DNA of 53,444 nt, taken from positions 1 to 53,444 of the forward strand of contig PFCD01000001.1 in NCBI GenBank assembly GCA_002778455.1, given 5' to 3'. How positions within the stretch are numbered: position 1 is the stretch's first letter; the number at the start of each line of letters is the position of its first letter. This stretch comes from Candidatus Micrarchaeota archaeon CG10_big_fil_rev_8_21_14_0_10_45_29 (GTDB taxonomy: Archaea > Micrarchaeota > Micrarchaeia > Anstonellales > Anstonellaceae). A program made the position numbers and the translations under genes. The notes under the pieces are model-generated. The model saw nothing but the letters and a program-made list of their open reading frames with translations, was not told the origin of the DNA and did no database searches. This document shows, piece by piece, positions 1 to 53,444 of the stretch.

Positions 1-4
1 CTCA

Positions 5-751
5 ATGGATATCTTTTCGGCAACTATCGCTCTTGTTGTTGCGTTTTTCGCCGGTTTTATAGGCTCCACCGCGGGGGGCGCAGGGCTTATTTCTGTGCCG
101 ATATTAATATTTCTCGGATTGCCTGCGCATATCGCGGTGGCAACCTCCCGTTTCGGCTCGCTTGGCGTCACCTCAACAGGCATCTACAGTTTTCATCAGG
201 GCAAAAAGGTGGATTTTCGCCTCGGTACCCGTGCTGCGGTTTTGGGGATAATAGGCTCGTTTTTCGGAGCCGGCTTTTTGCTTGCAATCCCTTCAGGCAT
301 TTTGGAAAAAATAATAGCCTTCTTTCTTTTTATCTCGCTTTTTTTTATGTACAAAAACCGCGGCTTTGGCATAAAAAAGGAAAAGAAAAAAGGCAAAACA
401 GCTAAAGCTCTTGGCTATGCCTCATTTCTTTTCATAGGGTTTTTGGGCGGCTTTGTGGGCGGGGTGGTGGGAATACTCTCCTCATACGTGCTAATACTTG
501 TGTTTGGGCAAACCTTTTTGGAAAGCTCAGGCACCCGTAAAATATACGGGCTTGCCATCGGGCTGACATCAACCTCAGTATTCGCGCTTGCCGGAGTGAT
601 TGACTGGGGATTCGGGCTTTTGATGCTTCCGGCATTTGTGGCTGGCACGCATTTCGGGGTAAAGTATGCTCTCTCAAGAGGGGAGGGGTGGGTGAAGGCG
701 CTGTTCGCTGTCGTGGTGGCTGTGTCTGCAATAGCGCTTCTGGTTTCCTAA
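5..751 (+). CDS. TauE/SafE family membrane exporter
   Basis: A 248-residue polytopic membrane protein of the TauE/SafE (formerly DUF81) family, proposed exporters of sulfite, organosulfonates or other anions. The two halves each begin with a glycine-rich helix: residues 10-35 contain GFIGSTAGGAGLISVP, and the second half, around residues 145-160, contains GFLGGFVGGVVGIL. This internal repeat is typical of the family, as is the length. A basic loop (KKEKKKGK, about residue 125) separates the halves. Substrate cannot be told from sequence. The start lies at the window edge, so promoter and upstream partner are not visible; an earlier start outside the window is possible. Confidence 0.85.
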   Translation: MDIFSATIALVVAFFAGFIGSTAGGAGLISVPILIFLGLPAHIAVATSRFGSLGVTSTGIYSFHQGKKVDFRLGTRAAVLGIIGSFFGAGFLLAIPSGILEKIIAFFLFISLFFMYKNRGFGIKKEKKKGKTAKALGYASFLFIGFLGGFVGGVVGILSSYVLILVFGQTFLESSGTRKIYGLAIGLTSTSVFALAGVIDWGFGLLMLPAFVAGTHFGVKYALSRGEGWVKALFAVVVAVSAIALLVS

Positions 752-762
752 AAAATTTATTC

Positions 763-812
763 GGGCTTGGCAGGTGCAGCCAGCCCAACTGGTCTGTCGC
801 ACCCCCAAGCCC
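763..812 (-). repeat. tRNA-Arg acceptor-end remnant forming a hairpin
   Basis: Read on the minus strand, this 50-nt stretch starts with GGGCTTGG and ends with CCAAGCCC, so it can close on itself like a tRNA acceptor stem; a second inner pairing GGTGC/GCACC lies inside. The last 13 nt including the base at 762, CCTGCCAAGCCCG, are identical to the 3' end of the intact tRNA-Arg at 833-907. It lacks D, anticodon and T arms and cannot be a tRNA. It looks like a duplicated tRNA end or an attachment-site scar downstream of the real gene. Confidence 0.6.
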
Positions 813-832
813 TCTGCCCACTTAGTTCGCTA

Positions 833-907
833 CGGGCTTGGCAGGATTTGAACCCACAACCTGCTGGTCCGAAGCCAGCCGCTCTATCCAAGTTGAGCTA
901 CAAGCCC
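833..907 (-). tRNA. tRNA-Arg (anticodon TCG)
   Basis: A complete cloverleaf of 75 nt. Acceptor GGGCTTG pairs with CAAGCCC; the D arm is GCTC/GAGC; the anticodon stem is GCTGG/CCAGC around loop CTTCGGA with anticodon TCG; the variable loop is AGGTT; the T arm GTGGG/CCTGC (with G-T pairs) encloses TTCAAAT; the discriminator is G. CCA is not encoded and there is no intron. It decodes CGN arginine codons. No clear TATA box lies directly upstream; the nearest TATA-like run on this strand (about 1110-1120) lies beyond the partial copies described separately, so they may be co-transcribed. Confidence 0.95.
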
Positions 908-942
908 ATAATTCTACTTTGCTATTGTTTGCTTTTATTCAT

Positions 943-1084
943 AAGCCAGCCGCTCTATCGCCAAGCCACAAGGATTGGCGAGACTTGCCCCGCAAGCCAG
1001 CCGCTCTATCGCCAGCCCGAAGGGTTGGCGAATTGCCGACCAAAAAGGGCGGCATCTTCCAAGTTGAGCTACAAGCCCATAATT
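943..1084 (-). repeat. Scrambled partial copies of tRNA-Arg, tandem 51-bp unit
   Basis: Positions 1058-1084 repeat 27 bp of the tRNA-Arg 5' half and its flank exactly (887-913). In tRNA order the copy then breaks off after CTTGGA and is followed by unrelated sequence with a hairpin. The D-arm/anticodon-arm segment GATAGAGCGGCTGGCTT then appears twice, at 994-1010 and 943-959, exactly 51 bp apart and each preceded by a GCCAA...TTGGC-like hairpin, before the intact tRNA begins. No copy can fold as a tRNA. The pieces keep tRNA order, which suggests a duplicated gene broken by insertion and tandem duplication. Confidence 0.8.
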
Positions 1085-1161
1085 TGCAGATTAAACTTAT
1101 CTCCTATTGCTTATTATTTATATGCAAAGCTTTAAATACACAAATATATCATATTTAACAC

Positions 1162-1725
1162 ATGGTATACATGCTAAGAAACGTAATAACAAAAGATTTA
1201 AAGCCCGCAAAAATGGCAAAGATTGGCGCGATGTTTGCGCAAAGCATCACAACAAAAGAAAAGGATTCCCACTCAATCAAAGCTCTGGCATTATATGTTG
1301 AGGGAAACCTTGCAGCCGCAAAGCCGGAGCTTGAAACAATAAAGCGCGGGCACGAGGTAACTCTTGTGGGGTGGGCAAGATTCGGCGCAGACAACATGAA
1401 TATGGAGCAAAAAGCAAATATTCTTGAGTGGAGCGCTAATCTCTCTTTCACAGAGTCAATGCTTCTTGACATTGCAGAGGCGCCAAACTTGCTGCAAATT
1501 TATGACAATCTCAAATTCTCATTAAACTGCTATGATGCCTTAAGCCACCTGAAAGGGATAGGGGTGGAGTGGAAAGAGACGGCAGTAAAAAAGGCAAAAA
1601 CAATCTATTCGATAACAAAGGATTTTGCGCTTGCGGCAAACTTTGATGAAAACCATCTGCTTTTGGGAAAAAGCGTTAATTACCCCGCTTTCATAAATAA
1701 CCTGCTCTCCCCGCCCGAAAACTAA
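1162..1725 (+). CDS. Hypothetical protein, 187 residues
   Basis: I do not recognise this protein. It is soluble, mainly helical by composition, with no signal peptide, membrane segment or cysteine cluster. The start at 1162 is favoured because a TATA-like TTTAAATAC at about 1131-1139 lies 25-30 nt upstream, the usual spacing for a leaderless archaeal transcript; an in-frame ATG three codons later is an alternative. It is a single gene between tRNA-Arg and the AAA ATPase, transcribed in the same direction as the latter, which has its own promoter. Its real-gene status rests on length, promoter and codon pattern. Confidence 0.65.
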   Translation: MVYMLRNVITKDLKPAKMAKIGAMFAQSITTKEKDSHSIKALALYVEGNLAAAKPELETIKRGHEVTLVGWARFGADNMNMEQKANILEWSANLSFTESMLLDIAEAPNLLQIYDNLKFSLNCYDALSHLKGIGVEWKETAVKKAKTIYSITKDFALAANFDENHLLLGKSVNYPAFINNLLSPPEN

Positions 1726-1774
1726 ATTTTTCCCTCATTGCTACATTTATATATTCTAAGCAAGTGTTTTTTGC

Positions 1775-4483
1775 ATGCAAAGAGGGCATAATATCTCGCG
1801 CTCAATGAATATGCAAAGGGCAATGGCAACCATGCAATCGGTAAAAGAGGATGAGGCGCTCTGGCCCTCATTGCTGGTTTTTCTGGGAACATTTATGATG
1901 CTCTCAACCTTTGTTTTCTACCCTGTTGAGGCAATAGCAATTATTTCATTAATATGCGCCGCAATTGCATACAAGCGCCCCAATTATGCCATAATTCTCT
2001 CACTTTTTCTAGCAATGCCTGCAATTGCATACCAATCAGCCGCCCTTACATGGATTTACTGCTTAGTATTCTTGCTAATAATCATTTTAATGGAAAAATT
2101 CTCAGAATTTTTCTCATATTATAATACGGCAATACCTATTTTGCAAATAGCAATATTTGCCCCCTTCACCCAAATTCCATTTGCAGGAGTGCTCACAGTA
2201 ATATCTCTCACATTAGGCGCATTATATTTGGGCTCAAAGCGCTCGCTAGCAATTTCCATCCCTTCAGTATTTTTCATCCTGCTTCTCTCCACATTATGGA
2301 TGTCTCAAAATTCGGCATACCTCTCACTTCCGGCATTAAAGCAATTTGCCCCCCAATCTGCAGAGCTTCTCATGAAAAGCCCGCAGCTAATGCTTGGAAA
2401 AATAATTCCCACAGGCATTTTCTCAATAATTTCCATGTTTACATTAGAGGCTGCAACAGGCGCGATAGCAATAATTGGAAAAATATTTTCAAACACCGCT
2501 CTATTGCTTCTAAACGGCGCGCTTATAGTGCAGGCAGCCGGATGGGCTGCAGCGCTATTTCTGGCAGGAATGCTGCCCTCAAAGCTAAAGGGAAAAAAAT
2601 ATGTTCAAGGAATCTCCTCATGCGCCATGCTAATAGCGCCTGCATCCTCATTTGCATATTCGATAATGTTCTCCCTTCCCCTGCAGCCAATGCTTTTGGC
2701 ATATGCAGCAATCGCAATAGGCATCTCCTTTGCCCTTGATACGGCAAAAATAAACCTCTCAAGAGAGGCAGATATCTCACGCGGGGAGAGGCAAAAGCGA
2801 TTTGGAAAATTCGGGCTTGAGGACATCTCAGGCTCCGGGCTGTCGCTAAAAGATGTCGGCGGATACCAGGATGTAAAAGACGAGCTAATAGACGCAATAG
2901 CCACCCCGTTAGAGCAAAAGGCTTTGGCAGGTGCATATAACTTAAAGCCAACTTCAGGAATCCTTCTTTTCGGGCCGCCCGGAACCGGAAAAACAATGAT
3001 AATAAAAGCGCTTGCAGGCGAGCTTAATATGGGTTTTTATTATGTAAAATGCTCAGACATACTCTCCTCATGGGTGGGCGAGAGCGAGAGAAATGTTGCA
3101 GAGCTTTTTCAGAACGCAAGAAAAAATTCCCCATGCATACTTTTCTTTGATGAAATGGATGCGCTTGCAAGAAAGAGAGACAGGCACACATCTGATGATG
3201 TAGGCCCCCGCGTGCTCAGCGTGCTTCTCTCTGAAATGGACGGCTTCAAAAAAAGCCTCAAGCACCCGGTAATTGTAATAGGGGCAACCAACGCGCCGGA
3301 TAATTTAGACCCTGCAATAATGCGCCCAGGGCGCCTTGACAAAATAATATATATGCATTTGCCTGATGCAAAAGCAAGAGTTGCCATTTTAAAGGCAAAA
3401 TCAAAAGGGCTTCCTCTCTCAGATGATGTGGACTTTGCACAGCTTGCAAAGGCAAGCGAGCGCTTCTCGGGCGCGGATTTGGCAAATGTATTAAATGAGG
3501 CAGTGCGCTTGGCAGCAAGGGAGGCAAGGGCAAAAAATAAGGTAATAGATATTTCTCAGCGCCACCTTCTTCTGGTAATGAGAAGGATAAAGCCATCCTC
3601 CCGCCTCTCCGACCTGGCAAAATACGAGCAATTCAAGCTTGACTTTGAGAGGCGGGTAGTTGATGAGGAAGAGCCGCAAGAGAAAAAAAGCATTCGCCTA
3701 AAGGATGTTATAGGCTTGCCTGATGCAAAACGGGCAATAAAAGAGGCAATAGAAATACCTTTATTGCACGAGGAGCTTATGGCAGAATATTCCCTTGCCC
3801 CGATAAAAGGAATTCTTTTATTCGGGCCCCCCGGCTGCGGAAAAACAATGCTTGTAAGAGCCGCCTCAAATGACATAAAGGCAACATTTCTCACCCTTTC
3901 CGGCTCTGACATATTTGCAAGAGGGTATACAGAGGCGCAAAATATAATCCATGAAACCTTTATGCGCGCTCGCGAGCAGGCGCCGGCAGTCATTTTTATT
4001 GATGAAATAGAAGCTCTTGCACCATCGCGCGAGCGCCTCTCCTCTCCTGTGCTAACACAGCTTTTGCAGGAAATAGACGGAGTATCTGAGCTAAAGGGGG
4101 TTGTGTTGGTGGGCGCCACAAACAAGCCCTCATATATAGATGCCGCCCTGCTGCGCCCGGGGCGCTTTGACAAGGCTATATATATAGCATCGCCTTCCCA
4201 GCCTGCGCGCGAGCATATCTTTAAGCAGCAGCTCGGCTCCCTCTCCCCAACCCTTGCATTCTCAAAATTCGCGCAATTGAGCGAGGGCTTCTCTGGCGCA
4301 GACATCGTATCTGTTTGCGCTGAGGCAAAGATGGGGGCGGTGAGGGAGAGAATAGCCGGAAAGAGGGCAAAAGTAACAAGCGAGGATGTGTTAAGGGTTA
4401 TAAAAGGGCGCAAGCCATCGATTACTGATGAGGATTTATTCGAATATGTGGCATTTTTGGAAAAATATGGGGAAAGAAAGTAA
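1775..4483 (+). CDS. Membrane-anchored tandem AAA ATPase, Cdc48-like
   Basis: A 902-residue protein with a long hydrophobic N-terminal region (about residues 25-325, roughly ten potential membrane segments) followed by two AAA modules. Module 1 has Walker A GPPGTGKT near residue 400, Walker B ILFFDEMDAL near 453 and RPGR downstream; module 2 has GPPGCGKT near 683, VIFIDEIEAL near 739 and another RPGR. Both look catalytically intact. Two tandem AAA cassettes are typical of Cdc48/VAT unfoldases, but the usual N-domain is replaced by a membrane domain, and there is no zinc protease domain (HEXXH) as in FtsH. It probably extracts or unfolds membrane proteins. A TATA-like run at 1746-1754 supports a leaderless start at 1775. 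Confidence 0.85.
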   Translation: MQRGHNISRSMNMQRAMATMQSVKEDEALWPSLLVFLGTFMMLSTFVFYPVEAIAIISLICAAIAYKRPNYAIILSLFLAMPAIAYQSAALTWIYCLVFLLIIILMEKFSEFFSYYNTAIPILQIAIFAPFTQIPFAGVLTVISLTLGALYLGSKRSLAISIPSVFFILLLSTLWMSQNSAYLSLPALKQFAPQSAELLMKSPQLMLGKIIPTGIFSIISMFTLEAATGAIAIIGKIFSNTALLLLNGALIVQAAGWAAALFLAGMLPSKLKGKKYVQGISSCAMLIAPASSFAYSIMFSLPLQPMLLAYAAIAIGISFALDTAKINLSREADISRGERQKRFGKFGLEDISGSGLSLKDVGGYQDVKDELIDAIATPLEQKALAGAYNLKPTSGILLFGPPGTGKTMIIKALAGELNMGFYYVKCSDILSSWVGESERNVAELFQNARKNSPCILFFDEMDALARKRDRHTSDDVGPRVLSVLLSEMDGFKKSLKHPVIVIGATNAPDNLDPAIMRPGRLDKIIYMHLPDAKARVAILKAKSKGLPLSDDVDFAQLAKASERFSGADLANVLNEAVRLAAREARAKNKVIDISQRHLLLVMRRIKPSSRLSDLAKYEQFKLDFERRVVDEEEPQEKKSIRLKDVIGLPDAKRAIKEAIEIPLLHEELMAEYSLAPIKGILLFGPPGCGKTMLVRAASNDIKATFLTLSGSDIFARGYTEAQNIIHETFMRAREQAPAVIFIDEIEALAPSRERLSSPVLTQLLQEIDGVSELKGVVLVGATNKPSYIDAALLRPGRFDKAIYIASPSQPAREHIFKQQLGSLSPTLAFSKFAQLSEGFSGADIVSVCAEAKMGAVRERIAGKRAKVTSEDVLRVIKGRKPSITDEDLFEYVAFLEKYGERK

Positions 4484-4681
4484 AAAAAGGCGGTTGTGTA
4501 TATAAGTATGGGGAAGTGTTTTTACGCTCTTTTTTCCCTTGATTTTATGACGTAAAAGCATTTGAAATATTATAGTTTTTCGAATATACTGACGTGAAAA
4601 TATGGTGAAATCTCATATATTGCATTTTCTAATAACCGAAATTCGTCTAGTGCCCCTATACTTTTCAGTCAATCAACGCAA

Positions 4682-4735
4682 TTTAAACTTTTATTTATAA
4701 ATTAAAGTTTAAACAAGCTCTAAAGATTTATATAT
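4682..4735 (+). promoter_or_regulatory. Long palindrome and TATA box upstream of the S-layer gene
   Basis: TTTAAACTTT at 4682-4691 and AAAGTTTAAA at 4704-4713 form a perfect 10-bp inverted repeat; past one mismatch the AT-rich spacer pairs again, giving a nearly 30-bp palindrome. A strong TATA box (ATTTATATAT, 4726-4735) follows 13 nt later. The palindrome sits where BRE and upstream factors bind, so it could be a regulator site or a cruciform. A second TATA-like run at about 4842-4849 would give a shorter leader. The rest of the 4484-4920 gap holds no convincing reading frame. Confidence 0.5.
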
Positions 4736-4760
4736 GTTGCACATTTCAAACTTCTTATTC

Positions 4761-4814
4761 CTATGAATAGGTCCCATGCCAGGGGCCTCGAGGATGGGGT
4801 ATAGGAAAGTATGG
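4761..4814 (+). other. Potentially folded segment of the S-layer leader
   Basis: Within the presumed S-layer leader, CCTAT/ATAGG arms enclose TCCCAT/ATGGGG arms and the palindrome CCTCGAGG. The nested pairings suggest a folded RNA element if transcription starts at the upstream TATA box. I match it to no known riboswitch class. Confidence 0.3.
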
Positions 4815-4892
4815 GGTTTGCAAAATGTTTGTCGCCGATAATATTTATGCAAATAATACCCCTAGAAACTCAGGCGGCAAACGAGAAAAAAA

Positions 4893-4914
4893 CAATACGA
4901 AAGTATTGAGGTGA
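4893..4914 (+). promoter_or_regulatory. GNRA-capped hairpin abutting the S-layer ribosome binding site
   Basis: CAATAC-GAAA-GTATTG (4893-4908) is a perfect 6-bp stem with a GAAA tetraloop. Its last base begins the ribosome binding site GAGGTGA (4908-4914), which is 6 nt from the ATG at 4921. Most single genes here appear leaderless, so a true leader with a strong Shine-Dalgarno site and a hairpin next to it is notable and fits a very highly translated mRNA. Confidence 0.6.
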
Positions 4915-4920
4915 AATACA

Positions 4921-7770
4921 ATGAAAGGTGTGAACGCATCAAGAATCGCAGCGTTGGCAGCTGGTGCTATACTGCTTGGTTCTTCGGCAATCGCAGCAGG
5001 CGTAATGTACGAAAACGTCGAGCTTGTGAATCCGAACGGGCAGCCAACAGCTAAAATCGTTGTCGGTTCAAACGCAGCAGTATCAGACGGTATTGCTGCA
5101 GCGAACATTGCATCCGTCTTGGCAAACTATGCTTACAAGAGTTCAACTCTGTCAGCAGAGCTTAGCGGAGATGCAACATGTTCTACAACTGGAGAGGTAA
5201 GCGGAGCAGGAACCTGCGCGGTATCTGATAAGAAAGCAACTATTGAGATAACGCTGCCAGGAGTGCTTGCAAACGCGTACCAATTCAAGACCCTAATACA
5301 TGACGCAATTGACAAAACATTGGGCAACAGGATTACATCCCTATCTGAGGACAAGTATGACAACACAATAACGCTGTCAGACACCTCACAGATTCTCTCG
5401 CCACTAAGAGGAAGCACTGCTTCAAACACGCAGTACCTTTACAGAATCGGAGAGACTCAATATCAGGGATTTGCCCTAAAGTCTATCTCAGACCCACAGG
5501 CAAGCTCTGAGTTTGCATACACAGAAGAGCAGGGATTCTGGGTTGGCTCATCGTCTGACCCGGGAAGCGCAGTTTACTACGACTCCGGAACCTCATACAG
5601 GAACATTGTCGCAAAGCCAAACATCATTGCCTACAACGTAAGGTTTATCGGCAACGACTATGGTGTCCCGGTTTGCACTGGAAACATTGCAACATCTGGA
5701 AACTGGACTTCCTGCACAGCGACTTCTGACAGGACAGACAACCACAGGATGCACATTTGGTTCCTTGGCGAGGAGTGGGTTATTTCATCAATGACCGAGC
5801 CCTCAACAGAGGACCTGAACAACACCGTGGGCGCCAAGGCGGGCGGAAAGATTAAGCTTGCCAAGGAAGCCAAGTACGACATTATCAATGTCGGAGGCGT
5901 AATTGACGGAGGAGACTTCAAGATTCGCCTTGCGGACATTTCAGTCGCAACCGGTGCCTCAAACGAGCACCCTGCGATTATTGACGTGCTTGACGCCAAC
6001 GACGCGGTTATCGGCCAGATTCAGGTAAGCCCTGCGACCACATACACCTTTACCCAGTCCTCGACTGGCAAATCAATAAAGGTGCACGTGTACAGGACAG
6101 CGCCTGGTTTCACTTTGAGCGCAAAGTGGGCAGAGATTGCGGTATACACAGATGAGATTACCCTTGAGGACGGCAAGAGATACAACAACGCCGCCTCGGA
6201 TGACACAAACTGGAAGTATATCAAAACATCTTTGCTTTGGAAGAACCGAGACGGCTCCTCAACAGACGGCCGCGCAGACTCATTGCGTGAAATCGTCCTA
6301 TATGTGGATGATATGTCATCCTACATGTCAGGCAGCGACAACCGCATGGTCTCTGGGGACTCGATTCCGTTCCCGAAGGCAAACACAATCTACACATTGA
6401 CATACAATGGGCTTGACCTTGAATCAGCAGATTATGCAACTACTTCATTATCTGTGGACTCAAGAAGCCTAAATATTGGAAATGTGTTAAACTGCAACAC
6501 AAAGAATGCGTCTTACGAAACAAACTTCATCAAGGTGAGGTCTGATACGTCAAACGCATTTGGAGGCACCACAGATGTTCTTGGAAACGACCGAGTTGAA
6601 GAATTCTTTATTGACCCGGCCGGCAACTTTACCATGAACGGCACAGATCAGTCGCCATCAGTTGCAACAATCAATGCTGCGAACTGGTCGTCACAGGTCT
6701 TCTGGATGCCCTCTGGTTGTGACTACTACAAGATGAACAAGGTCTTTGGGCCTGCTGAAGCGGAGTTGGGAAACCTCTCCAACATCAACACAACCATCTT
6801 GACAACCTTTGCAAACACAACTGCCGCTGTGAAGTTTGACTCTGCTGGTGCAGACTCTGGTGCCTACGGAGCAATCCGCTGGTACTTTGTCAGCAACAAC
6901 GTATCAAACACCACAATGACAACAACTCCGACCTATGGCTCAACCCAGTTGTCTGGAAGCGTAGTTGGAGAGATTGTATTGCAGGAGGATGCAGGCAAGA
7001 GGAACGCAACTTCGCACTACCCAGTGCTGACAAGGTTCCCTGTATACAAGGATGCCTCTTCAACCTCTTTCTGGAGGTTTAAGACACAGGATTCCACAAC
7101 TGCTGTTGCATACTACAGCGGAATCAACGATTCTGACATAGTAACGCCAACAGCTGTGAAGTTCGCATCCTCGTATGAGCTGCCCCTATACACTGACCGC
7201 GGCACGAAAGTGACCGGAGTCAGCCTGTCGGGCGTAGACCTGCAGGTAGCAAAGAAGGTGGGCCAGCCAACCTTTACTTTCACCTTTGCTGATGAGGAAC
7301 TAGCTTCCTCAGGGCAGATTTGGGAAGCAGAGGAAGGTGATGAGAAGACCATCTCCGGCGGAATTAAGCTCAAGCTTAAATCCATAACCGAGACAGTCGG
7401 CTCATGTGTTGCCAGCACCGCATCAGGCGCAATGCCTGCGTGCACAGTGAACCTTGACGGCGTATCCGCGCGCGTAATGCCCAACAATGTTGCATCTGTT
7501 GAGGTCGTAGAGCCATACGACATCAGGCAGGCAAGCAGCATGGTCATAACAGACTCTGAGGCAGGAAGCGCAGGAGGCGTTGTGATTACAGTAGGAGGCC
7601 CGGTGGTCAACTCTGTAACCGCAAGCGTTCTTCAGGATGCAGCTGTTGACTTTGACACAAACTCAGTTTATGTCAAGGCGTTCGGCTCCAAGATTGTTGT
7701 TGCAGGCAGAGATGCAAGCGACACAATGGTGGCAGCCCAGCAGTTCATCGACGCACTGCAGAAGAACTAA
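4921..7770 (+). CDS. S-layer protein
   Basis: A 949-residue secreted protein and probably the main cell wall component. Residues 1-25 are a signal peptide ending AIAA. The mature N-terminus has the pattern KIVVGSNAAVSDGIAAANIA, typical of the S-layer N domain of Methanococcales and Micrarchaeota. The C-terminal 100 residues contain VVITVGGPVVNSVTA followed by VYVKAFGSKIVVAG, the matching S-layer C domain. The centre is rich in Thr, Ser, Asn and Asp with several NxS/T sequons, consistent with glycosylation. Codons are markedly biased (AAC, GTC, GGC, AAG) compared with the neighbours, as expected of a highly expressed gene. It has a dedicated leader, a strong ribosome binding site and a hairpin terminator. 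Confidence 0.93.
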   Translation: MKGVNASRIAALAAGAILLGSSAIAAGVMYENVELVNPNGQPTAKIVVGSNAAVSDGIAAANIASVLANYAYKSSTLSAELSGDATCSTTGEVSGAGTCAVSDKKATIEITLPGVLANAYQFKTLIHDAIDKTLGNRITSLSEDKYDNTITLSDTSQILSPLRGSTASNTQYLYRIGETQYQGFALKSISDPQASSEFAYTEEQGFWVGSSSDPGSAVYYDSGTSYRNIVAKPNIIAYNVRFIGNDYGVPVCTGNIATSGNWTSCTATSDRTDNHRMHIWFLGEEWVISSMTEPSTEDLNNTVGAKAGGKIKLAKEAKYDIINVGGVIDGGDFKIRLADISVATGASNEHPAIIDVLDANDAVIGQIQVSPATTYTFTQSSTGKSIKVHVYRTAPGFTLSAKWAEIAVYTDEITLEDGKRYNNAASDDTNWKYIKTSLLWKNRDGSSTDGRADSLREIVLYVDDMSSYMSGSDNRMVSGDSIPFPKANTIYTLTYNGLDLESADYATTSLSVDSRSLNIGNVLNCNTKNASYETNFIKVRSDTSNAFGGTTDVLGNDRVEEFFIDPAGNFTMNGTDQSPSVATINAANWSSQVFWMPSGCDYYKMNKVFGPAEAELGNLSNINTTILTTFANTTAAVKFDSAGADSGAYGAIRWYFVSNNVSNTTMTTTPTYGSTQLSGSVVGEIVLQEDAGKRNATSHYPVLTRFPVYKDASSTSFWRFKTQDSTTAVAYYSGINDSDIVTPTAVKFASSYELPLYTDRGTKVTGVSLSGVDLQVAKKVGQPTFTFTFADEELASSGQIWEAEEGDEKTISGGIKLKLKSITETVGSCVASTASGAMPACTVNLDGVSARVMPNNVASVEVVEPYDIRQASSMVITDSEAGSAGGVVITVGGPVVNSVTASVLQDAAVDFDTNSVYVKAFGSKIVVAGRDASDTMVAAQQFIDALQKN

Positions 7771-7782
7771 GTTGTTTCCAAT

Positions 7783-7816
7783 TTTCAGGGGGAAACCCCT
7801 GAAACCCTATTTTTTT
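7783..7816 (+). terminator. Hairpin terminator of the S-layer gene
   Basis: TTTCAGGGG (7783-7791), loop GAAA, CCCCTGAAA (7796-7804) form a perfect 9-bp stem with a GNRA tetraloop, followed by a run of seven T residues (7810-7816). It begins 12 nt after the stop codon. It may also protect the mRNA 3' end. Confidence 0.85.
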
Positions 7817-7922
7817 ATTTTTCTTTTACCCTTAATTTTATCTTTAATTAGTTTATCTCTCTTTTTGCGTTTTGCAATTTAAAATCAAAAGCTATTTAAA
7901 TTCACGTTGCACAATTTTTTAC

Positions 7923-9977
7923 ATGCGACCGGTATATTATCTTATCCTTGGCTTGTTTTTCCTCTGCACAATGCAGGGTGTATTTGCTCTAAACGAATAT
8001 TTGTATGAAAATGAGGATGCCTCCAGCGTGAGCCAGCAAGCTCTCTCAACAGGCGGGGGCGCGGAGCATATCCTCTATTCCCTTGACGGCGTGCCTACAA
8101 TGATAACGGCGGACGGCGTGCCTGTGCAGGACGAGGGGGAAATAAAGGCATTATTGCAAAAGCATTACTCAAACGCGCTGATGCCCTCTGAGGCAGAATG
8201 GGCGGAAGTAAAGGCATTGGCGCTGAAATTCAATGATTCACGAAACACCTTTATGTCCCGTTACGGCAGAGGGGCGGAGGAGCTGTGCCTGCAATACACC
8301 GGGCTTGCACTGCGCCCATGCGATAATTTGCAATCATGCACAGAAACCGCAAGCATGGTATGCGCCCTTGGCGCACCGGGCTGTTATTCTGAGGTGCTGG
8401 CTCCCCTCTATGTCGAATATATGGAGCAGGTAAGGGCTTTAAACGAGAATTCAGGCACCCTTTTCTCTGCAATAAGCGGTTTTTCATCAGGCAATTTGGC
8501 CTCCTCTATAGAGAATATGAAAGCAAGCGCTGAGAAGATGCGCTCCGCGCAAAAAATAATAGATAAAAGCACACTGCGCTTCCCTGAAGGCGAATACTGC
8601 GCGGACTGCATTGGCGTCTGCCCATCATCACACTTTGATTATAATGCAATGGATGAGTTTGAGGCAAAGCTTGATGCCATAAAGGCGCGCACAGCCCCGA
8701 TAGCAGAGCTTGGGGCAACCGCCCGCTCAATACATGACAACACTTACTTGCGTGTAAATTACAAAACAGGCACCGCGCTCCTAAAGGTATGGGGCCCGAA
8801 ATGGGGAGAATTTTCAGCCAAAAATGCCGAGCTGAAAAAGAGCGCGGACGAGGCGGCCGTATATTCCTCTGATTCTGCCTTTAAGGCAAGCTATTTGCAA
8901 TTTGACAAGCTATGGACAGGGATGCAAAACCGCATGGCAACACGAAATTTCACGGGTGTGGAAACAGACATGGGCTCTTTGGAATCCCTTGCCAATAAAA
9001 TGGATGCGCTTGCAAAGGAGGCATCTGCCCCCTACACTGCGGCGCTTGATGCAAAAAACGACGCAACAGATGCGATAATATATGCCAGATGGTCTGTAAG
9101 GGAAAACGATGCCGCCTCGGTGGAGGCATACAATGCGTTTGCAAAGCAAAAAAACGGCCTTGATTCAAGCTTCTTGCCCCCTACAAGCAACGCAAAATAC
9201 GCCGAATTTGCAACAGAATACGCCTCTCTTGCAACTGATGTGCGCGCGTTTGCGCACTCGCAAAAGCAAATTAGCGAGGCAATAGGCAACACAGGGGAGG
9301 CATTCGGGCAGACATCAATAAATGCGGTATTTAGCCTAACTGACGCGCTTGCAATTATGCCTGCCTCGCAAAAGGCGCAGGTTGCCCCAATAATTCCGCC
9401 GGCGGCTTTGCTTGCAGTGGATTTGGCAGCCATCTCCCTGGCGCTTGTGGTGTTTGTGCTTGCAATAATAAAATTCAAGCCACTCTTCAAGAAGCGCTCT
9501 GTTTTGGGTGCATGGGTGGCGCTTTTGTTTGTGTTTATCTTTTTGCTTGGCATCGGCTCTGTCGGAATGTTTATAGTAATAGACAATTCCGCGCAATCCG
9601 GCACTTTGGATGATTTTGTTTATATTCTTGAGCACTCGCCCTCCGTGTATACTGCAATAGATGAGGCAGGCGCAAACTCCGCCTCCCTTGAGGCAATGCT
9701 CGCATGCTCTGGCACAATAAAAAGCCAGGCAAAAGCAGAGTGGGAAGGGATTGAGGTTTACACAATGCGCTACTCGGGCAACTCATGCACCCTCTCCGGC
9801 GAGAGAATGAGCTATGACGAGTGCCTTTCGCAAGCAGGCGCCTCCCCGATGTTCCAGCTTCACTATAGTGCAGAGAGCCACAACCCCAAATTCTATACCA
9901 TCTACCAAAAGGTTGCAGACCTTTACGGGGACGCGGCATATTACAACCGCTGTGAAATAGGGGAAGTGCTTCACTAA
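7923..9977 (+). CDS. Secreted/membrane surface protein, paralog of 31596-33014
   Basis: A 684-residue protein. A TATA-like TATTTAAAT near 7892 lies about 30 nt before the ATG at 7923, which starts a good signal peptide (MRPVYYLILGLFFLCTMQG). The N-terminal part has a DGVPV.DEGEI..LL motif, then CLQYTGLALRPCDNLQSC and a cysteine group containing CADCIGVCPSS, then a long helical region. Two membrane helices lie around residues 490-570. The C-terminal 120 residues with four cysteines resemble the extracellular part of the next gene (10095-10694). The N-terminal half resembles the protein at 31596-33014. Function unknown; probably envelope-associated. Confidence 0.75.
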   Translation: MRPVYYLILGLFFLCTMQGVFALNEYLYENEDASSVSQQALSTGGGAEHILYSLDGVPTMITADGVPVQDEGEIKALLQKHYSNALMPSEAEWAEVKALALKFNDSRNTFMSRYGRGAEELCLQYTGLALRPCDNLQSCTETASMVCALGAPGCYSEVLAPLYVEYMEQVRALNENSGTLFSAISGFSSGNLASSIENMKASAEKMRSAQKIIDKSTLRFPEGEYCADCIGVCPSSHFDYNAMDEFEAKLDAIKARTAPIAELGATARSIHDNTYLRVNYKTGTALLKVWGPKWGEFSAKNAELKKSADEAAVYSSDSAFKASYLQFDKLWTGMQNRMATRNFTGVETDMGSLESLANKMDALAKEASAPYTAALDAKNDATDAIIYARWSVRENDAASVEAYNAFAKQKNGLDSSFLPPTSNAKYAEFATEYASLATDVRAFAHSQKQISEAIGNTGEAFGQTSINAVFSLTDALAIMPASQKAQVAPIIPPAALLAVDLAAISLALVVFVLAIIKFKPLFKKRSVLGAWVALLFVFIFLLGIGSVGMFIVIDNSAQSGTLDDFVYILEHSPSVYTAIDEAGANSASLEAMLACSGTIKSQAKAEWEGIEVYTMRYSGNSCTLSGERMSYDECLSQAGASPMFQLHYSAESHNPKFYTIYQKVADLYGDAAYYNRCEIGEVLH

Positions 9978-10094
9978 TTTTTTTATCTTTTTTTATCTTT
10001 ATCTTCTTATTTTATTTTCTTAAGCCCTATTTTTTTACAGCTGATGATTTTTTCAAGTCAATTCTTTTATAAACTTTAAATCCCTTTTTCTTTT

Positions 10095-10694
10095 ATGGAA
10101 AAACATTCAAAAGAGGCATTGCCAAAAAAAAGCGGACTCTCAAAAAACATGAAAATAGGGCTTACTTTGGGCGCATTTGCAGCCGTATTAATTATCGCAT
10201 TCTTTATGCTTTCAGGCGGAGAGGACAATGTGGGGGCATTCACGGATTATCTTTACAACTCCCCTAAAAGCGCAATAATAATGGATTTAAGGGGCTCTCC
10301 CGGCGGGCAGGCAAATTCTAACATTTTGCAATGCGGGGTAAATTTAATTTCAGGCGGATTTTTCGCATCCGAGAATAAGGATTTGCTTGTTTATGCGTGT
10401 GACGAGAAAGGATGCATGGCTGCAAACACCAGCATATCAGATGATGAAACTTCTTCTCTTTCCGGCGAAGCAGCAACTGAAAACAAAACAATTGATGCAT
10501 CAGGCAACAGCACCATGGAAGAAAAAGCAGAGCCGCAATATATCTCATTTGACCAGGCGCTCTATAACATGCGCTCACGCGCCTACTTTCACATATTATA
10601 CGGAGAGGGAAAAAAGGAGTTTTTCCCGAATCATGTGGAAGTTTTTATGAATGAAACAACAGACCCCGCAAACTGCGATTTGAAAATAAGGTAA
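10095..10694 (+). CDS. Single-span membrane protein with shared extracellular domain
   Basis: A 199-residue protein with a lysine-rich cytoplasmic tail (residues 1-20), one membrane helix (about 21-41) and an extracellular domain. That domain aligns by eye with the last 120 residues of the preceding gene: FTDYLYNSPKSA against FVYILEHSPSVY, ILQCG against MLACS, a LLVYACDEKGC/IEVYTMRYSGNSC pair, ISFDQAL against MSYDECL, and a final cysteine. A low-complexity Ser/Glu/Asn insert (about 110-150) is specific to this copy. A TATA-like run near 10070 serves it, so it may be transcribed separately. Function unknown. Confidence 0.65.
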   Translation: MEKHSKEALPKKSGLSKNMKIGLTLGAFAAVLIIAFFMLSGGEDNVGAFTDYLYNSPKSAIIMDLRGSPGGQANSNILQCGVNLISGGFFASENKDLLVYACDEKGCMAANTSISDDETSSLSGEAATENKTIDASGNSTMEEKAEPQYISFDQALYNMRSRAYFHILYGEGKKEFFPNHVEVFMNETTDPANCDLKIR

Positions 10695-10717
10695 TCTTCT
10701 TTTTAAAAAAATATTTT

Positions 10718-10739
10718 GCGCCCAAAAAAGGGCGCTTTT
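10718..10739. terminator. Bidirectional hairpin between convergent genes
   Basis: GCGCCC (10718-10723), loop AAAAAA, GGGCGC (10730-10735), then TTTT. The perfect 6-bp GC stem sits exactly between the convergent ends at 10694 and 10738, with T-rich sequence following on both strands, and so could stop transcription from either side. Confidence 0.65.
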
Positions 10740-11067
10740 ATTGATTTTTCGCCAGTTCCACCGACTTTTCTTCCACTGCCTTTTCTATTTCGCCCATTCT
10801 TTTCTCTGTGAGGGGCAGATTCTTCATAATCTCAAGCTGGGGGGTATCTGAGCATTTGTTGATAAATTCTTTTGCAACCTTGGACAGCTTCTTTTCCCTG
10901 ACTTTCTCATTTTCAAAACACCTGTAAAGTTTTGGATTTAAATCTGTGCCATATACAAATTCCATCAAGGTTCCAACCGCGTTTTTTTGCGCGTCTGGCA
11001 ATTTTAATATGTTCGCCCTTGCAGCATCCTGCATCTTCCCTAATTTCCTTATGCTTTTTACCGCCAT
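10738..11067 (-). CDS. Hypothetical protein, 109 residues
   Basis: Unrecognised small soluble protein, charged and helical, starting MAVKSIRKLGKMQ. The start at 11067 is chosen over an in-frame ATG at 11082 because a Shine-Dalgarno GAGGTG lies 7 nt upstream of it. It ends in a lysine/glutamate-rich helix. It is encoded downstream of aRF1 on the same strand with an intergenic gap of about 100 nt, so co-transcription with the release factor is possible. Confidence 0.6.
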   Translation of the reverse strand: MAVKSIRKLGKMQDAARANILKLPDAQKNAVGTLMEFVYGTDLNPKLYRCFENEKVREKKLSKVAKEFINKCSDTPQLEIMKNLPLTEKRMGEIEKAVEEKSVELAKNQ

Positions 11068-11164
11068 ACCAGTGCACCTCATACTCTTATTGCCTCAAAA
11101 AAGATAAAAAGCAGAGCAACCCCGCAAATTTAAAAATCTCTCACCCAAGAAAATATGCCTTTCC

Positions 11165-12382
11165 CTATTTATACCTCAAAAACGCGCCTATGCCGTAAAA
11201 GCTTTGAAAAAATTGCGCGCCCTCGCTGGTTTCTGTAGATACCATCTCAATTTTTGTGCCGGATGCATCAGCCAATTCTATTAAATTATCCTGCAAATCA
11301 TGCTCGCTTAGCACAATTATCTTCCTTCCATGCGCATCAACTTTTGGCAATTGCTCTCCCGCGCGCAAATTCATATATTTCTCCTCATCATCAATTTTTA
11401 CATGATATCTTTTCCACGCAAGCCCCTCTGATATGAGAAGGGTTGATGCCTGTTTGCTCTCAAGCGCTTTTCTCACATTTGCCTCACCGTAAGTTGCAAG
11501 CCCGCCGGAAACAACTTCCTTGATAAATTTGTCAATTATCTCTTTCTCAACAATTGCCTGCTGATTCTCTATGATTTTGCTTGATTGCGCCATCACTTCC
11601 CTAAGCCCGTGCTCGTCAGTATAGCCCGTATCAAGCACTCCGAGCACCTTTATCTGGTAATTGTATGGCTTCATTTTTGCAAAATCATGCTTTGCAGGGC
11701 CCGGCCCCCCGATTATTACCCCTTTTACAGTATTTACAAAATACCTGTCCATGGCTTCCCCTATTCTTTTGTAATAATATTCTATGCTCTCCTCTATGAG
11801 CCTGGCATATCGCGCCGCAGACTGCCCTCCTTTGCGAATTTTCGCGTGCGCCGTGGAATTGAGCCTTTGCAAAATTTTGATATTAGTGCCCCGCAAAAGC
11901 GCAATAGTGCACTCGCGCCCGTCAAGCACTACAAGCCCGTAAGAATCCTTTATGTCAAGCATCTGCTCAAGCGGCTCCAAAAAAAACTTAGAGTCGCACC
12001 TGTAAGTCTGAATTTTTAGAGGCTCCGGGGGGAAAATAGTAAATAGCTGTATATCTGTTTTTGAGGGGTTGTCCGAGACATTGCCGCAAAATATGGCAAT
12101 TCCGGATTCGGGCGCATTATGCCCGTAAGTTTTGAGATGGTGTATTATTCTCTCAAGCGCATCCATTACGCTCTTTCTTGTGCCCTTTGATTTTATGTTT
12201 GATGCCTGCCCTGCCTCCTCTTTTAATTTGTTTGAGGTTGCATGCACCTGCGCGCCGGATGGCATATACACTGAGATAAGCTCTGTGCCGCTTCCTCTCA
12301 TCTCTTTTAGGTGGTGAAGCTGCTTTTTTAGAAGATACATATTTCTTTTTCGCTCAGCCTCATCCTCTTTTTTTTGCTGCAT
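11165..12382 (-). CDS. prf1: Peptide chain release factor aRF1
   Basis: Archaeal/eukaryal class 1 release factor of 405 residues, the normal length. Domain 1 holds the stop-codon recognition motif NIKS (within ASNIKSKGTR, near residue 61) and YRCDSKF; domain 2 holds the peptidyl-tRNA hydrolysis motif GGQ (RKGGQSAARY, near residue 185). It recognises all three stop codons and releases the nascent chain. A TATA-like GTATATAA and an AAGGTG ribosome binding site precede the ATG. The C-terminus is complete, and no other translation gene is adjacent. Confidence 0.97.
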   Translation of the reverse strand: MQQKKEDEAERKRNMYLLKKQLHHLKEMRGSGTELISVYMPSGAQVHATSNKLKEEAGQASNIKSKGTRKSVMDALERIIHHLKTYGHNAPESGIAIFCGNVSDNPSKTDIQLFTIFPPEPLKIQTYRCDSKFFLEPLEQMLDIKDSYGLVVLDGRECTIALLRGTNIKILQRLNSTAHAKIRKGGQSAARYARLIEESIEYYYKRIGEAMDRYFVNTVKGVIIGGPGPAKHDFAKMKPYNYQIKVLGVLDTGYTDEHGLREVMAQSSKIIENQQAIVEKEIIDKFIKEVVSGGLATYGEANVRKALESKQASTLLISEGLAWKRYHVKIDDEEKYMNLRAGEQLPKVDAHGRKIIVLSEHDLQDNLIELADASGTKIEMVSTETSEGAQFFQSFYGIGAFLRYK

Positions 12383-12437
12383 TAAAATTTCACCTTATAT
12401 ACACTACTTATGAAAATGGCATTTTTTATAATGGTAG

Positions 12438-13007
12438 CTACAGGAAGAATTCGACTTTGCCGGTGCTCATGGAATAATATGCTCCCACTATTTTGAGCTT
12501 TTTCTCATCCATAATTCGCTTTATTATCCTGCTTTTTTTAGGTATTGCTTTTACTGTCTCTTTTACATTATCCACTATGCACTTTGTAACATCATAGCTG
12601 TCTTTCTCTGCCGTCGGAGCAATAGCTTTTACGATGCTGCTTATATGCCCCTCATCGCTCTTTCCTTTGCACCCGCATGTGGCGCCAACCGCGCCGCATC
12701 CCTCATGCCCCATCACAACAAGCAGAGGGGTATGCAAATGCGCCGCACCATACTCAAGCGAGCCTAAGGTAATATCATCATCTGCAAGGTTTCCTGCATT
12801 TTTTACGGTAAATATCTCCCCCAAATTTGCGTCAAATATATAATTTGCAATTATCCTTGAGTCCGCGCACGCAAGCACCGTAACAAAAGGGTGCTGCCCG
12901 GAAATAAGCTCCATCCTTCTTGCGGTGTAATCCTTTTTTGAGGGGGAATTTTTCACAAACCTCCCGTTCCCCTCCTTTAGTTTTTTCAAAGATTCATCAG
13001 AATTCAT
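12438..13007 (-). CDS. Beta-class carbonic anhydrase
   Basis: A 189-residue enzyme interconverting CO2 and bicarbonate. The zinc ligands are visible: Cys47 in ACADSR with the Asp49/Arg51 dyad, then His101 and Cys104 in GHEGCGAVGA. NAGN near residue 70 and the length fit the beta class. The start at 13007 is preferred over a GTG three codons earlier because GAGGTG lies 6 nt upstream of the ATG. It has additional cysteines (TCGC) soon after the second zinc motif. It is probably transcribed alone. Confidence 0.93.
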   Translation of the reverse strand: MNSDESLKKLKEGNGRFVKNSPSKKDYTARRMELISGQHPFVTVLACADSRIIANYIFDANLGEIFTVKNAGNLADDDITLGSLEYGAAHLHTPLLVVMGHEGCGAVGATCGCKGKSDEGHISSIVKAIAPTAEKDSYDVTKCIVDNVKETVKAIPKKSRIIKRIMDEKKLKIVGAYYSMSTGKVEFFL

Positions 13008-13073
13008 AAATGCCACCTCTTTTATGTTTCGGCTTCGAATATATTAACCTTTTTGGGCCGCGGCTGTTTTTTC

Positions 13074-15179
13074 CTATGGTGCCATTTTCCACTCAAGGCA
13101 ACTATTAAGCCCAAGGTCCTGCACCTCTTGCCTTGTGAAAAGATTCTCGTCTGTGAGGTAATAATCTTTTCGTGAATCATTTTTGAGTTTTTGCGGGGAT
13201 TTTGGAGACTTTTTCGGCAATTTGGTATATTGCCCGGTGTAAAAGTTTTCCATTCTTACTATTATCTCTATCTGCCCCTCAAGCCCCATCTTTTCAATCC
13301 ATTCCTTATACTGCGCAAGCTTTCTTCTCGCAGCCTCCTCAATTATAAGATTATTTATTTTCTCAGAGGAAAACTCTTCCCGGTATCCGTCTCCGAAATA
13401 TGTGTAAAGCCTCCCATAAATGTCTTTGGCCGCAGGCATGAGAATAAACTGCGAATCTGATGCCTGTTCAAGCACCCCTGAGTCAATTCCCCTTCTTATC
13501 ACCGCCCGCATCTTCTCCCGGTTGTCAATAAAAGTTTCAAATAAAAATTGCACAAGCGCCCTGTTTCCGCCTGTGCCGTGTTTGGTGGCGCCATTTGCCC
13601 GGTCTTGCAGGAATTCATCAAGCTCATCCACAAGAAACTGAGGCAAATACTCCTTTAGCACATTCACAGTCGTCACCGGCCCGCTTCCCCTGCGTATTTC
13701 TTGCATAAGGTTGCAGAAAAACTTGATGCTTCTTGTGTATTCTGAAAATCCCCCCTTATCATGCTCCAAATCATTTTGCAATATCTGCCAAAACCTCTCA
13801 AAACTTCTGTGTATTTGGTGCGCCGCACTCAAAAATCCGCATTGGTAATGGGGGGAAAATACAATCTGCTTCAAGCCCTCCTCTCCAACAAGATGGGCAA
13901 ATTCAAACTCTGTTAAAAATGCCGCCAAAACTTTCACGTCTCCCTCTTGCCGCGAATCATCGCATACGCATGTCTGGAATGACTTTTTAACTTCATTCAC
14001 TAGCTTTATGTCCTTCCAATTTTGCTCATACCAGAGGCTGTTTTGTGCACTGTCGATAAGCAGGGCGTATTTCCAAACCTTGCACGCCTTTTTATACCAT
14101 CCATTTTCGTTCCCATCCTGATTTTTCTCCCTCATCTGCGCCTTTATTTCTTCCCTTAGCTCGTTCCATGGGGCATATCCCTCGCAGTTTGCGGGGGTTT
14201 GAAGTTTTTCAATAAGCCCCCCTTCCCTATGCGCGATACTCATTATCTCCTCAAGTTCGGCATCACTTGCAGAAAGAAGGTTTCTAAGCTTTACAAACCT
14301 CCCTTTTTCATCAGTTGTTTTTATCCAGTCGGAAAACTTTATGGGCATTTTTTTGCTTCCATCTAGATTATCCTTCTCGCTGACTACCATCAGCCCGCCG
14401 GTAGCCTCATCAAACACGGTGCAAAGCATCCTGTATTTTGTGGTGCCTCCGTGGGCAGTATCGCTAATCTTAAGATGATCTGCATAATCTATATTCCCGA
14501 CAATCCCTGCCAAATGCCTTTTGAAGCTTAAGCGATGCCCTGTTGCCCTCCTCTTTGCCCTGTCAAAATCCCCTTCTCCCCCTTTTGAGCATTCTGCAAA
14601 AATTATGTATGGCGCCTGTGGCAAATTCGCGTGCTGGGCATGCTCAAGAAGGTAAAGTGCGTCTGCAATCTCATTTGCAACCTCAATCCCGGAACTCTCA
14701 TTGCAAAGAACTGATGAGTTGTGTGTGCACTGTATATCCTCATAATCTTTTGGGGTGGTAAGTTTTGCAAAAGTGCCGCCAAGGCTAATTCCATTTTCAA
14801 CAATCCGTTTTCCCCCTCCAAGAAGGTCTGCCCAATTAATATCATCTGAGCCAAGTATTTCCTGCGCGCAAGCCTGGTCCACACTCATGCTTTTGTAATT
14901 TTTTATTCTTGCAGGGTATTGCGCCCTCTCAATTTCCTGCCCTATCTTCTCGTCGCTGCATCCTGATTTTCTTGCCTCTCTCACAAATTCGGCCTGCATT
15001 TTTATGTTTTTTGTCCTATCCTGCTCAAAAATTTCATAAGAAGAATTTAATCCGTTTTTTTGGGCAATCCTCTCAAGAATAGCCGCAACATTGGCGCTGC
15101 GCGCCTCAGGATGCAAAATATCCCTCGCATTAAAAGCATTGCCTGTTTTTCCAATTTTGCGGTTAAATATTTTCCACAT
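13074..15179 (-). CDS. Large hypothetical protein, 701 residues
   Basis: I do not recognise this protein. The start at 15179 (MWKIFNRKIGK) is chosen because a TATA-like TTAAATATA near 15230 and GAGGAGATGAAAGG lie upstream, whereas the longer frame would begin inside the promoter. It has no signal peptide or membrane segment. Residues 210-330 have an alpha/beta look (APYIIFAECSKGGEGDFD, then AGIVGNIDYADHLK and YRMLCTVFDEATGGLMVVS); the rest is helical, with a Lys/Pro-rich stretch (KLPKKSPKSPQKLK) near the C-terminus. Scattered cysteines form no clear metal site. It stands alone. Confidence 0.7.
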   Translation of the reverse strand: MWKIFNRKIGKTGNAFNARDILHPEARSANVAAILERIAQKNGLNSSYEIFEQDRTKNIKMQAEFVREARKSGCSDEKIGQEIERAQYPARIKNYKSMSVDQACAQEILGSDDINWADLLGGGKRIVENGISLGGTFAKLTTPKDYEDIQCTHNSSVLCNESSGIEVANEIADALYLLEHAQHANLPQAPYIIFAECSKGGEGDFDRAKRRATGHRLSFKRHLAGIVGNIDYADHLKISDTAHGGTTKYRMLCTVFDEATGGLMVVSEKDNLDGSKKMPIKFSDWIKTTDEKGRFVKLRNLLSASDAELEEIMSIAHREGGLIEKLQTPANCEGYAPWNELREEIKAQMREKNQDGNENGWYKKACKVWKYALLIDSAQNSLWYEQNWKDIKLVNEVKKSFQTCVCDDSRQEGDVKVLAAFLTEFEFAHLVGEEGLKQIVFSPHYQCGFLSAAHQIHRSFERFWQILQNDLEHDKGGFSEYTRSIKFFCNLMQEIRRGSGPVTTVNVLKEYLPQFLVDELDEFLQDRANGATKHGTGGNRALVQFLFETFIDNREKMRAVIRRGIDSGVLEQASDSQFILMPAAKDIYGRLYTYFGDGYREEFSSEKINNLIIEEAARRKLAQYKEWIEKMGLEGQIEIIVRMENFYTGQYTKLPKKSPKSPQKLKNDSRKDYYLTDENLFTRQEVQDLGLNSCLEWKMAP

Positions 15180-15399
15180 AAATTTGCCCCTTTCATCTCC
15201 TCGTATGTTATAATATATGGATAAACATATATTTAAACCCATCTCTTTTAAACCCCTGCCCCTCCCTGTGCCTGCCATTAACCTTTATTGGGCATGGGAA
15301 CTCTTCAGGCAAAATTTTTGCCTCAAAGCAAAAACCGCCCTTTCACAATTTTCTTCTGGCGGCTAAAGCAATGTAAAATTATTTATGCCTGCCAAACCC

Positions 15400-17133
15400 T
15401 TAAATTCCTTTCCTGCCACCCAATTCTGAAATTTTCACGCCTAAAAATATTATGCACACAAAAAATATCCCGCCAACAAAAATATTTGCAAGCTTATTTT
15501 CCATAATCCCCCTCTCCTCCACCTGCACGCTTATAGGGCTGCTTGAAATCCTTTGCGCAACACGCAGCATCCCCTCCTCCATCGACGCCCCAAGCGAGAG
15601 AACCCCGTATCCTTCGCTTATTGAGCGGTTTTCTCCGGAGGCAGAATATGCTCCATATATTCCCTGCGACTGGTAGGTGCGCCCCCATAAAGTGGAAAAT
15701 TCCTCTTTCATAAGTGCTTTAGTGTAATTTTCAATATCAGGCAAATCCTTTGCACTCTCGGATTCCTGCGTCCCTCTTGCATATGAAATATCATAAATTG
15801 CAGCCAGATATTTCCCTTTTTGCATAGAGGAATTTGCAAGAGAGAGGTGGTGCATGGCATCCGCATCAGGCAAAAAAGAGTTGCCAATTTCTTTTTGCGC
15901 CTGTTCAAGCATATCCTGCGCAAGGGGCGCCAAAGCACTTTGGTTTATTCTCTCCCCCCTCTCCTCTTTTGCCTGCCTTTTTATATAATACGCAGCTTCG
16001 CACCAACCTTTTGCATAATACACCTCGCGCAAAGCCAAATATTTCCCTTCCTGTGAATCCAGCCCATTCTCTATTTTTTTTATTTCATCAAGCTTTTCTT
16101 CTGCCCACGCAACCCTTGCATCCGCACCAGCAACCCACTCAAAATTCTTCTCTGTTGGCTCAACTTCGGGCTGGGAGGCAAGGCACCCTTCCACATCCAA
16201 AATCTCTTTTTGCAAATCCAGCTTTTGCGGCGGAATTGAGAGAAACGCCGCATCAATTTGTGATAAAAATGCGTTGTTGGCAGCAGTATAAGCATAGCCC
16301 ATATCTATTATTTTCCCATTTTTCTCAAATTCCTGCTCAAAATATGATGCATACTCTGCCAAAGCCCCTTCTCTCTGCATTATTATTTTTGCATATAATT
16401 GGGAGTTTATTCCTTTTGCAACTTCGGCAAATTTTGTATCCAGCAAATTCATTTCCCTTCGCGGCAAGTTTGGCGCAATTTCTTTTGCTTCAAGCTCAAA
16501 TTTTTGTGAAAATTTTTCCCCTTCTTTAGAGGTTGCAACATCATATGCCTCTTTTAGCGTCTTTGCCTCAAAAGGCGCAATATCATACTTTTCCCCAAGC
16601 TTTGAGAGCAAAATATTATCATATATTTGCTGTTTTGGAGTAATTATTATGTGCATTCCGCTTCTTGCGCTTGCCTGCGCCTTGTCAATTATTCCTCCCA
16701 CTGCTCCCGCCATTCCCCCAGGCAAAATTTCCCCTGTAATGGCAACATCATGGCGCAATTCTTTTGCCTCAAGCGCGGCAGTTAATGCAACAGCCATGGC
16801 AACCCCCGCAGAAGGGCCGTCCACCGCAGGAGTATTCCCGTCATCAAAGAACGAGAAATACACATCGCATTTTTCCCTCTCCCCCCCTGAAAGCAAAAAC
16901 GCCTGCCTCACAGCCTCCTCTTGCGAGAGCTGAGTGGATATTCCCACAGCAGGGCTTATTTGCGTAAAAACCTTGCCGCTTCCAGGGAGGGTGTGCACAC
17001 TAACATTAAGAAGCCCTCCCTCCTGCCCGCTAACAACCGCAGGCACAGGCACTGTGGCAAATGCCTCCTGGCACGCAAAAGAGAAAGACGCCAAAATAGA
17101 GAGCATAATTGCCGCAAGCATTATTTTTTGCAT
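15400..17133 (-). CDS. Secreted Lon-type (S16) serine protease without ATPase domain
   Basis: A 577-residue protein: signal peptide (MQKIMLAAIMLSILASFSFA), a Lon proteolytic domain at about residues 40-200, a long helical region, and a C-terminal membrane helix with a short basic tail. The Ser-Lys dyad is intact: Ser108 in DGPSAGVAMA and Lys151 in GGIIDKAQAS. There is no AAA domain, so this is not LonA or LonB; the protease faces outside or is anchored there and must act without ATP-driven unfolding. The start at 17133 is preferred over 17157 because a TATA-like ATTATTAAAT lies about 25-30 nt upstream. It may mature or turn over surface proteins. Confidence 0.85.
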   Translation of the reverse strand: MQKIMLAAIMLSILASFSFACQEAFATVPVPAVVSGQEGGLLNVSVHTLPGSGKVFTQISPAVGISTQLSQEEAVRQAFLLSGGEREKCDVYFSFFDDGNTPAVDGPSAGVAMAVALTAALEAKELRHDVAITGEILPGGMAGAVGGIIDKAQASARSGMHIIITPKQQIYDNILLSKLGEKYDIAPFEAKTLKEAYDVATSKEGEKFSQKFELEAKEIAPNLPRREMNLLDTKFAEVAKGINSQLYAKIIMQREGALAEYASYFEQEFEKNGKIIDMGYAYTAANNAFLSQIDAAFLSIPPQKLDLQKEILDVEGCLASQPEVEPTEKNFEWVAGADARVAWAEEKLDEIKKIENGLDSQEGKYLALREVYYAKGWCEAAYYIKRQAKEERGERINQSALAPLAQDMLEQAQKEIGNSFLPDADAMHHLSLANSSMQKGKYLAAIYDISYARGTQESESAKDLPDIENYTKALMKEEFSTLWGRTYQSQGIYGAYSASGENRSISEGYGVLSLGASMEEGMLRVAQRISSSPISVQVEERGIMENKLANIFVGGIFFVCIIFLGVKISELGGRKGI

Positions 17134-17193
17134 ATTTGTAAAATAGGGGTTGTGCATTTAATAATAATCCCCCAAATCCCTCCCTAAACCGCA

Positions 17194-17310
17194 GGGGGGA
17201 CTTGCCGTCCCCCCTTCAGTTTTAGGTTCTCTGAAGTGCTCCGCACTTCTGAACCCCAAGACGCTTCGCGTCTTGTAGGGTTTAATCCTGATTCCCCCCT
17301 GCCGCAAGGC
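17194..17310. repeat. Cluster of perfect short hairpins in an intergenic gap
   Basis: Three perfect hairpins lie in series: GGGGGGAC/GTCCCCCC (17194-17214), GAAGTGC-TCC-GCACTTC (17233-17249) enclosed by GGTTC/GAACC, and AAGACGC-TTC-GCGTCTT (17258-17274) enclosed by CCC/GGG. The reading frame crossing them has no gene-like features. It lies in the 17134-17446 gap between divergent genes and resembles in style the hairpin arrays at 943-1084 and 21929-22062. Confidence 0.65.
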
Positions 17311-17446
17311 AAAATTCCTTCAGGCATTTTTTGCAGAGGTTTTTTTAGGCAAAATGCAGTTTTTTGATTAAAATAAGCTCTTTTTGGCGCAAACTCTCCC
17401 TGCATAGCATTTAAAAATTTCCATCAACAATGTATTTTCGAGTTAT

Positions 17447-18070
17447 ATGGTGTGGAAAAGCATAATCAGCTTTCTAAAGAAGCTTCTTTTCAGAAAGAAA
17501 AACGTCAAGCTCGGCTTTTATGGCAGTACCAATGTCGGCAAAACCACGCTTGCAAACCGCATGGCGGTTGATTTGGTGGGGGATGCAGTCGGCTCAGTTT
17601 CCCCTGTGCCTCATGAAACCCGCGCAGTTATCAGCAAAGAGCAGGTAGAGCTTCGCACAGGCGGCTACTCTCTTGTAATGAATATTTTGGATATGCCCGG
17701 AATTGCAGTAAAAGTGGATTACCGGGACTTTATGGAATACGGGCTTGGCAAAAAAGAGGCGCAAACGCGCGCAAAAGAGGCAACACGCGGCATAGTGGAG
17801 GCAATAAAATACCTCGAGGACGTGGATGCGGCGCTAGTAGTGGTGGATTCCACCGAAGACCCGTATAACCAGATTAACATTACTTTGCTTGGCAATTTGG
17901 AGGCAAAGAATATTCCTTTTGTAATAGTTGCAAACAAGATAGATTTGCCGGGCGCAAACACAAAAAGAGTGCGCGAGGTTTTCCCGCATTACCCTGTAGT
18001 TGAGGTATCTGCAGCTACGGGGGAGAATATGGAAAATTTGTATGACGAGCTTGCAATACATCTACTTTAG
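17447..18070 (+). CDS. Era-like archaeal GTPase
   Basis: A 207-residue small GTPase. G1 is GSTNVGKTT (near residues 27-35), G3 is DMPG (near 86), G4 is NKID (near 165), and G5-like VSAATGEN is near 190. A basic amphipathic N-terminus (SFLKKLLFRKKN) suggests membrane or RNA contact. In many archaea an Era-like GTPase of this type is encoded beside DUF2073 and DUF2072 (OapB, OapC) proteins. Here the next gene is an OapC-like zinc ribbon, but a DUF2073 gene is not seen between them. Molecular role unknown. Confidence 0.85.
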   Translation: MVWKSIISFLKKLLFRKKNVKLGFYGSTNVGKTTLANRMAVDLVGDAVGSVSPVPHETRAVISKEQVELRTGGYSLVMNILDMPGIAVKVDYRDFMEYGLGKKEAQTRAKEATRGIVEAIKYLEDVDAALVVVDSTEDPYNQINITLLGNLEAKNIPFVIVANKIDLPGANTKRVREVFPHYPVVEVSAATGENMENLYDELAIHLL

Positions 18071-18214
18071 AAGGAGCCACCAGCATATCACAAGCTTGCC
18101 CCTTTCTAAACCTCCCGCATGTCACAAGCTTTCGCACACATAGTTCGCGATTACTCGCTCGCTATATGTGCTCACTCCCTTCTGCTTATATACTTTTATT
18201 TGCAACATATTTGC

Positions 18215-18844
18215 ATGCACATCTGCTTAAAATGCGGAAGAGCCGCCCAATCCGTCGATGAAATAACCGAAGGCTGCACCTGCGGCTCAAAGGTGTTTGT
18301 ATTCAAAAGGGAGGCAAAGCCCATAAAGGCAAACCCGCCGGCAACTCCCCCTGCAAAAGAGAATCATCCTGCAGAAGATAAAATTCAAATAGCAGAAAAT
18401 GCAAAAAAACCCGCAGAAGGCATGCAAAAATCCCCTGAAGAAGCCCCTTCTGAAGACAAGCCTGCCTCTCCCCTTAAACACCCTGAAAACCCTGTTTCAA
18501 AAGATTCTTTATCTCCGGCAAGCAACATTTATCCTCCTCTCGCGGCAAAGGATGAGCCAAAAAAAGCCCCTTCTTCTGTCGCATCCGCAATTTTGAGCGA
18601 GGAGCCAATTGATGACGAGCCGGGATATGATTATTCTGAAGTTTGGCTTTCCAAAGGCGCGAAAATATCTGCAGCCGAGCCCGGTTCCCAGGTGGAAAAC
18701 ATAAAGCAGGTAAGAAGCGGCGTATTTGAGGTTGATTTGCTGGGAGTAAAGTCAGGCCCCTTGGTAGTAAAGGATGAGGACGGGGTATATTATGTGCGCC
18801 TTCCCTTCTCCCAGCCCCAGCTCTCGGATGATGGAAAACTTTAG
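18215..18844 (+). CDS. OapC/ArvC-like zinc-ribbon protein with long linker
   Basis: A 209-residue protein. The start at 18215 is chosen because the TATA box CTTATATAC (18184-18192) lies about 25 nt upstream; the longer frame runs through the promoter. The N-terminus MHICLKCGRAAQSVDEI followed by GCTCGSKVF is a CxxC...CxCG zinc ribbon like OapC (DUF2072). A low-complexity Pro/Lys/Glu/Ser linker (about residues 35-150) follows, then a compact beta-rich C-terminal domain (VRSGVFEVDLLG and LVVKDEDGVYYVRLP) that also occurs in OapC-like proteins. It follows the Era-like GTPase. The name reflects placement near replication origins in some archaea; no origin is demonstrable here. Confidence 0.7.
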   Translation: MHICLKCGRAAQSVDEITEGCTCGSKVFVFKREAKPIKANPPATPPAKENHPAEDKIQIAENAKKPAEGMQKSPEEAPSEDKPASPLKHPENPVSKDSLSPASNIYPPLAAKDEPKKAPSSVASAILSEEPIDDEPGYDYSEVWLSKGAKISAAEPGSQVENIKQVRSGVFEVDLLGVKSGPLVVKDEDGVYYVRLPFSQPQLSDDGKL

Positions 18845-18908
18845 AAAAAATAATAAATAAACTTCTTTCACGCCCAATTTTTGTTATGCGCCAAAAAATT
18901 TCTTTCCA

Positions 18909-19319
18909 CTACACATCAAAAAGAATTTCAATTATGCATTCTCCTTCTCTTTCCTCAACTTTTGCGCCATGATGCGTAACTGCCTTTATGTCGTCCTCTC
19001 TTTGCGCCCTCTCACCCATAACAACCGCCTTTATTTTAAGGGGCTTTTGGGAAAATTCAATTATTTTTATTTTTGAAGGCAATATCCCCCTAATCTCGCT
19101 CTCTGACAAAACGGATGAGAGAAAATAAACCGCCAATTCCTTCTTATTTGAGGCGCTCTCCTCTATTTCAAACTCCTTATCTGTTTTTGCGCCTTTTCCC
19201 CCAAGCACCTCAAACATTGCCAATGCCGCCTGCTCCAGCGCCTGTGGGAATTCCTCGCCCCATGCGCGCACCGCTATGTCTGCGGTGTGGTTAACAAATT
19301 CATATCCTGCCTTTTTCAT
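18909..19319 (-). CDS. Archease
   Basis: A 136-residue archease, which activates the RNA ligase RtcB in tRNA splicing and RNA repair by promoting its guanylylation. The sequence begins with GYEFVNHTADIAVRAWG, the family signature with metal-binding Asp, and ends with an acidic CIIEILFDV; the length is normal. It converges with the OapC-like gene. It fits functionally with the intron-bearing tRNA-Trp in this window, although RtcB itself is not here. Confidence 0.92.
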   Translation of the reverse strand: MKKAGYEFVNHTADIAVRAWGEEFPQALEQAALAMFEVLGGKGAKTDKEFEIEESASNKKELAVYFLSSVLSESEIRGILPSKIKIIEFSQKPLKIKAVVMGERAQREDDIKAVTHHGAKVEEREGECIIEILFDV

Positions 19320-19391
19320 AAGATAACTATCCTTTTCAAATTTAAAAAACAGCCTGCATAAAAAATTTCTTAAAATAAAATAATAAGGGGT

Positions 19392-19889
19392 TTAATCCCC
19401 CTTTCTCTCGCCCAGCATTTTATCAAGCATAAGAAGGGCAGAAATATTTCCTTTCGCCATCTCAAGCTTTTTTACAATATCCCGGGTGCTTTTTTCCTCC
19501 TCTATCTGCTCATTCACAAACCAGTCCAAAAATGACAATGCTTCCGGGTCATTGTGCTTGTTTGCCAAATCCACCAATTCATGTATGCATTTTGTAATAT
19601 ATTTCTCATGCTCATACGCCGCTTCAAATACTCCCAGCGGAGTATTGGGCGCCGCCTTTGGCTTATCTATTTTCTCAAACGCAATTTTTGCATTCCTGTC
19701 CGCCAAGTGAGTATAAAATTTCATGGCATGCTCAAGCTCCTCATCCCCCTGCACGCGAAGCCATTTTGCCATTCCCTTCAAATCCATCGCCTCGCACTGC
19801 GCCGAGAGAGCCAAATAAATATATGCCGATTCGTTTTCTTTTCCCATTTGCTCGTTGAACGCCTTTTGCATTATTGTTTTCATTTCCAT
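19392..19889 (-). CDS. Ferritin
   Basis: A 165-residue non-haem ferritin that oxidises Fe(II) and stores Fe(III) in a 24-mer. The diiron site is visible: a first-helix glutamate in QMGKENESAYIY, EELEH in the second helix (about residues 51-55), and further glutamates in helices C and D (EQIEEEKST). An AAGGTG ribosome binding site precedes the ATG. Just upstream, TTTATCTAAACTAAA loosely resembles DtxR-type sites, so iron control is possible but unproven. It links to the metal regulon at 42-47 kb. Confidence 0.95.
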   Translation of the reverse strand: MEMKTIMQKAFNEQMGKENESAYIYLALSAQCEAMDLKGMAKWLRVQGDEELEHAMKFYTHLADRNAKIAFEKIDKPKAAPNTPLGVFEAAYEHEKYITKCIHELVDLANKHNDPEALSFLDWFVNEQIEEEKSTRDIVKKLEMAKGNISALLMLDKMLGERKGD

Positions 19890-20011
19890 ATTAACACCTT
19901 TTAGTTTAGATAAACACCGCTTTTGTGCTTATAAAATTAACCCAAGCCCTTAATGAGAATGAAATATGCCCAACAGGACAATTTTTAACCTGCATCTGCC
20001 CTGTTTTGCAT

Positions 20012-20650
20012 ATGCTTGAATTGCTTGCAAAAATATTTCCCCTCGCTCTCGCATCCGCCGCATCCCCCATAATACTTGCGCTCTGCATAACTTTGCTCTC
20101 AAAAAAGAATTTTTCCGCCCTTGGCGCATTTTTTGCAGGAAGCTTAATATCTGCCGCAATTTTGGCAGTTTTAGGGATATTTTTTGCCGCAGGAGACGGG
20201 CAAATCGCAATAGCGCTTGGCTTCTCTCCCTACTCAATCGACTTGGCTTTGGGAATAATATTTTTTGCATTCGGCGCAAAAACATTTTTCACAAAGCCCT
20301 CAGAAGAAAAATCTCCTGCCCGCAAAAAAAGCTTCGGATTTGTAAAATGGATAGCAATAGGATTTTTTGCAAACATCACAAATTTTGACGCGGCTCTTCT
20401 AAATATAACCGCAATAAGGGAAATATTCAATTCCGCGGTTTCCTCTGCCTCAAAAATAGGGCTTTTAGCATTTTGCGACATTTTCCTTCTCTCACCCATT
20501 TTGCTTCCCGCAATAATTTACGCGGTTGCCCCCTCAAAAGCGCAAAAAATTCTCTCTCCATTAGGCAAATTCATGGAAAAATATGCAAATTATATTGTAG
20601 GGGTAATTTTCCTTGCGTTCGGCGTGTATTTGGCACTAAAAGGAATCTGA
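20012..20650 (+). CDS. LysE/GAP-like polytopic membrane protein
   Basis: A 212-residue protein with about six membrane helices. The opening LLAKIFPLALASAASPIILA and the central basic loop (KPSEEKSPARKKS) resemble the GAP/Sap branch of the LysE transporter superfamily; substrate unknown. The start at 20012 is preferred because it opens directly into the first membrane helix; an earlier in-frame ATG at 19925 would overlap the TATA-like GCTTATAAAAT at 19927-19937. It ends 15 bp inside the convergent gene that follows. Confidence 0.65.
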   Translation: MLELLAKIFPLALASAASPIILALCITLLSKKNFSALGAFFAGSLISAAILAVLGIFFAAGDGQIAIALGFSPYSIDLALGIIFFAFGAKTFFTKPSEEKSPARKKSFGFVKWIAIGFFANITNFDAALLNITAIREIFNSAVSSASKIGLLAFCDIFLLSPILLPAIIYAVAPSKAQKILSPLGKFMEKYANYIVGVIFLAFGVYLALKGI

Positions 20651-21829
20651 AGCCTCAAGCAGCCCCGCAGCCATATCTTTTCTCTCTTTTTTTGAAAATT
20701 TTTGCAAATAAGGCACCAAATTTTGCATCTCCTCATCATCCATGTACCCTCTCTCATAATAGCCCTCCAATATCATCCTTGAGAGGGCCGGCGCCTCCAC
20801 ATCTGCAAAAAGCTCTTTGTTAATTATAAAATCAAGCAAAATATTCCCTCTCTCATCAACCGGGCGTATCACCACTGCAATTTCCCCTGCATAAATGTGC
20901 AGCAGCCCGTCTTCCTGCTCAACAAGGTAAGGGACGTTGCCAAGCCGAATTACCATAAGCTCCCTGTTTTTTAGCCGCATCAATTTTTTTATGCAATAAT
21001 CTGAAACTGCCGGGAGGTTTGCCTGCTGCAGCCGTTTTAGAAATTCCTCTTTAGTTTGCGCAGAGCCGAACAAATATTCCGGCTCGCCCTCAATACTCAC
21101 CTTCCCCTCGCTTAAAATATCCAGCCACACAATAACCTTCTTTGCCGCCTCCAAAAGCTCTTTTTCCTTATGCAAATAACTGCTATTGCAAAATTTGTTA
21201 AAGCCAAGCGCCTTCAAAGAAGGCATTTTTGCCTCAAGAAATGAGAGAACTATTAAAGAGTGGAATTTTTCAGGAAGCTTTTCCAAAATTGAGTTTAATC
21301 CGGCTATCTTGCGGTAATTGGGGGTTTCCTCCCTTATCCCTTTTGCAATTCTTTTCGCAATCTTTGAATATATCTCATCTGTTTTAAGGCACTCGTTTTT
21401 GGACACTATGTTATAAAGAAATTTCAGAGCCATAGGGAGGGATTCTATTTCAAGCGCTTCCATCACAAGCTTTGGCTTCTGCCTATCCGGAAATGCCTGC
21501 ATCATTTTGAATAATTTATCCACAAACTCATTTATTTTCAAGAGCCCCTCCTCATTTCTGGGGCGAACTACCCTCTCTTTTAGAACAATTTTTCCATCTA
21601 CGTTTTCAAGAATCATTTGCTCGCACTCAATGATGCTTTTTGCCATTGTGTGGCTTTCTTTGAGAAGATAAACTATTTTTTCTCTCGCATCCCTTAGCAT
21701 TTGGGGGGTTTTGAGGCAATTCTTGTCGCAAATATATTCAATAAGCCCCAAATTGGAATTTTTTTTGAAAAAGTCGGCAACCGTGCCGGGCTTTCCTTTC
21801 AATTCTGCAAGAGTTTTTGGTTCAGCCAT
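20636..21829 (-). CDS. Hypothetical protein, 397 residues
   Basis: I do not recognise this protein. It is soluble and mainly helical, without signal peptide or membrane segments, rich in Leu, Lys and Glu, giving an impression of helical repeats. Around residues 270-330 it becomes beta-rich (ELMVIRLGNVPYLVE, then LLHIYAGEIAVVIRPVDERG), like a small barrel or sensor domain. Its last 15 bp overlap the end of the convergent membrane protein. It is the last gene before the hairpin array and island. Confidence 0.65.
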   Translation of the reverse strand: MAEPKTLAELKGKPGTVADFFKKNSNLGLIEYICDKNCLKTPQMLRDAREKIVYLLKESHTMAKSIIECEQMILENVDGKIVLKERVVRPRNEEGLLKINEFVDKLFKMMQAFPDRQKPKLVMEALEIESLPMALKFLYNIVSKNECLKTDEIYSKIAKRIAKGIREETPNYRKIAGLNSILEKLPEKFHSLIVLSFLEAKMPSLKALGFNKFCNSSYLHKEKELLEAAKKVIVWLDILSEGKVSIEGEPEYLFGSAQTKEEFLKRLQQANLPAVSDYCIKKLMRLKNRELMVIRLGNVPYLVEQEDGLLHIYAGEIAVVIRPVDERGNILLDFIINKELFADVEAPALSRMILEGYYERGYMDDEEMQNLVPYLQKFSKKERKDMAAGLLEASDSF

Positions 21830-21885
21830 TGTTAATTAATGGCTCTAAAATGTAATAAATGGATATGCCTTTGGCATTTTGCATG

Positions 21886-22076
21886 TTTTATATATTCTTG
21901 CACTCAAAATAGTTTAACCTTGATACACGGGGTCCGCTTGCCCTTTGGGCAAGGTCCCCACAAAATACTTGCGCATTTTGGGGCCAGCTTGACTTGCGGG
22001 TCAAGTCCCCCAAATCGCTTGTGCGTTTTGGGGTCGTGGCGTGAGCATCGTCGGCAATGCCCGCTTAACTTGTTTT
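21886..22076 (+). ncRNA. Putative structured RNA made of 50-51-nt hairpin repeats
   Basis: A TATA box (TTTTATATATT, 21886-21896) precedes, about 25-30 nt later, three units that each begin GGGG: 21929, 21980 and 22030, with spacings of 51 and 50 nt. The first two share the layout GGGG-hairpin-CCCC followed by A-run, TTGYGC and TTTT. Their hairpin stems differ but stay paired (CTTGCCC/GGGCAAG against CTTGAC/GTCAAG). The alternative CCCC...GGGG pairing between units is also possible. The last unit starts with the first 13 nt of tRNA-Trp. A T-run (CTTGTTTTTT) closes the block. It could be a non-coding RNA or a palindromic repeat element; no protein is convincing here. Confidence 0.5.
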
Positions 22077-22140
22077 TTGGCGCAAAAATGCAGAATTTGG
22101 CATTTGATATCCATTACACACTATTGTAATAATTATAATT

Positions 22141-23133
22141 ATGCGTTTCCATATTATTACGATGGTAACCTCTATTGGCATGGGTTTGACTAATGACTGC
22201 AACCTAAACTGTCCACATTGTTATTCCCGCCCGTTGAAAAAAAGCAGCATCACTCTGCCCCAAATAGAAAACATAATCAAGAAATATCCGGGGGTAAGGG
22301 ATATAAATCTGGGCACCGGGGAAAGCATCCTGAACCCATCCTTTAGAAAAATAACCGGTTATATTCTTTCAAAGGGCATACATCTAGGGCTGACCTCAAA
22401 TGGAAAAACAGTAAACGATATGGATATGGAACTCTTGATGAGCTTACACGATGTAGACATATCACTTGATTATACAACTGAAAAAAAGCACGATGCATGG
22501 AGGGGTTTGAGCGGCACATTCAAAGGGGCGTTGAAAGCAATAGAGCGGTGCAAAGAGGCCGGGATAACTACTTCGATAGCGATGGCTTTGATGAATATAA
22601 ACTACAAGGAGCTGCCAAAATTCAAAAAACTTCTTGATAAGTTTGACTGTTGTTTGCGAATAAACATATACAAACCAGTCGGGAAAAACAACTTTTCATT
22701 ATCATACTCTCAATTCTGGGATTCAATAAAGCAGATGGCCGACCATTTTTTTCTAAAGAGCTGTTCCGAGCCCGTATTGGCGCTGATTGTCCCGGATATG
22801 GTGATACGAAGATCTCCTTGTGGGGCTTCAATTCGGATTCATCCGGATCTGACAGAAACATCCTGTGTATATGTAAATGGTGAAAAAGTAAGCAGGAATG
22901 AGTTCAACAGCTTAAAAATGAAGCTTCCGATTGCATGCAAAAGTTGCAGAGTCATGCTGCAGTGCGGGGGAGGATGCCTCGGAAGAAGGATACTTGAAAA
23001 TCGAGTGAATAAACCCGACAAGTACTGCCCGATTCCGCTTAAACTTGAAGTACCAACCATAACATTCACATATCATCCGGAAAGAGGGGACTTTATCCAC
23101 GCAGGTTATCTCTGCACTATTATTCTAAGGTAG
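22141..23133 (+). CDS. Radical SAM/SPASM enzyme
   Basis: A 330-residue radical S-adenosylmethionine enzyme. The 4Fe-4S cysteines are Cys20, Cys24 and Cys27 (CNLNCPHC), followed by NLGTGE and LTSNGK strands of the partial TIM barrel. A SPASM-type C-terminus with about seven cysteines (SPCG, ETSC, CKSC, LQCGGGC and KYC) would hold one or two auxiliary clusters. SPASM enzymes commonly modify peptides, as in PqqE or sactipeptide maturation, but others act on small molecules. No ribosome binding site marks the start; ATGs at 22162 and 22180 are alternatives. It opens a tight set with the next two genes (gap of 4 nt, then 17 nt). Confidence 0.88.
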   Translation: MRFHIITMVTSIGMGLTNDCNLNCPHCYSRPLKKSSITLPQIENIIKKYPGVRDINLGTGESILNPSFRKITGYILSKGIHLGLTSNGKTVNDMDMELLMSLHDVDISLDYTTEKKHDAWRGLSGTFKGALKAIERCKEAGITTSIAMALMNINYKELPKFKKLLDKFDCCLRINIYKPVGKNNFSLSYSQFWDSIKQMADHFFLKSCSEPVLALIVPDMVIRRSPCGASIRIHPDLTETSCVYVNGEKVSRNEFNSLKMKLPIACKSCRVMLQCGGGCLGRRILENRVNKPDKYCPIPLKLEVPTITFTYHPERGDFIHAGYLCTIILR

Positions 23134-23137
23134 TTTT

Positions 23138-24064
23138 ATGTTATATAAAGGCAGCACGGTTTCAACAAATAACACTATCAACATATTTAGCAACGACAGA
23201 AAGGTCATCAATTTTTTGAAGTCCAGCCAGTTTAACCAAGAGTTCATCCCATCCTATTCTTTCAGTGAGAAAACAGTGAAAATGCCAGCACATTCCTTGT
23301 TTGTGGAAACCATATCCGAAGGGAAAGAGATGTTTAAAACAAGGAAGGGCGAATCACGTATACAGGCATCGGAAAAAAATCTCTATCTCCCAGACATCAC
23401 ATTTTTTCTCCTTTCCCTCTTCTCCAGAATACAATTGGAAAATAATAGCCTGGTAATGCATTCATGCGCCCTTGATTACAAATCCAAGGGTTTTTTAATT
23501 ATTGGCGGGCGCGGCGATGGAAAAAAAGAACTGGCACTCGTGGCTGCGATAAACGGGGCGAAGGTAGCTTCTTGTGAGAATAGCGTGCTGTGCATGGCAA
23601 AAGACGGGCATCCCTATGTTATTGACGGGACCAACCTGATGCATGTCGACTCTTCCCAGGTTCTTGATAAAGAGGCAGCAGAAAAACTGCGCACCCAAGA
23701 CGAAAAACAGGTTATATCTGCGGAAGACTTCAAGAAACTGGGCATAAAACAGATAAAAACCACAAAAATTGACTATGTGTTTTATGCGAAAATCCTGCCT
23801 AGAAGCGATATATCGGTCATAAAACCTCTTTCATGGCCAGACAACTTACTGAGACTTTATGGGAACACAGCTACATATCTATCGGGTGCAAACAATATAT
23901 TCATATCAAACTCCAGGCCATTTCCAAATCTAGATAACAAAAGACTCAGGCAATCGAGGCTGGCTGTCGCGAAGAATATTTGTAATCATACTCTCCATTT
24001 TGAGATTTGTGGAGAACCGCAAAAAGCAATAGAGTTCATGGATTCGCTCTCCGGGAGTTGTTGA
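23138..24064 (+). CDS. HPr-kinase-like P-loop protein with degenerate Walker A
   Basis: A 308-residue protein of the same family as the one at 26125-27066. The P-loop region reads LIIGGRGDGKKELA: the GxxGxGK frame remains, but the Ser/Thr after the lysine is Lys, so Mg-ATP binding is doubtful. The site matching the DD/ND region after the P-loop reads SCEN. Shared family marks are a PDITFFLL helix before the P-loop domain and YLSGANNIFISNSRPFPNLD near the C-terminus. HprK-like kinases occur in several peptide-modification clusters of bacteria. A Shine-Dalgarno AAGGTAG precedes the ATG, overlapping the stop of the radical SAM gene. It is probably a pseudo-kinase or partner subunit. Confidence 0.65.
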   Translation: MLYKGSTVSTNNTINIFSNDRKVINFLKSSQFNQEFIPSYSFSEKTVKMPAHSLFVETISEGKEMFKTRKGESRIQASEKNLYLPDITFFLLSLFSRIQLENNSLVMHSCALDYKSKGFLIIGGRGDGKKELALVAAINGAKVASCENSVLCMAKDGHPYVIDGTNLMHVDSSQVLDKEAAEKLRTQDEKQVISAEDFKKLGIKQIKTTKIDYVFYAKILPRSDISVIKPLSWPDNLLRLYGNTATYLSGANNIFISNSRPFPNLDNKRLRQSRLAVAKNICNHTLHFEICGEPQKAIEFMDSLSGSC

Positions 24065-24081
24065 ATTTGGGATCAGGACAT

Positions 24082-25338
24082 ATGCAGCAGAAACAAAGTT
24101 TTGCAATAGTCGGCGGGCAAGTCTTGAGAGGAAATGGCTTCAACCGTGCAGATGTGCTCGTGGAGAATGGTCTCATAAAAGGAATAGGCAATTACAGGAG
24201 TACACAGAACAAAATTGACGCTGCTTCGTGTTTCGTACTTCCGGGGTTCATAAACACGCATGCCCACCTTGGAGAAACAATATTCAGGGATGCTGTTAAA
24301 TTCTCGAACTTAAACGATTATATCGAAAAAACCGAGAAAATAAATGCGCTGCTAAGCGGCAAAAGCAAGCTTCTGCGTGAAATTTCTGGCTCCAACACAA
24401 TGCTTGAATTCATTCATTCAGGAATCACAACTATCTGCGCGGGAAGATGCGCCCAAGAGTGCGAATCGGCAGGTCTTAGGTCGTTTTCCGGATACATGCT
24501 CATGCAAAGCAAAAAGTTGCAGAAATATTTCACAAATTTTGAGTCGGAATTCAAGAATTTCATCACCGAAATCAACAATACCTTGCTCTCAAAGCCATTT
24601 CTTTTTCTTCACTCTCTGACATATTCAACTAGTGGAATGATAAATTTGGCAAGGAGATTAATCCAAGAGAGAGGCATTCCGCTGATGGTGCATGTGGCTG
24701 AAACCCTTGAAGAAGAAACGCGTGTAAAAGAGGAAACTGGGGTGAGTTCGGTAAAGTTTCTTGAGAATAATGGCCTCATTACGAACTCTACGCTGTTAGT
24801 GCATTGCTGCAATATTTCAGATAAAGACATGGGAATAATAAAGCGGAGAGGAGCCACAATCGTTTTGTGCCCCACGTCTAATGTGAGGTTGAATAACCAA
24901 ATCCCGCCATTTGATAAGATGCTGAAGCAGGGAATCAATCTCTGCATTGCCACTGATGGTCTTGCTACTGCTCTTTCAAAAAATATCCTCTGCGAGTGCT
25001 TATTTCTGAAAAAGGAATTTAAAAGAGTAGAATCTTTCAACTGGATGAATCTGATTACTACCAATCCAGCCAGAAGCTTGGGAATCCGCAGCGGAAGCAT
25101 GTATGAGGGGAGCAGTGCGGATATTGTCATTTTTGGGCCGGATAAGGCAGCAAATGCCAAGAAAATAAAGAGAGATGATATAATAGATTTCGTTTCGATG
25201 CTGGAAGTCAGAGATGTCATCTGTGCCGGAAAGGAGGTTATGCGAAACGGGGAGGTAACCACTATTGACGAAAAAAAGATACATGCTTCATTTAATGCTC
25301 TCAACCGCTCCATAAAAGATTTGGAAACCCAAGCTTAA
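24082..25338 (+). CDS. Metal-dependent amidohydrolase (deaminase/chlorohydrolase branch)
   Basis: A 418-residue amidohydrolase. The small beta domain (IVGGQVLRGNGFNRADVLVE) is followed by the metal motif NTHAHLGE with His60 and His62. A later histidine in HVAETLEEE, another in LLVHCCN and the aspartate in ATDGLATA complete the usual mononuclear site. This pattern is that of the ATZ/TRZ-MtaD-SsnA group, which hydrolyse or deaminate amino- or chloro-substituted heterocycles such as adenosine derivatives and guanine. The start at 24082 is chosen because a longer frame would overlap the previous gene and lacks a ribosome binding site; AGGAC precedes it. It is the third gene of the set and ends 4 bp inside the convergent methyltransferase gene. 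Confidence 0.85.
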   Translation: MQQKQSFAIVGGQVLRGNGFNRADVLVENGLIKGIGNYRSTQNKIDAASCFVLPGFINTHAHLGETIFRDAVKFSNLNDYIEKTEKINALLSGKSKLLREISGSNTMLEFIHSGITTICAGRCAQECESAGLRSFSGYMLMQSKKLQKYFTNFESEFKNFITEINNTLLSKPFLFLHSLTYSTSGMINLARRLIQERGIPLMVHVAETLEEETRVKEETGVSSVKFLENNGLITNSTLLVHCCNISDKDMGIIKRRGATIVLCPTSNVRLNNQIPPFDKMLKQGINLCIATDGLATALSKNILCECLFLKKEFKRVESFNWMNLITTNPARSLGIRSGSMYEGSSADIVIFGPDKAANAKKIKRDDIIDFVSMLEVRDVICAGKEVMRNGEVTTIDEKKIHASFNALNRSIKDLETQA

Positions 25339-26147
25339 GGTTTTTTCGCCACAATCAGCACATATACCGGTATATTGGAAATATCCTCCTCAAGCCTCAG
25401 ATTTCTGTGTATCCACTCCAACTCATTTTGATGCAAGGGCTTTTTGTTGAAGACAGATATCTCAAATCCCGTTGATTTCAGCAGATCTTCATATTCGGCA
25501 TGGTTGAGTGGGAAATGCGTCTCCTTGTATTCCATCTGAATATCCAACCTGTCTTTTTTAGTTACATACTCTGCTAAGAGATCAAAAGAAACAGAATATT
25601 TTGTTTTGCCTGTCTTCTCAAAAAAATATTTCTTGTACTCAAACTGCCTGGCAAATTTCACCAATCCCCCAAGTGCCGGAGAATCAGAAATTGTTATGTT
25701 TCCATAGTCCGAGCGCATCCCTTCCCAGATGATGGCAACTCCTCCTTTGGTCAGGTACGAATGCACATTCCTAAAGGTCTGATACACATCTGCATTGTTG
25801 GAGAACGAGACGATTTCATGCAGTGATGCGGGGAAGATTACATTGTTCACTTTAGACGCCAATTCTACCGGGCTCTGGGCGAGCGAGTTGTAGAATACGC
25901 AATTTGGAATATTCTTCCGTTTGGCAGCCGCTATCATCCTAGAATCTGCATCAATGCCGTATAGGGCGGCGTCCGGAAATGCATGTGACATTCGTTTCAG
26001 GACTTGGCCTGAGCCGCAACCAATCTCGAGTATAGGACCGTCGCCAATGTATCGAAAAAACTCCTCTTTTTTCCTAGCGTCTTTCCGAAGGGTCTGCATC
26101 AATTTTGAAAGGTCTATGTCGCTCCTATTTAGCTTCAAAGACTTCAC
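25335..26147 (-). CDS. SAM-dependent methyltransferase, class I
   Basis: A 270-residue enzyme with Rossmann motif I LEIGCGSGQVL near residue 40, motif II YGIDADSRMI and a strand VNNVIFPASLHEIVSF typical of class I methyltransferases. The C-terminal 100 residues do not match any acceptor domain I know. The gene is translationally coupled to the upstream HprK-like gene, with a 23-bp overlap, and its end overlaps the convergent amidohydrolase by 4 bp. Context suggests it methylates an intermediate or product of the neighbouring radical SAM enzymes; the substrate is unknown. Confidence 0.82.
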   Translation of the reverse strand: MKSLKLNRSDIDLSKLMQTLRKDARKKEEFFRYIGDGPILEIGCGSGQVLKRMSHAFPDAALYGIDADSRMIAAAKRKNIPNCVFYNSLAQSPVELASKVNNVIFPASLHEIVSFSNNADVYQTFRNVHSYLTKGGVAIIWEGMRSDYGNITISDSPALGGLVKFARQFEYKKYFFEKTGKTKYSVSFDLLAEYVTKKDRLDIQMEYKETHFPLNHAEYEDLLKSTGFEISVFNKKPLHQNELEWIHRNLRLEEDISNIPVYVLIVAKKP

Positions 26148-27066
26148 CTATTGTTCTAACAATATTCTGAAGATTTGCCCTCAGAACAAAAATATCTGCC
26201 TTGGACACAATAGACTCTATTAAATTCATTCTATTGGCGGAAATTTCCATATTGTCAAAGGAAGGAAACTGGCGATTGAGTGTGATAACGACACCGGATG
26301 CCCCTCTGAGGTACGTTGATGTTTCTCTGGCTAGTAAGAGAGATGCCATGTCTTTGGATAGTTTGTTGAAAATGAGCGTCTTTGAATCATCCAGCAGAGA
26401 GATGAAGAATATGCTTGATATTTTCGGGGGGTTGGTTTGGTCCGGAGTCCATTTAAGGTCCAAGATTATCTTCCCTTTTTCAGTTTTTCCAATAATCAAC
26501 GGCTCGATTATATCAAGAGTTTCCTTGTTCAGGCCGCTGTATATAGAAGGGCGAATTGACAGGTAATTTGTTCCAGCGAAAATGGCAGGGCCAGATTCCG
26601 CCGAACCAATTACGGTTTTGTCATTTGACAGAAAAGTATAGTTTCGAAGATATAAGTTCAAAAGGACCGTTGTCTTCCCGTTACCAGAGTCACCCAATAG
26701 GAGACCTGCATTCTCGTTCTTACCAAAAGCAGCTCCATGAGTTGTAAACTTCCGGTCTAAGCCATGCTGTTTTTCCAACAAAAACAATGCAAGATATACC
26801 AAATCAGGAAAATGGAGATTGTTGATCGGCGCCGAAAGGCGTATGGCTTTCTTTTGAAAGGAGAGTTTTTCCTTGCCGTCAAAATAACTCAGCGAATATT
26901 CCGCATTCGGCATCGGTTTTTTATTGAATCGGTATCCTGCAATAGATTCTTCTACAAACGGGTCTTTTTGAAAATAATTCTTGATGCGCGCGGAGTTTGT
27001 GTGTATGTTAATTTTTGAGTTCAAGGATGAAACGCTGAATGCAGCATGCAATCTAGGTTTGCGCAT
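26125..27066 (-). CDS. HPr-kinase-like P-loop protein, intact Walker A
   Basis: A 313-residue protein. The P-loop LLLGDSGNGKTTVLLN (about residues 125-140) is intact, and TFLSNDKTVI matches the conserved acidic site after the P-loop in HPr kinase-like folds. The N-terminal 100 residues and the C-terminal YLRGASGVVITLNRQFPSFD align by eye with 23138-24064, so the two are paralogs. Members of this fold phosphorylate serine in HPr, or serve as kinases in some lasso-peptide clusters. The target here is unknown. It is transcribed from a 46-nt divergent promoter region shared with the HAD gene and overlaps the methyltransferase downstream. Confidence 0.72.
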   Translation of the reverse strand: MRKPRLHAAFSVSSLNSKINIHTNSARIKNYFQKDPFVEESIAGYRFNKKPMPNAEYSLSYFDGKEKLSFQKKAIRLSAPINNLHFPDLVYLALFLLEKQHGLDRKFTTHGAAFGKNENAGLLLGDSGNGKTTVLLNLYLRNYTFLSNDKTVIGSAESGPAIFAGTNYLSIRPSIYSGLNKETLDIIEPLIIGKTEKGKIILDLKWTPDQTNPPKISSIFFISLLDDSKTLIFNKLSKDMASLLLARETSTYLRGASGVVITLNRQFPSFDNMEISANRMNLIESIVSKADIFVLRANLQNIVRTIGEVFEAK

Positions 27067-27112
27067 TATACTACCCTACACATATATTAACCGAGTATCT
27101 TAATAAAATAGT

Positions 27113-27802
27113 ATGGGAAATTTCAAGGTTTTGATCACTGATTGGGGGAACACGTTGTGCAGCACCAGTGTGAATTATGAAAACATAGCCGAATCGGCAG
27201 CCGGAATATTTACCAAGAACGGCGTTCCAATGAGTGCCACGGACTATGCCAGGATTTCAAACGAGGTTAGACTTGAACTTCGAAAGGAACTGGCTGGGGA
27301 CATCAAGCGCCACTCGCTTGGCATCCACGAGAAAAGAATCGCCACAAAACTCGGCAAGGAATTAACCGCAGAAGCGGCGGCAGCGATAGACCGGCAGATA
27401 TTTGACGCCTACCTGCAGTACTGCCACCCAAGGGGCGGAGCCAAGCATTTCCTCGAGGAAATCCGGAAGGGAGGGTTAAAGGTCATCTTGGTATCAAATT
27501 CCAATTTATTCAAGTTAAGCAATGAAATCAGGAAAATCGGATTTGACAAGTATCTTGATGATGTCATATGCTCCGAGGCATGCGGTCACGAGAAATCGGA
27601 GGGAACCCCGTATCGCCTTGCCATGGAAAAAGCTTTTAAGAAAAAATGGGCTTCAAAGGCATCCGAATTTTTGGTCATCGGAGACCGTGAAGAAGAAGAC
27701 GGTGCTGCCAGAAAATTAGGCATCAAAGTTGTTATCCTAAATAGCGCGTTGCCAAGTGAAGCAGAATTTGATAAAATACTGGGGGAGTTGTTGAGCGTAT
27801 AA
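27113..27802 (+). CDS. HAD-superfamily hydrolase, variant motif I
   Basis: A 229-residue HAD protein. Motif I reads ITDWGNTL: the nucleophile Asp10 is kept, but the second Asp of the usual DxDx[TV] is Gly, removing the normal acid/base. Motif II is ILVSNSN (Ser), and motif IV is GDREEED. The insert between motifs I and II is the helical C1 cap of the beta-phosphoglucomutase-like group. It may be a phosphatase with altered chemistry or a binding protein. It is divergent from the HprK-like gene with only 46 nt between, containing TCTTAATAAAAT as a likely TATA element. Confidence 0.78.
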   Translation: MGNFKVLITDWGNTLCSTSVNYENIAESAAGIFTKNGVPMSATDYARISNEVRLELRKELAGDIKRHSLGIHEKRIATKLGKELTAEAAAAIDRQIFDAYLQYCHPRGGAKHFLEEIRKGGLKVILVSNSNLFKLSNEIRKIGFDKYLDDVICSEACGHEKSEGTPYRLAMEKAFKKKWASKASEFLVIGDREEEDGAARKLGIKVVILNSALPSEAEFDKILGELLSV

Positions 27803-27883
27803 TGTGTCTAAGCTATCTGAACCATAAATTTATACTGCATTTAACTCTATAGTTTATATATCTCATAGATAAATTAGTAATAC

Positions 27884-29365
27884 GTGTCAAAGAGTGGTTG
27901 CTTAGTTCACTTAGTAAGGGCAAAGAGTGCCAAACCAACAAACAGGTTCTATCCTAATTTGGCTCTTCCTACACTTGCCTCAGTACTTAGGGATAAGTGC
28001 AAGGTAGAGATTCATGACCTTGGGCAGTCCGAAAGAGCTAAATATATTGAGCATGTGCAGAATACAAAACCGAAAGCAATAGGTTTCACTTCATTCATTG
28101 ACGATTTTGGAGATGTTCTATCACTTGCTTCTGAATGCAAAAATGTTTCTGAAAATTCGTTTATCATTGTTGGGGGTCCCCACGTTTCGGTATTGGGGGG
28201 TTCGAATGCCACAATTTCAAAATTCATAGATTTTGCCGTAATTGGCGAGGGGGAAAACACCATATGCAAGTTAATTCAGATGCTTTCGGATTATGGAAAC
28301 CCCCAAAAGACAGGCCAGACACATGTCGTGTGGTCCGAGAGTTTCTATAACCTCGAGTCTGCGCTTCCGCCAGCATGGGATTTGTATGACCGGACACCGT
28401 TTTTCCCGGTATTGCCGGTTGAAACTGCTAGGGGGTGCCCATATCTATGCAAATATTGCGGTGAAGGATGGATGTACGGGAAAAAAGTAAGAGCAAAGAA
28501 TATTGAACAGGTCGTCAGAGAATTGAAAATCAATGTTGAGGAAATGGATGTAAGATTTTTCCGTTTCACAGATTCGGTGCTTAATTTTTCAAAAAAACGT
28601 TTTCTTGAGTTATGCAGGGCTTTTATCGACAGCAAACTGGAGATTCGTTGGAGTGCCTACGCCCGTTTCGAGACTATCGAGCCAAGTTTCCTAGCCATTG
28701 CAAAAGAATCTGGATGTGCATCCCTATTCTTCGGTATCGAAAGCGGCAGTGAAAACATCCTGAAAAATGTCAGGAAAAAACTAACAAGCACTGACCATAT
28801 GCGCAAGGTGATCTCAACTGCCAAAGATATTGGTTTGCACACACATTGTAACTTCATAGTCGGTTTCCCCGATGAGAGCATCCACTCTGTCGGCGAATCC
28901 ATGCGGCTAATCCGGGATATTAGCCCTGATTCAGTGCACATCAGCACCTTTTTTGTCGTTCCACAAACAGACATGCACATTAACTCTGAGAAATACGGCA
29001 TACAATTCCTTGATCCGAATTGGATAAAAAACCAGCATCTATTTTTTGGCGATTCAACATATTCCTATTTCAGGCACCGTACTATGACACAAGATGATAT
29101 CCGCATGTATTATTCCATCATGAGAAACGAGATAGAACAGATAGAATCGATATATTGGAACATGAAGGACCATGTGCTTCTGACTTGGCTATCTGCAGGT
29201 GGCAGTGAAACCGGATTGAAAAGGATATGGCGCAAACCTGAGCAGTATCTGAATGCATATGAATTAAAACATTTTGAAGCATTTAAAGAAAAAGATATTC
29301 GGAGAGTGGATGATGAGCAGAATAGCAAAAAAGTCATAACAGAATTAGCCCTGAGGTTCAGGTAA
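27884..29365 (+). CDS. Radical SAM enzyme with B12-binding-like N-domain
   Basis: A 493-residue protein: an N-terminal Rossmann-like domain of the cobalamin-binding type (residues 1-130, with IIVGGPHVSVLGG and DFAVIGEGENTICKL), then a radical SAM domain with CPYLCKYC (about residues 184-191), GIESGSENILKNVRKK and NFIVGFPDES, then a C-terminal helical part. The DxHxxG base-on cobalamin motif is not visible. Relatives include methyltransferases, cyclases and methylthiotransferase-like enzymes of class B. The start is GTG at 27884, with a TATA-like TTTATATATC about 30 nt upstream, so the transcript is probably leaderless. Confidence 0.87.
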   Translation: MSKSGCLVHLVRAKSAKPTNRFYPNLALPTLASVLRDKCKVEIHDLGQSERAKYIEHVQNTKPKAIGFTSFIDDFGDVLSLASECKNVSENSFIIVGGPHVSVLGGSNATISKFIDFAVIGEGENTICKLIQMLSDYGNPQKTGQTHVVWSESFYNLESALPPAWDLYDRTPFFPVLPVETARGCPYLCKYCGEGWMYGKKVRAKNIEQVVRELKINVEEMDVRFFRFTDSVLNFSKKRFLELCRAFIDSKLEIRWSAYARFETIEPSFLAIAKESGCASLFFGIESGSENILKNVRKKLTSTDHMRKVISTAKDIGLHTHCNFIVGFPDESIHSVGESMRLIRDISPDSVHISTFFVVPQTDMHINSEKYGIQFLDPNWIKNQHLFFGDSTYSYFRHRTMTQDDIRMYYSIMRNEIEQIESIYWNMKDHVLLTWLSAGGSETGLKRIWRKPEQYLNAYELKHFEAFKEKDIRRVDDEQNSKKVITELALRFR

Positions 29366-29477
29366 TTTACAGCAGAACAGTATCACACCAATACCAATTG
29401 ATGGCTTCCCTTGTTTTTGGCAAGAAAATGCATTAATTTGCATAAAGAATTATATTTCCCCAAGCAGCAATACTTGC

Positions 29478-30239
29478 ATGGAAAAAGGGAGAAAAGCATT
29501 TGGAAAAGACAAGCTTGAGGAAACATTCAAGCATTTAGGGAAATCTCTCAAGCACCCTGTAAAGGCTTACCTGCTTGGCGGAGGGGCAATGTGCTTTCGC
29601 GACCAGAAGATTGCGACAAAAGACCTGGACCTTGTTTTCAACTCACAAAATGATTTCAATGAATTCGAGCTTGCCCTGAAAACCTGCGGCTATGCAGAGT
29701 CTGCTTTACTGGAGAAAGCCTATGAAGACATGAAGGCATCCGGCATATGGCAAAACAAGGAGGGCTTTCGCTTTGACCTTTTTGTGAAAATAGTGTGCAA
29801 CGCCATTAGCCTCTCGCAAGGGATGCTCAAGCGCTCGGCGCCTCTCGCCAAATACGGCAAGCTTGACATTTGGATGGTTTCAAACGAAGATATTATACTC
29901 TTCAAGGGAATTACGGAAAGGCTGGATGACGCCAACGATATCGAAGCGATTATCCAAAGAGCCAACATTGACTGGAATATCATATTTCAGGAATGCACGA
30001 ATCAAAGCAAGGCTCGTGCATGGTATGGTCCGCTCTATGACAAGCTCGCCGAAATGGAAAAGCGCAATATCCGCATCCCTATTCTCGGGCAATTGCTAAA
30101 GCTTGACAATATGGCAATAGTAAGGGAAGCTTTTGAGGAACAGATTCGCAAAGGGATGAGCCGCAAACAGGCAAGAGCCGCCTTAATAGGGAAAGACTTT
30201 ACAAAAGAAGAGATTGATGAGGCTACCGGCTCGGATTAA
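29478..30239 (+). CDS. Nucleotidyltransferase-fold protein (MNT/AbiEii-like)
   Basis: A 253-residue protein. YLLGGGAMCFR followed by TKDLDLVF gives the nucleotidyltransferase GG...DxD site (Asp49, Asp51), and RFDLFVK supplies the likely third carboxylate. Such stand-alone proteins resemble the toxin half of AbiEii or MNT systems and DUF6036 proteins. The C-terminal part is helical with a Lys/Arg-rich MSRKQARAAL. A TATA-like ATTATATTT about 28 nt before the ATG indicates a leaderless transcript. It converges with, and overlaps by 4 bp, the winged-helix gene that follows. Confidence 0.72.
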   Translation: MEKGRKAFGKDKLEETFKHLGKSLKHPVKAYLLGGGAMCFRDQKIATKDLDLVFNSQNDFNEFELALKTCGYAESALLEKAYEDMKASGIWQNKEGFRFDLFVKIVCNAISLSQGMLKRSAPLAKYGKLDIWMVSNEDIILFKGITERLDDANDIEAIIQRANIDWNIIFQECTNQSKARAWYGPLYDKLAEMEKRNIRIPILGQLLKLDNMAIVREAFEEQIRKGMSRKQARAALIGKDFTKEEIDEATGSD

Positions 30240-31129
30240 GCGGTTCCTGCATCATCCCTCATCCTCTCATAAAATTCAGTTTTCTGCCTCACTTCATCAA
30301 GCGCCCCCTCAACCATATATTCTTTGGCAAAGTTTTTGAGCGCCCTTAAATTCAGCCCGTGTTTGTTTCTGGCAAAAAATATGGTTAGTACCGGCATGTC
30401 TGAATGCGATTTTAGCGTGGCTAAGAGCAGGGCATGAATAAAGCATTCCTCCAAGCTTAATCCCTTCTTCTCTTGATTAAGGTTGAAATAATAGTCATCA
30501 TAAGTTGTCATGAGCGCCTCCAATCCTTTCTCGGCAAGCGCGCTTACTCCTGTTTTTGTGAAATATACGGGAACCTCTTTGGCATCTGTGCGCAAGACAA
30601 CATTCTTTCGGACTCGGACGGATACATTGTGCCCTTTGGCTTTTTGCTGAATCAGCAATTGAAGATTGTCTGCATAAGCAGATGCAAATTCCTTAAGCAG
30701 GGGGTCGGATATTTTTACCTGCCCGCCTTTCCAAAAGAGAACTCCCGCGCCACACATTGCCTTGAGCGCTTTGTAAAGGGTGTTTCTTGAGCATCCTGCA
30801 TCTTTGAGGATTTTCTCTGTCTGGGCGCCATCCGGGCATGAGATGAGAATATCCATCGCATATCCGCAAAGCCATTTCTCAATCCTGGCATTCGGGCGGG
30901 AGTCATAAAGAAGTTTGAAGCGCTGTGCATGGGATGCCATGGAAAGTTTGAGGATTTTTGCAGTGCCTGCCTTTTCGATGTCTATGATGCCTTTCTCTCT
31001 CAGGGTTGAGATGGTGCGGGAAACTGCGCTTGCCGCGCCCAGTTTTTTGGAAAGCTGGCTGGCGCTGGCGGGCTGGGCGCAGAGCTGGCAAAGAGCCAAT
31101 ATTTCTGTTTTTGATAATTTGATACTCAT
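30236..31129 (-). CDS. Winged-helix transcription regulator
   Basis: A 297-residue protein with an N-terminal winged helix (residues 1-65: LSKTEILALCQLC, then SASQLSKKLG and VSRTISTLREKGIIDIEKAG) and a second helix-turn-helix-like segment near residues 100-140 (TEKILKDAGCSRNTLYKALK). The C-terminal 150 residues are unrecognised. It converges on the nucleotidyltransferase gene with a 4-bp overlap. Its promoter carries an inverted repeat (GTTAAGT...ACTTAAC) flanking the TATA box, which suggests autorepression. Together the pair could be a toxin-antitoxin-like or defence unit in an unusual convergent arrangement. Confidence 0.7.
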   Translation of the reverse strand: MSIKLSKTEILALCQLCAQPASASQLSKKLGAASAVSRTISTLREKGIIDIEKAGTAKILKLSMASHAQRFKLLYDSRPNARIEKWLCGYAMDILISCPDGAQTEKILKDAGCSRNTLYKALKAMCGAGVLFWKGGQVKISDPLLKEFASAYADNLQLLIQQKAKGHNVSVRVRKNVVLRTDAKEVPVYFTKTGVSALAEKGLEALMTTYDDYYFNLNQEKKGLSLEECFIHALLLATLKSHSDMPVLTIFFARNKHGLNLRALKNFAKEYMVEGALDEVRQKTEFYERMRDDAGTA

Positions 31130-31140
31130 AGTAATATTAT

Positions 31141-31166
31141 GTTAAGTAATAGAATATAAACTTAAC
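31141..31166 (-). promoter_or_regulatory. Inverted-repeat operator around the winged-helix promoter
   Basis: GTTAAGT (31141-31147) and ACTTAAC (31160-31166) form a perfect 7-bp inverted repeat 12 bp apart. On the minus strand the spacer and its edges contain TTTATATTCT, a TATA box placed about 25-30 nt before the ATG at 31129. Binding of the encoded winged-helix protein here would block its own transcription. Confidence 0.55.
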
Positions 31167-31202
31167 TATTTTTGGTTATCTATACTAAACATAAGTTAAA
31201 TA

Positions 31203-31430
31203 TTGGTATTGGCATTACTTAAACATCAAATAACCGATATCTTCCGCAGGGGAACGACCTATGAATGTAGTCATGTTGCGCGCCTCGTAAGATTCAGCCA
31301 ACTGCAGCGAGATGGCATAACCTTCTTTAACTTCATCCCCACAAATATTTTCTGCATGGGGTCGTTCCACGCCCCCGCGCAGGTGCGCACATATTTTAAC
31401 ACCTGCACTGAATAACAAAGCGTGGAGCGC
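31203..31430. other. Intergenic segment with an inverted repeat and possible gene remnant
   Basis: GGAACGACC (31251-31259) is inverted at 31360-31368 (GGTCGTTCC). Just before the second arm, GGGGTCGT at 31358-31365 equals the first 8 nt of tRNA-Trp. On the minus strand a 67-codon frame (31215-31418) crosses the inverted repeat; its C-terminal part (LQLAESYEARNMTTFIGR) looks protein-like, but I recognise no family and no ribosome binding site. It may be the decayed end of a former gene at the island edge. Confidence 0.35.
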
Positions 31431-31524
31431 GGGGTCGTGGCGTAACCTGGTAGCGCGGCAGGCTCCAGATTCCCTTCCGGGAAAAAGATACCTGCATGTG
31501 GGGGTCCAAATCCCTCCGATCCCA
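31431..31524 (+). tRNA. tRNA-Trp (anticodon CCA) with a 21-nt intron
   Basis: Acceptor GGGGTCG/CGATCCC, D arm GCGT/GCGC, anticodon stem GCAGG/CCTGC, anticodon CCA at 31465-31467, T arm GGGGG/CCCTC around TCCAAAT, discriminator A at 31524. After G37 an intron of about 21 nt (31469-31489, the exact ends being ambiguous by one base) interrupts the loop; it folds as TTCCC-TTCC-GGGAA. Position 37/38 is the canonical archaeal intron site, cut by the splicing endonuclease. The intron is too short to carry the C/D-box guide found in the tRNA-Trp intron of many Euryarchaeota. CCA is not encoded. Confidence 0.92.
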
Positions 31525-31595
31525 TATGGGGAACCTCAGGGAAAACATTGTCCCCCTGAGGGTTTCACCCCCTATTTTCTAGCACTCATTGTTCT

Positions 31596-33014
31596 CTATT
31601 TTTTGCGCCTTGCAAATGCTGCAATGCCTGCCAATATGCCAAATGCCATAGTCGGCAAGGGGCACACGGCTGCAGCTGTAATATCGCTGCCCTCTGCCGC
31701 CTGCGCAAGCTTGCCCTTGGCAACATCTGCGGCAAGCTCATCCGCGCTCAGCTCGCCTGACATTGTTTTTTTTGCCACCATCGCCAAAACTTCCTGCTCA
31801 AGCGCTTTTGCATCTGTGAGAAGCCCCTCTATTTTGGATGCCTCAACAGGCTCTTTTGCCCTCAGCTTTATCGCATCATATTTTGCGCTAATCTCGCTGT
31901 CCGCAACCTTCTCTACAGGCAACTGCATCTCCTCCAGCATTTTCTCAATAGATGCAATGTTTTCCTCATGCTTTTTTGCCGCGGCAATTATTTCATCTCC
32001 TTGCGCAGAAATTTCATCATTTATCTGCAAAGCGGCATAAAATTTCCCTTCATTTGCTAATGCTATCGCCTCGTCTTTTTTCTGCCCAAACTCCCCATAC
32101 TTTGCATTCAGGGAAGAATCAGAGAATTTTCCTGAAAGAGCAGAGGAAATTTTCCCATCCAAAGAATTCAGGTTATTTTTTGCATCAGTCCACATCTTTG
32201 CCTTGTTTTTTGTAAACTCAACCCATTCTTTTGTGTTGGCGGCTATTTGCGCGCTTCTCTCTTTTGCCCCTCCAATTTCAGATAGTGTGTTTTGCACGTC
32301 ATTCCATTTTTGCGCCTGCGCCTCCCATGCGCCAAACTCATAATTTATTTTCGGGCAATACTCATAGCACACCGCGCCGGGCACAAGGCACTGCTCATCA
32401 GTCCTGTTAAGGGCAATTCGGTGGGTATTGTGCTCAACCGCCAATTTTTGCAATTTTTTCATCTCTTCCCCAATTTTAGCGGCAGTTGAAGTTTCTTTTT
32501 CGGTTGCAGAAAACGCATCAGAAGTTGCAGTTATTTGCGCGCTCGTGTCCTGCCAAAGCCCTTTCCACTCTTTCATTGTTTCCCAAAAGCCGTCCGCATT
32601 TACCATAGACGCGGCTTGGGGCACGGAAAACGCCGCAACAATGCACGACTCCCTGTCATTGCACTCATGGTTGTCCAGTCCCGTGTATTGGGCGCATTTT
32701 GAATGCGCTTTTGAAATTTCCTCTTTCAGCTTTTCATATTCTGCATTGCTTGAGGCAAGGTTCTCATCAAAGCCAGAAGATGCAACTATGTGCTCTTCAA
32801 GCAATTTTTGAATTTGCGCCTCATCTTCCACAACTTTTCCATCAACAAGCATTATCCTCTCTTTTCCCTCAATTGTTGCCAAATATGCATCCTGCGCCGT
32901 CTTTAGCTGCATGGCATCCGCCTGCATTCCCGCCTCAGTAAATTTGGCAAGCTCTGCAGGATATGCAAAAAGCATCCCTGCCAAAATAAATATCGCAAAA
33001 ATCGTTACTTTCAT
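31596..33014 (-). CDS. Secreted surface protein with C-terminal anchor, paralog of 7923-9977
   Basis: A 472-residue protein. The ATG at 33014 follows GGTGG and begins a signal peptide (MKVTIFAIFILAGMLFA). It shares with 7923-9977 the ordered motifs LVDGKVVEDEAQIQKLLEEH, then CAQYTGLDNHECNDRESC, then a CLVPGAVCYEYCPKINY cysteine group, then a long helical region. It lacks the paralog's membrane pair and second domain. Instead it ends CPLPTMAFGILAGIAAFARRKK in two parts, CPLP plus a hydrophobic run plus RRKK, a layout like a sorting or membrane-retention signal. Probably a coiled-coil envelope protein; function unknown. Confidence 0.72.
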   Translation of the reverse strand: MKVTIFAIFILAGMLFAYPAELAKFTEAGMQADAMQLKTAQDAYLATIEGKERIMLVDGKVVEDEAQIQKLLEEHIVASSGFDENLASSNAEYEKLKEEISKAHSKCAQYTGLDNHECNDRESCIVAAFSVPQAASMVNADGFWETMKEWKGLWQDTSAQITATSDAFSATEKETSTAAKIGEEMKKLQKLAVEHNTHRIALNRTDEQCLVPGAVCYEYCPKINYEFGAWEAQAQKWNDVQNTLSEIGGAKERSAQIAANTKEWVEFTKNKAKMWTDAKNNLNSLDGKISSALSGKFSDSSLNAKYGEFGQKKDEAIALANEGKFYAALQINDEISAQGDEIIAAAKKHEENIASIEKMLEEMQLPVEKVADSEISAKYDAIKLRAKEPVEASKIEGLLTDAKALEQEVLAMVAKKTMSGELSADELAADVAKGKLAQAAEGSDITAAAVCPLPTMAFGILAGIAAFARRKK

Positions 33015-33135
33015 CAACACCACCGTTTGAATTTATTTAGGGTTTTAGAGGTTTTAAACGTTTCCCAAATCTCTCATGCCGCTTATCCTGAAAGCCGGGC
33101 GCAAAATTCTTTAAGCTTGCCTCCCCTCCCTCAAT

Positions 33136-34557
33136 ATGGCTAAAGCAAAAAAGCTCGGCGCAGCGGGGAAAAACGCGCGCATTATAAGCATGTTCGCGCT
33201 CGCCCTCATAAACGTGGCGGCGATTGCTTCTTTGAGGGGGCTTCCCTCAATGGCCGAATACGGGCTCTCATCCGTCTTTTTCTATTGCCTGGCGGCATTA
33301 ACCTTTTTCATTCCCGCAGCCCTTGTATCCGCAGAGCTTGCAACCGGCTGGCCAAAAGAGGGCGGCGTATATGCATGGGTAAAGGAGGCATTTGGCGAGA
33401 ATTTCGGGTTTCTTGCAATATGGATACAATGGATACAAAACGTTATCTGGTACCCTACAGCCCTCTCTTTCACTGCCGCAACTTTAGCATTTGCATTCAA
33501 CCCCGCGCTTGCCTCAAACAGCATTTTCATGTTCGCAATAATTCTCATAGTTTATTGGGGCGCAACCTTGCTTAATTTGAGGGGAATGGCCCTCTCCTCA
33601 AAAATAACTTCGCTTGGCGCCATGGGGGGCACGATAATTCCGGGCACCCTCATAATAATTCTTGCAATAGCATGGCTTTTGGGCCCAAACCCTGTGCAAA
33701 CAGAAATATCATTCGGCGCACTATTTCCCGACATGGAAAGCATCTCAAGCATAGTATTGGCTGTAAGCGTGCTTCTCTCATTTGCGGGAATTGAAATGTC
33801 TGCGGTGCATGCAAGGGAAGTAAAAAATCCCAAAAAGGACTTTCCGCGCGCAATATTTCTCTCTGTTGCAATAATACTTGTGGTATTTATTTTGGGCACT
33901 CTGGCAATTTCAATAGTGGTGCCTGCAAAAAGCATAAGCTTGGTTGCGGGGGTAATGCAGTCCTTTAGCATATTTTTAAAAGCATATAATCTGGCATGGC
34001 TTATTCCCATAATATCCCTTATGATAGCGGGCGGCGCAATAGGGCAGGTATCCACATGGATTGCAGGGCCCAGCAGGGGAATGCTAACAACCGCAAAAGG
34101 CGGGTGCCTCCCAAAATTCCTCTCAAAAACAAATTCTGCCGGCATGCCGATAAACATGCTTATTATTCAGGGGGCAATTGTAACAATCCTTGCAACCGTA
34201 TTTCTTTTCATGCCCGACGTGAGCTCATCCTACTGGATTCTCACAGCGCTTACCGCAATAGTTTACCTTGTGATGTATGTGATAATGTTTTCAGCCGCAA
34301 TAAAGCTTCGCTACAGCTCGCCAAAAGTAAAGCGCGCATACTGCGTGCCCGGAGGCAAATTGGGGATGTGGGCAGTCGCCGGGCTTGGAATCGCCTCATC
34401 TCTTATCGGAATAGCAGTGGGCTTTTTCCCCCCAGCGCAGGAGAAAATCGGCAACTTTCTCTTTTATGAGGGCTTTCTTATCTGTGGGGCAATATTGCTT
34501 GTGGGCGCGCCCCTTCTCATACATTATGCAATGAAGGGAAAAAATAGGGGGAGATGA
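33136..34557 (+). CDS. gadC: Amino acid antiporter, GadC-like (APC family)
   Basis: A 473-residue transporter with about twelve membrane helices. The first helix region [17 protein letters not shown] matches the unwound TM1 motif of the glutamate/GABA antiporter GadC, and [16 protein letters not shown] is the usual APC segment before TM3. It would import glutamate and export GABA, consuming a cytoplasmic proton together with the decarboxylase encoded next. The reading frames overlap by 4 bp (ATGA), strong evidence of coupling. The protein stops right after the last helix and lacks the C-terminal plug that closes E. coli GadC at neutral pH, so pH gating must differ. Confidence 0.87.
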
Positions 34558-35927
34558 AAATGAAAAAGAAAATCGACTCAATCGCAAGCACCTATTCTAC
34601 AAGGTATTTCTCAAGCCCGATACCAAAATACAAAATGCCTGAAGGGGAAATGCCGCCCGATGCGGCATACCAGCTTATACACGATGAGCTGAACCTTGAC
34701 GGGCGCGTGCCGCTGAACCTTGCAAGCTTTGTCACCACCTGGATGGAGCCGCAGGCAAACAAATTAATCGCGGAAAACATAAACAAAAATTTCATAGACC
34801 ATGACGAATACCTGCAGTCGGCGGAAATTGAGAGGCGCTGCATAAGCATGCTTGCAGGGCTCTACAATTCTCCCAACGCAAAAGCATCTCCCGGTGCAAG
34901 CACCCTCGGCTCCTCCGAGGCGATAATGCTTGCTTTGCTTGCCCACAAATTTCGCTGGAAAGAGAGGATGAAAAAAAAGGGAAAAAGCGCCTCAAAGCCC
35001 AACATAGTGATGGGCGCGGACGTGCACACTGTATGGGATAAATTCGCGCGCTATTTTGACGTGGAGCCGCGCATAATCCCAATGAAAAAGGGGAAATACA
35101 CAATAAACGCAGCAGACGTTGCAAAGCTTGTTGATGAGAACACAATTTGCGTGGGCGCAATACTTTGCACAACTTTTAGCGGGCAAATGGATGAAATAGA
35201 AAAAATCAACGGCTTTTTAATAAAATTAAAAAAGAAAAAGGGCTGGGACATACCCATGCACGTGGACGCGGCATCCGGCGGCTTTATTGCGCCCTTTTTG
35301 CATCCAAGCATGAAATGGGATTTTCGGCTTGAGAGGGTAAAATCCATAAACGTCTCAGGGCACAAATTCGGGCTTGTTTACCCCGGGCTCGGGTGGGTTA
35401 TTTTCAGGGAAAAAGCCGATTTGCCAGATGAGCTTGTGTTTTATGTGAATTATTTGGGCGGGGAGATGCCCACATTCACGCTCAACTTCTCAAAGGGAAG
35501 CTCAACGGTAATAGCACAGTATTACAACCTCATACGCTTAGGGAAAAGCGGATACAAAAAAATAATGCAAAGCATCATGCAAAACACGCATTATCTGGCA
35601 AAAAAGCTGCATGCAAGCGGGCGTTTTTCCCTTTTGTGCACCCCGATTTTCCCGGTAGTGGCGCTAAAGCTTGCGGCAGGGAGAAAATACAGCGTCTTTG
35701 ACGTCTCGCAGAAGCTGCGCGAGCGCGGCTGGATTGTGCCCGCATATTCTCTTCCGGCAGGCGCGCAGGAAGAGAAAATTTTGCGCATAGTAATAAAAGA
35801 GAATTTCGGGCGCGACATGGCGGACTTGCTTTGCGCGGACGTTGAGGCGGCATGCGATCTGCTTGAAGGGAAAGCTTCCAAAGAGAAGCCCGTGCACAAG
35901 AGGAAAGGCAAGCACCACATATGCTAG
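34554..35927 (+). CDS. gadB: Glutamate decarboxylase
   Basis: A 457-residue pyridoxal phosphate enzyme converting glutamate to GABA and CO2 with use of a proton. The match to E. coli-type GadB is detailed: [16 protein letters not shown], then [31 protein letters not shown] with the PLP-pairing Asp, and [10 protein letters not shown] with the Schiff-base Lys near residue 271. It ends [10 protein letters not shown], placing histidines where E. coli GadB has its pH-sensing C-terminal His. This is the bacterial/eukaryal GAD type rather than the archaeal tyrosine/aspartate decarboxylase MfnA. It overlaps the antiporter gene by 4 bp and forms an acid-resistance pair with it. Confidence 0.94.
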
Positions 35928-35972
35928 CGCGCAGGCGATAACCTATATTAATGCTACTTTCCTTCTTTTTTA

Positions 35973-36815
35973 GTGGCTAGGCGAAAGATAGGCAAAAAAA
36001 GAGGCGCAAAAAAGAAAATAACAGCAAAAGAGGCAGCTTTGCCAAGGCAGAAAAAAAGGGCAGAAAGCGCGCGAAAAAAAAGCGCAAAAGCCCGCCCGGC
36101 AGAAAAAAGAAAAATTTTCTTTAGCAAGGGCGCAAAATCAAATTCAAGGAAAAAAACAAACGCAAAAGAGGAAAGCCACTCTCACTTTGCAAACCCTATG
36201 GGCGTTGAGCTGCCCAAAATGCCAAAGTCGTATCTCTCGTTCGAGAGCACAAAAAAAATATTAAAATACAAGCGCCTTCAATATTCGCTCTGGGGGGTGG
36301 CAGTGGCGCTCTCAATTTTCCTTCTTCTCTCTGTGGCAACAACTGAAATACTCTCAGAATTTCAGATATTTCCCCACCCTTCCCCCGAGCATTTGAAAGT
36401 TTTGGAATATGCGGACATGCTTGCAATAGGCATTATTCTCATAGAGCTTGGCACCGGATTCAGGCAGGCAAAAAACAAGATTCTTTTCCTAAAACACAAC
36501 TGGCTTGCAATAATTGCCATATTTCCTTTCGGCGCATTTGTGCGCACGGGAAGAATTTTTGAAGGGCTTTATATTCTGGAGGAGCTCTCGCTTTTGCGCC
36601 CGTTGCAGGCGGCAACAAAATTTCGCGAATTGCAGCTTCTTATTCCTGCAATAGAATTTCCTGCAGAATTTACTCTTCTTGATGACGCAATTCCTTTCCT
36701 CTCACGCACTCTTTCCCGCACTTTTGCAGCCTTCTCCCCAATTTTGAGGGCACTATCTTCTGCGATTCGCGCCGCCTCCTCGTCGGCAGCCCTTTTTTTC
36801 TCATTTTTAAAATAG
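35973..36815 (+). CDS. Voltage-sensor-like membrane protein without pore
   Basis: A 280-residue protein starting with GTG at 35973; a TATA-like CCTATATTAA about 30 nt upstream supports a leaderless start. Residues 1-75 are extremely basic (Lys/Arg/Ala-rich), suggesting nucleic acid or membrane-surface contact. About four hydrophobic helices follow (residues 105-215). ILIELGTGFRQAKNKILFLK, followed by HNWLAIIAIFP, recalls the S2-S3 segments of voltage-gated K channels, and LLRPLQAATKFRELQLL recalls S4. There is no selectivity filter or S5-S6. The C-terminus is an Ala/Ser-rich helix. Function unknown. Confidence 0.55.
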   Translation: MARRKIGKKRGAKKKITAKEAALPRQKKRAESARKKSAKARPAEKRKIFFSKGAKSNSRKKTNAKEESHSHFANPMGVELPKMPKSYLSFESTKKILKYKRLQYSLWGVAVALSIFLLLSVATTEILSEFQIFPHPSPEHLKVLEYADMLAIGIILIELGTGFRQAKNKILFLKHNWLAIIAIFPFGAFVRTGRIFEGLYILEELSLLRPLQAATKFRELQLLIPAIEFPAEFTLLDDAIPFLSRTLSRTFAAFSPILRALSSAIRAASSSAALFFSFLK

Positions 36816-36903
36816 AATTTAAGCCATGCCGCCAATACGCCGCATGCCAAACCTCCCTTGCAAAATAAATTAAGCTTATAAGCATCCTTTGAGCGAGAAT
36901 TTT

Positions 36904-37947
36904 ATGAAAATAGCAACTTTCACTCTGGCTTTTGCATCAGTTTTCTCACTTTTATTAATTGCAGGGTGCGTAGGGGGGGAGGAATCTCCAGCCGCCCCGG
37001 CATACAATCCCAATCCCGCTCTGGATGCGCCTCTCTTTGATACAAATACCAGCGCCCCTTCATACCAATACGCGCCCACAAGCCAGCTGGAAATAGCATT
37101 TATAGATGTGGGGTACGGGGATGCGACATTAATTCGCTCGCAAGGCAAATCCATCCTTTTTGACGCGGGGCCGGATGCAAATGCTGATGCTCTTGGCAAT
37201 TATTTGAGAAAAGCGGGAGTGCAAAAAATAGATATTTTAATTCTTTCATCAGATGACCCCCTCTTTATCAACGGGGCGCCGGAAATCTTGCGCACCTTTG
37301 AAGTGGGTGAAATATGGTCAAACGGGCATATATACAGCGGCGCAAACTGGGAAAAAATATCCGGCCTGGCGGAGGATATTCCGATAAGCGACGTGGAATA
37401 TGCAAATTCATTTGAGGATGGAAATTTCACCCTTACCGTGCTAAACCCTTTCCCCGGGCTTAAAAATACGGATTACTCTGACATGGATTCAATAGTGCTA
37501 AAGGCGCAATATGAAAACTTTTGCGCGGTTCTTTTTAGCAACTCCGAAGCATCCGGCGCAGTCGGCAGCGACGGAGGCACGGTATTTGGCGGAGTTGACA
37601 ACAGAATTTTAAACGGCCCCATTTCTATAGAGGGGTGCAAAGTGCTAAAAGTATCCCACCACGGCTCAGGCAATTCCGCATCTTTTCAGCTTCTTGAGAG
37701 AATGAAGCCCGAAGTTGCAATAATAAGCGTTGGAAAAAGCCCAGCCAACACAAAATACCCTGACACAACCCTTTTGCGCCGCCTTCTTCTAAAAAATATG
37801 AATATATATACAACAGACAAGCTTGGCACCATAACTATAAAATCCGACGGACAGGGTTATGAGGCGCAAACCGAGCTTGCACGCGACACTTCCTACATTG
37901 CATTCATAAACAACATCGCGTATGGCAAGCAAAGCTATTTCAACTAA
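36904..37947 (+). CDS. Lipoprotein with ComEC-like metallo-beta-lactamase fold
   Basis: A 347-residue protein. The ATG at 36904 is chosen over an in-frame TTG at 36889 because GCTTATAAGC lies about 28 nt upstream. The N-terminus ends in the lipobox LIAGC, followed by a Pro/Asn-rich tether. The fold is that of the ComEC/Rec2 C-terminal domain: IDVGYGDATLI, ILFDAGP, then LKVSHHGSGNS and AIISVGKSP. The main metal motif, normally THxDxDHxGG, reads LSSDDPLFINGA, so its histidines are lost. It may bind rather than cleave nucleic acid or nucleotides outside the membrane. No ComEC channel is adjacent. Confidence 0.75.
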   Translation: MKIATFTLAFASVFSLLLIAGCVGGEESPAAPAYNPNPALDAPLFDTNTSAPSYQYAPTSQLEIAFIDVGYGDATLIRSQGKSILFDAGPDANADALGNYLRKAGVQKIDILILSSDDPLFINGAPEILRTFEVGEIWSNGHIYSGANWEKISGLAEDIPISDVEYANSFEDGNFTLTVLNPFPGLKNTDYSDMDSIVLKAQYENFCAVLFSNSEASGAVGSDGGTVFGGVDNRILNGPISIEGCKVLKVSHHGSGNSASFQLLERMKPEVAIISVGKSPANTKYPDTTLLRRLLLKNMNIYTTDKLGTITIKSDGQGYEAQTELARDTSYIAFINNIAYGKQSYFN

Positions 37948-37969
37948 AAAATATTTTTTGCAAGCCCTT

Positions 37970-38362
37970 TCACTTCCCAAGTATTTGCTCAAAAGGCAAA
38001 GAGAATTTTCTTGCATCTTTTAATGAGATTGAAAAAGATTTGGGATTCTCCTTCAAATGCTCAAGGCGCACAAAAAGCCATTCTCCCCCTCTTATCCTCC
38101 AGGAAACATAAGTAGTAATATTTGTGTTTTCCTGCCATTTTTTCAGGTATATCACCTGCTCGCGCCTTAATTGCAAATTCTCTGCGCTAACATGCTTGCA
38201 CTCAAACCCATATTGCTCTATTCCCTTAAATGCAAGCACATCCGGGCATGGGGTGCCGCCTCCGGAGCCGGCGGCGCGTATAACAGAGAAGCCCTGCGCC
38301 AGCATTTTTCCTGCCAATTCATTCTCAGCCCTGCTTCCTTTCTTATAAGTGCCAAATGCCAT
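37970..38362 (-). CDS. hjc: Holliday junction resolvase Hjc
   Basis: A 130-residue archaeal resolvase that cuts four-way DNA junctions in recombination. Catalytic residues are visible: Glu13 in KGSRAENELA, Asp41 in GTPCPDVLAFK, and Glu54/Lys56 in GFECKH. The length and the order of motifs are normal for the family. It converges with the ComEC-like lipoprotein gene (22-nt gap). No other recombination gene is nearby. Confidence 0.94.
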   Translation of the reverse strand: MAFGTYKKGSRAENELAGKMLAQGFSVIRAAGSGGGTPCPDVLAFKGIEQYGFECKHVSAENLQLRREQVIYLKKWQENTNITTYVSWRIRGGEWLFVRLEHLKENPKSFSISLKDARKFSLPFEQILGK

Positions 38363-38426
38363 AAATTAGCTTTGCACCAATAGGTTAAAAGCTTTGATTT
38401 GCTTATATCTGCGGGAGGGGTTGTAT

Positions 38427-38867
38427 ATGCGATTTAAGGTAAATATATCCGAATGCATGACTGAGGGAGTGCACACGCTTGATGTGGGTGACTCGGCTCT
38501 TGCCGCAGCAAAACTGCTAAAAGAGAAGGAAGTCGGCTCCATAATAATAACCGACGGGGGGGATGCCGTCGGAATTTTGACCGAGCGCGACATCATTTAC
38601 AAGATAGTCGCCGCAGGGCAGGATGCAAAAAAAGTAAAGCTAAAAGACGTAATGTCCTCGCCGCTCAAAGCCATAAGCACCTCAAACACTGTGCAGGATG
38701 CGGCGCTTGCAATGAAAGAAAACAAGATAAAGCGCCTGCCTGTCCTTGACAAATCCGGAAAGCTTGTCGGCATAGTAAGCGAGGGGGATTTGCTTCGCGT
38801 ATACCCGGGAATAGTTGACATAATGGCGGAAAGCCCGCACATGCGCGGCATGGGCGAAACTGATTAA
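38427..38867 (+). CDS. Tandem CBS-domain protein
   Basis: A 146-residue protein made of two CBS domains, which together bind adenine nucleotides or related ligands. CBS1 covers about residues 6-65 (DSALAAAKLLKEKEVGSIII, then GILTERDII) and CBS2 about 72-130 (TVQDAALAMKENKIKRLPV, then LVGIVSEGDLL). The start at 38427 follows a GGGAGGGG ribosome binding site by about 7 nt; a longer frame would begin before that site. The partner or regulated target is unknown. Confidence 0.9.
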   Translation: MRFKVNISECMTEGVHTLDVGDSALAAAKLLKEKEVGSIIITDGGDAVGILTERDIIYKIVAAGQDAKKVKLKDVMSSPLKAISTSNTVQDAALAMKENKIKRLPVLDKSGKLVGIVSEGDLLRVYPGIVDIMAESPHMRGMGETD

Positions 38868-38896
38868 TTTTTCTTTTTTATTATTTTTCCTTTTCC

Positions 38897-39964
38897 TTAA
38901 GCAGAAATTTTATTTACTGCCAAAAGCATCTTTGCCTGCTCATTTTTGGCAAGGGAGGGGTTTGCCTTTGAAATTGTTTCCAAAAACCAGCTTACCAGCC
39001 TCTCATTTGAGGTGCCCCACAGCGCGCATTTTGCCACAATTTCGTGCACCTGCACGCGCGAGATTTTCACCTTTGAGCCCACATCAAACACGTCCGAATT
39101 ATTGATGCATTTTACATAGCTCTCAATTGCCATAAAAAGAGGTATAAGGCAAAACATTCTCACTTTTAGCGCATTTTGGGGCAAAGAAATAATATAGCGC
39201 ATGCCCGAATACAAATATTCAAGCGCATTCTCTATCTCCTCATTTAGCACCTTCATAGCCATCTGCCGATTCTCTTTTTTCAAAAGCGCCTCATAATCAA
39301 GGGAATGCTTCTCAAGCACTTTTTTGGGCCAATAATAGCGGCGCGAGGGGATGTCGGATGCCACATCGCGCAAAATATTTACTTTCTGCAGCGCAAGCCC
39401 GAATTTTTTTGCATACACCTGCAATTCCTTCCTTGTTTTCTGCGTGATTATCCTGTTATGGTATAGCAAATCATTGAATAAATATCCCACAACCCCTGCA
39501 ACATAATAGCTGTATCTGTCCTGGTCCGCAAATGTGCGAATAGGGCGGTTTTGGAATTCATACATCCCTTCCGCCATCACCTTGCCCCATTTTATTATGC
39601 TTGCGCGCGCGCCCTTTGGCAGCGAATAGTAAGCCCTTGTTATGGCAGGCAAATTCTGCAAAAGCTCTTTTTCATAGGTGCATTCAATTTCTGCCAGCAT
39701 TCTTGCGCGCATCTTTCCCACCTGCGCCATATCAACACTTTTTTGCGAAAGAAGGGAGACAAACCCCCCAAAAAGTTCTTTTTTTTGCGGAGAAGGGCAA
39801 TCCTCTATGGTGTCGATTACCCTGTAAATTATGTATGAGAGCATCATCTGGTCTGCCATCGGCTGGGGCAGAACTTTTATCGCCAAGGAAAAGCTTCGCG
39901 AGACGCGGGGGAGCATATCCCAGCAATTAGCCATGTCATTGCTTATTTTAGAAGCGCCTATCAT
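38897..39964 (-). CDS. Squalene/phytoene synthase family protein
   Basis: A 355-residue head-to-head prenyl transferase. The first aspartate motif is DTIED (residues 51-55), followed later by YYVAGVVGYLFNDLL. The second region LQKVNILRDVASDI carries the QKxNxxRDxxxD pattern, closer to squalene synthase than to CrtB, and RRYYWP follows. It would join two farnesyl or geranylgeranyl diphosphates. There is no C-terminal membrane anchor, as expected for a prokaryotic form. No other isoprenoid or carotenoid gene lies nearby, so the product cannot be assigned; a membrane isoprenoid such as squalene is plausible. Confidence 0.88.
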   Translation of the reverse strand: MIGASKISNDMANCWDMLPRVSRSFSLAIKVLPQPMADQMMLSYIIYRVIDTIEDCPSPQKKELFGGFVSLLSQKSVDMAQVGKMRARMLAEIECTYEKELLQNLPAITRAYYSLPKGARASIIKWGKVMAEGMYEFQNRPIRTFADQDRYSYYVAGVVGYLFNDLLYHNRIITQKTRKELQVYAKKFGLALQKVNILRDVASDIPSRRYYWPKKVLEKHSLDYEALLKKENRQMAMKVLNEEIENALEYLYSGMRYIISLPQNALKVRMFCLIPLFMAIESYVKCINNSDVFDVGSKVKISRVQVHEIVAKCALWGTSNERLVSWFLETISKANPSLAKNEQAKMLLAVNKISA

Positions 39965-40017
39965 CAGTTTCTAAACCACAGCCATAGTATTTAAATCTTC
40001 TATGCATTCTCACTTCG

Positions 40018-41319
40018 GTGCATAAATTGAAAAATTGCGTAAAATTTGATTTTTCCGGGTGCGGCATCGGCTCAAAGGCTCTTTTGGCTCAGGCGAAAAA
40101 AAGCTCAAAATATGTGCAAGAGCTCGCAAGTGTTGCAAAGGCGTGCGACTGGTCGAATCCAGCATGCTCGATTATTCTTCCAAACGAGAGAAAATTTTTC
40201 AAGCAATCAGTTTCTCTTGCCCAAAAATTTTCCCACTGCTCGCTTCTAATAGTTGTGGGCATAGGCGGCTCGAATCTGGGCGCAATGGCGGTGTTGCAGG
40301 CAATAGGGGGGCCATACAGCCGCCTTCTCTCAACGCCCCAAGTGCTTTTTGCAGACACCTGCGACCCGCGAAGCATATCGCAAATAATTGCCATAGGGAA
40401 AAAGCACGCGAGGGAGGGAAATGAAATTTTAATAAACATAATAACAAAAAGCGGGCGCACAATAGAGACAATCTCAAATTTCGGGGCAATTTACTCGGAG
40501 CTAAAAAAAGAGGGCGGCAAAATAAGCGTTGTCGCCACAAGTGATGAGGGCAGCGAATTTTTGCGCGCATGCGTGGAGGAGGGGCACGAAACCCTTTCCA
40601 TCCCAAAAAAAGTGGGCGGAAGGTTTTCTGTATTTTCAAACGCGGGGCTTTTTCCACTTACTTTGGCGGGAGTTGACACAAGCTCGCTTCTTGCCGGCGC
40701 AAAGGAGGGGCTGTCCCAATCCCTCTCAAAAAACATGAAAAAAAACCCCGCGGCGCAAATGGCTTCATTTTTGCATTTGCAAAGCATGAAGGGAAAAAAC
40801 ATCCATGCATTCTTTTTCTTCTCAAACAGCATGCGAGCCCTGGGGCTTTGGAGCCGCCAGCTTTTGGCTGAAAGCGTGGGGAAAGAGCGAACCCTCTCGG
40901 GAAAAAAAATAAATTTTGGAATAACTCCCATGCTCTCAACAGGCACAACCGATTTGCACTCAATGGCGCAATTGTATTTGGCAGGGCCTGCTGACAAGGC
41001 GTTTTTGCTTGCCAATGTAAAAAATTTCGGGGCGCACTTTGAGGGCGCAAGCCCTCTCTCGCATTTTGCGCCCAAAAAAGCAAATTCCCCCGCCCGCGCG
41101 ATGGAGGCAATTTACGCGGGCGTGCGCTCCGCGTTCAAAAAGGAAAAATTGCCTTTTGCGCAGGCGCAATTTTCGGGGCTAAATGAATTTTGCGTGGGGC
41201 AGTATATGCAGGTGCAAATGTGCTCCACCATGCTTCTTGCAAACATGCTAAATTTAAACGCCTTTGACCAGCCGGCTGTGGAAAAATACAAAACAGAGGC
41301 AATGCGGCTTTTGAAATAA
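40018..41319 (+). CDS. pgi: Glucose-6-phosphate isomerase
   Basis: A 433-residue enzyme interconverting glucose 6-phosphate and fructose 6-phosphate, of the PGI superfamily rather than the cupin type of many Euryarchaeota. Motifs are VVGIGGSNLGA (near residue 80), ITKSGRTIETI (near 142), and FEGASPLSHF near residue 345. The length suits the shorter bacterial/archaeal PGI. The start is GTG at 40018; TAGTATTTAAAT lies about 25 nt upstream, supporting a leaderless transcript, and a nearby ATG is out of frame. It converges with the sugar kinase that acts one step earlier. Confidence 0.94.
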   Translation: MHKLKNCVKFDFSGCGIGSKALLAQAKKSSKYVQELASVAKACDWSNPACSIILPNERKFFKQSVSLAQKFSHCSLLIVVGIGGSNLGAMAVLQAIGGPYSRLLSTPQVLFADTCDPRSISQIIAIGKKHAREGNEILINIITKSGRTIETISNFGAIYSELKKEGGKISVVATSDEGSEFLRACVEEGHETLSIPKKVGGRFSVFSNAGLFPLTLAGVDTSSLLAGAKEGLSQSLSKNMKKNPAAQMASFLHLQSMKGKNIHAFFFFSNSMRALGLWSRQLLAESVGKERTLSGKKINFGITPMLSTGTTDLHSMAQLYLAGPADKAFLLANVKNFGAHFEGASPLSHFAPKKANSPARAMEAIYAGVRSAFKKEKLPFAQAQFSGLNEFCVGQYMQVQMCSTMLLANMLNLNAFDQPAVEKYKTEAMRLLK

Positions 41320-41395
41320 TATTTATTCAATAAAAGCCTTCCAAGCAAGCCAACCTCAAATTTCCCGCAGGGATAAAAATTTTTCTTTAGCCTTT

Positions 41396-42331
41396 TTACA
41401 AGCCCAAGAAGCTATTTATTTTCCTCTCTTTTTTGCATAAAAGAAGCGCCCCTGCAAGTGAAGGGTTTTTGAGGGAACATTTTGTTATTCTCACTTTTTT
41501 TGCAGGCTCTATTGCATTTTGGGAAAAAGTGCGCATCACCTGCTTTTTGTGCTTTCCCATATAAGCATTTGAAAGAGAGCCTGCCACAATTATTTCTTTT
41601 GGGTTTAGCGCGTTTGCAATATTTGCCATCCCAACCCCGAAAAATTCTGCCGCCTCTCCCGCCACTTTTTTTTCCAAAGCGCTTTTCGACTCAAAAATTT
41701 CTTTCGCGCTTTTCTTGCGGAGGATTTTACTTTTGTTCGCGCCATTTCTCCTTACCACGGAATCAAATTTCTTTTCAATTCCTTTTCCGCCGCAAATTTG
41801 CTCCCACTCAAAAAAATTCTTGCTTCCCGCCACGCCGGCAGAAATCTTATTTGCGCCCCCGCCAAAATAAAGAAATTTCATATGTCCGAATTCCCCTGCA
41901 CAATTTCCGCTTCCTCTCACAAGCCTCCCTCCCCTCACAATGGCGCCGCCTATGCCGCTTCCGGGCATTACAAGCGCAAAATCATCATCTTTTTTCATGC
42001 CCCTTTTGCGCCAAAGCGCAAGGGCGGCGCATTTGGCATCATTCTCAACAAATATTTTTGCGCCTCCCGCCTTGCCAAGTTCTGCCTTAACATCGATATT
42101 TTTTACTCCGCAAATGTTTGGCAAAAGAGAAGCCTTTTCTTTTTGCACAAACCCGGGAAGGCAAACGCCAACTTCCCGTGCCCCGGAAACTTTTATTATT
42201 TTTTTTAAAATAAGAAGAAGCTTTTTTGAATGCGGAGTATTTATTTTCGCGCCTTTTTCTATTTTGCCTCCCCTTGAGAGCGCCCATTCTATTTTTGTGG
42301 CGCCCACGTCTATTCCAAGGGTTTTTTCCAT
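41396..42331 (-). CDS. ROK-family sugar kinase
   Basis: A 311-residue ROK kinase, probably a glucokinase given the neighbouring glucose-6-phosphate isomerase. The phosphate-binding loop is LGIDVGATKIEWAL at the N-terminus; IFVENDAKCAAL carries the catalytic Asp, and GSGIGGAIVRGG follows. The usual zinc-site CxCGxxGC motif of many ROK kinases is not seen; the GEFGH segment is kept, with a shortened region after it. The ATG at 42331 is preferred over a TTG at 42352 because TTTAATTAAG lies about 25-28 nt upstream. Confidence 0.85.
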   Translation of the reverse strand: MEKTLGIDVGATKIEWALSRGGKIEKGAKINTPHSKKLLLILKKIIKVSGAREVGVCLPGFVQKEKASLLPNICGVKNIDVKAELGKAGGAKIFVENDAKCAALALWRKRGMKKDDDFALVMPGSGIGGAIVRGGRLVRGSGNCAGEFGHMKFLYFGGGANKISAGVAGSKNFFEWEQICGGKGIEKKFDSVVRRNGANKSKILRKKSAKEIFESKSALEKKVAGEAAEFFGVGMANIANALNPKEIIVAGSLSNAYMGKHKKQVMRTFSQNAIEPAKKVRITKCSLKNPSLAGALLLCKKERKINSFLGL

Positions 42332-42410
42332 ATCTTTCGCCTTCACACACAACTTAATTAAAGCAATGCCGGCGGTCCCGCGCCCTATCCCACAAAGGGG
42401 CTCTCCAGGC

Positions 42411-42929
42411 TTATTTTTTCCCGGGCATTTTCTTTTTCATAACCATTTTCAGGCTGCATGCGCAGTTTCCCCTCTCCTGCGGCACCCCTCCTTCGCAATA
42501 TTTTTTAAAATGCTCAAAAAAACAGGGATGCTCCCCAAACAAATCCACAAAACGCACGAATTTTTCCATTTTTCTCATGCTTTGCGCCGAGAGCCCGCTC
42601 TCAAGCACATGGGAATCCTTTTCCACTAGATGCGCGGGAACCCCTATGCGGGAGAGAAACCTTTTGAAAACATTTGCCCTTGCGGTAAGGGATTTTACAA
42701 CTCCCGCGCCTTCGGGCGCAAGCATCGCACCCTGGTACTTCCTGTATGTAATAAGGCTCTTTTTCTCCAAGTTGTCCAGCATGTTTGTTACCGAAGGCGA
42801 GCGCACCTTTAGCACCTTTGCGATGTCTCCGGTGCTCGCAACTCCCTTGTTTTTTGAAATCTGGTATATTGCAAGCAGGTAATTTTGCTCGGCGCGGCTT
42901 CCAGCAGCCGTTTCAATTAGTTTTGACAT
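42411..42929 (-). CDS. DtxR/MntR-family metal-dependent regulator
   Basis: A 172-residue protein with a winged helix (LLAIYQISKN, then STGDIAKVLKVRSPSVTNMLDNLEKKSLITY) and a metal-binding/dimerisation domain (VFKRFLSRIGVPAHLVEKDSHVLE). The usual E..EH metal ligands are shifted to EKDSHVLE, and cysteines near the end (EHPCFFEHFKKYCEG, then CACS) may add metal sites. There is no SH3-like C-terminal domain. It lies divergent to the cysteine-motif gene pair across a palindromic operator, so it probably represses both directions in response to Mn(II) or Fe(II). Confidence 0.82.
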   Translation of the reverse strand: MSKLIETAAGSRAEQNYLLAIYQISKNKGVASTGDIAKVLKVRSPSVTNMLDNLEKKSLITYRKYQGAMLAPEGAGVVKSLTARANVFKRFLSRIGVPAHLVEKDSHVLESGLSAQSMRKMEKFVRFVDLFGEHPCFFEHFKKYCEGGVPQERGNCACSLKMVMKKKMPGKK

Positions 42930-42961
42930 GCCTTTATTTGCTCCCCAGCGCTTATAAAAGT

Positions 42962-42998
42962 TAGTTTTGCCTAAAAATTTTAGGTTTAACTATAAATA
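42962..42998. promoter_or_regulatory. Palindromic DtxR-type operator over a divergent promoter
   Basis: TAGTTTTGCCTAAA (42962-42975) is inverted as TTTAGGTTTAACTA (42979-42992), matching at 11 of 14 positions. The right arm runs directly into a TATA box (TATAAATA, 42991-42998) for the rightward genes. The sequence recalls TTAGGTTNNCCTAA-like sites of archaeal DtxR homologs such as MDR1. It is 33 nt from the regulator start, so it can serve both directions. Confidence 0.65.
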
Positions 42999-43010
42999 TG
43001 GCTAAAAGCT

Positions 43011-43108
43011 ACCTGTATTAATGCAGGAAGCCGGGCACCCGCCTCTTGCGGCTGCAAAGCCATCAGCCCCATGAAAGGTGCCCGGATTCCCCTGCCAAAG
43101 GTTTTTTT
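43011..43108 (+). ncRNA. Structured leader RNA of the cysteine-motif gene pair
   Basis: Starting about where the TATA box at 42991 would place the transcript, CCGGGCACC (43031-43039) pairs perfectly with GGTGCCCGG (43077-43085). Flanking GCAGG and CCTGC extend the stem after an internal loop, and inside is a second hairpin GGCTGCAAAGCC. A T-run (GGTTTTTTT) directly precedes the ATG at 43109. The shape could be an attenuator or riboswitch-like leader. I do not match it to a known class, and an in-frame ATG inside it (43046) is unlikely to be used. Confidence 0.5.
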
Positions 43109-43576
43109 ATGGGATTATTTTCAAATGGAGGAAGCAACTCAAAAGTTAACGGCAACGGAATAGCCGGCCCGCCCGCATGCAAGACATGCGCCACCTCCTG
43201 CTTTGGCTCCAAAATGCCCCTTGGCAAAAGCTTTGATGATTTCTCTCCTCCCGCACAGCAAAAGCTTGAGCGCCTGCGCGCCCTTTTCTCTGAAGCCGGG
43301 GCAGCATTTCGAAGCGCCCAAATTCTTGAGGGCGAGCAAAAGGAAAATGAGGGGATGGGGCGCATGGCGCTTGCTGTGGAAAAAAGGCATGATTCCTCGC
43401 AAAAAATGGGTGAGGCAGAGGCAAAAAAGCAAGAGGCGCAAAACACTGTGATAGGGATTATCAGCCAAAAGCTTGTTTCAGAGGATGATTTCCCCCTCTT
43501 TTCTCAAACCGTATTGCGGATGATAAGCATGCATGCGGGCAGCGCCGAGGCGGAAAGATTTTTGAACAGCGGTTGA
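43109..43576 (+). CDS. Unknown protein with N-terminal CxxCxxxC motif
   Basis: A 155-residue protein starting MGLFSNGGSNSK. The start at 43109 is favoured because the longer frame from 43046 would be encoded by the leader stem. Near residue 25 the motif PACKTCATSCFGSKMPLGKS has three closely spaced cysteines, suitable for Fe-S or other metal binding. The remainder is helical and charged with a strong coiled-coil look (residues 45-120). I recognise no family. It follows a metal-regulator operator and is 6 nt upstream of a second protein with a cysteine cluster. Confidence 0.65.
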   Translation: MGLFSNGGSNSKVNGNGIAGPPACKTCATSCFGSKMPLGKSFDDFSPPAQQKLERLRALFSEAGAAFRSAQILEGEQKENEGMGRMALAVEKRHDSSQKMGEAEAKKQEAQNTVIGIISQKLVSEDDFPLFSQTVLRMISMHAGSAEAERFLNSG

Positions 43577-43582
43577 TATCTG

Positions 43583-45241
43583 ATGTTTTTTATATTTCAA
43601 ATAGCAGCCAGCCCGCCGCCAAAGCGGCAGCCTCCAAAAAGCAACTTTCTCTCAATCGCAATGGAGAAGGGGAAAAAAGAGGGAAAAATAGATTCCGGCA
43701 CCGCGGAGAAAATAACAAGCCATGCAAAAATAGCCGCAACAACAATTTCAAAGGAAAAAGAAAATCCAATTCAAAACAGGAATTTTTCCCAAAATTTGCA
43801 GATGCGCGACTCTTTCACCGTAAATTCAAGGCAGGGTTCTTTTGGCATGATGGAACCTGCCCTGGAGGGTGGATGCAACGGCTGCTCAGGAAACCGCGGC
43901 TGCTGCGGAGGCGGCTCAATTTCCATGGAAGAGCTTGTAAAATTCATAGAATATGAGAGCGAACACCCGGATGAATTCGGAGGCGCCGGCTCGGAAGCGC
44001 TTCCGGCAGAATTCAGGAGCATCATGGCGGATTTGTATTCTCTCAAAAAAAGCAAGGAAGAGATGGAAAAGCAGGAGGCAAAGGCAAAGACAAGCAAAGA
44101 GCCCCCAAAGCCGCTGAAAAATTCTGTTGAGGCGGCAAAAAAAGGCACATCCGCATCAAAAAACCCGTTCCAACCAGAAAAAACTTCCCCAGAAACCAAA
44201 ACTGCAAACAACATTTCCCCCAAATTAAGCCTTTTTGAAAAAGGGAAAAACAATGTTTTATCGGCAAAAGAAAATATTTCACAAAAAGGGGCGCAAATAA
44301 AAATAAATCCCATTTACAAAAGAAAAATGGTGAAAATGCAGCCGCCGAAGGAAACAACCGCCGCGGAGAAGGCGGGAATTCTCTCGCTTTTCGGCACACC
44401 GGGAACAAAAAAGGGGAATTCAGGCAAGCCAAAAATATTTCCGATTTCCCCAAAGCCCCCCGCAGGGGCGCAAAAGGCGATTAATTCCACGAAAATGAAT
44501 TCAAAAAAATCGCAGAAGAGAATTTCCACTTACAGGAAAAATCCGGAGAAAAGCGCAAAGCAGCTTCTTGAGGAAAAAAAGGCGCGCAAACCCAAAAGGG
44601 CAGAACTTCTAAAAGAGGAGAAGAAAAAGCTTCTCAAAAATTTAAAAGAGGAGAAAAAGCGCCTTCTGGAAAAAAGGGACGAACTTGAAAAAATGAAAAA
44701 AGACGCTGAAAATGCGCAAAAGGCAAAACAAGAAAAGCCATCAAAGCTTGCTGAAGAAAAACAAAAAAAGAAAGAAACGGAAGAAAAAAAGAATGCCGAA
44801 AAGGCAGAAAAAAATTCCGAAAAATCCCAAAAACAGGAAAAAGAAATTCCAAAAGAAAAAGAGAAAGGCGCAAAGCAAGGCGAGGAAAAAGAAAAAAGAG
44901 GGGAAAAAGCGCAAGAGAAGAAAAAAGAAAACAGCGCCCAAAAGAAAGTCGGGGAAGAAGCCAAAGAAAAGCAATCCCCAAAAGAGGAAAAGAAAAAAGA
45001 AAGCGAATCCAAAAAAGAAAATCAATATTCCCGGGAAAAAGAAAGCGCCCTGCCCAAAGAGGAAAATAAAAAGCCGCGTGGGGAAAGAAAAGCCGCTTCC
45101 GCAAAACACTCCAAAAATTATATCGCATCCAAAAGCAAAAACTACCCTGCTTATCCATCCCATCAAAATTCACAAAGGGATAAGGGCGCAAAATCCGCAG
45201 CAAAGGCCCGAAAAAGAGAAAGCCGCAAAGAGGCGGCATAA
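43583..45241 (+). CDS. Lys/Glu-rich protein with CxxC...CC cluster
   Basis: A 552-residue protein, the second gene behind the structured leader. Near residue 98 GGCNGCSGNRGCCGGGS forms a glycine-rich four-cysteine cluster, followed by a short folded segment (MEELVKFIEYESEHPDEF). From about residue 155 to the end it is low complexity: Lys/Pro/Thr/Ser first, then long Lys-Glu helices (about 325-490) that would form a coiled coil or charged single helix, ending in a basic tail. The start is uncertain; an ATG at 43661 is an alternative. Function unknown. The strong A-richness of the coding strand makes the opposite strand appear open, but those frames are artefacts. Confidence 0.6.
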   Translation: MFFIFQIAASPPPKRQPPKSNFLSIAMEKGKKEGKIDSGTAEKITSHAKIAATTISKEKENPIQNRNFSQNLQMRDSFTVNSRQGSFGMMEPALEGGCNGCSGNRGCCGGGSISMEELVKFIEYESEHPDEFGGAGSEALPAEFRSIMADLYSLKKSKEEMEKQEAKAKTSKEPPKPLKNSVEAAKKGTSASKNPFQPEKTSPETKTANNISPKLSLFEKGKNNVLSAKENISQKGAQIKINPIYKRKMVKMQPPKETTAAEKAGILSLFGTPGTKKGNSGKPKIFPISPKPPAGAQKAINSTKMNSKKSQKRISTYRKNPEKSAKQLLEEKKARKPKRAELLKEEKKKLLKNLKEEKKRLLEKRDELEKMKKDAENAQKAKQEKPSKLAEEKQKKKETEEKKNAEKAEKNSEKSQKQEKEIPKEKEKGAKQGEEKEKRGEKAQEKKKENSAQKKVGEEAKEKQSPKEEKKKESESKKENQYSREKESALPKEENKKPRGERKAASAKHSKNYIASKSKNYPAYPSHQNSQRDKGAKSAAKARKRESRKEAA

Positions 45242-45280
45242 TTAACTGCTTTTAAAATATTTTCCAAAAGTTTTCCAATC

Positions 45281-45306
45281 GATTTAAAAAGTTAAGCCAG
45301 CTTAAC
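45281..45306 (+). promoter_or_regulatory. TATA box and palindromic operator of the second metal regulator
   Basis: GATTTAAAAA (45281-45290) is a TATA-like element about 25 nt before the ATG at 45312. Immediately after it, GTTAAG-CCAG-CTTAAC (45291-45306) is a perfect 6-bp inverted repeat covering the region just before the expected transcription start. A bound regulator would block initiation, so autoregulation is likely. Confidence 0.65.
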
Positions 45307-45311
45307 TTATT

Positions 45312-45710
45312 ATGCAGGAAAAAGCGCACGAGGATTATATGCGCGCATTTTTATACCTCCAGAAAAAGCGCGGCATGCTCTCACAGTCAGAGCTTGCCTC
45401 CTACTTAGGGATATCAAAGGCGGGCGTCTCGGAAATGATGCATATCCTCTCAAAAAAAGGGCTTGTGAAAAAGGCTGCTTACAAGCCGCCCGCGCTCACA
45501 AAAAAGGGGGAGGCATTGGCAAAAAAGATGACGTTCAAGCACCGGCTAATAGAGCATTTTCTCGCGTCAAAGCTGAAAATGCCCGCAAAAAAAGTGCACA
45601 AAGAGGCGGAAATGCTTGAGCACGCACTCTCGGACGATGCCGCCGGGCGGCTTTACAAATTTTTGGGAAAGCCGAAAAAAGACCCGCACGGCAGCCCGAT
45701 ATGCCCCTAA
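45312..45710 (+). CDS. Small DtxR/MntR-like regulator
   Basis: A 132-residue protein with winged helix (LSQSELASYLGISKAGVSEMMHILSKKGL in two halves, residues 23-52) and a dimerisation/metal segment: FKHRLIEHFLASKL, then EAEMLEHALSD, which contains the E..EH ligands expected in DtxR/MntR. It ends with DPHGSPIC, possibly an extra metal ligand group. It lacks any C-terminal domain. It is 58 nt upstream of the Nramp transporter in the same direction and probably regulates it and itself. Confidence 0.85.
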   Translation: MQEKAHEDYMRAFLYLQKKRGMLSQSELASYLGISKAGVSEMMHILSKKGLVKKAAYKPPALTKKGEALAKKMTFKHRLIEHFLASKLKMPAKKVHKEAEMLEHALSDDAAGRLYKFLGKPKKDPHGSPICP

Positions 45711-45768
45711 AAAATCTTTTAAAAAACGCGCCAATGAAAAATTCGCATGCAAATAAAAAGTGATAGCC

Positions 45769-47046
45769 ATGAAATTTATTGACAAAATTCCAATCCCCTC
45801 TTTCCTGAAAGTTTTGGGAAAAAAAGAGTTCTGGGCTTTTTTCGGCACGGGGCTAATAGTTAGCGTCGCCTACATGGACCCGGGCAACTGGGGAACCTCC
45901 ATCAGCGGAGGCGCCGAATTCAACTACGACTTGCTCTGGATTGTCTGGCTCTCAAGCATAATGGCAATGCTTTTCCAGTATATTTCCGGCAAAATAGGCA
46001 TTGCCGGGCATTCTGTTGCCGGGCTTGTGCATGGCAGGTGGAAAAGCAAAACAATGGTTTTTCTTTACTGGCTTTTGGCGGAAATCTCAATTCTCGCAAC
46101 TGATCTGGCAGAATTTTTGGGAATAGTTGTGGCATTAAACCTTCTCTTCGGCATCCCGATGCTTGAGGGCACCTTTCTTGCGATAGCGGACGTGCTTTTG
46201 CTTTTATTGCTTACAAGAAAGAATTTCCGCGCCCTTGAATACGCGTTCATACTCTTCGTCTCTGTAATAGGCATCGGATATTTATACGAGCTTTTCATAA
46301 CTTCCCCTGACCTGGGGCTTATAGCAACCCACTCAATAACACCAATCTTAAACTCGCAGACAATTCTCATAGCCGTGGGAATAATAGGCGCAACCGTAAT
46401 GCCGCACGCGCTTTTTGTGCACTCATGGCTTCTCAAAAACAAAATGAAGGAGAATGAGAAGAGCATATCCAAAAAGGAGGCGCTAACATTTCACACCGTG
46501 GACAACGTGCTCTCGCTTTTTGTGGCAGGGCTGATAAACGCCTCAATTCTTATAATGGCCGCGGCCGCCTTTTACAATTCCGGCTTTGTTGTAGCGAGCA
46601 TAGACGAGGCATACCGCACCCTCACTCCTCTATTCGGCTCCCTTGCATCAACCGTATTTGCCCTTGCGCTCCTTTCTGCAGGAATTTCCTCCTCAATCAC
46701 AGGCACGCTGGCTGGGCAGAGCATAATGGAGAGCTTGACCGACTTTAAATTAAGCCCCACCGCAAGGCGGCTTATTACAAGGGGAATAAACGTTATTCCC
46801 CTTCTCATAGCGATTCTTCTTGGAATAGAGCCGCTTGCCATTTTGGTATACAGCCAGGTGGCGCTTAGCATGCTAATTCCCCTTCCCCTAATACCGCTTA
46901 TCTACTACTCTTCCAAAAAAGAGATAATGGGCGAATTAACAAACAAAAAAATAACCACCGCCGTTTCCTCAATATTCGCGATAGTGATACTTGCCTTTAA
47001 TGCATATCTTCTTTATTCGGTGTTTGTGCTTGGGCAGGCGATATAA
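45769..47046 (+). CDS. mntH: Nramp-family Mn(II)/Fe(II) transporter
   Basis: A 425-residue proton-coupled divalent metal importer with about eleven membrane helices. The TM1 metal motif is DPGN (MDPGNWGTSISGG, near residue 26) and the TM6 motif is MPHALFVHSW (near residue 210), together giving the Asp, Asn and Met ligands diagnostic of Mn/Fe Nramps. The ATG at 45769 is preferred over a GTG at 45760 because GTGAT lies at ribosome-binding distance. It sits behind a DtxR-like regulator with its operator; ferritin elsewhere in the window complements it in iron handling. Confidence 0.94.
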   Translation: MKFIDKIPIPSFLKVLGKKEFWAFFGTGLIVSVAYMDPGNWGTSISGGAEFNYDLLWIVWLSSIMAMLFQYISGKIGIAGHSVAGLVHGRWKSKTMVFLYWLLAEISILATDLAEFLGIVVALNLLFGIPMLEGTFLAIADVLLLLLLTRKNFRALEYAFILFVSVIGIGYLYELFITSPDLGLIATHSITPILNSQTILIAVGIIGATVMPHALFVHSWLLKNKMKENEKSISKKEALTFHTVDNVLSLFVAGLINASILIMAAAAFYNSGFVVASIDEAYRTLTPLFGSLASTVFALALLSAGISSSITGTLAGQSIMESLTDFKLSPTARRLITRGINVIPLLIAILLGIEPLAILVYSQVALSMLIPLPLIPLIYYSSKKEIMGELTNKKITTAVSSIFAIVILAFNAYLLYSVFVLGQAI

Positions 47047-47053
47047 GTGCGCT

Positions 47054-47548
47054 TCACATCTGCTTCTTAATGTCTAAAATAAGCTTTCTCCAGCCCGTTT
47101 CTCCCATCAAAAATGTTTTCTCATCACTAAAATCATGCTTCACATACCCGTCATCGCTTACTTTTTGAAAATCAACATGGATTGCTTTTCCCTTATACAT
47201 TATCCACATTGCAGGCAATCCCATCCCCTTATTCTTTAGTTTTGAGTTTTTCCTAAACTCTTTCAAATAAATTTTATTGTATTTTTCATAAAGCGCGCCA
47301 TCAGCATCCTTATCTACAACCCCCAAATCAATCCCGCTTTTATTTATTTTCGAGAGCTCTTTTTTTAGCTTTTGGCAGGGCCCGCACCATGTGGCTGAAA
47401 ATACCACCACCCAAAGCTCATCCTTTTTTACAACAGAGCTAAAATTCTTTTGGGTAAGCACCACAAACCCGTGTGTGTCAAGCTTTTGAATAGGCTTATC
47501 CATGTCTATATTTGCTTTTTGCTTCTGCTTTATTTGCATAATAAGCAT
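47054..47548 (-). CDS. Thioredoxin-fold protein with CGPC
   Basis: A 164-residue cytoplasmic thioredoxin-like protein. VVVFSATWCGPCQKLKKEL carries the active-site CGPC near residue 57, and GLPAMWIMYKG supplies the cis-proline strand. Relative to a standard thioredoxin it has an N-terminal extension of about 30 residues and an insert with a Lys-rich segment (FRKNSKLKNKGMG). No signal peptide is seen. It converges with the Nramp gene (7-nt gap). It probably acts as a disulfide reductase. Confidence 0.87.
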   Translation of the reverse strand: MLIMQIKQKQKANIDMDKPIQKLDTHGFVVLTQKNFSSVVKKDELWVVVFSATWCGPCQKLKKELSKINKSGIDLGVVDKDADGALYEKYNKIYLKEFRKNSKLKNKGMGLPAMWIMYKGKAIHVDFQKVSDDGYVKHDFSDEKTFLMGETGWRKLILDIKKQM

Positions 47549-47914
47549 AACACACCTATTTTTCCAATATTTTTAAGCATTTAGTGCATCAGACCGTCCG
47601 TCTCTCGTCATAACCCCATCCTTCATTCAGCAAAAGTGTTTCTTTTGGGAATGAAAGCACTTTTTTTTCTGAAAGAAAAGGGCTTCGAGATCACACTCTT
47701 ATCATCATTTGCGTTTATTATGTCTCACTTTAGCTTAATATTCATATCATTCGCTCAGACGAGCCGCTAATAGGTTTTTTTGGGGCAAGCCCCGGCATTC
47801 TGCAGCAGCCTTTTTCTATTAAGAAAAAGTGCATATGCCTTTTTTTTGGAAAGAAAAATGGCTGGGGAGACAAATGGTTTTTAAATGCCCCCTTAGTTGT
47901 TTATTGGGGTAATA
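47549..47914. other. Intergenic region with two hairpin plus T-run modules
   Basis: AAAAGTG (47632-47638) pairs with CACTTTT (47658-47664), with an inner TTTC/GAAA pairing, and is followed by T to 47668. A second module pairs CTTTTTCT with AGAAAAAG near 47811-47830, and GCATATGC followed by eight T ends near 47848. After each T-run comes a similar GAAAGAAAA segment, so the two may be diverged copies. They could be terminators of a short RNA; no reading frame is convincing. A TATA-like TTTTAAATG near 47880 and GGGGTAAT serve the large gene that follows. Confidence 0.4.
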
Positions 47915-50900
47915 ATGAGGGAAAGCGATCCAGATGATTCCAGCCAGGATGCCCTCCACAAAAGGAAAAAGGGCCTGTATTCACAATCTCCAATGGACAT
48001 TTTATCAGAATTAAGGAAAAAACACGGCAGGCATAGGGGAATAGGCGCGCAAGAAAAACATGCCCCGCCTTTGGATAAAGACGGGAAAACCGGGCTTGAG
48101 GAGAAATCTTTGCAAGACTATTTTCCCCCCGGCGCTGAAGATAGCGGCGAGGGCGGGTTTGAGCCGGTAGAGGTGGGTGAAATCATCCCACGGGAGAAGG
48201 AGGGGGAGCAAGAGCCCAAAGAGCATCTTTCAATAAGGCAAAAGGTTGAGGGCATACTAAAATCCCCGAAAAGGGCGGCAATTGAGAAAACTCCGAGCAA
48301 AATAACCGAATTTGATACAAATTCCCTTGAAAGCTATGATTTGTCTGCAAAAGATTTCGGAGGGGAAGAGGCGCAAGAGGGGAGGCGCAGGGATTATGAT
48401 TATGCAAAGCCCGAAAAGCGAGGCGGGAGTCAAGAGGAAGATTTTGGGCAGGAAGGCGAATTTGAAGGGCTTTCTGGCACTGGCTCTTACGGCAACCCGG
48501 CTGATGATGGAGATGAATCTGAGAAAGAAGAAAAGGGAGAAAAAACGATACATGACTATGATTTGGATGAGGATGATTTTGCGCCCCGCACAAGGGACGC
48601 ATTAAGCGAATTTGAAGAAAGAACGCTTGAGCATTTTGAAACAGGGCAAAAAATTGAAAATTTGCCCCGCCCGCCAATTCTTCCAAAAGCAAGGGGGGGA
48701 AGGCGGGTGCGCGTTGCGCCTGAAGCGAAATATTTTGAGGGGAGCGGGGAGAGCGGCAAATCCCCCAAAGATTATGATTTAAGAAAAGAGGATTTTGAGG
48801 GAGGCGGAGAGGAGGAAAAATCAATTGAAGATTATGGCCTGAGCAAAGAAGATTTTGATGAAGGCGGCAAATCCCTCGAGGATTATGATTTAAGAAAAGG
48901 GGATTTTGAGGGCGAGGAAGAATTTGGCAAAGCCGGATTTTTGCAGGAAAGCGATGCAGAATATTCAGCGCAAAGCGAGGATGAATCCGGCGCAGATGAA
49001 TTTGCAGAAGATGAAAAAACCTTGCATGATTATGATTTGGACGAGAAAGACTTTGAAAAAAATGATTCTGCGCACCTTTTCGCGTCCCTCTCAAAAGGGA
49101 AAAAAGAAGCTCCCCCCGCAAAACTTCAGGTATCAGAAATAGGCGCCCCGATAATTGAGGCAGAGCAGATACCAAAGGAATTGCAGGATGAGATACGCCT
49201 CCCTTTTGCAGGCGGAAGCTCGAACCTAACGGCAGAAGAGGAAGAGCAGCCGGAGAATGACTCTGACTGGGAAGTTATGCATGCGCCGCAAAGCGCTCAG
49301 GCGCAGAGTGCTCCGCAGGAAGCAGAATTTGAGGGAGAGGAACAATTTACATTGAGCGAACCCATACAACCCCCCTCCATTATGCAGATGCATCTTGTGA
49401 AAAAAGGGGGGGGCGGGCTGTTTGCAAGCCGCCCGAAAATGCTAAACATGAATACCGCCCTCTACCGCGAGGGTGGGGAGGAGCCGATTCCGCCCCTGCA
49501 TTCTGCAGGCGCAATGGCGCACATAAAAAAATCAGGCGGGGTGCTGTCCATATTTTCAAAAAAGCCGTCCGAGGCAGGGCAGCTGCATTTCATATCCGCT
49601 GCGCGCGAACCGCCAAAACAGCCGCAAAAAATTTATCAGGAAGCATATTCCCAAAATGAAAAAATCATGCACGAACCTGCGCATGAAAAAAATGAGCTTC
49701 CCCAAATATTCCAGCCGCTGCATCTTCATATGCCAAAAGTGAGAAAATCCGGGGCATTCGGAATTTTTGCAGCAAAGCCAAAGCAGGCTGGCGCGCTTGA
49801 GGCGCATGCGGGAATAAGAAAACAAAAGAAAAAAGAAAAAAAACCCTCCCTATATTGCCCGAGCATGCACGAGGTGAAAAAATCACAGGCGCTTCCGTTT
49901 TTCTCCCCTTCACCCAAAAAGGCAAATTCGCGCCTTCTCTTTTACCAGCCAAAAAAGCGCAAAAAAGCAGAAAAGCGCAAGCTATCCCTTCCCCGAGGCA
50001 GCATGCATCTTGTGAGAAAAAGCGCAAAGCTTCCAATATTTTCCCCTTCCCCCAAAACGCAAAACACTCATCTTGGCACAATAATAAAAAAAGAAAAAAA
50101 GAAAATTCCCCTGCCAGAGCCGCAGGCGCTCAAAATGCACCCGGTGCACCAGCACCTTTCGGGGCAAATTCCTTTCTTTGCAAAAGAGCCAAAGCAGGCA
50201 AAGCAATTGCATGAAATAAAATTAGAGCAAAAGAGGGGGGAGCCCATTGCAGCCCCGCGGGGGGTTGAAATGCACCATCCCGCGCATTCTGCGCCCATTT
50301 TGCATATTTTTGAGAAAAAGCCCGCGCACGCCCCCTCAAGCCTGAGGCAAATGCCCCTCAAAAAGCCGATTCCCCCCGAAGTTATCATGGAGAAGCAGGA
50401 TACTAAACAGAAGGAAAAATTAATAGAGGAATTTTTCACAAATTCCCCGCAGCCGCAGGGGAAAGCCGGGCTGGTGCAAAAAAAGCTGCGCACCCCTCTT
50501 CACCCTGTGCATGTGAAAATGCAAAAGCACCCCTCGCAGGGGTGGGGGCTGTTCCGCCATTCCCAAAAGCCGGATGCGCACCGGGGCAAATTTAATCCAT
50601 TGCATGAAGAGCAAAAGCAAAATGAAATAAGTGAAGAGAAAAAACAGCGTGAAATTTTGCAGGCGCAAAAAGAGGCGCAAGAGAAAAAACAGAGTGAAAT
50701 TTTGCAAGAGAGGATGCGTGAGCAGGAGAAAATAAAGAGTGAGAGAACGCATGCCCGCAAAGAGAGCCGGCACAAAATGTTTGCAGGCTTATTCTCCCCG
50801 TCCAGAAAGCATGCTAAAGTGGAGGATTTCAGCCATGTTGCAGGGCCAGTAAAAAAAGCGCCTGCCGGCCCGCCATCGCGCCTGGGCATGAGAAGGGTGC

Positions 50901-52321
50901 CGCAATATTCGCCGGGTTTCTCTATTTTCAAAAGCGGGCCGCATCCCCTGTCTCACAGGGAAAAGTTTTCTAAAATAAAAATAGAGCAGCCGCCAAAGAG
51001 GCAGCCGCACCCTTTTTACAGGCCGCAGGCAACCGGTATGCAAAAAATAAGCGCATACCGCGAGGGCTTCTCTTTGTTTGGAAAGGCAGAGAAGCCGGCT
51101 GCACGCCACATTCCTCTTGAGGCAGAAATTGAGGAACAAGGGCAAACTTTGGCAGAGGAAATTAAGGAGAATAAAATTTCACAAATTCATGAAACCTCTC
51201 CGGAGAGGGAAAAGCCGGGAGGAATGAAAACGCGCGCAAAGGCGCATGAATCAGAAGGCGAGATATTGCAGTTGCAGCCGCCCGCCCCCCAAGAGAAGGA
51301 GGGCTCCCCCGGTTTTGGGGATTTTCTAAAAGGGACGGAAATCGGCAAGCCGGCTGCAGCAGCATCGCAAACTTCGCCATCAATCATGCCCAAAAAGGGC
51401 GCAAAAATATCCCAGCCCGGCATAATGGACGGGCAGAGGGCAATCCTTCCAAGCGAAGTTTCAATGCCTTCCACAAAAGGAATCAGCAAAAGCGAGTGGA
51501 ACTCGCAATATAGGCGCGAGCTCTCAAGGCCGGTGCCAACGCGCGCGCAGGTGGATTCATATTATGAGTCCTCTCCCATAGAACAAAAAAAATATTTGCA
51601 CGCACTCTCCGTGGAAGAGGCATACTGGAAATACGCAAACAGCCCCAAATCCTCAAAAAAGCATCTGGAGAGCCAGCAAAAATTCATGGCAATGCTTGAG
51701 AACAGCAGCCCGGAGCAGAGGGTTGCGATAGAGCAGTGCATTAACCTTACAAAGGCGGTAAGCGCAGTGAGTGTTTTTACAAACCCAAGCGTGCTTGCCG
51801 CCCAAAGGGAGGAGGCGCACGCAATATATATAAGTGTGGTTGGACAGCATCCGGATTTGCATCCGCTTGTGCAATACCAGGTGGCGCGCCTTGCGCTAAT
51901 GAAGGCGCACAACCCAGATTCATTCTCCCCCCCTGCCGATTATCTGCAGTTTATGCGGCTGCTTGATGATGATTTGCGCTGCTGCGCACATGCAATGCGC
52001 GCCGCATTTCTTGACAGGATAATGAACAATAAGGGAGCAAGCCAGCCTTTGCGCGAATGGGCCGCAAAATATTATTCCCAGATTTTGCTTGCAATGCCCC
52101 ATCTCTCAGCAAAGCTGGGGATATGCCTGAAGGTGCACCGGGGCTTTGAGCTTTTCTTTGCAAGCCAGGCGGCAAGCACGCTTGAGGAGGAGAGGGTGCT
52201 GCGCGAGAAATGGCAAAGGCTTGCAAATGAGGATGGGGACGTGAGGCTAATAATATTTTACGAGCTTGCCACCATATTTTACGGCAAGGCAAGGGGCAAC
52301 AGGGAGGAAGAAGAGGAATAA
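47915..52321 (+). CDS. Giant repeat protein upstream of a pilus/secretion ATPase
   Basis: A 1468-residue cytoplasmic protein without signal peptide or membrane helices. The start at 47915 follows GGGGTAAT; an in-frame TTG lies 18 nt earlier. Residues 60-380 are acidic and carry six or more copies of an S/T-L-x-D-Y-D-L-x-x-x-D-F motif (near 137, 210, 282, 302, 319 and 368). Residues 485-1065 are basic and carry about ten copies of a motif like M-H-x-V-x-K-S-x-x-x-x-I-F-x-x-x-P-K, spaced irregularly. A helical Glu/Lys/Gln segment lies near 905-955. Residues 1190-1468 form an apparently folded helical domain. It is 20 nt from the ATPase gene. Function unknown; a scaffold or multivalent adaptor is plausible. 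Confidence 0.75.
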   Translation: MRESDPDDSSQDALHKRKKGLYSQSPMDILSELRKKHGRHRGIGAQEKHAPPLDKDGKTGLEEKSLQDYFPPGAEDSGEGGFEPVEVGEIIPREKEGEQEPKEHLSIRQKVEGILKSPKRAAIEKTPSKITEFDTNSLESYDLSAKDFGGEEAQEGRRRDYDYAKPEKRGGSQEEDFGQEGEFEGLSGTGSYGNPADDGDESEKEEKGEKTIHDYDLDEDDFAPRTRDALSEFEERTLEHFETGQKIENLPRPPILPKARGGRRVRVAPEAKYFEGSGESGKSPKDYDLRKEDFEGGGEEEKSIEDYGLSKEDFDEGGKSLEDYDLRKGDFEGEEEFGKAGFLQESDAEYSAQSEDESGADEFAEDEKTLHDYDLDEKDFEKNDSAHLFASLSKGKKEAPPAKLQVSEIGAPIIEAEQIPKELQDEIRLPFAGGSSNLTAEEEEQPENDSDWEVMHAPQSAQAQSAPQEAEFEGEEQFTLSEPIQPPSIMQMHLVKKGGGGLFASRPKMLNMNTALYREGGEEPIPPLHSAGAMAHIKKSGGVLSIFSKKPSEAGQLHFISAAREPPKQPQKIYQEAYSQNEKIMHEPAHEKNELPQIFQPLHLHMPKVRKSGAFGIFAAKPKQAGALEAHAGIRKQKKKEKKPSLYCPSMHEVKKSQALPFFSPSPKKANSRLLFYQPKKRKKAEKRKLSLPRGSMHLVRKSAKLPIFSPSPKTQNTHLGTIIKKEKKKIPLPEPQALKMHPVHQHLSGQIPFFAKEPKQAKQLHEIKLEQKRGEPIAAPRGVEMHHPAHSAPILHIFEKKPAHAPSSLRQMPLKKPIPPEVIMEKQDTKQKEKLIEEFFTNSPQPQGKAGLVQKKLRTPLHPVHVKMQKHPSQGWGLFRHSQKPDAHRGKFNPLHEEQKQNEISEEKKQREILQAQKEAQEKKQSEILQERMREQEKIKSERTHARKESRHKMFAGLFSPSRKHAKVEDFSHVAGPVKKAPAGPPSRLGMRRVPQYSPGFSIFKSGPHPLSHREKFSKIKIEQPPKRQPHPFYRPQATGMQKISAYREGFSLFGKAEKPAARHIPLEAEIEEQGQTLAEEIKENKISQIHETSPEREKPGGMKTRAKAHESEGEILQLQPPAPQEKEGSPGFGDFLKGTEIGKPAAAASQTSPSIMPKKGAKISQPGIMDGQRAILPSEVSMPSTKGISKSEWNSQYRRELSRPVPTRAQVDSYYESSPIEQKKYLHALSVEEAYWKYANSPKSSKKHLESQQKFMAMLENSSPEQRVAIEQCINLTKAVSAVSVFTNPSVLAAQREEAHAIYISVVGQHPDLHPLVQYQVARLALMKAHNPDSFSPPADYLQFMRLLDDDLRCCAHAMRAAFLDRIMNNKGASQPLREWAAKYYSQILLAMPHLSAKLGICLKVHRGFELFFASQAASTLEEERVLREKWQRLANEDGDVRLIIFYELATIFYGKARGNREEEEE

Positions 52322-52341
52322 AATTCAGGGAGGGCATGAAA

Positions 52342-53444
52342 ATGGCAAATTCAGATTATGAAGCACCGGATGAAACAACCGGAATTTTGAACAGCGGAAA
52401 AATCCGCGAAGGGGAAAAGGAAATAGAATCCTACATATTTGAAAACGAAGGCATACAGGTAATGGCGCGCATAGTATACCATCCGGACGACTTTGTGCTG
52501 CATTATGACCTCTCGGTGCGCGGGCTCTCAGAGGGCACCCGCCTTGTGCTAAACACTTTGCGCGGCGAGCTTATCACAACCGTGAAGCTTGATGTCACAG
52601 ACATCATGGACCCGAGAAAGCGCGACGAGGTAAAAAGAAAATTCGAACTGCGCGCCAACATGCTTCTTGCAAAGCATTTTCCCTCTTTGGCAGAATCCGA
52701 TAAAAAAATACTTATCTCCTATCTTATTCAAAACTCCCTCGGGCTCGGGGATTTGGAGGCGCCGCTTCATGACGGCAAGCTGGAGGAAATAGTAATAAAT
52801 TCCAGCAAGGACCCCGTATGGGTGTATCACAAAAAATACGGCTGGTGCAAAACAAACATAGTGATAAAGAGCGAGGAGGCGGTGTATGATTATGCCGCCA
52901 TGATAGGAAGGCGAATAGGGAAGCAAATAAACATACTCTCGCCCCTGATGGACGCGCACCTCTCAACAGGGGAGCGTGTGAATGCCACTCTCTACCCTGT
53001 CTCATCTTTTGGCAATACGCTTACAATAAGAAAATTTGCAAAAAACCCATGGACTCTTCCCTATTTAATAGAATTAAACTGCATTTCTCCCAAAGTGTCC
53101 TCACTCATATGGCTTTGCATACAAAACGAGCTTTCCCTGCTTGTCTCGGGAGGCACAGGCTCCGGAAAAACCTCTTTTCTTAACGCAATTGCCTGCCTGA
53201 TACCCGCAAATCAGCGCGTCATCTCAATTGAGGATACTCGCGAGCTTACGCTGCCCGAATTTTTGCAATGGGTTCCCATGACAACAAGGGACGCAAACGC
53301 GGAAGGCAAAGGCGAGGTAAACATGCTTGATTTGCTTGTAAATTCGCTTCGTATGCGCCCTGACAGGATAATTGTGGGGGAAATAAGAAAGCAAAGGGAA
53401 GCCGAAATTCTTTTTGAGGCAATGCACACAGGCCACTCTGTGTA
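52342..53444 (+). CDS. Type IV pilus/archaellum-type secretion ATPase (partial)
   Basis: The first 367 codons of a GspE/VirB11-superfamily ATPase, cut by the window end. Walker A is SGGTGSGKTSFLNA near residue 274 and Walker B is DRIIVGEIRKQREAE; an Asp box (ISIEDTRELTLPE) and a His box start (MHTGHS) are present. The N-domain contains LEEIVINSSKDPVWVYH, typical of the archaeal FlaI/TadA/PilB group. GGGAGGG at 52328-52334 favours ATG 52342 over ATG 52336. It would power assembly of a pilus or archaellum-like filament; the membrane platform gene is expected just outside the window. It is in an operon with the repeat protein. Confidence 0.92.
   Translation, partial: MANSDYEAPDETTGILNSGKIREGEKEIESYIFENEGIQVMARIVYHPDDFVLHYDLSVRGLSEGTRLVLNTLRGELITTVKLDVTDIMDPRKRDEVKRKFELRANMLLAKHFPSLAESDKKILISYLIQNSLGLGDLEAPLHDGKLEEIVINSSKDPVWVYHKKYGWCKTNIVIKSEEAVYDYAAMIGRRIGKQINILSPLMDAHLSTGERVNATLYPVSSFGNTLTIRKFAKNPWTLPYLIELNCISPKVSSLIWLCIQNELSLLVSGGTGSGKTSFLNAIACLIPANQRVISIEDTRELTLPEFLQWVPMTTRDANAEGKGEVNMLDLLVNSLRMRPDRIIVGEIRKQREAEILFEAMHTGHSV

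Follow-up and report, generated by a model that had tools for sequence, protein, structure and literature searches.

Gene-less hairpin cassettes that copy neighbouring tRNA gene ends in a Micrarchaeota genome

tRNA genes are classic landing sites of mobile DNA, and the recombinase of integrons belongs to a superfamily related to that of the tyrosine recombinases. Integron attC and CALIN arrays consist of short, imperfectly palindromic units with pairing ends, and REP/BIME and other small palindromic repeats are also short hairpin units, sometimes paired. In archaeal tRNA genes, partial copies of the tRNA end bound the DNA inserted at the att sites of tyrosine integrases; SNJ2 uses a 14-nt site at the tRNA 3' end, and pTN3-like integrases use the 5' half (PMC8371274). 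The casposase of Aciduliprofundum boonei produces 14–15-bp duplications at a tRNA-Pro 3' end that overlap the tRNA only in part (PMC6614799), and further end copies at tRNA genes have been described (e.g. PMC9897764). Do such copies also bound DNA that carries no gene?

We analyzed a window of 53,444 nt, the complete stretch from position 1 of contig PFCD01000001.1 of Candidatus Micrarchaeota archaeon CG10_big_fil_rev_8_21_14_0_10_45_29, whose genome (G000) is 1.15 Mb in size and 85% complete. Its ribosomal protein S2 shares 80% identity with the one from an uncultured Candidatus Micrarchaeota archaeon. At issue is a 311-bp intergenic gap with divergent genes on both sides. The original prediction, made from the sequence alone, placed here a non-coding RNA array of three GGGG-led units, preceded by a TATA box and closed by a T-run. 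Several parts of this description hold. TATATAT leads the block (Table 1), GGGG occurs at 21929, 21980 and 22030, at intervals of 51 and 50 nt, and six consecutive T residues close it; a 96-aa frame that spans the block has no Pfam match, and a coding reading was dropped for lack of any family match. Transcription starting from the TATA box is plausible, and the suggested alternative CCCC-GGGG pairing between units is possible. The count of three does not hold: there are only two hairpin units, and the block at 22030 is neither a copy of them nor folded (z +0.6), with repeat families D1 and D2 both stopping at 22033. By eye, the arms of a long, imperfect inverted repeat (ATGGATAT...GCATTTTGCATG / TGCAGAATTTGGCATTTGATATCCAT), at 21837–21886 and 22080–22117, enclose the whole array.

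Table 1. Coordinates of the array, the tRNA genes and the related elements. Positions are those of the window unless a contig is named.
Feature	Position	Strand	Remarks
TATA box TATATAT	21889–21895	+	40 nt upstream of first GGGG
Unit 1: end copy GGGGTC, hairpin CTTGCCC/GGGCAAG (21937–21953), complement GGTCCCC (21953–21959)	21929–21959	+	z −2.7
Linker hairpin of unit 1 (CAAAAT...ATTTTG)	21960–21979	+	
Unit 2: end copy GGGGCC, hairpin CTTGAC/GTCAAG (21988–22005), complement CCCC (22007–22010)	21980–22010	+	z −2.4
Linker hairpin of unit 2 (CAAATCGC...GCGTTTTG)	22011–22029	+	
GGGGTCGTGGCGTGAGC: tRNA-Trp-like start, probable attachment scar, no hairpin unit	22030–22046	+	First 13 nt match tRNA-Trp 5' end
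Stretch after tRNA-like start, partly common to relatives (TCG..CG.., T-run 22073–22078, ..GAATTTGGCA)	22047–22106	+	
Intact tRNA-Trp gene with intron, probable source of the fragment at 22030	31431–31524	+	
tRNA-Arg with end copies on both sides	833–907	−	
3'-end copy of tRNA-Arg (CCTGCCAAGCCCG), following a hairpin insert	762–774	−	
5'-part copy of tRNA-Arg (1059–1078) and two hairpin inserts, each then followed by GATAGAGCGGCTGGCTT (994–1010, 943–959)	943–1078	−	
Two-hairpin insert of three-way-junction shape in a non-tRNA repeat element, between TAGG repeats	17222–17285	+	
Copies of a second repeat (L135–L140)	G000 C6:155346, C11:12523, C11:18705, C11:18791, C15:27728, C17:20648		

Unit 1 with its linker (21929–21979) and unit 2 with its linker (21980–22029) are 71–78% alike and fold similarly, each as GGGG, hairpin, CCCC and a second small hairpin. 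No shuffled sequence out of 200 matched the fold of unit 1, and 8 of 200 matched that of unit 2. The block as a whole folds modestly on the + strand (z −1.86) and better on the − strand (z −4.19). As had been predicted, the hairpin stem changes from one unit to the other while both versions pair, and stems of this kind recur in the wider cassette family described below; a third copy, on contig C14 ahead of a tRNA, keeps the stem and has a longer loop. Taken from units 1 and 2 alone, this covariation is thin support. The claim of a selected RNA structure thus stands for the paired, changing stems and falls for a free-standing RNA of three units, since the array reads as two inserts at a gene start of tRNA-Trp type.

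Presence of the unit in many intergenic places, as a simple palindromic repeat, had been named as the finding that would speak against a specific element. The unit core is rare, with two exact matches in the 1.15-Mb genome, and an abundant intergenic repeat was dropped on this ground. Unlike REP/BIME repeats, which occur as many similar intergenic copies, the cassettes are bound to the ends of RNA genes, have few similar copies, and carry tailored rather than constant ends. A viral origin was likewise rejected: one viral contig has the start pattern found at 22030, its surroundings are dissimilar, and we took the match as chance. A short pattern for the unit core had 26 viral matches, and a local search gave no further likeness to the units.

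What lies downstream of the two units? The block at 22030 opens with GGGGTCGTGGCGT, which equals nt 1–13 of tRNA-Trp from the same genome. Where relatives have no units (L004, L014), the TATA box stands 41 nt ahead of the gene start. Because the distance from the TATA box to unit 1 is nearly the same, the two units, 101 nt together, look as if they had been inserted exactly at the gene start, and this promoter spacing is the best evidence for such an insertion. Only one other sequence in the genome is clearly related to the units, with 86% identity over 58 nt. It lies immediately 5' of another tRNA gene, judged by its sequence probably tRNA-Pro, and is bounded by two copies of GGGGC, the first bases of that gene. 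Since this relative directly precedes a tRNA, we examined all tRNA flanks.

On the 3' side a recurrent order emerged: the tRNA gene end, a linker, the reverse complement of the end, one or more hairpins, and a copy of the end. Exact copies of at least 12 nt of a tRNA's own 3' end, sought up to 300 nt downstream with swapped pairs as control, were found at 9 of 38 own tRNAs and in 2 of 1392 swapped pairs. Relatives gave 3/22 versus 1/450 (G031), 1/29 versus 0/804 (G005), and 2/13 versus 0/156 (G009). Copies may be stacked in tandem. Four copies of CCTGCCGCCGGCG, including the tRNA's own, occur at C1:3874, three end copies each at C14:24519 and at G009 C13, and exact tandem repeats at G031 C90; the copies in these arrays are spaced about 50–120 nt apart with no genes between. 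The complement fits its own tRNA end better than those of other tRNAs, with a mean of 5.9 versus 4.6 nt (0 of 300 permutations). The 5' side is mirrored, with a copy of the first 5–8 nt, a hairpin, the complement, a linker and then the gene (L128, L130, L131), and units 1 and 2 follow this order, although the 5'-side statistics are weak (7/109 versus 76/2748). At L110, L114 and L146, longer stretches of tRNA 5' parts are copied, with hairpins after them. Most own tRNAs have no cassette.

We propose that units 1 and 2 are tandem cassettes at a start of tRNA-Trp type, belonging to a lineage-wide set of end-copy elements that arose by recombination at tRNA ends, a reading to which we assign a probability of roughly 0.45. 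One rule, mirrored on the two sides of the gene, would describe them all: gene end, short linker, reverse complement, one to three hairpins, end copy. Site-specific recombination would use the end copy as its exchange core and the stem of end and complement as its recognition stem, and the two units would have entered exactly at the 5' boundary of the tRNA-Trp-type start. The likeliest enzymes would be tyrosine recombinases of XerA/integrase type. Such recombinases occur commonly in the family, two of them in the own genome, both adjoining tRNAs; in two relatives, recombinases of 72% identity lie near the 5' end of tRNA-Trp. Copies measure 13–15 nt at tRNA 3' ends and 13–26 nt at 5' ends, and the SNJ2 and pTN3-like sites come close to both kinds, which we count in favor of recombination at tRNA ends. 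Against it, several cassettes are too small for known mobile elements, and a recombinase by itself leaves a complement tailored to every tRNA unexplained. The 1.7-Mb genome G013 has 17 tyrosine recombinase matches together with several fragments of tRNA-Trp type.

Like att sites of tyrosine integrases, the cassettes have exact tRNA-end copies that bound the insert. In contrast to those sites, the inserts measure only about 50–120 nt, carry no genes, contain the end complement in a fixed hairpin layout, and are stacked. Integrase genes lie beside tRNAs in the own genome and near tRNA-Trp in two relatives; none was found inside the short cassettes. The cassettes share with integron attC and CALIN arrays the short, imperfectly palindromic units with pairing ends, but no cassette genes separate the units, and the end sequence is that of the neighboring tRNA and differs at each site. 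A CRISPR array was rejected as a model, since the repeat of the cassettes is a tRNA end that differs from site to site and the spacers are structured and of variable length.

With casposons and their miniature derivatives the cassettes have in common a duplication of 13–15 nt at tRNA 3' ends. Could Cas1-type integration, casposon- or CRISPR-like, have made 14–15-bp target duplications at these tRNA genes? The A. boonei casposase makes duplications of this length at a tRNA-Pro 3' end (PMC6614799), and in the own genome Cas1 and a tRNA with a cassette are about 5 kb apart. However, the cassettes have no constant terminal inverted repeats, Cas1 was detected in just two of the 20 family genomes, the cassette-bearing G005 and G009 not among them, the own Cas1 belongs to an ordinary CRISPR locus, and the duplications stop precisely at the tRNA terminus and come with a tailored complement that this route would not lead one to expect. 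We regard it as very improbable. The CRISPR locus itself, at 5167–8927 of L246 (G000 C15:14000–31500), comprises Cas1 and what appear to be Cas2 and Cas4, with no more than three repeats in the adjacent array; its 518-aa protein may be a small effector of Cas12/Cas14 type. Gene names in L246, except for Cas1, were assigned by eye.

Slippage or snap-back copying during replication of the quasi-palindromic tRNA ends, a local template switch that needs no dedicated enzyme and serves no function, would account for some of the same features. Fold-back copying could yield the order of end, complement and end, the cassettes vary from tRNA to tRNA, and exact tandem repeats such as those at G031 C90 also fit this reading. 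Random slippage is not expected, though, to produce an arm length and a junction layout common to different genera and tRNAs, or a related, ctcacttcgttcg-like linker. We regard it as an unlikely source of the cassettes.

That common layout belongs to the 3' cassettes. Folded without constraints, most of them form a three-way junction with similar arms, with z mostly between −3 and −6 on both strands. In eleven cassettes aligned by hand, the stems vary yet remain paired, in 77 of 77 and 65 of 65 pairs in two arms, the stems having been hand-picked after the folds were seen; this supports a common structure, short of proof. A junction descriptor that was written with the folds in view, but took account of neither tRNA position nor end copies, matches about 14-fold more often downstream of own tRNAs than in a 74-kb background. 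The analysis shows end copying, tailoring to each tRNA, tandem stacking and, on the 3' side, a common three-way junction, together with the promoter spacing that suggests insertion in the window.

The same folds could reflect selection in RNA. Cassettes transcribed with the tRNA, or as a small RNA, might mimic acceptor stems, with putative roles in steering end processing, as decoys for tRNA-end enzymes, or as sources of small RNAs. The conserved junction with its changing, paired stems, the many UUCG-like loops on the tRNA strand, the complement tailored to the own tRNA end, and the TATA box ahead of the array in the window all accord with such elements. On the other side, the two strands of a cassette fold about equally well, the − strand of the block in the window folds better, and most own tRNAs manage without a cassette. 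That the cassettes are RNA-level elements is, in our view, doubtful.

The reading we prefer, recombination at tRNA ends, also takes in the fragment at 22030. A tRNA-Trp start, with one mismatch allowed and either alone or within tRNA-Trp, is present in 17 of 20 family genomes, and in several of them it runs into non-tRNA sequence that is partly common between genomes. In the own genome and in G008 the fragment lies upstream of the intact tRNA-Trp, at 9.4 kb and 2.5 kb, respectively, on the same strand and with apparent accessory genes between. The shared strand and order are what an island joined to tRNA-Trp would show, and the fragment is probably the attachment scar of such an island: by joining the 5' end of tRNA-Trp, the island would have parted the old promoter and the first 13–17 nt from the gene. 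The occurrence of several tRNA-Trp-type fragments in some genomes counts against a scar, and the stretch from 22030 to 31431 yielded no integrase. Of the genes flanking the island, compared with relatives, the left one is unique, and the right one encodes a widespread unnamed protein and shows no clear order.

Alternatively, a conserved, free-standing small RNA gene might begin at 22030, with a tRNA-Trp-like head, a body of its own, and the units as a 5' extension. Several genomes, one of them from another family, share the head and its spacing from the TATA box, and the bodies are partly similar between genomes. Yet the body here has no fold, the bodies differ widely between genomes, Rfam searches returned only tRNAs above the gathering score, and the arrangement in the own genome and G008 resembles an island scar. 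Such a gene seems to us quite unlikely. A closing stem, GTCGT/ACGAC, for the supposed RNA was rejected when inspection by eye showed that some relatives lack it.

The genes that separate the fragment from tRNA-Trp, at 22141–31129, encode two radical SAM proteins, an amidohydrolase, a methyltransferase, a HAD hydrolase and two proteins with weak matches to HprK-related kinases; the cluster may be a biosynthetic island. Immediately ahead of tRNA-Trp (31340–31430), an inverted repeat, GCAGGTGCGC..CACCTGC, surrounds a TATA-like sequence and has a similar counterpart in G012 (L029); it is possibly part of a regulated tRNA-Trp promoter. Downstream, 31596–33023 encodes a protein of about 475 aa that is present family-wide, often near tRNA genes; its hydrophobic ends are signal-like and tail-like, and it has no Pfam-A match.

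To our knowledge, no gene-less, self-complementary and stacked cassettes at tRNA ends are on record. No description of them was found in the literature searched, mostly outside subscription journals, and inserts that end in a copy of the neighboring gene end, beside many tRNA genes of a lineage, appear to be undescribed. A wider reading, in which gene-less cassettes copy and pair with the end of the adjoining RNA gene, adopt a tailored three-way junction, and build arrays in Micrarchaeota through an undescribed enzyme system, is a tentative possibility. The cassettes would represent a minimal recombination unit or an RNA element of tRNA ends in archaea with small genomes, and would allow the reading of these ends by recombinases or processing enzymes to be tested directly. 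Annotation is affected too: an end copy may be taken for a tRNA fragment or an RNA gene, as it was in the three-unit array.

Two other repeats were noticed in this genome. An element CCTAAACCGCAGGGGGGAC..GTCCCCCCTTCAGTTTTAGG..AATCCTGATTCCCCCC was found twice, at 17160–17310 of the window and in the 3' flank of L146; the copy in the window carries a two-hairpin insert of about 50 nt, which is missing from the other copy, located behind the tRNA at C1:3874. Another structured repeat, with the pattern CCCATATGGGGAACAC - N11 - TGTCCCCCTGAGGGTTTCACCCCCT, has six strict copies in the genome, all just after tRNA genes, and a similar sequence follows tRNA-Trp in relatives.
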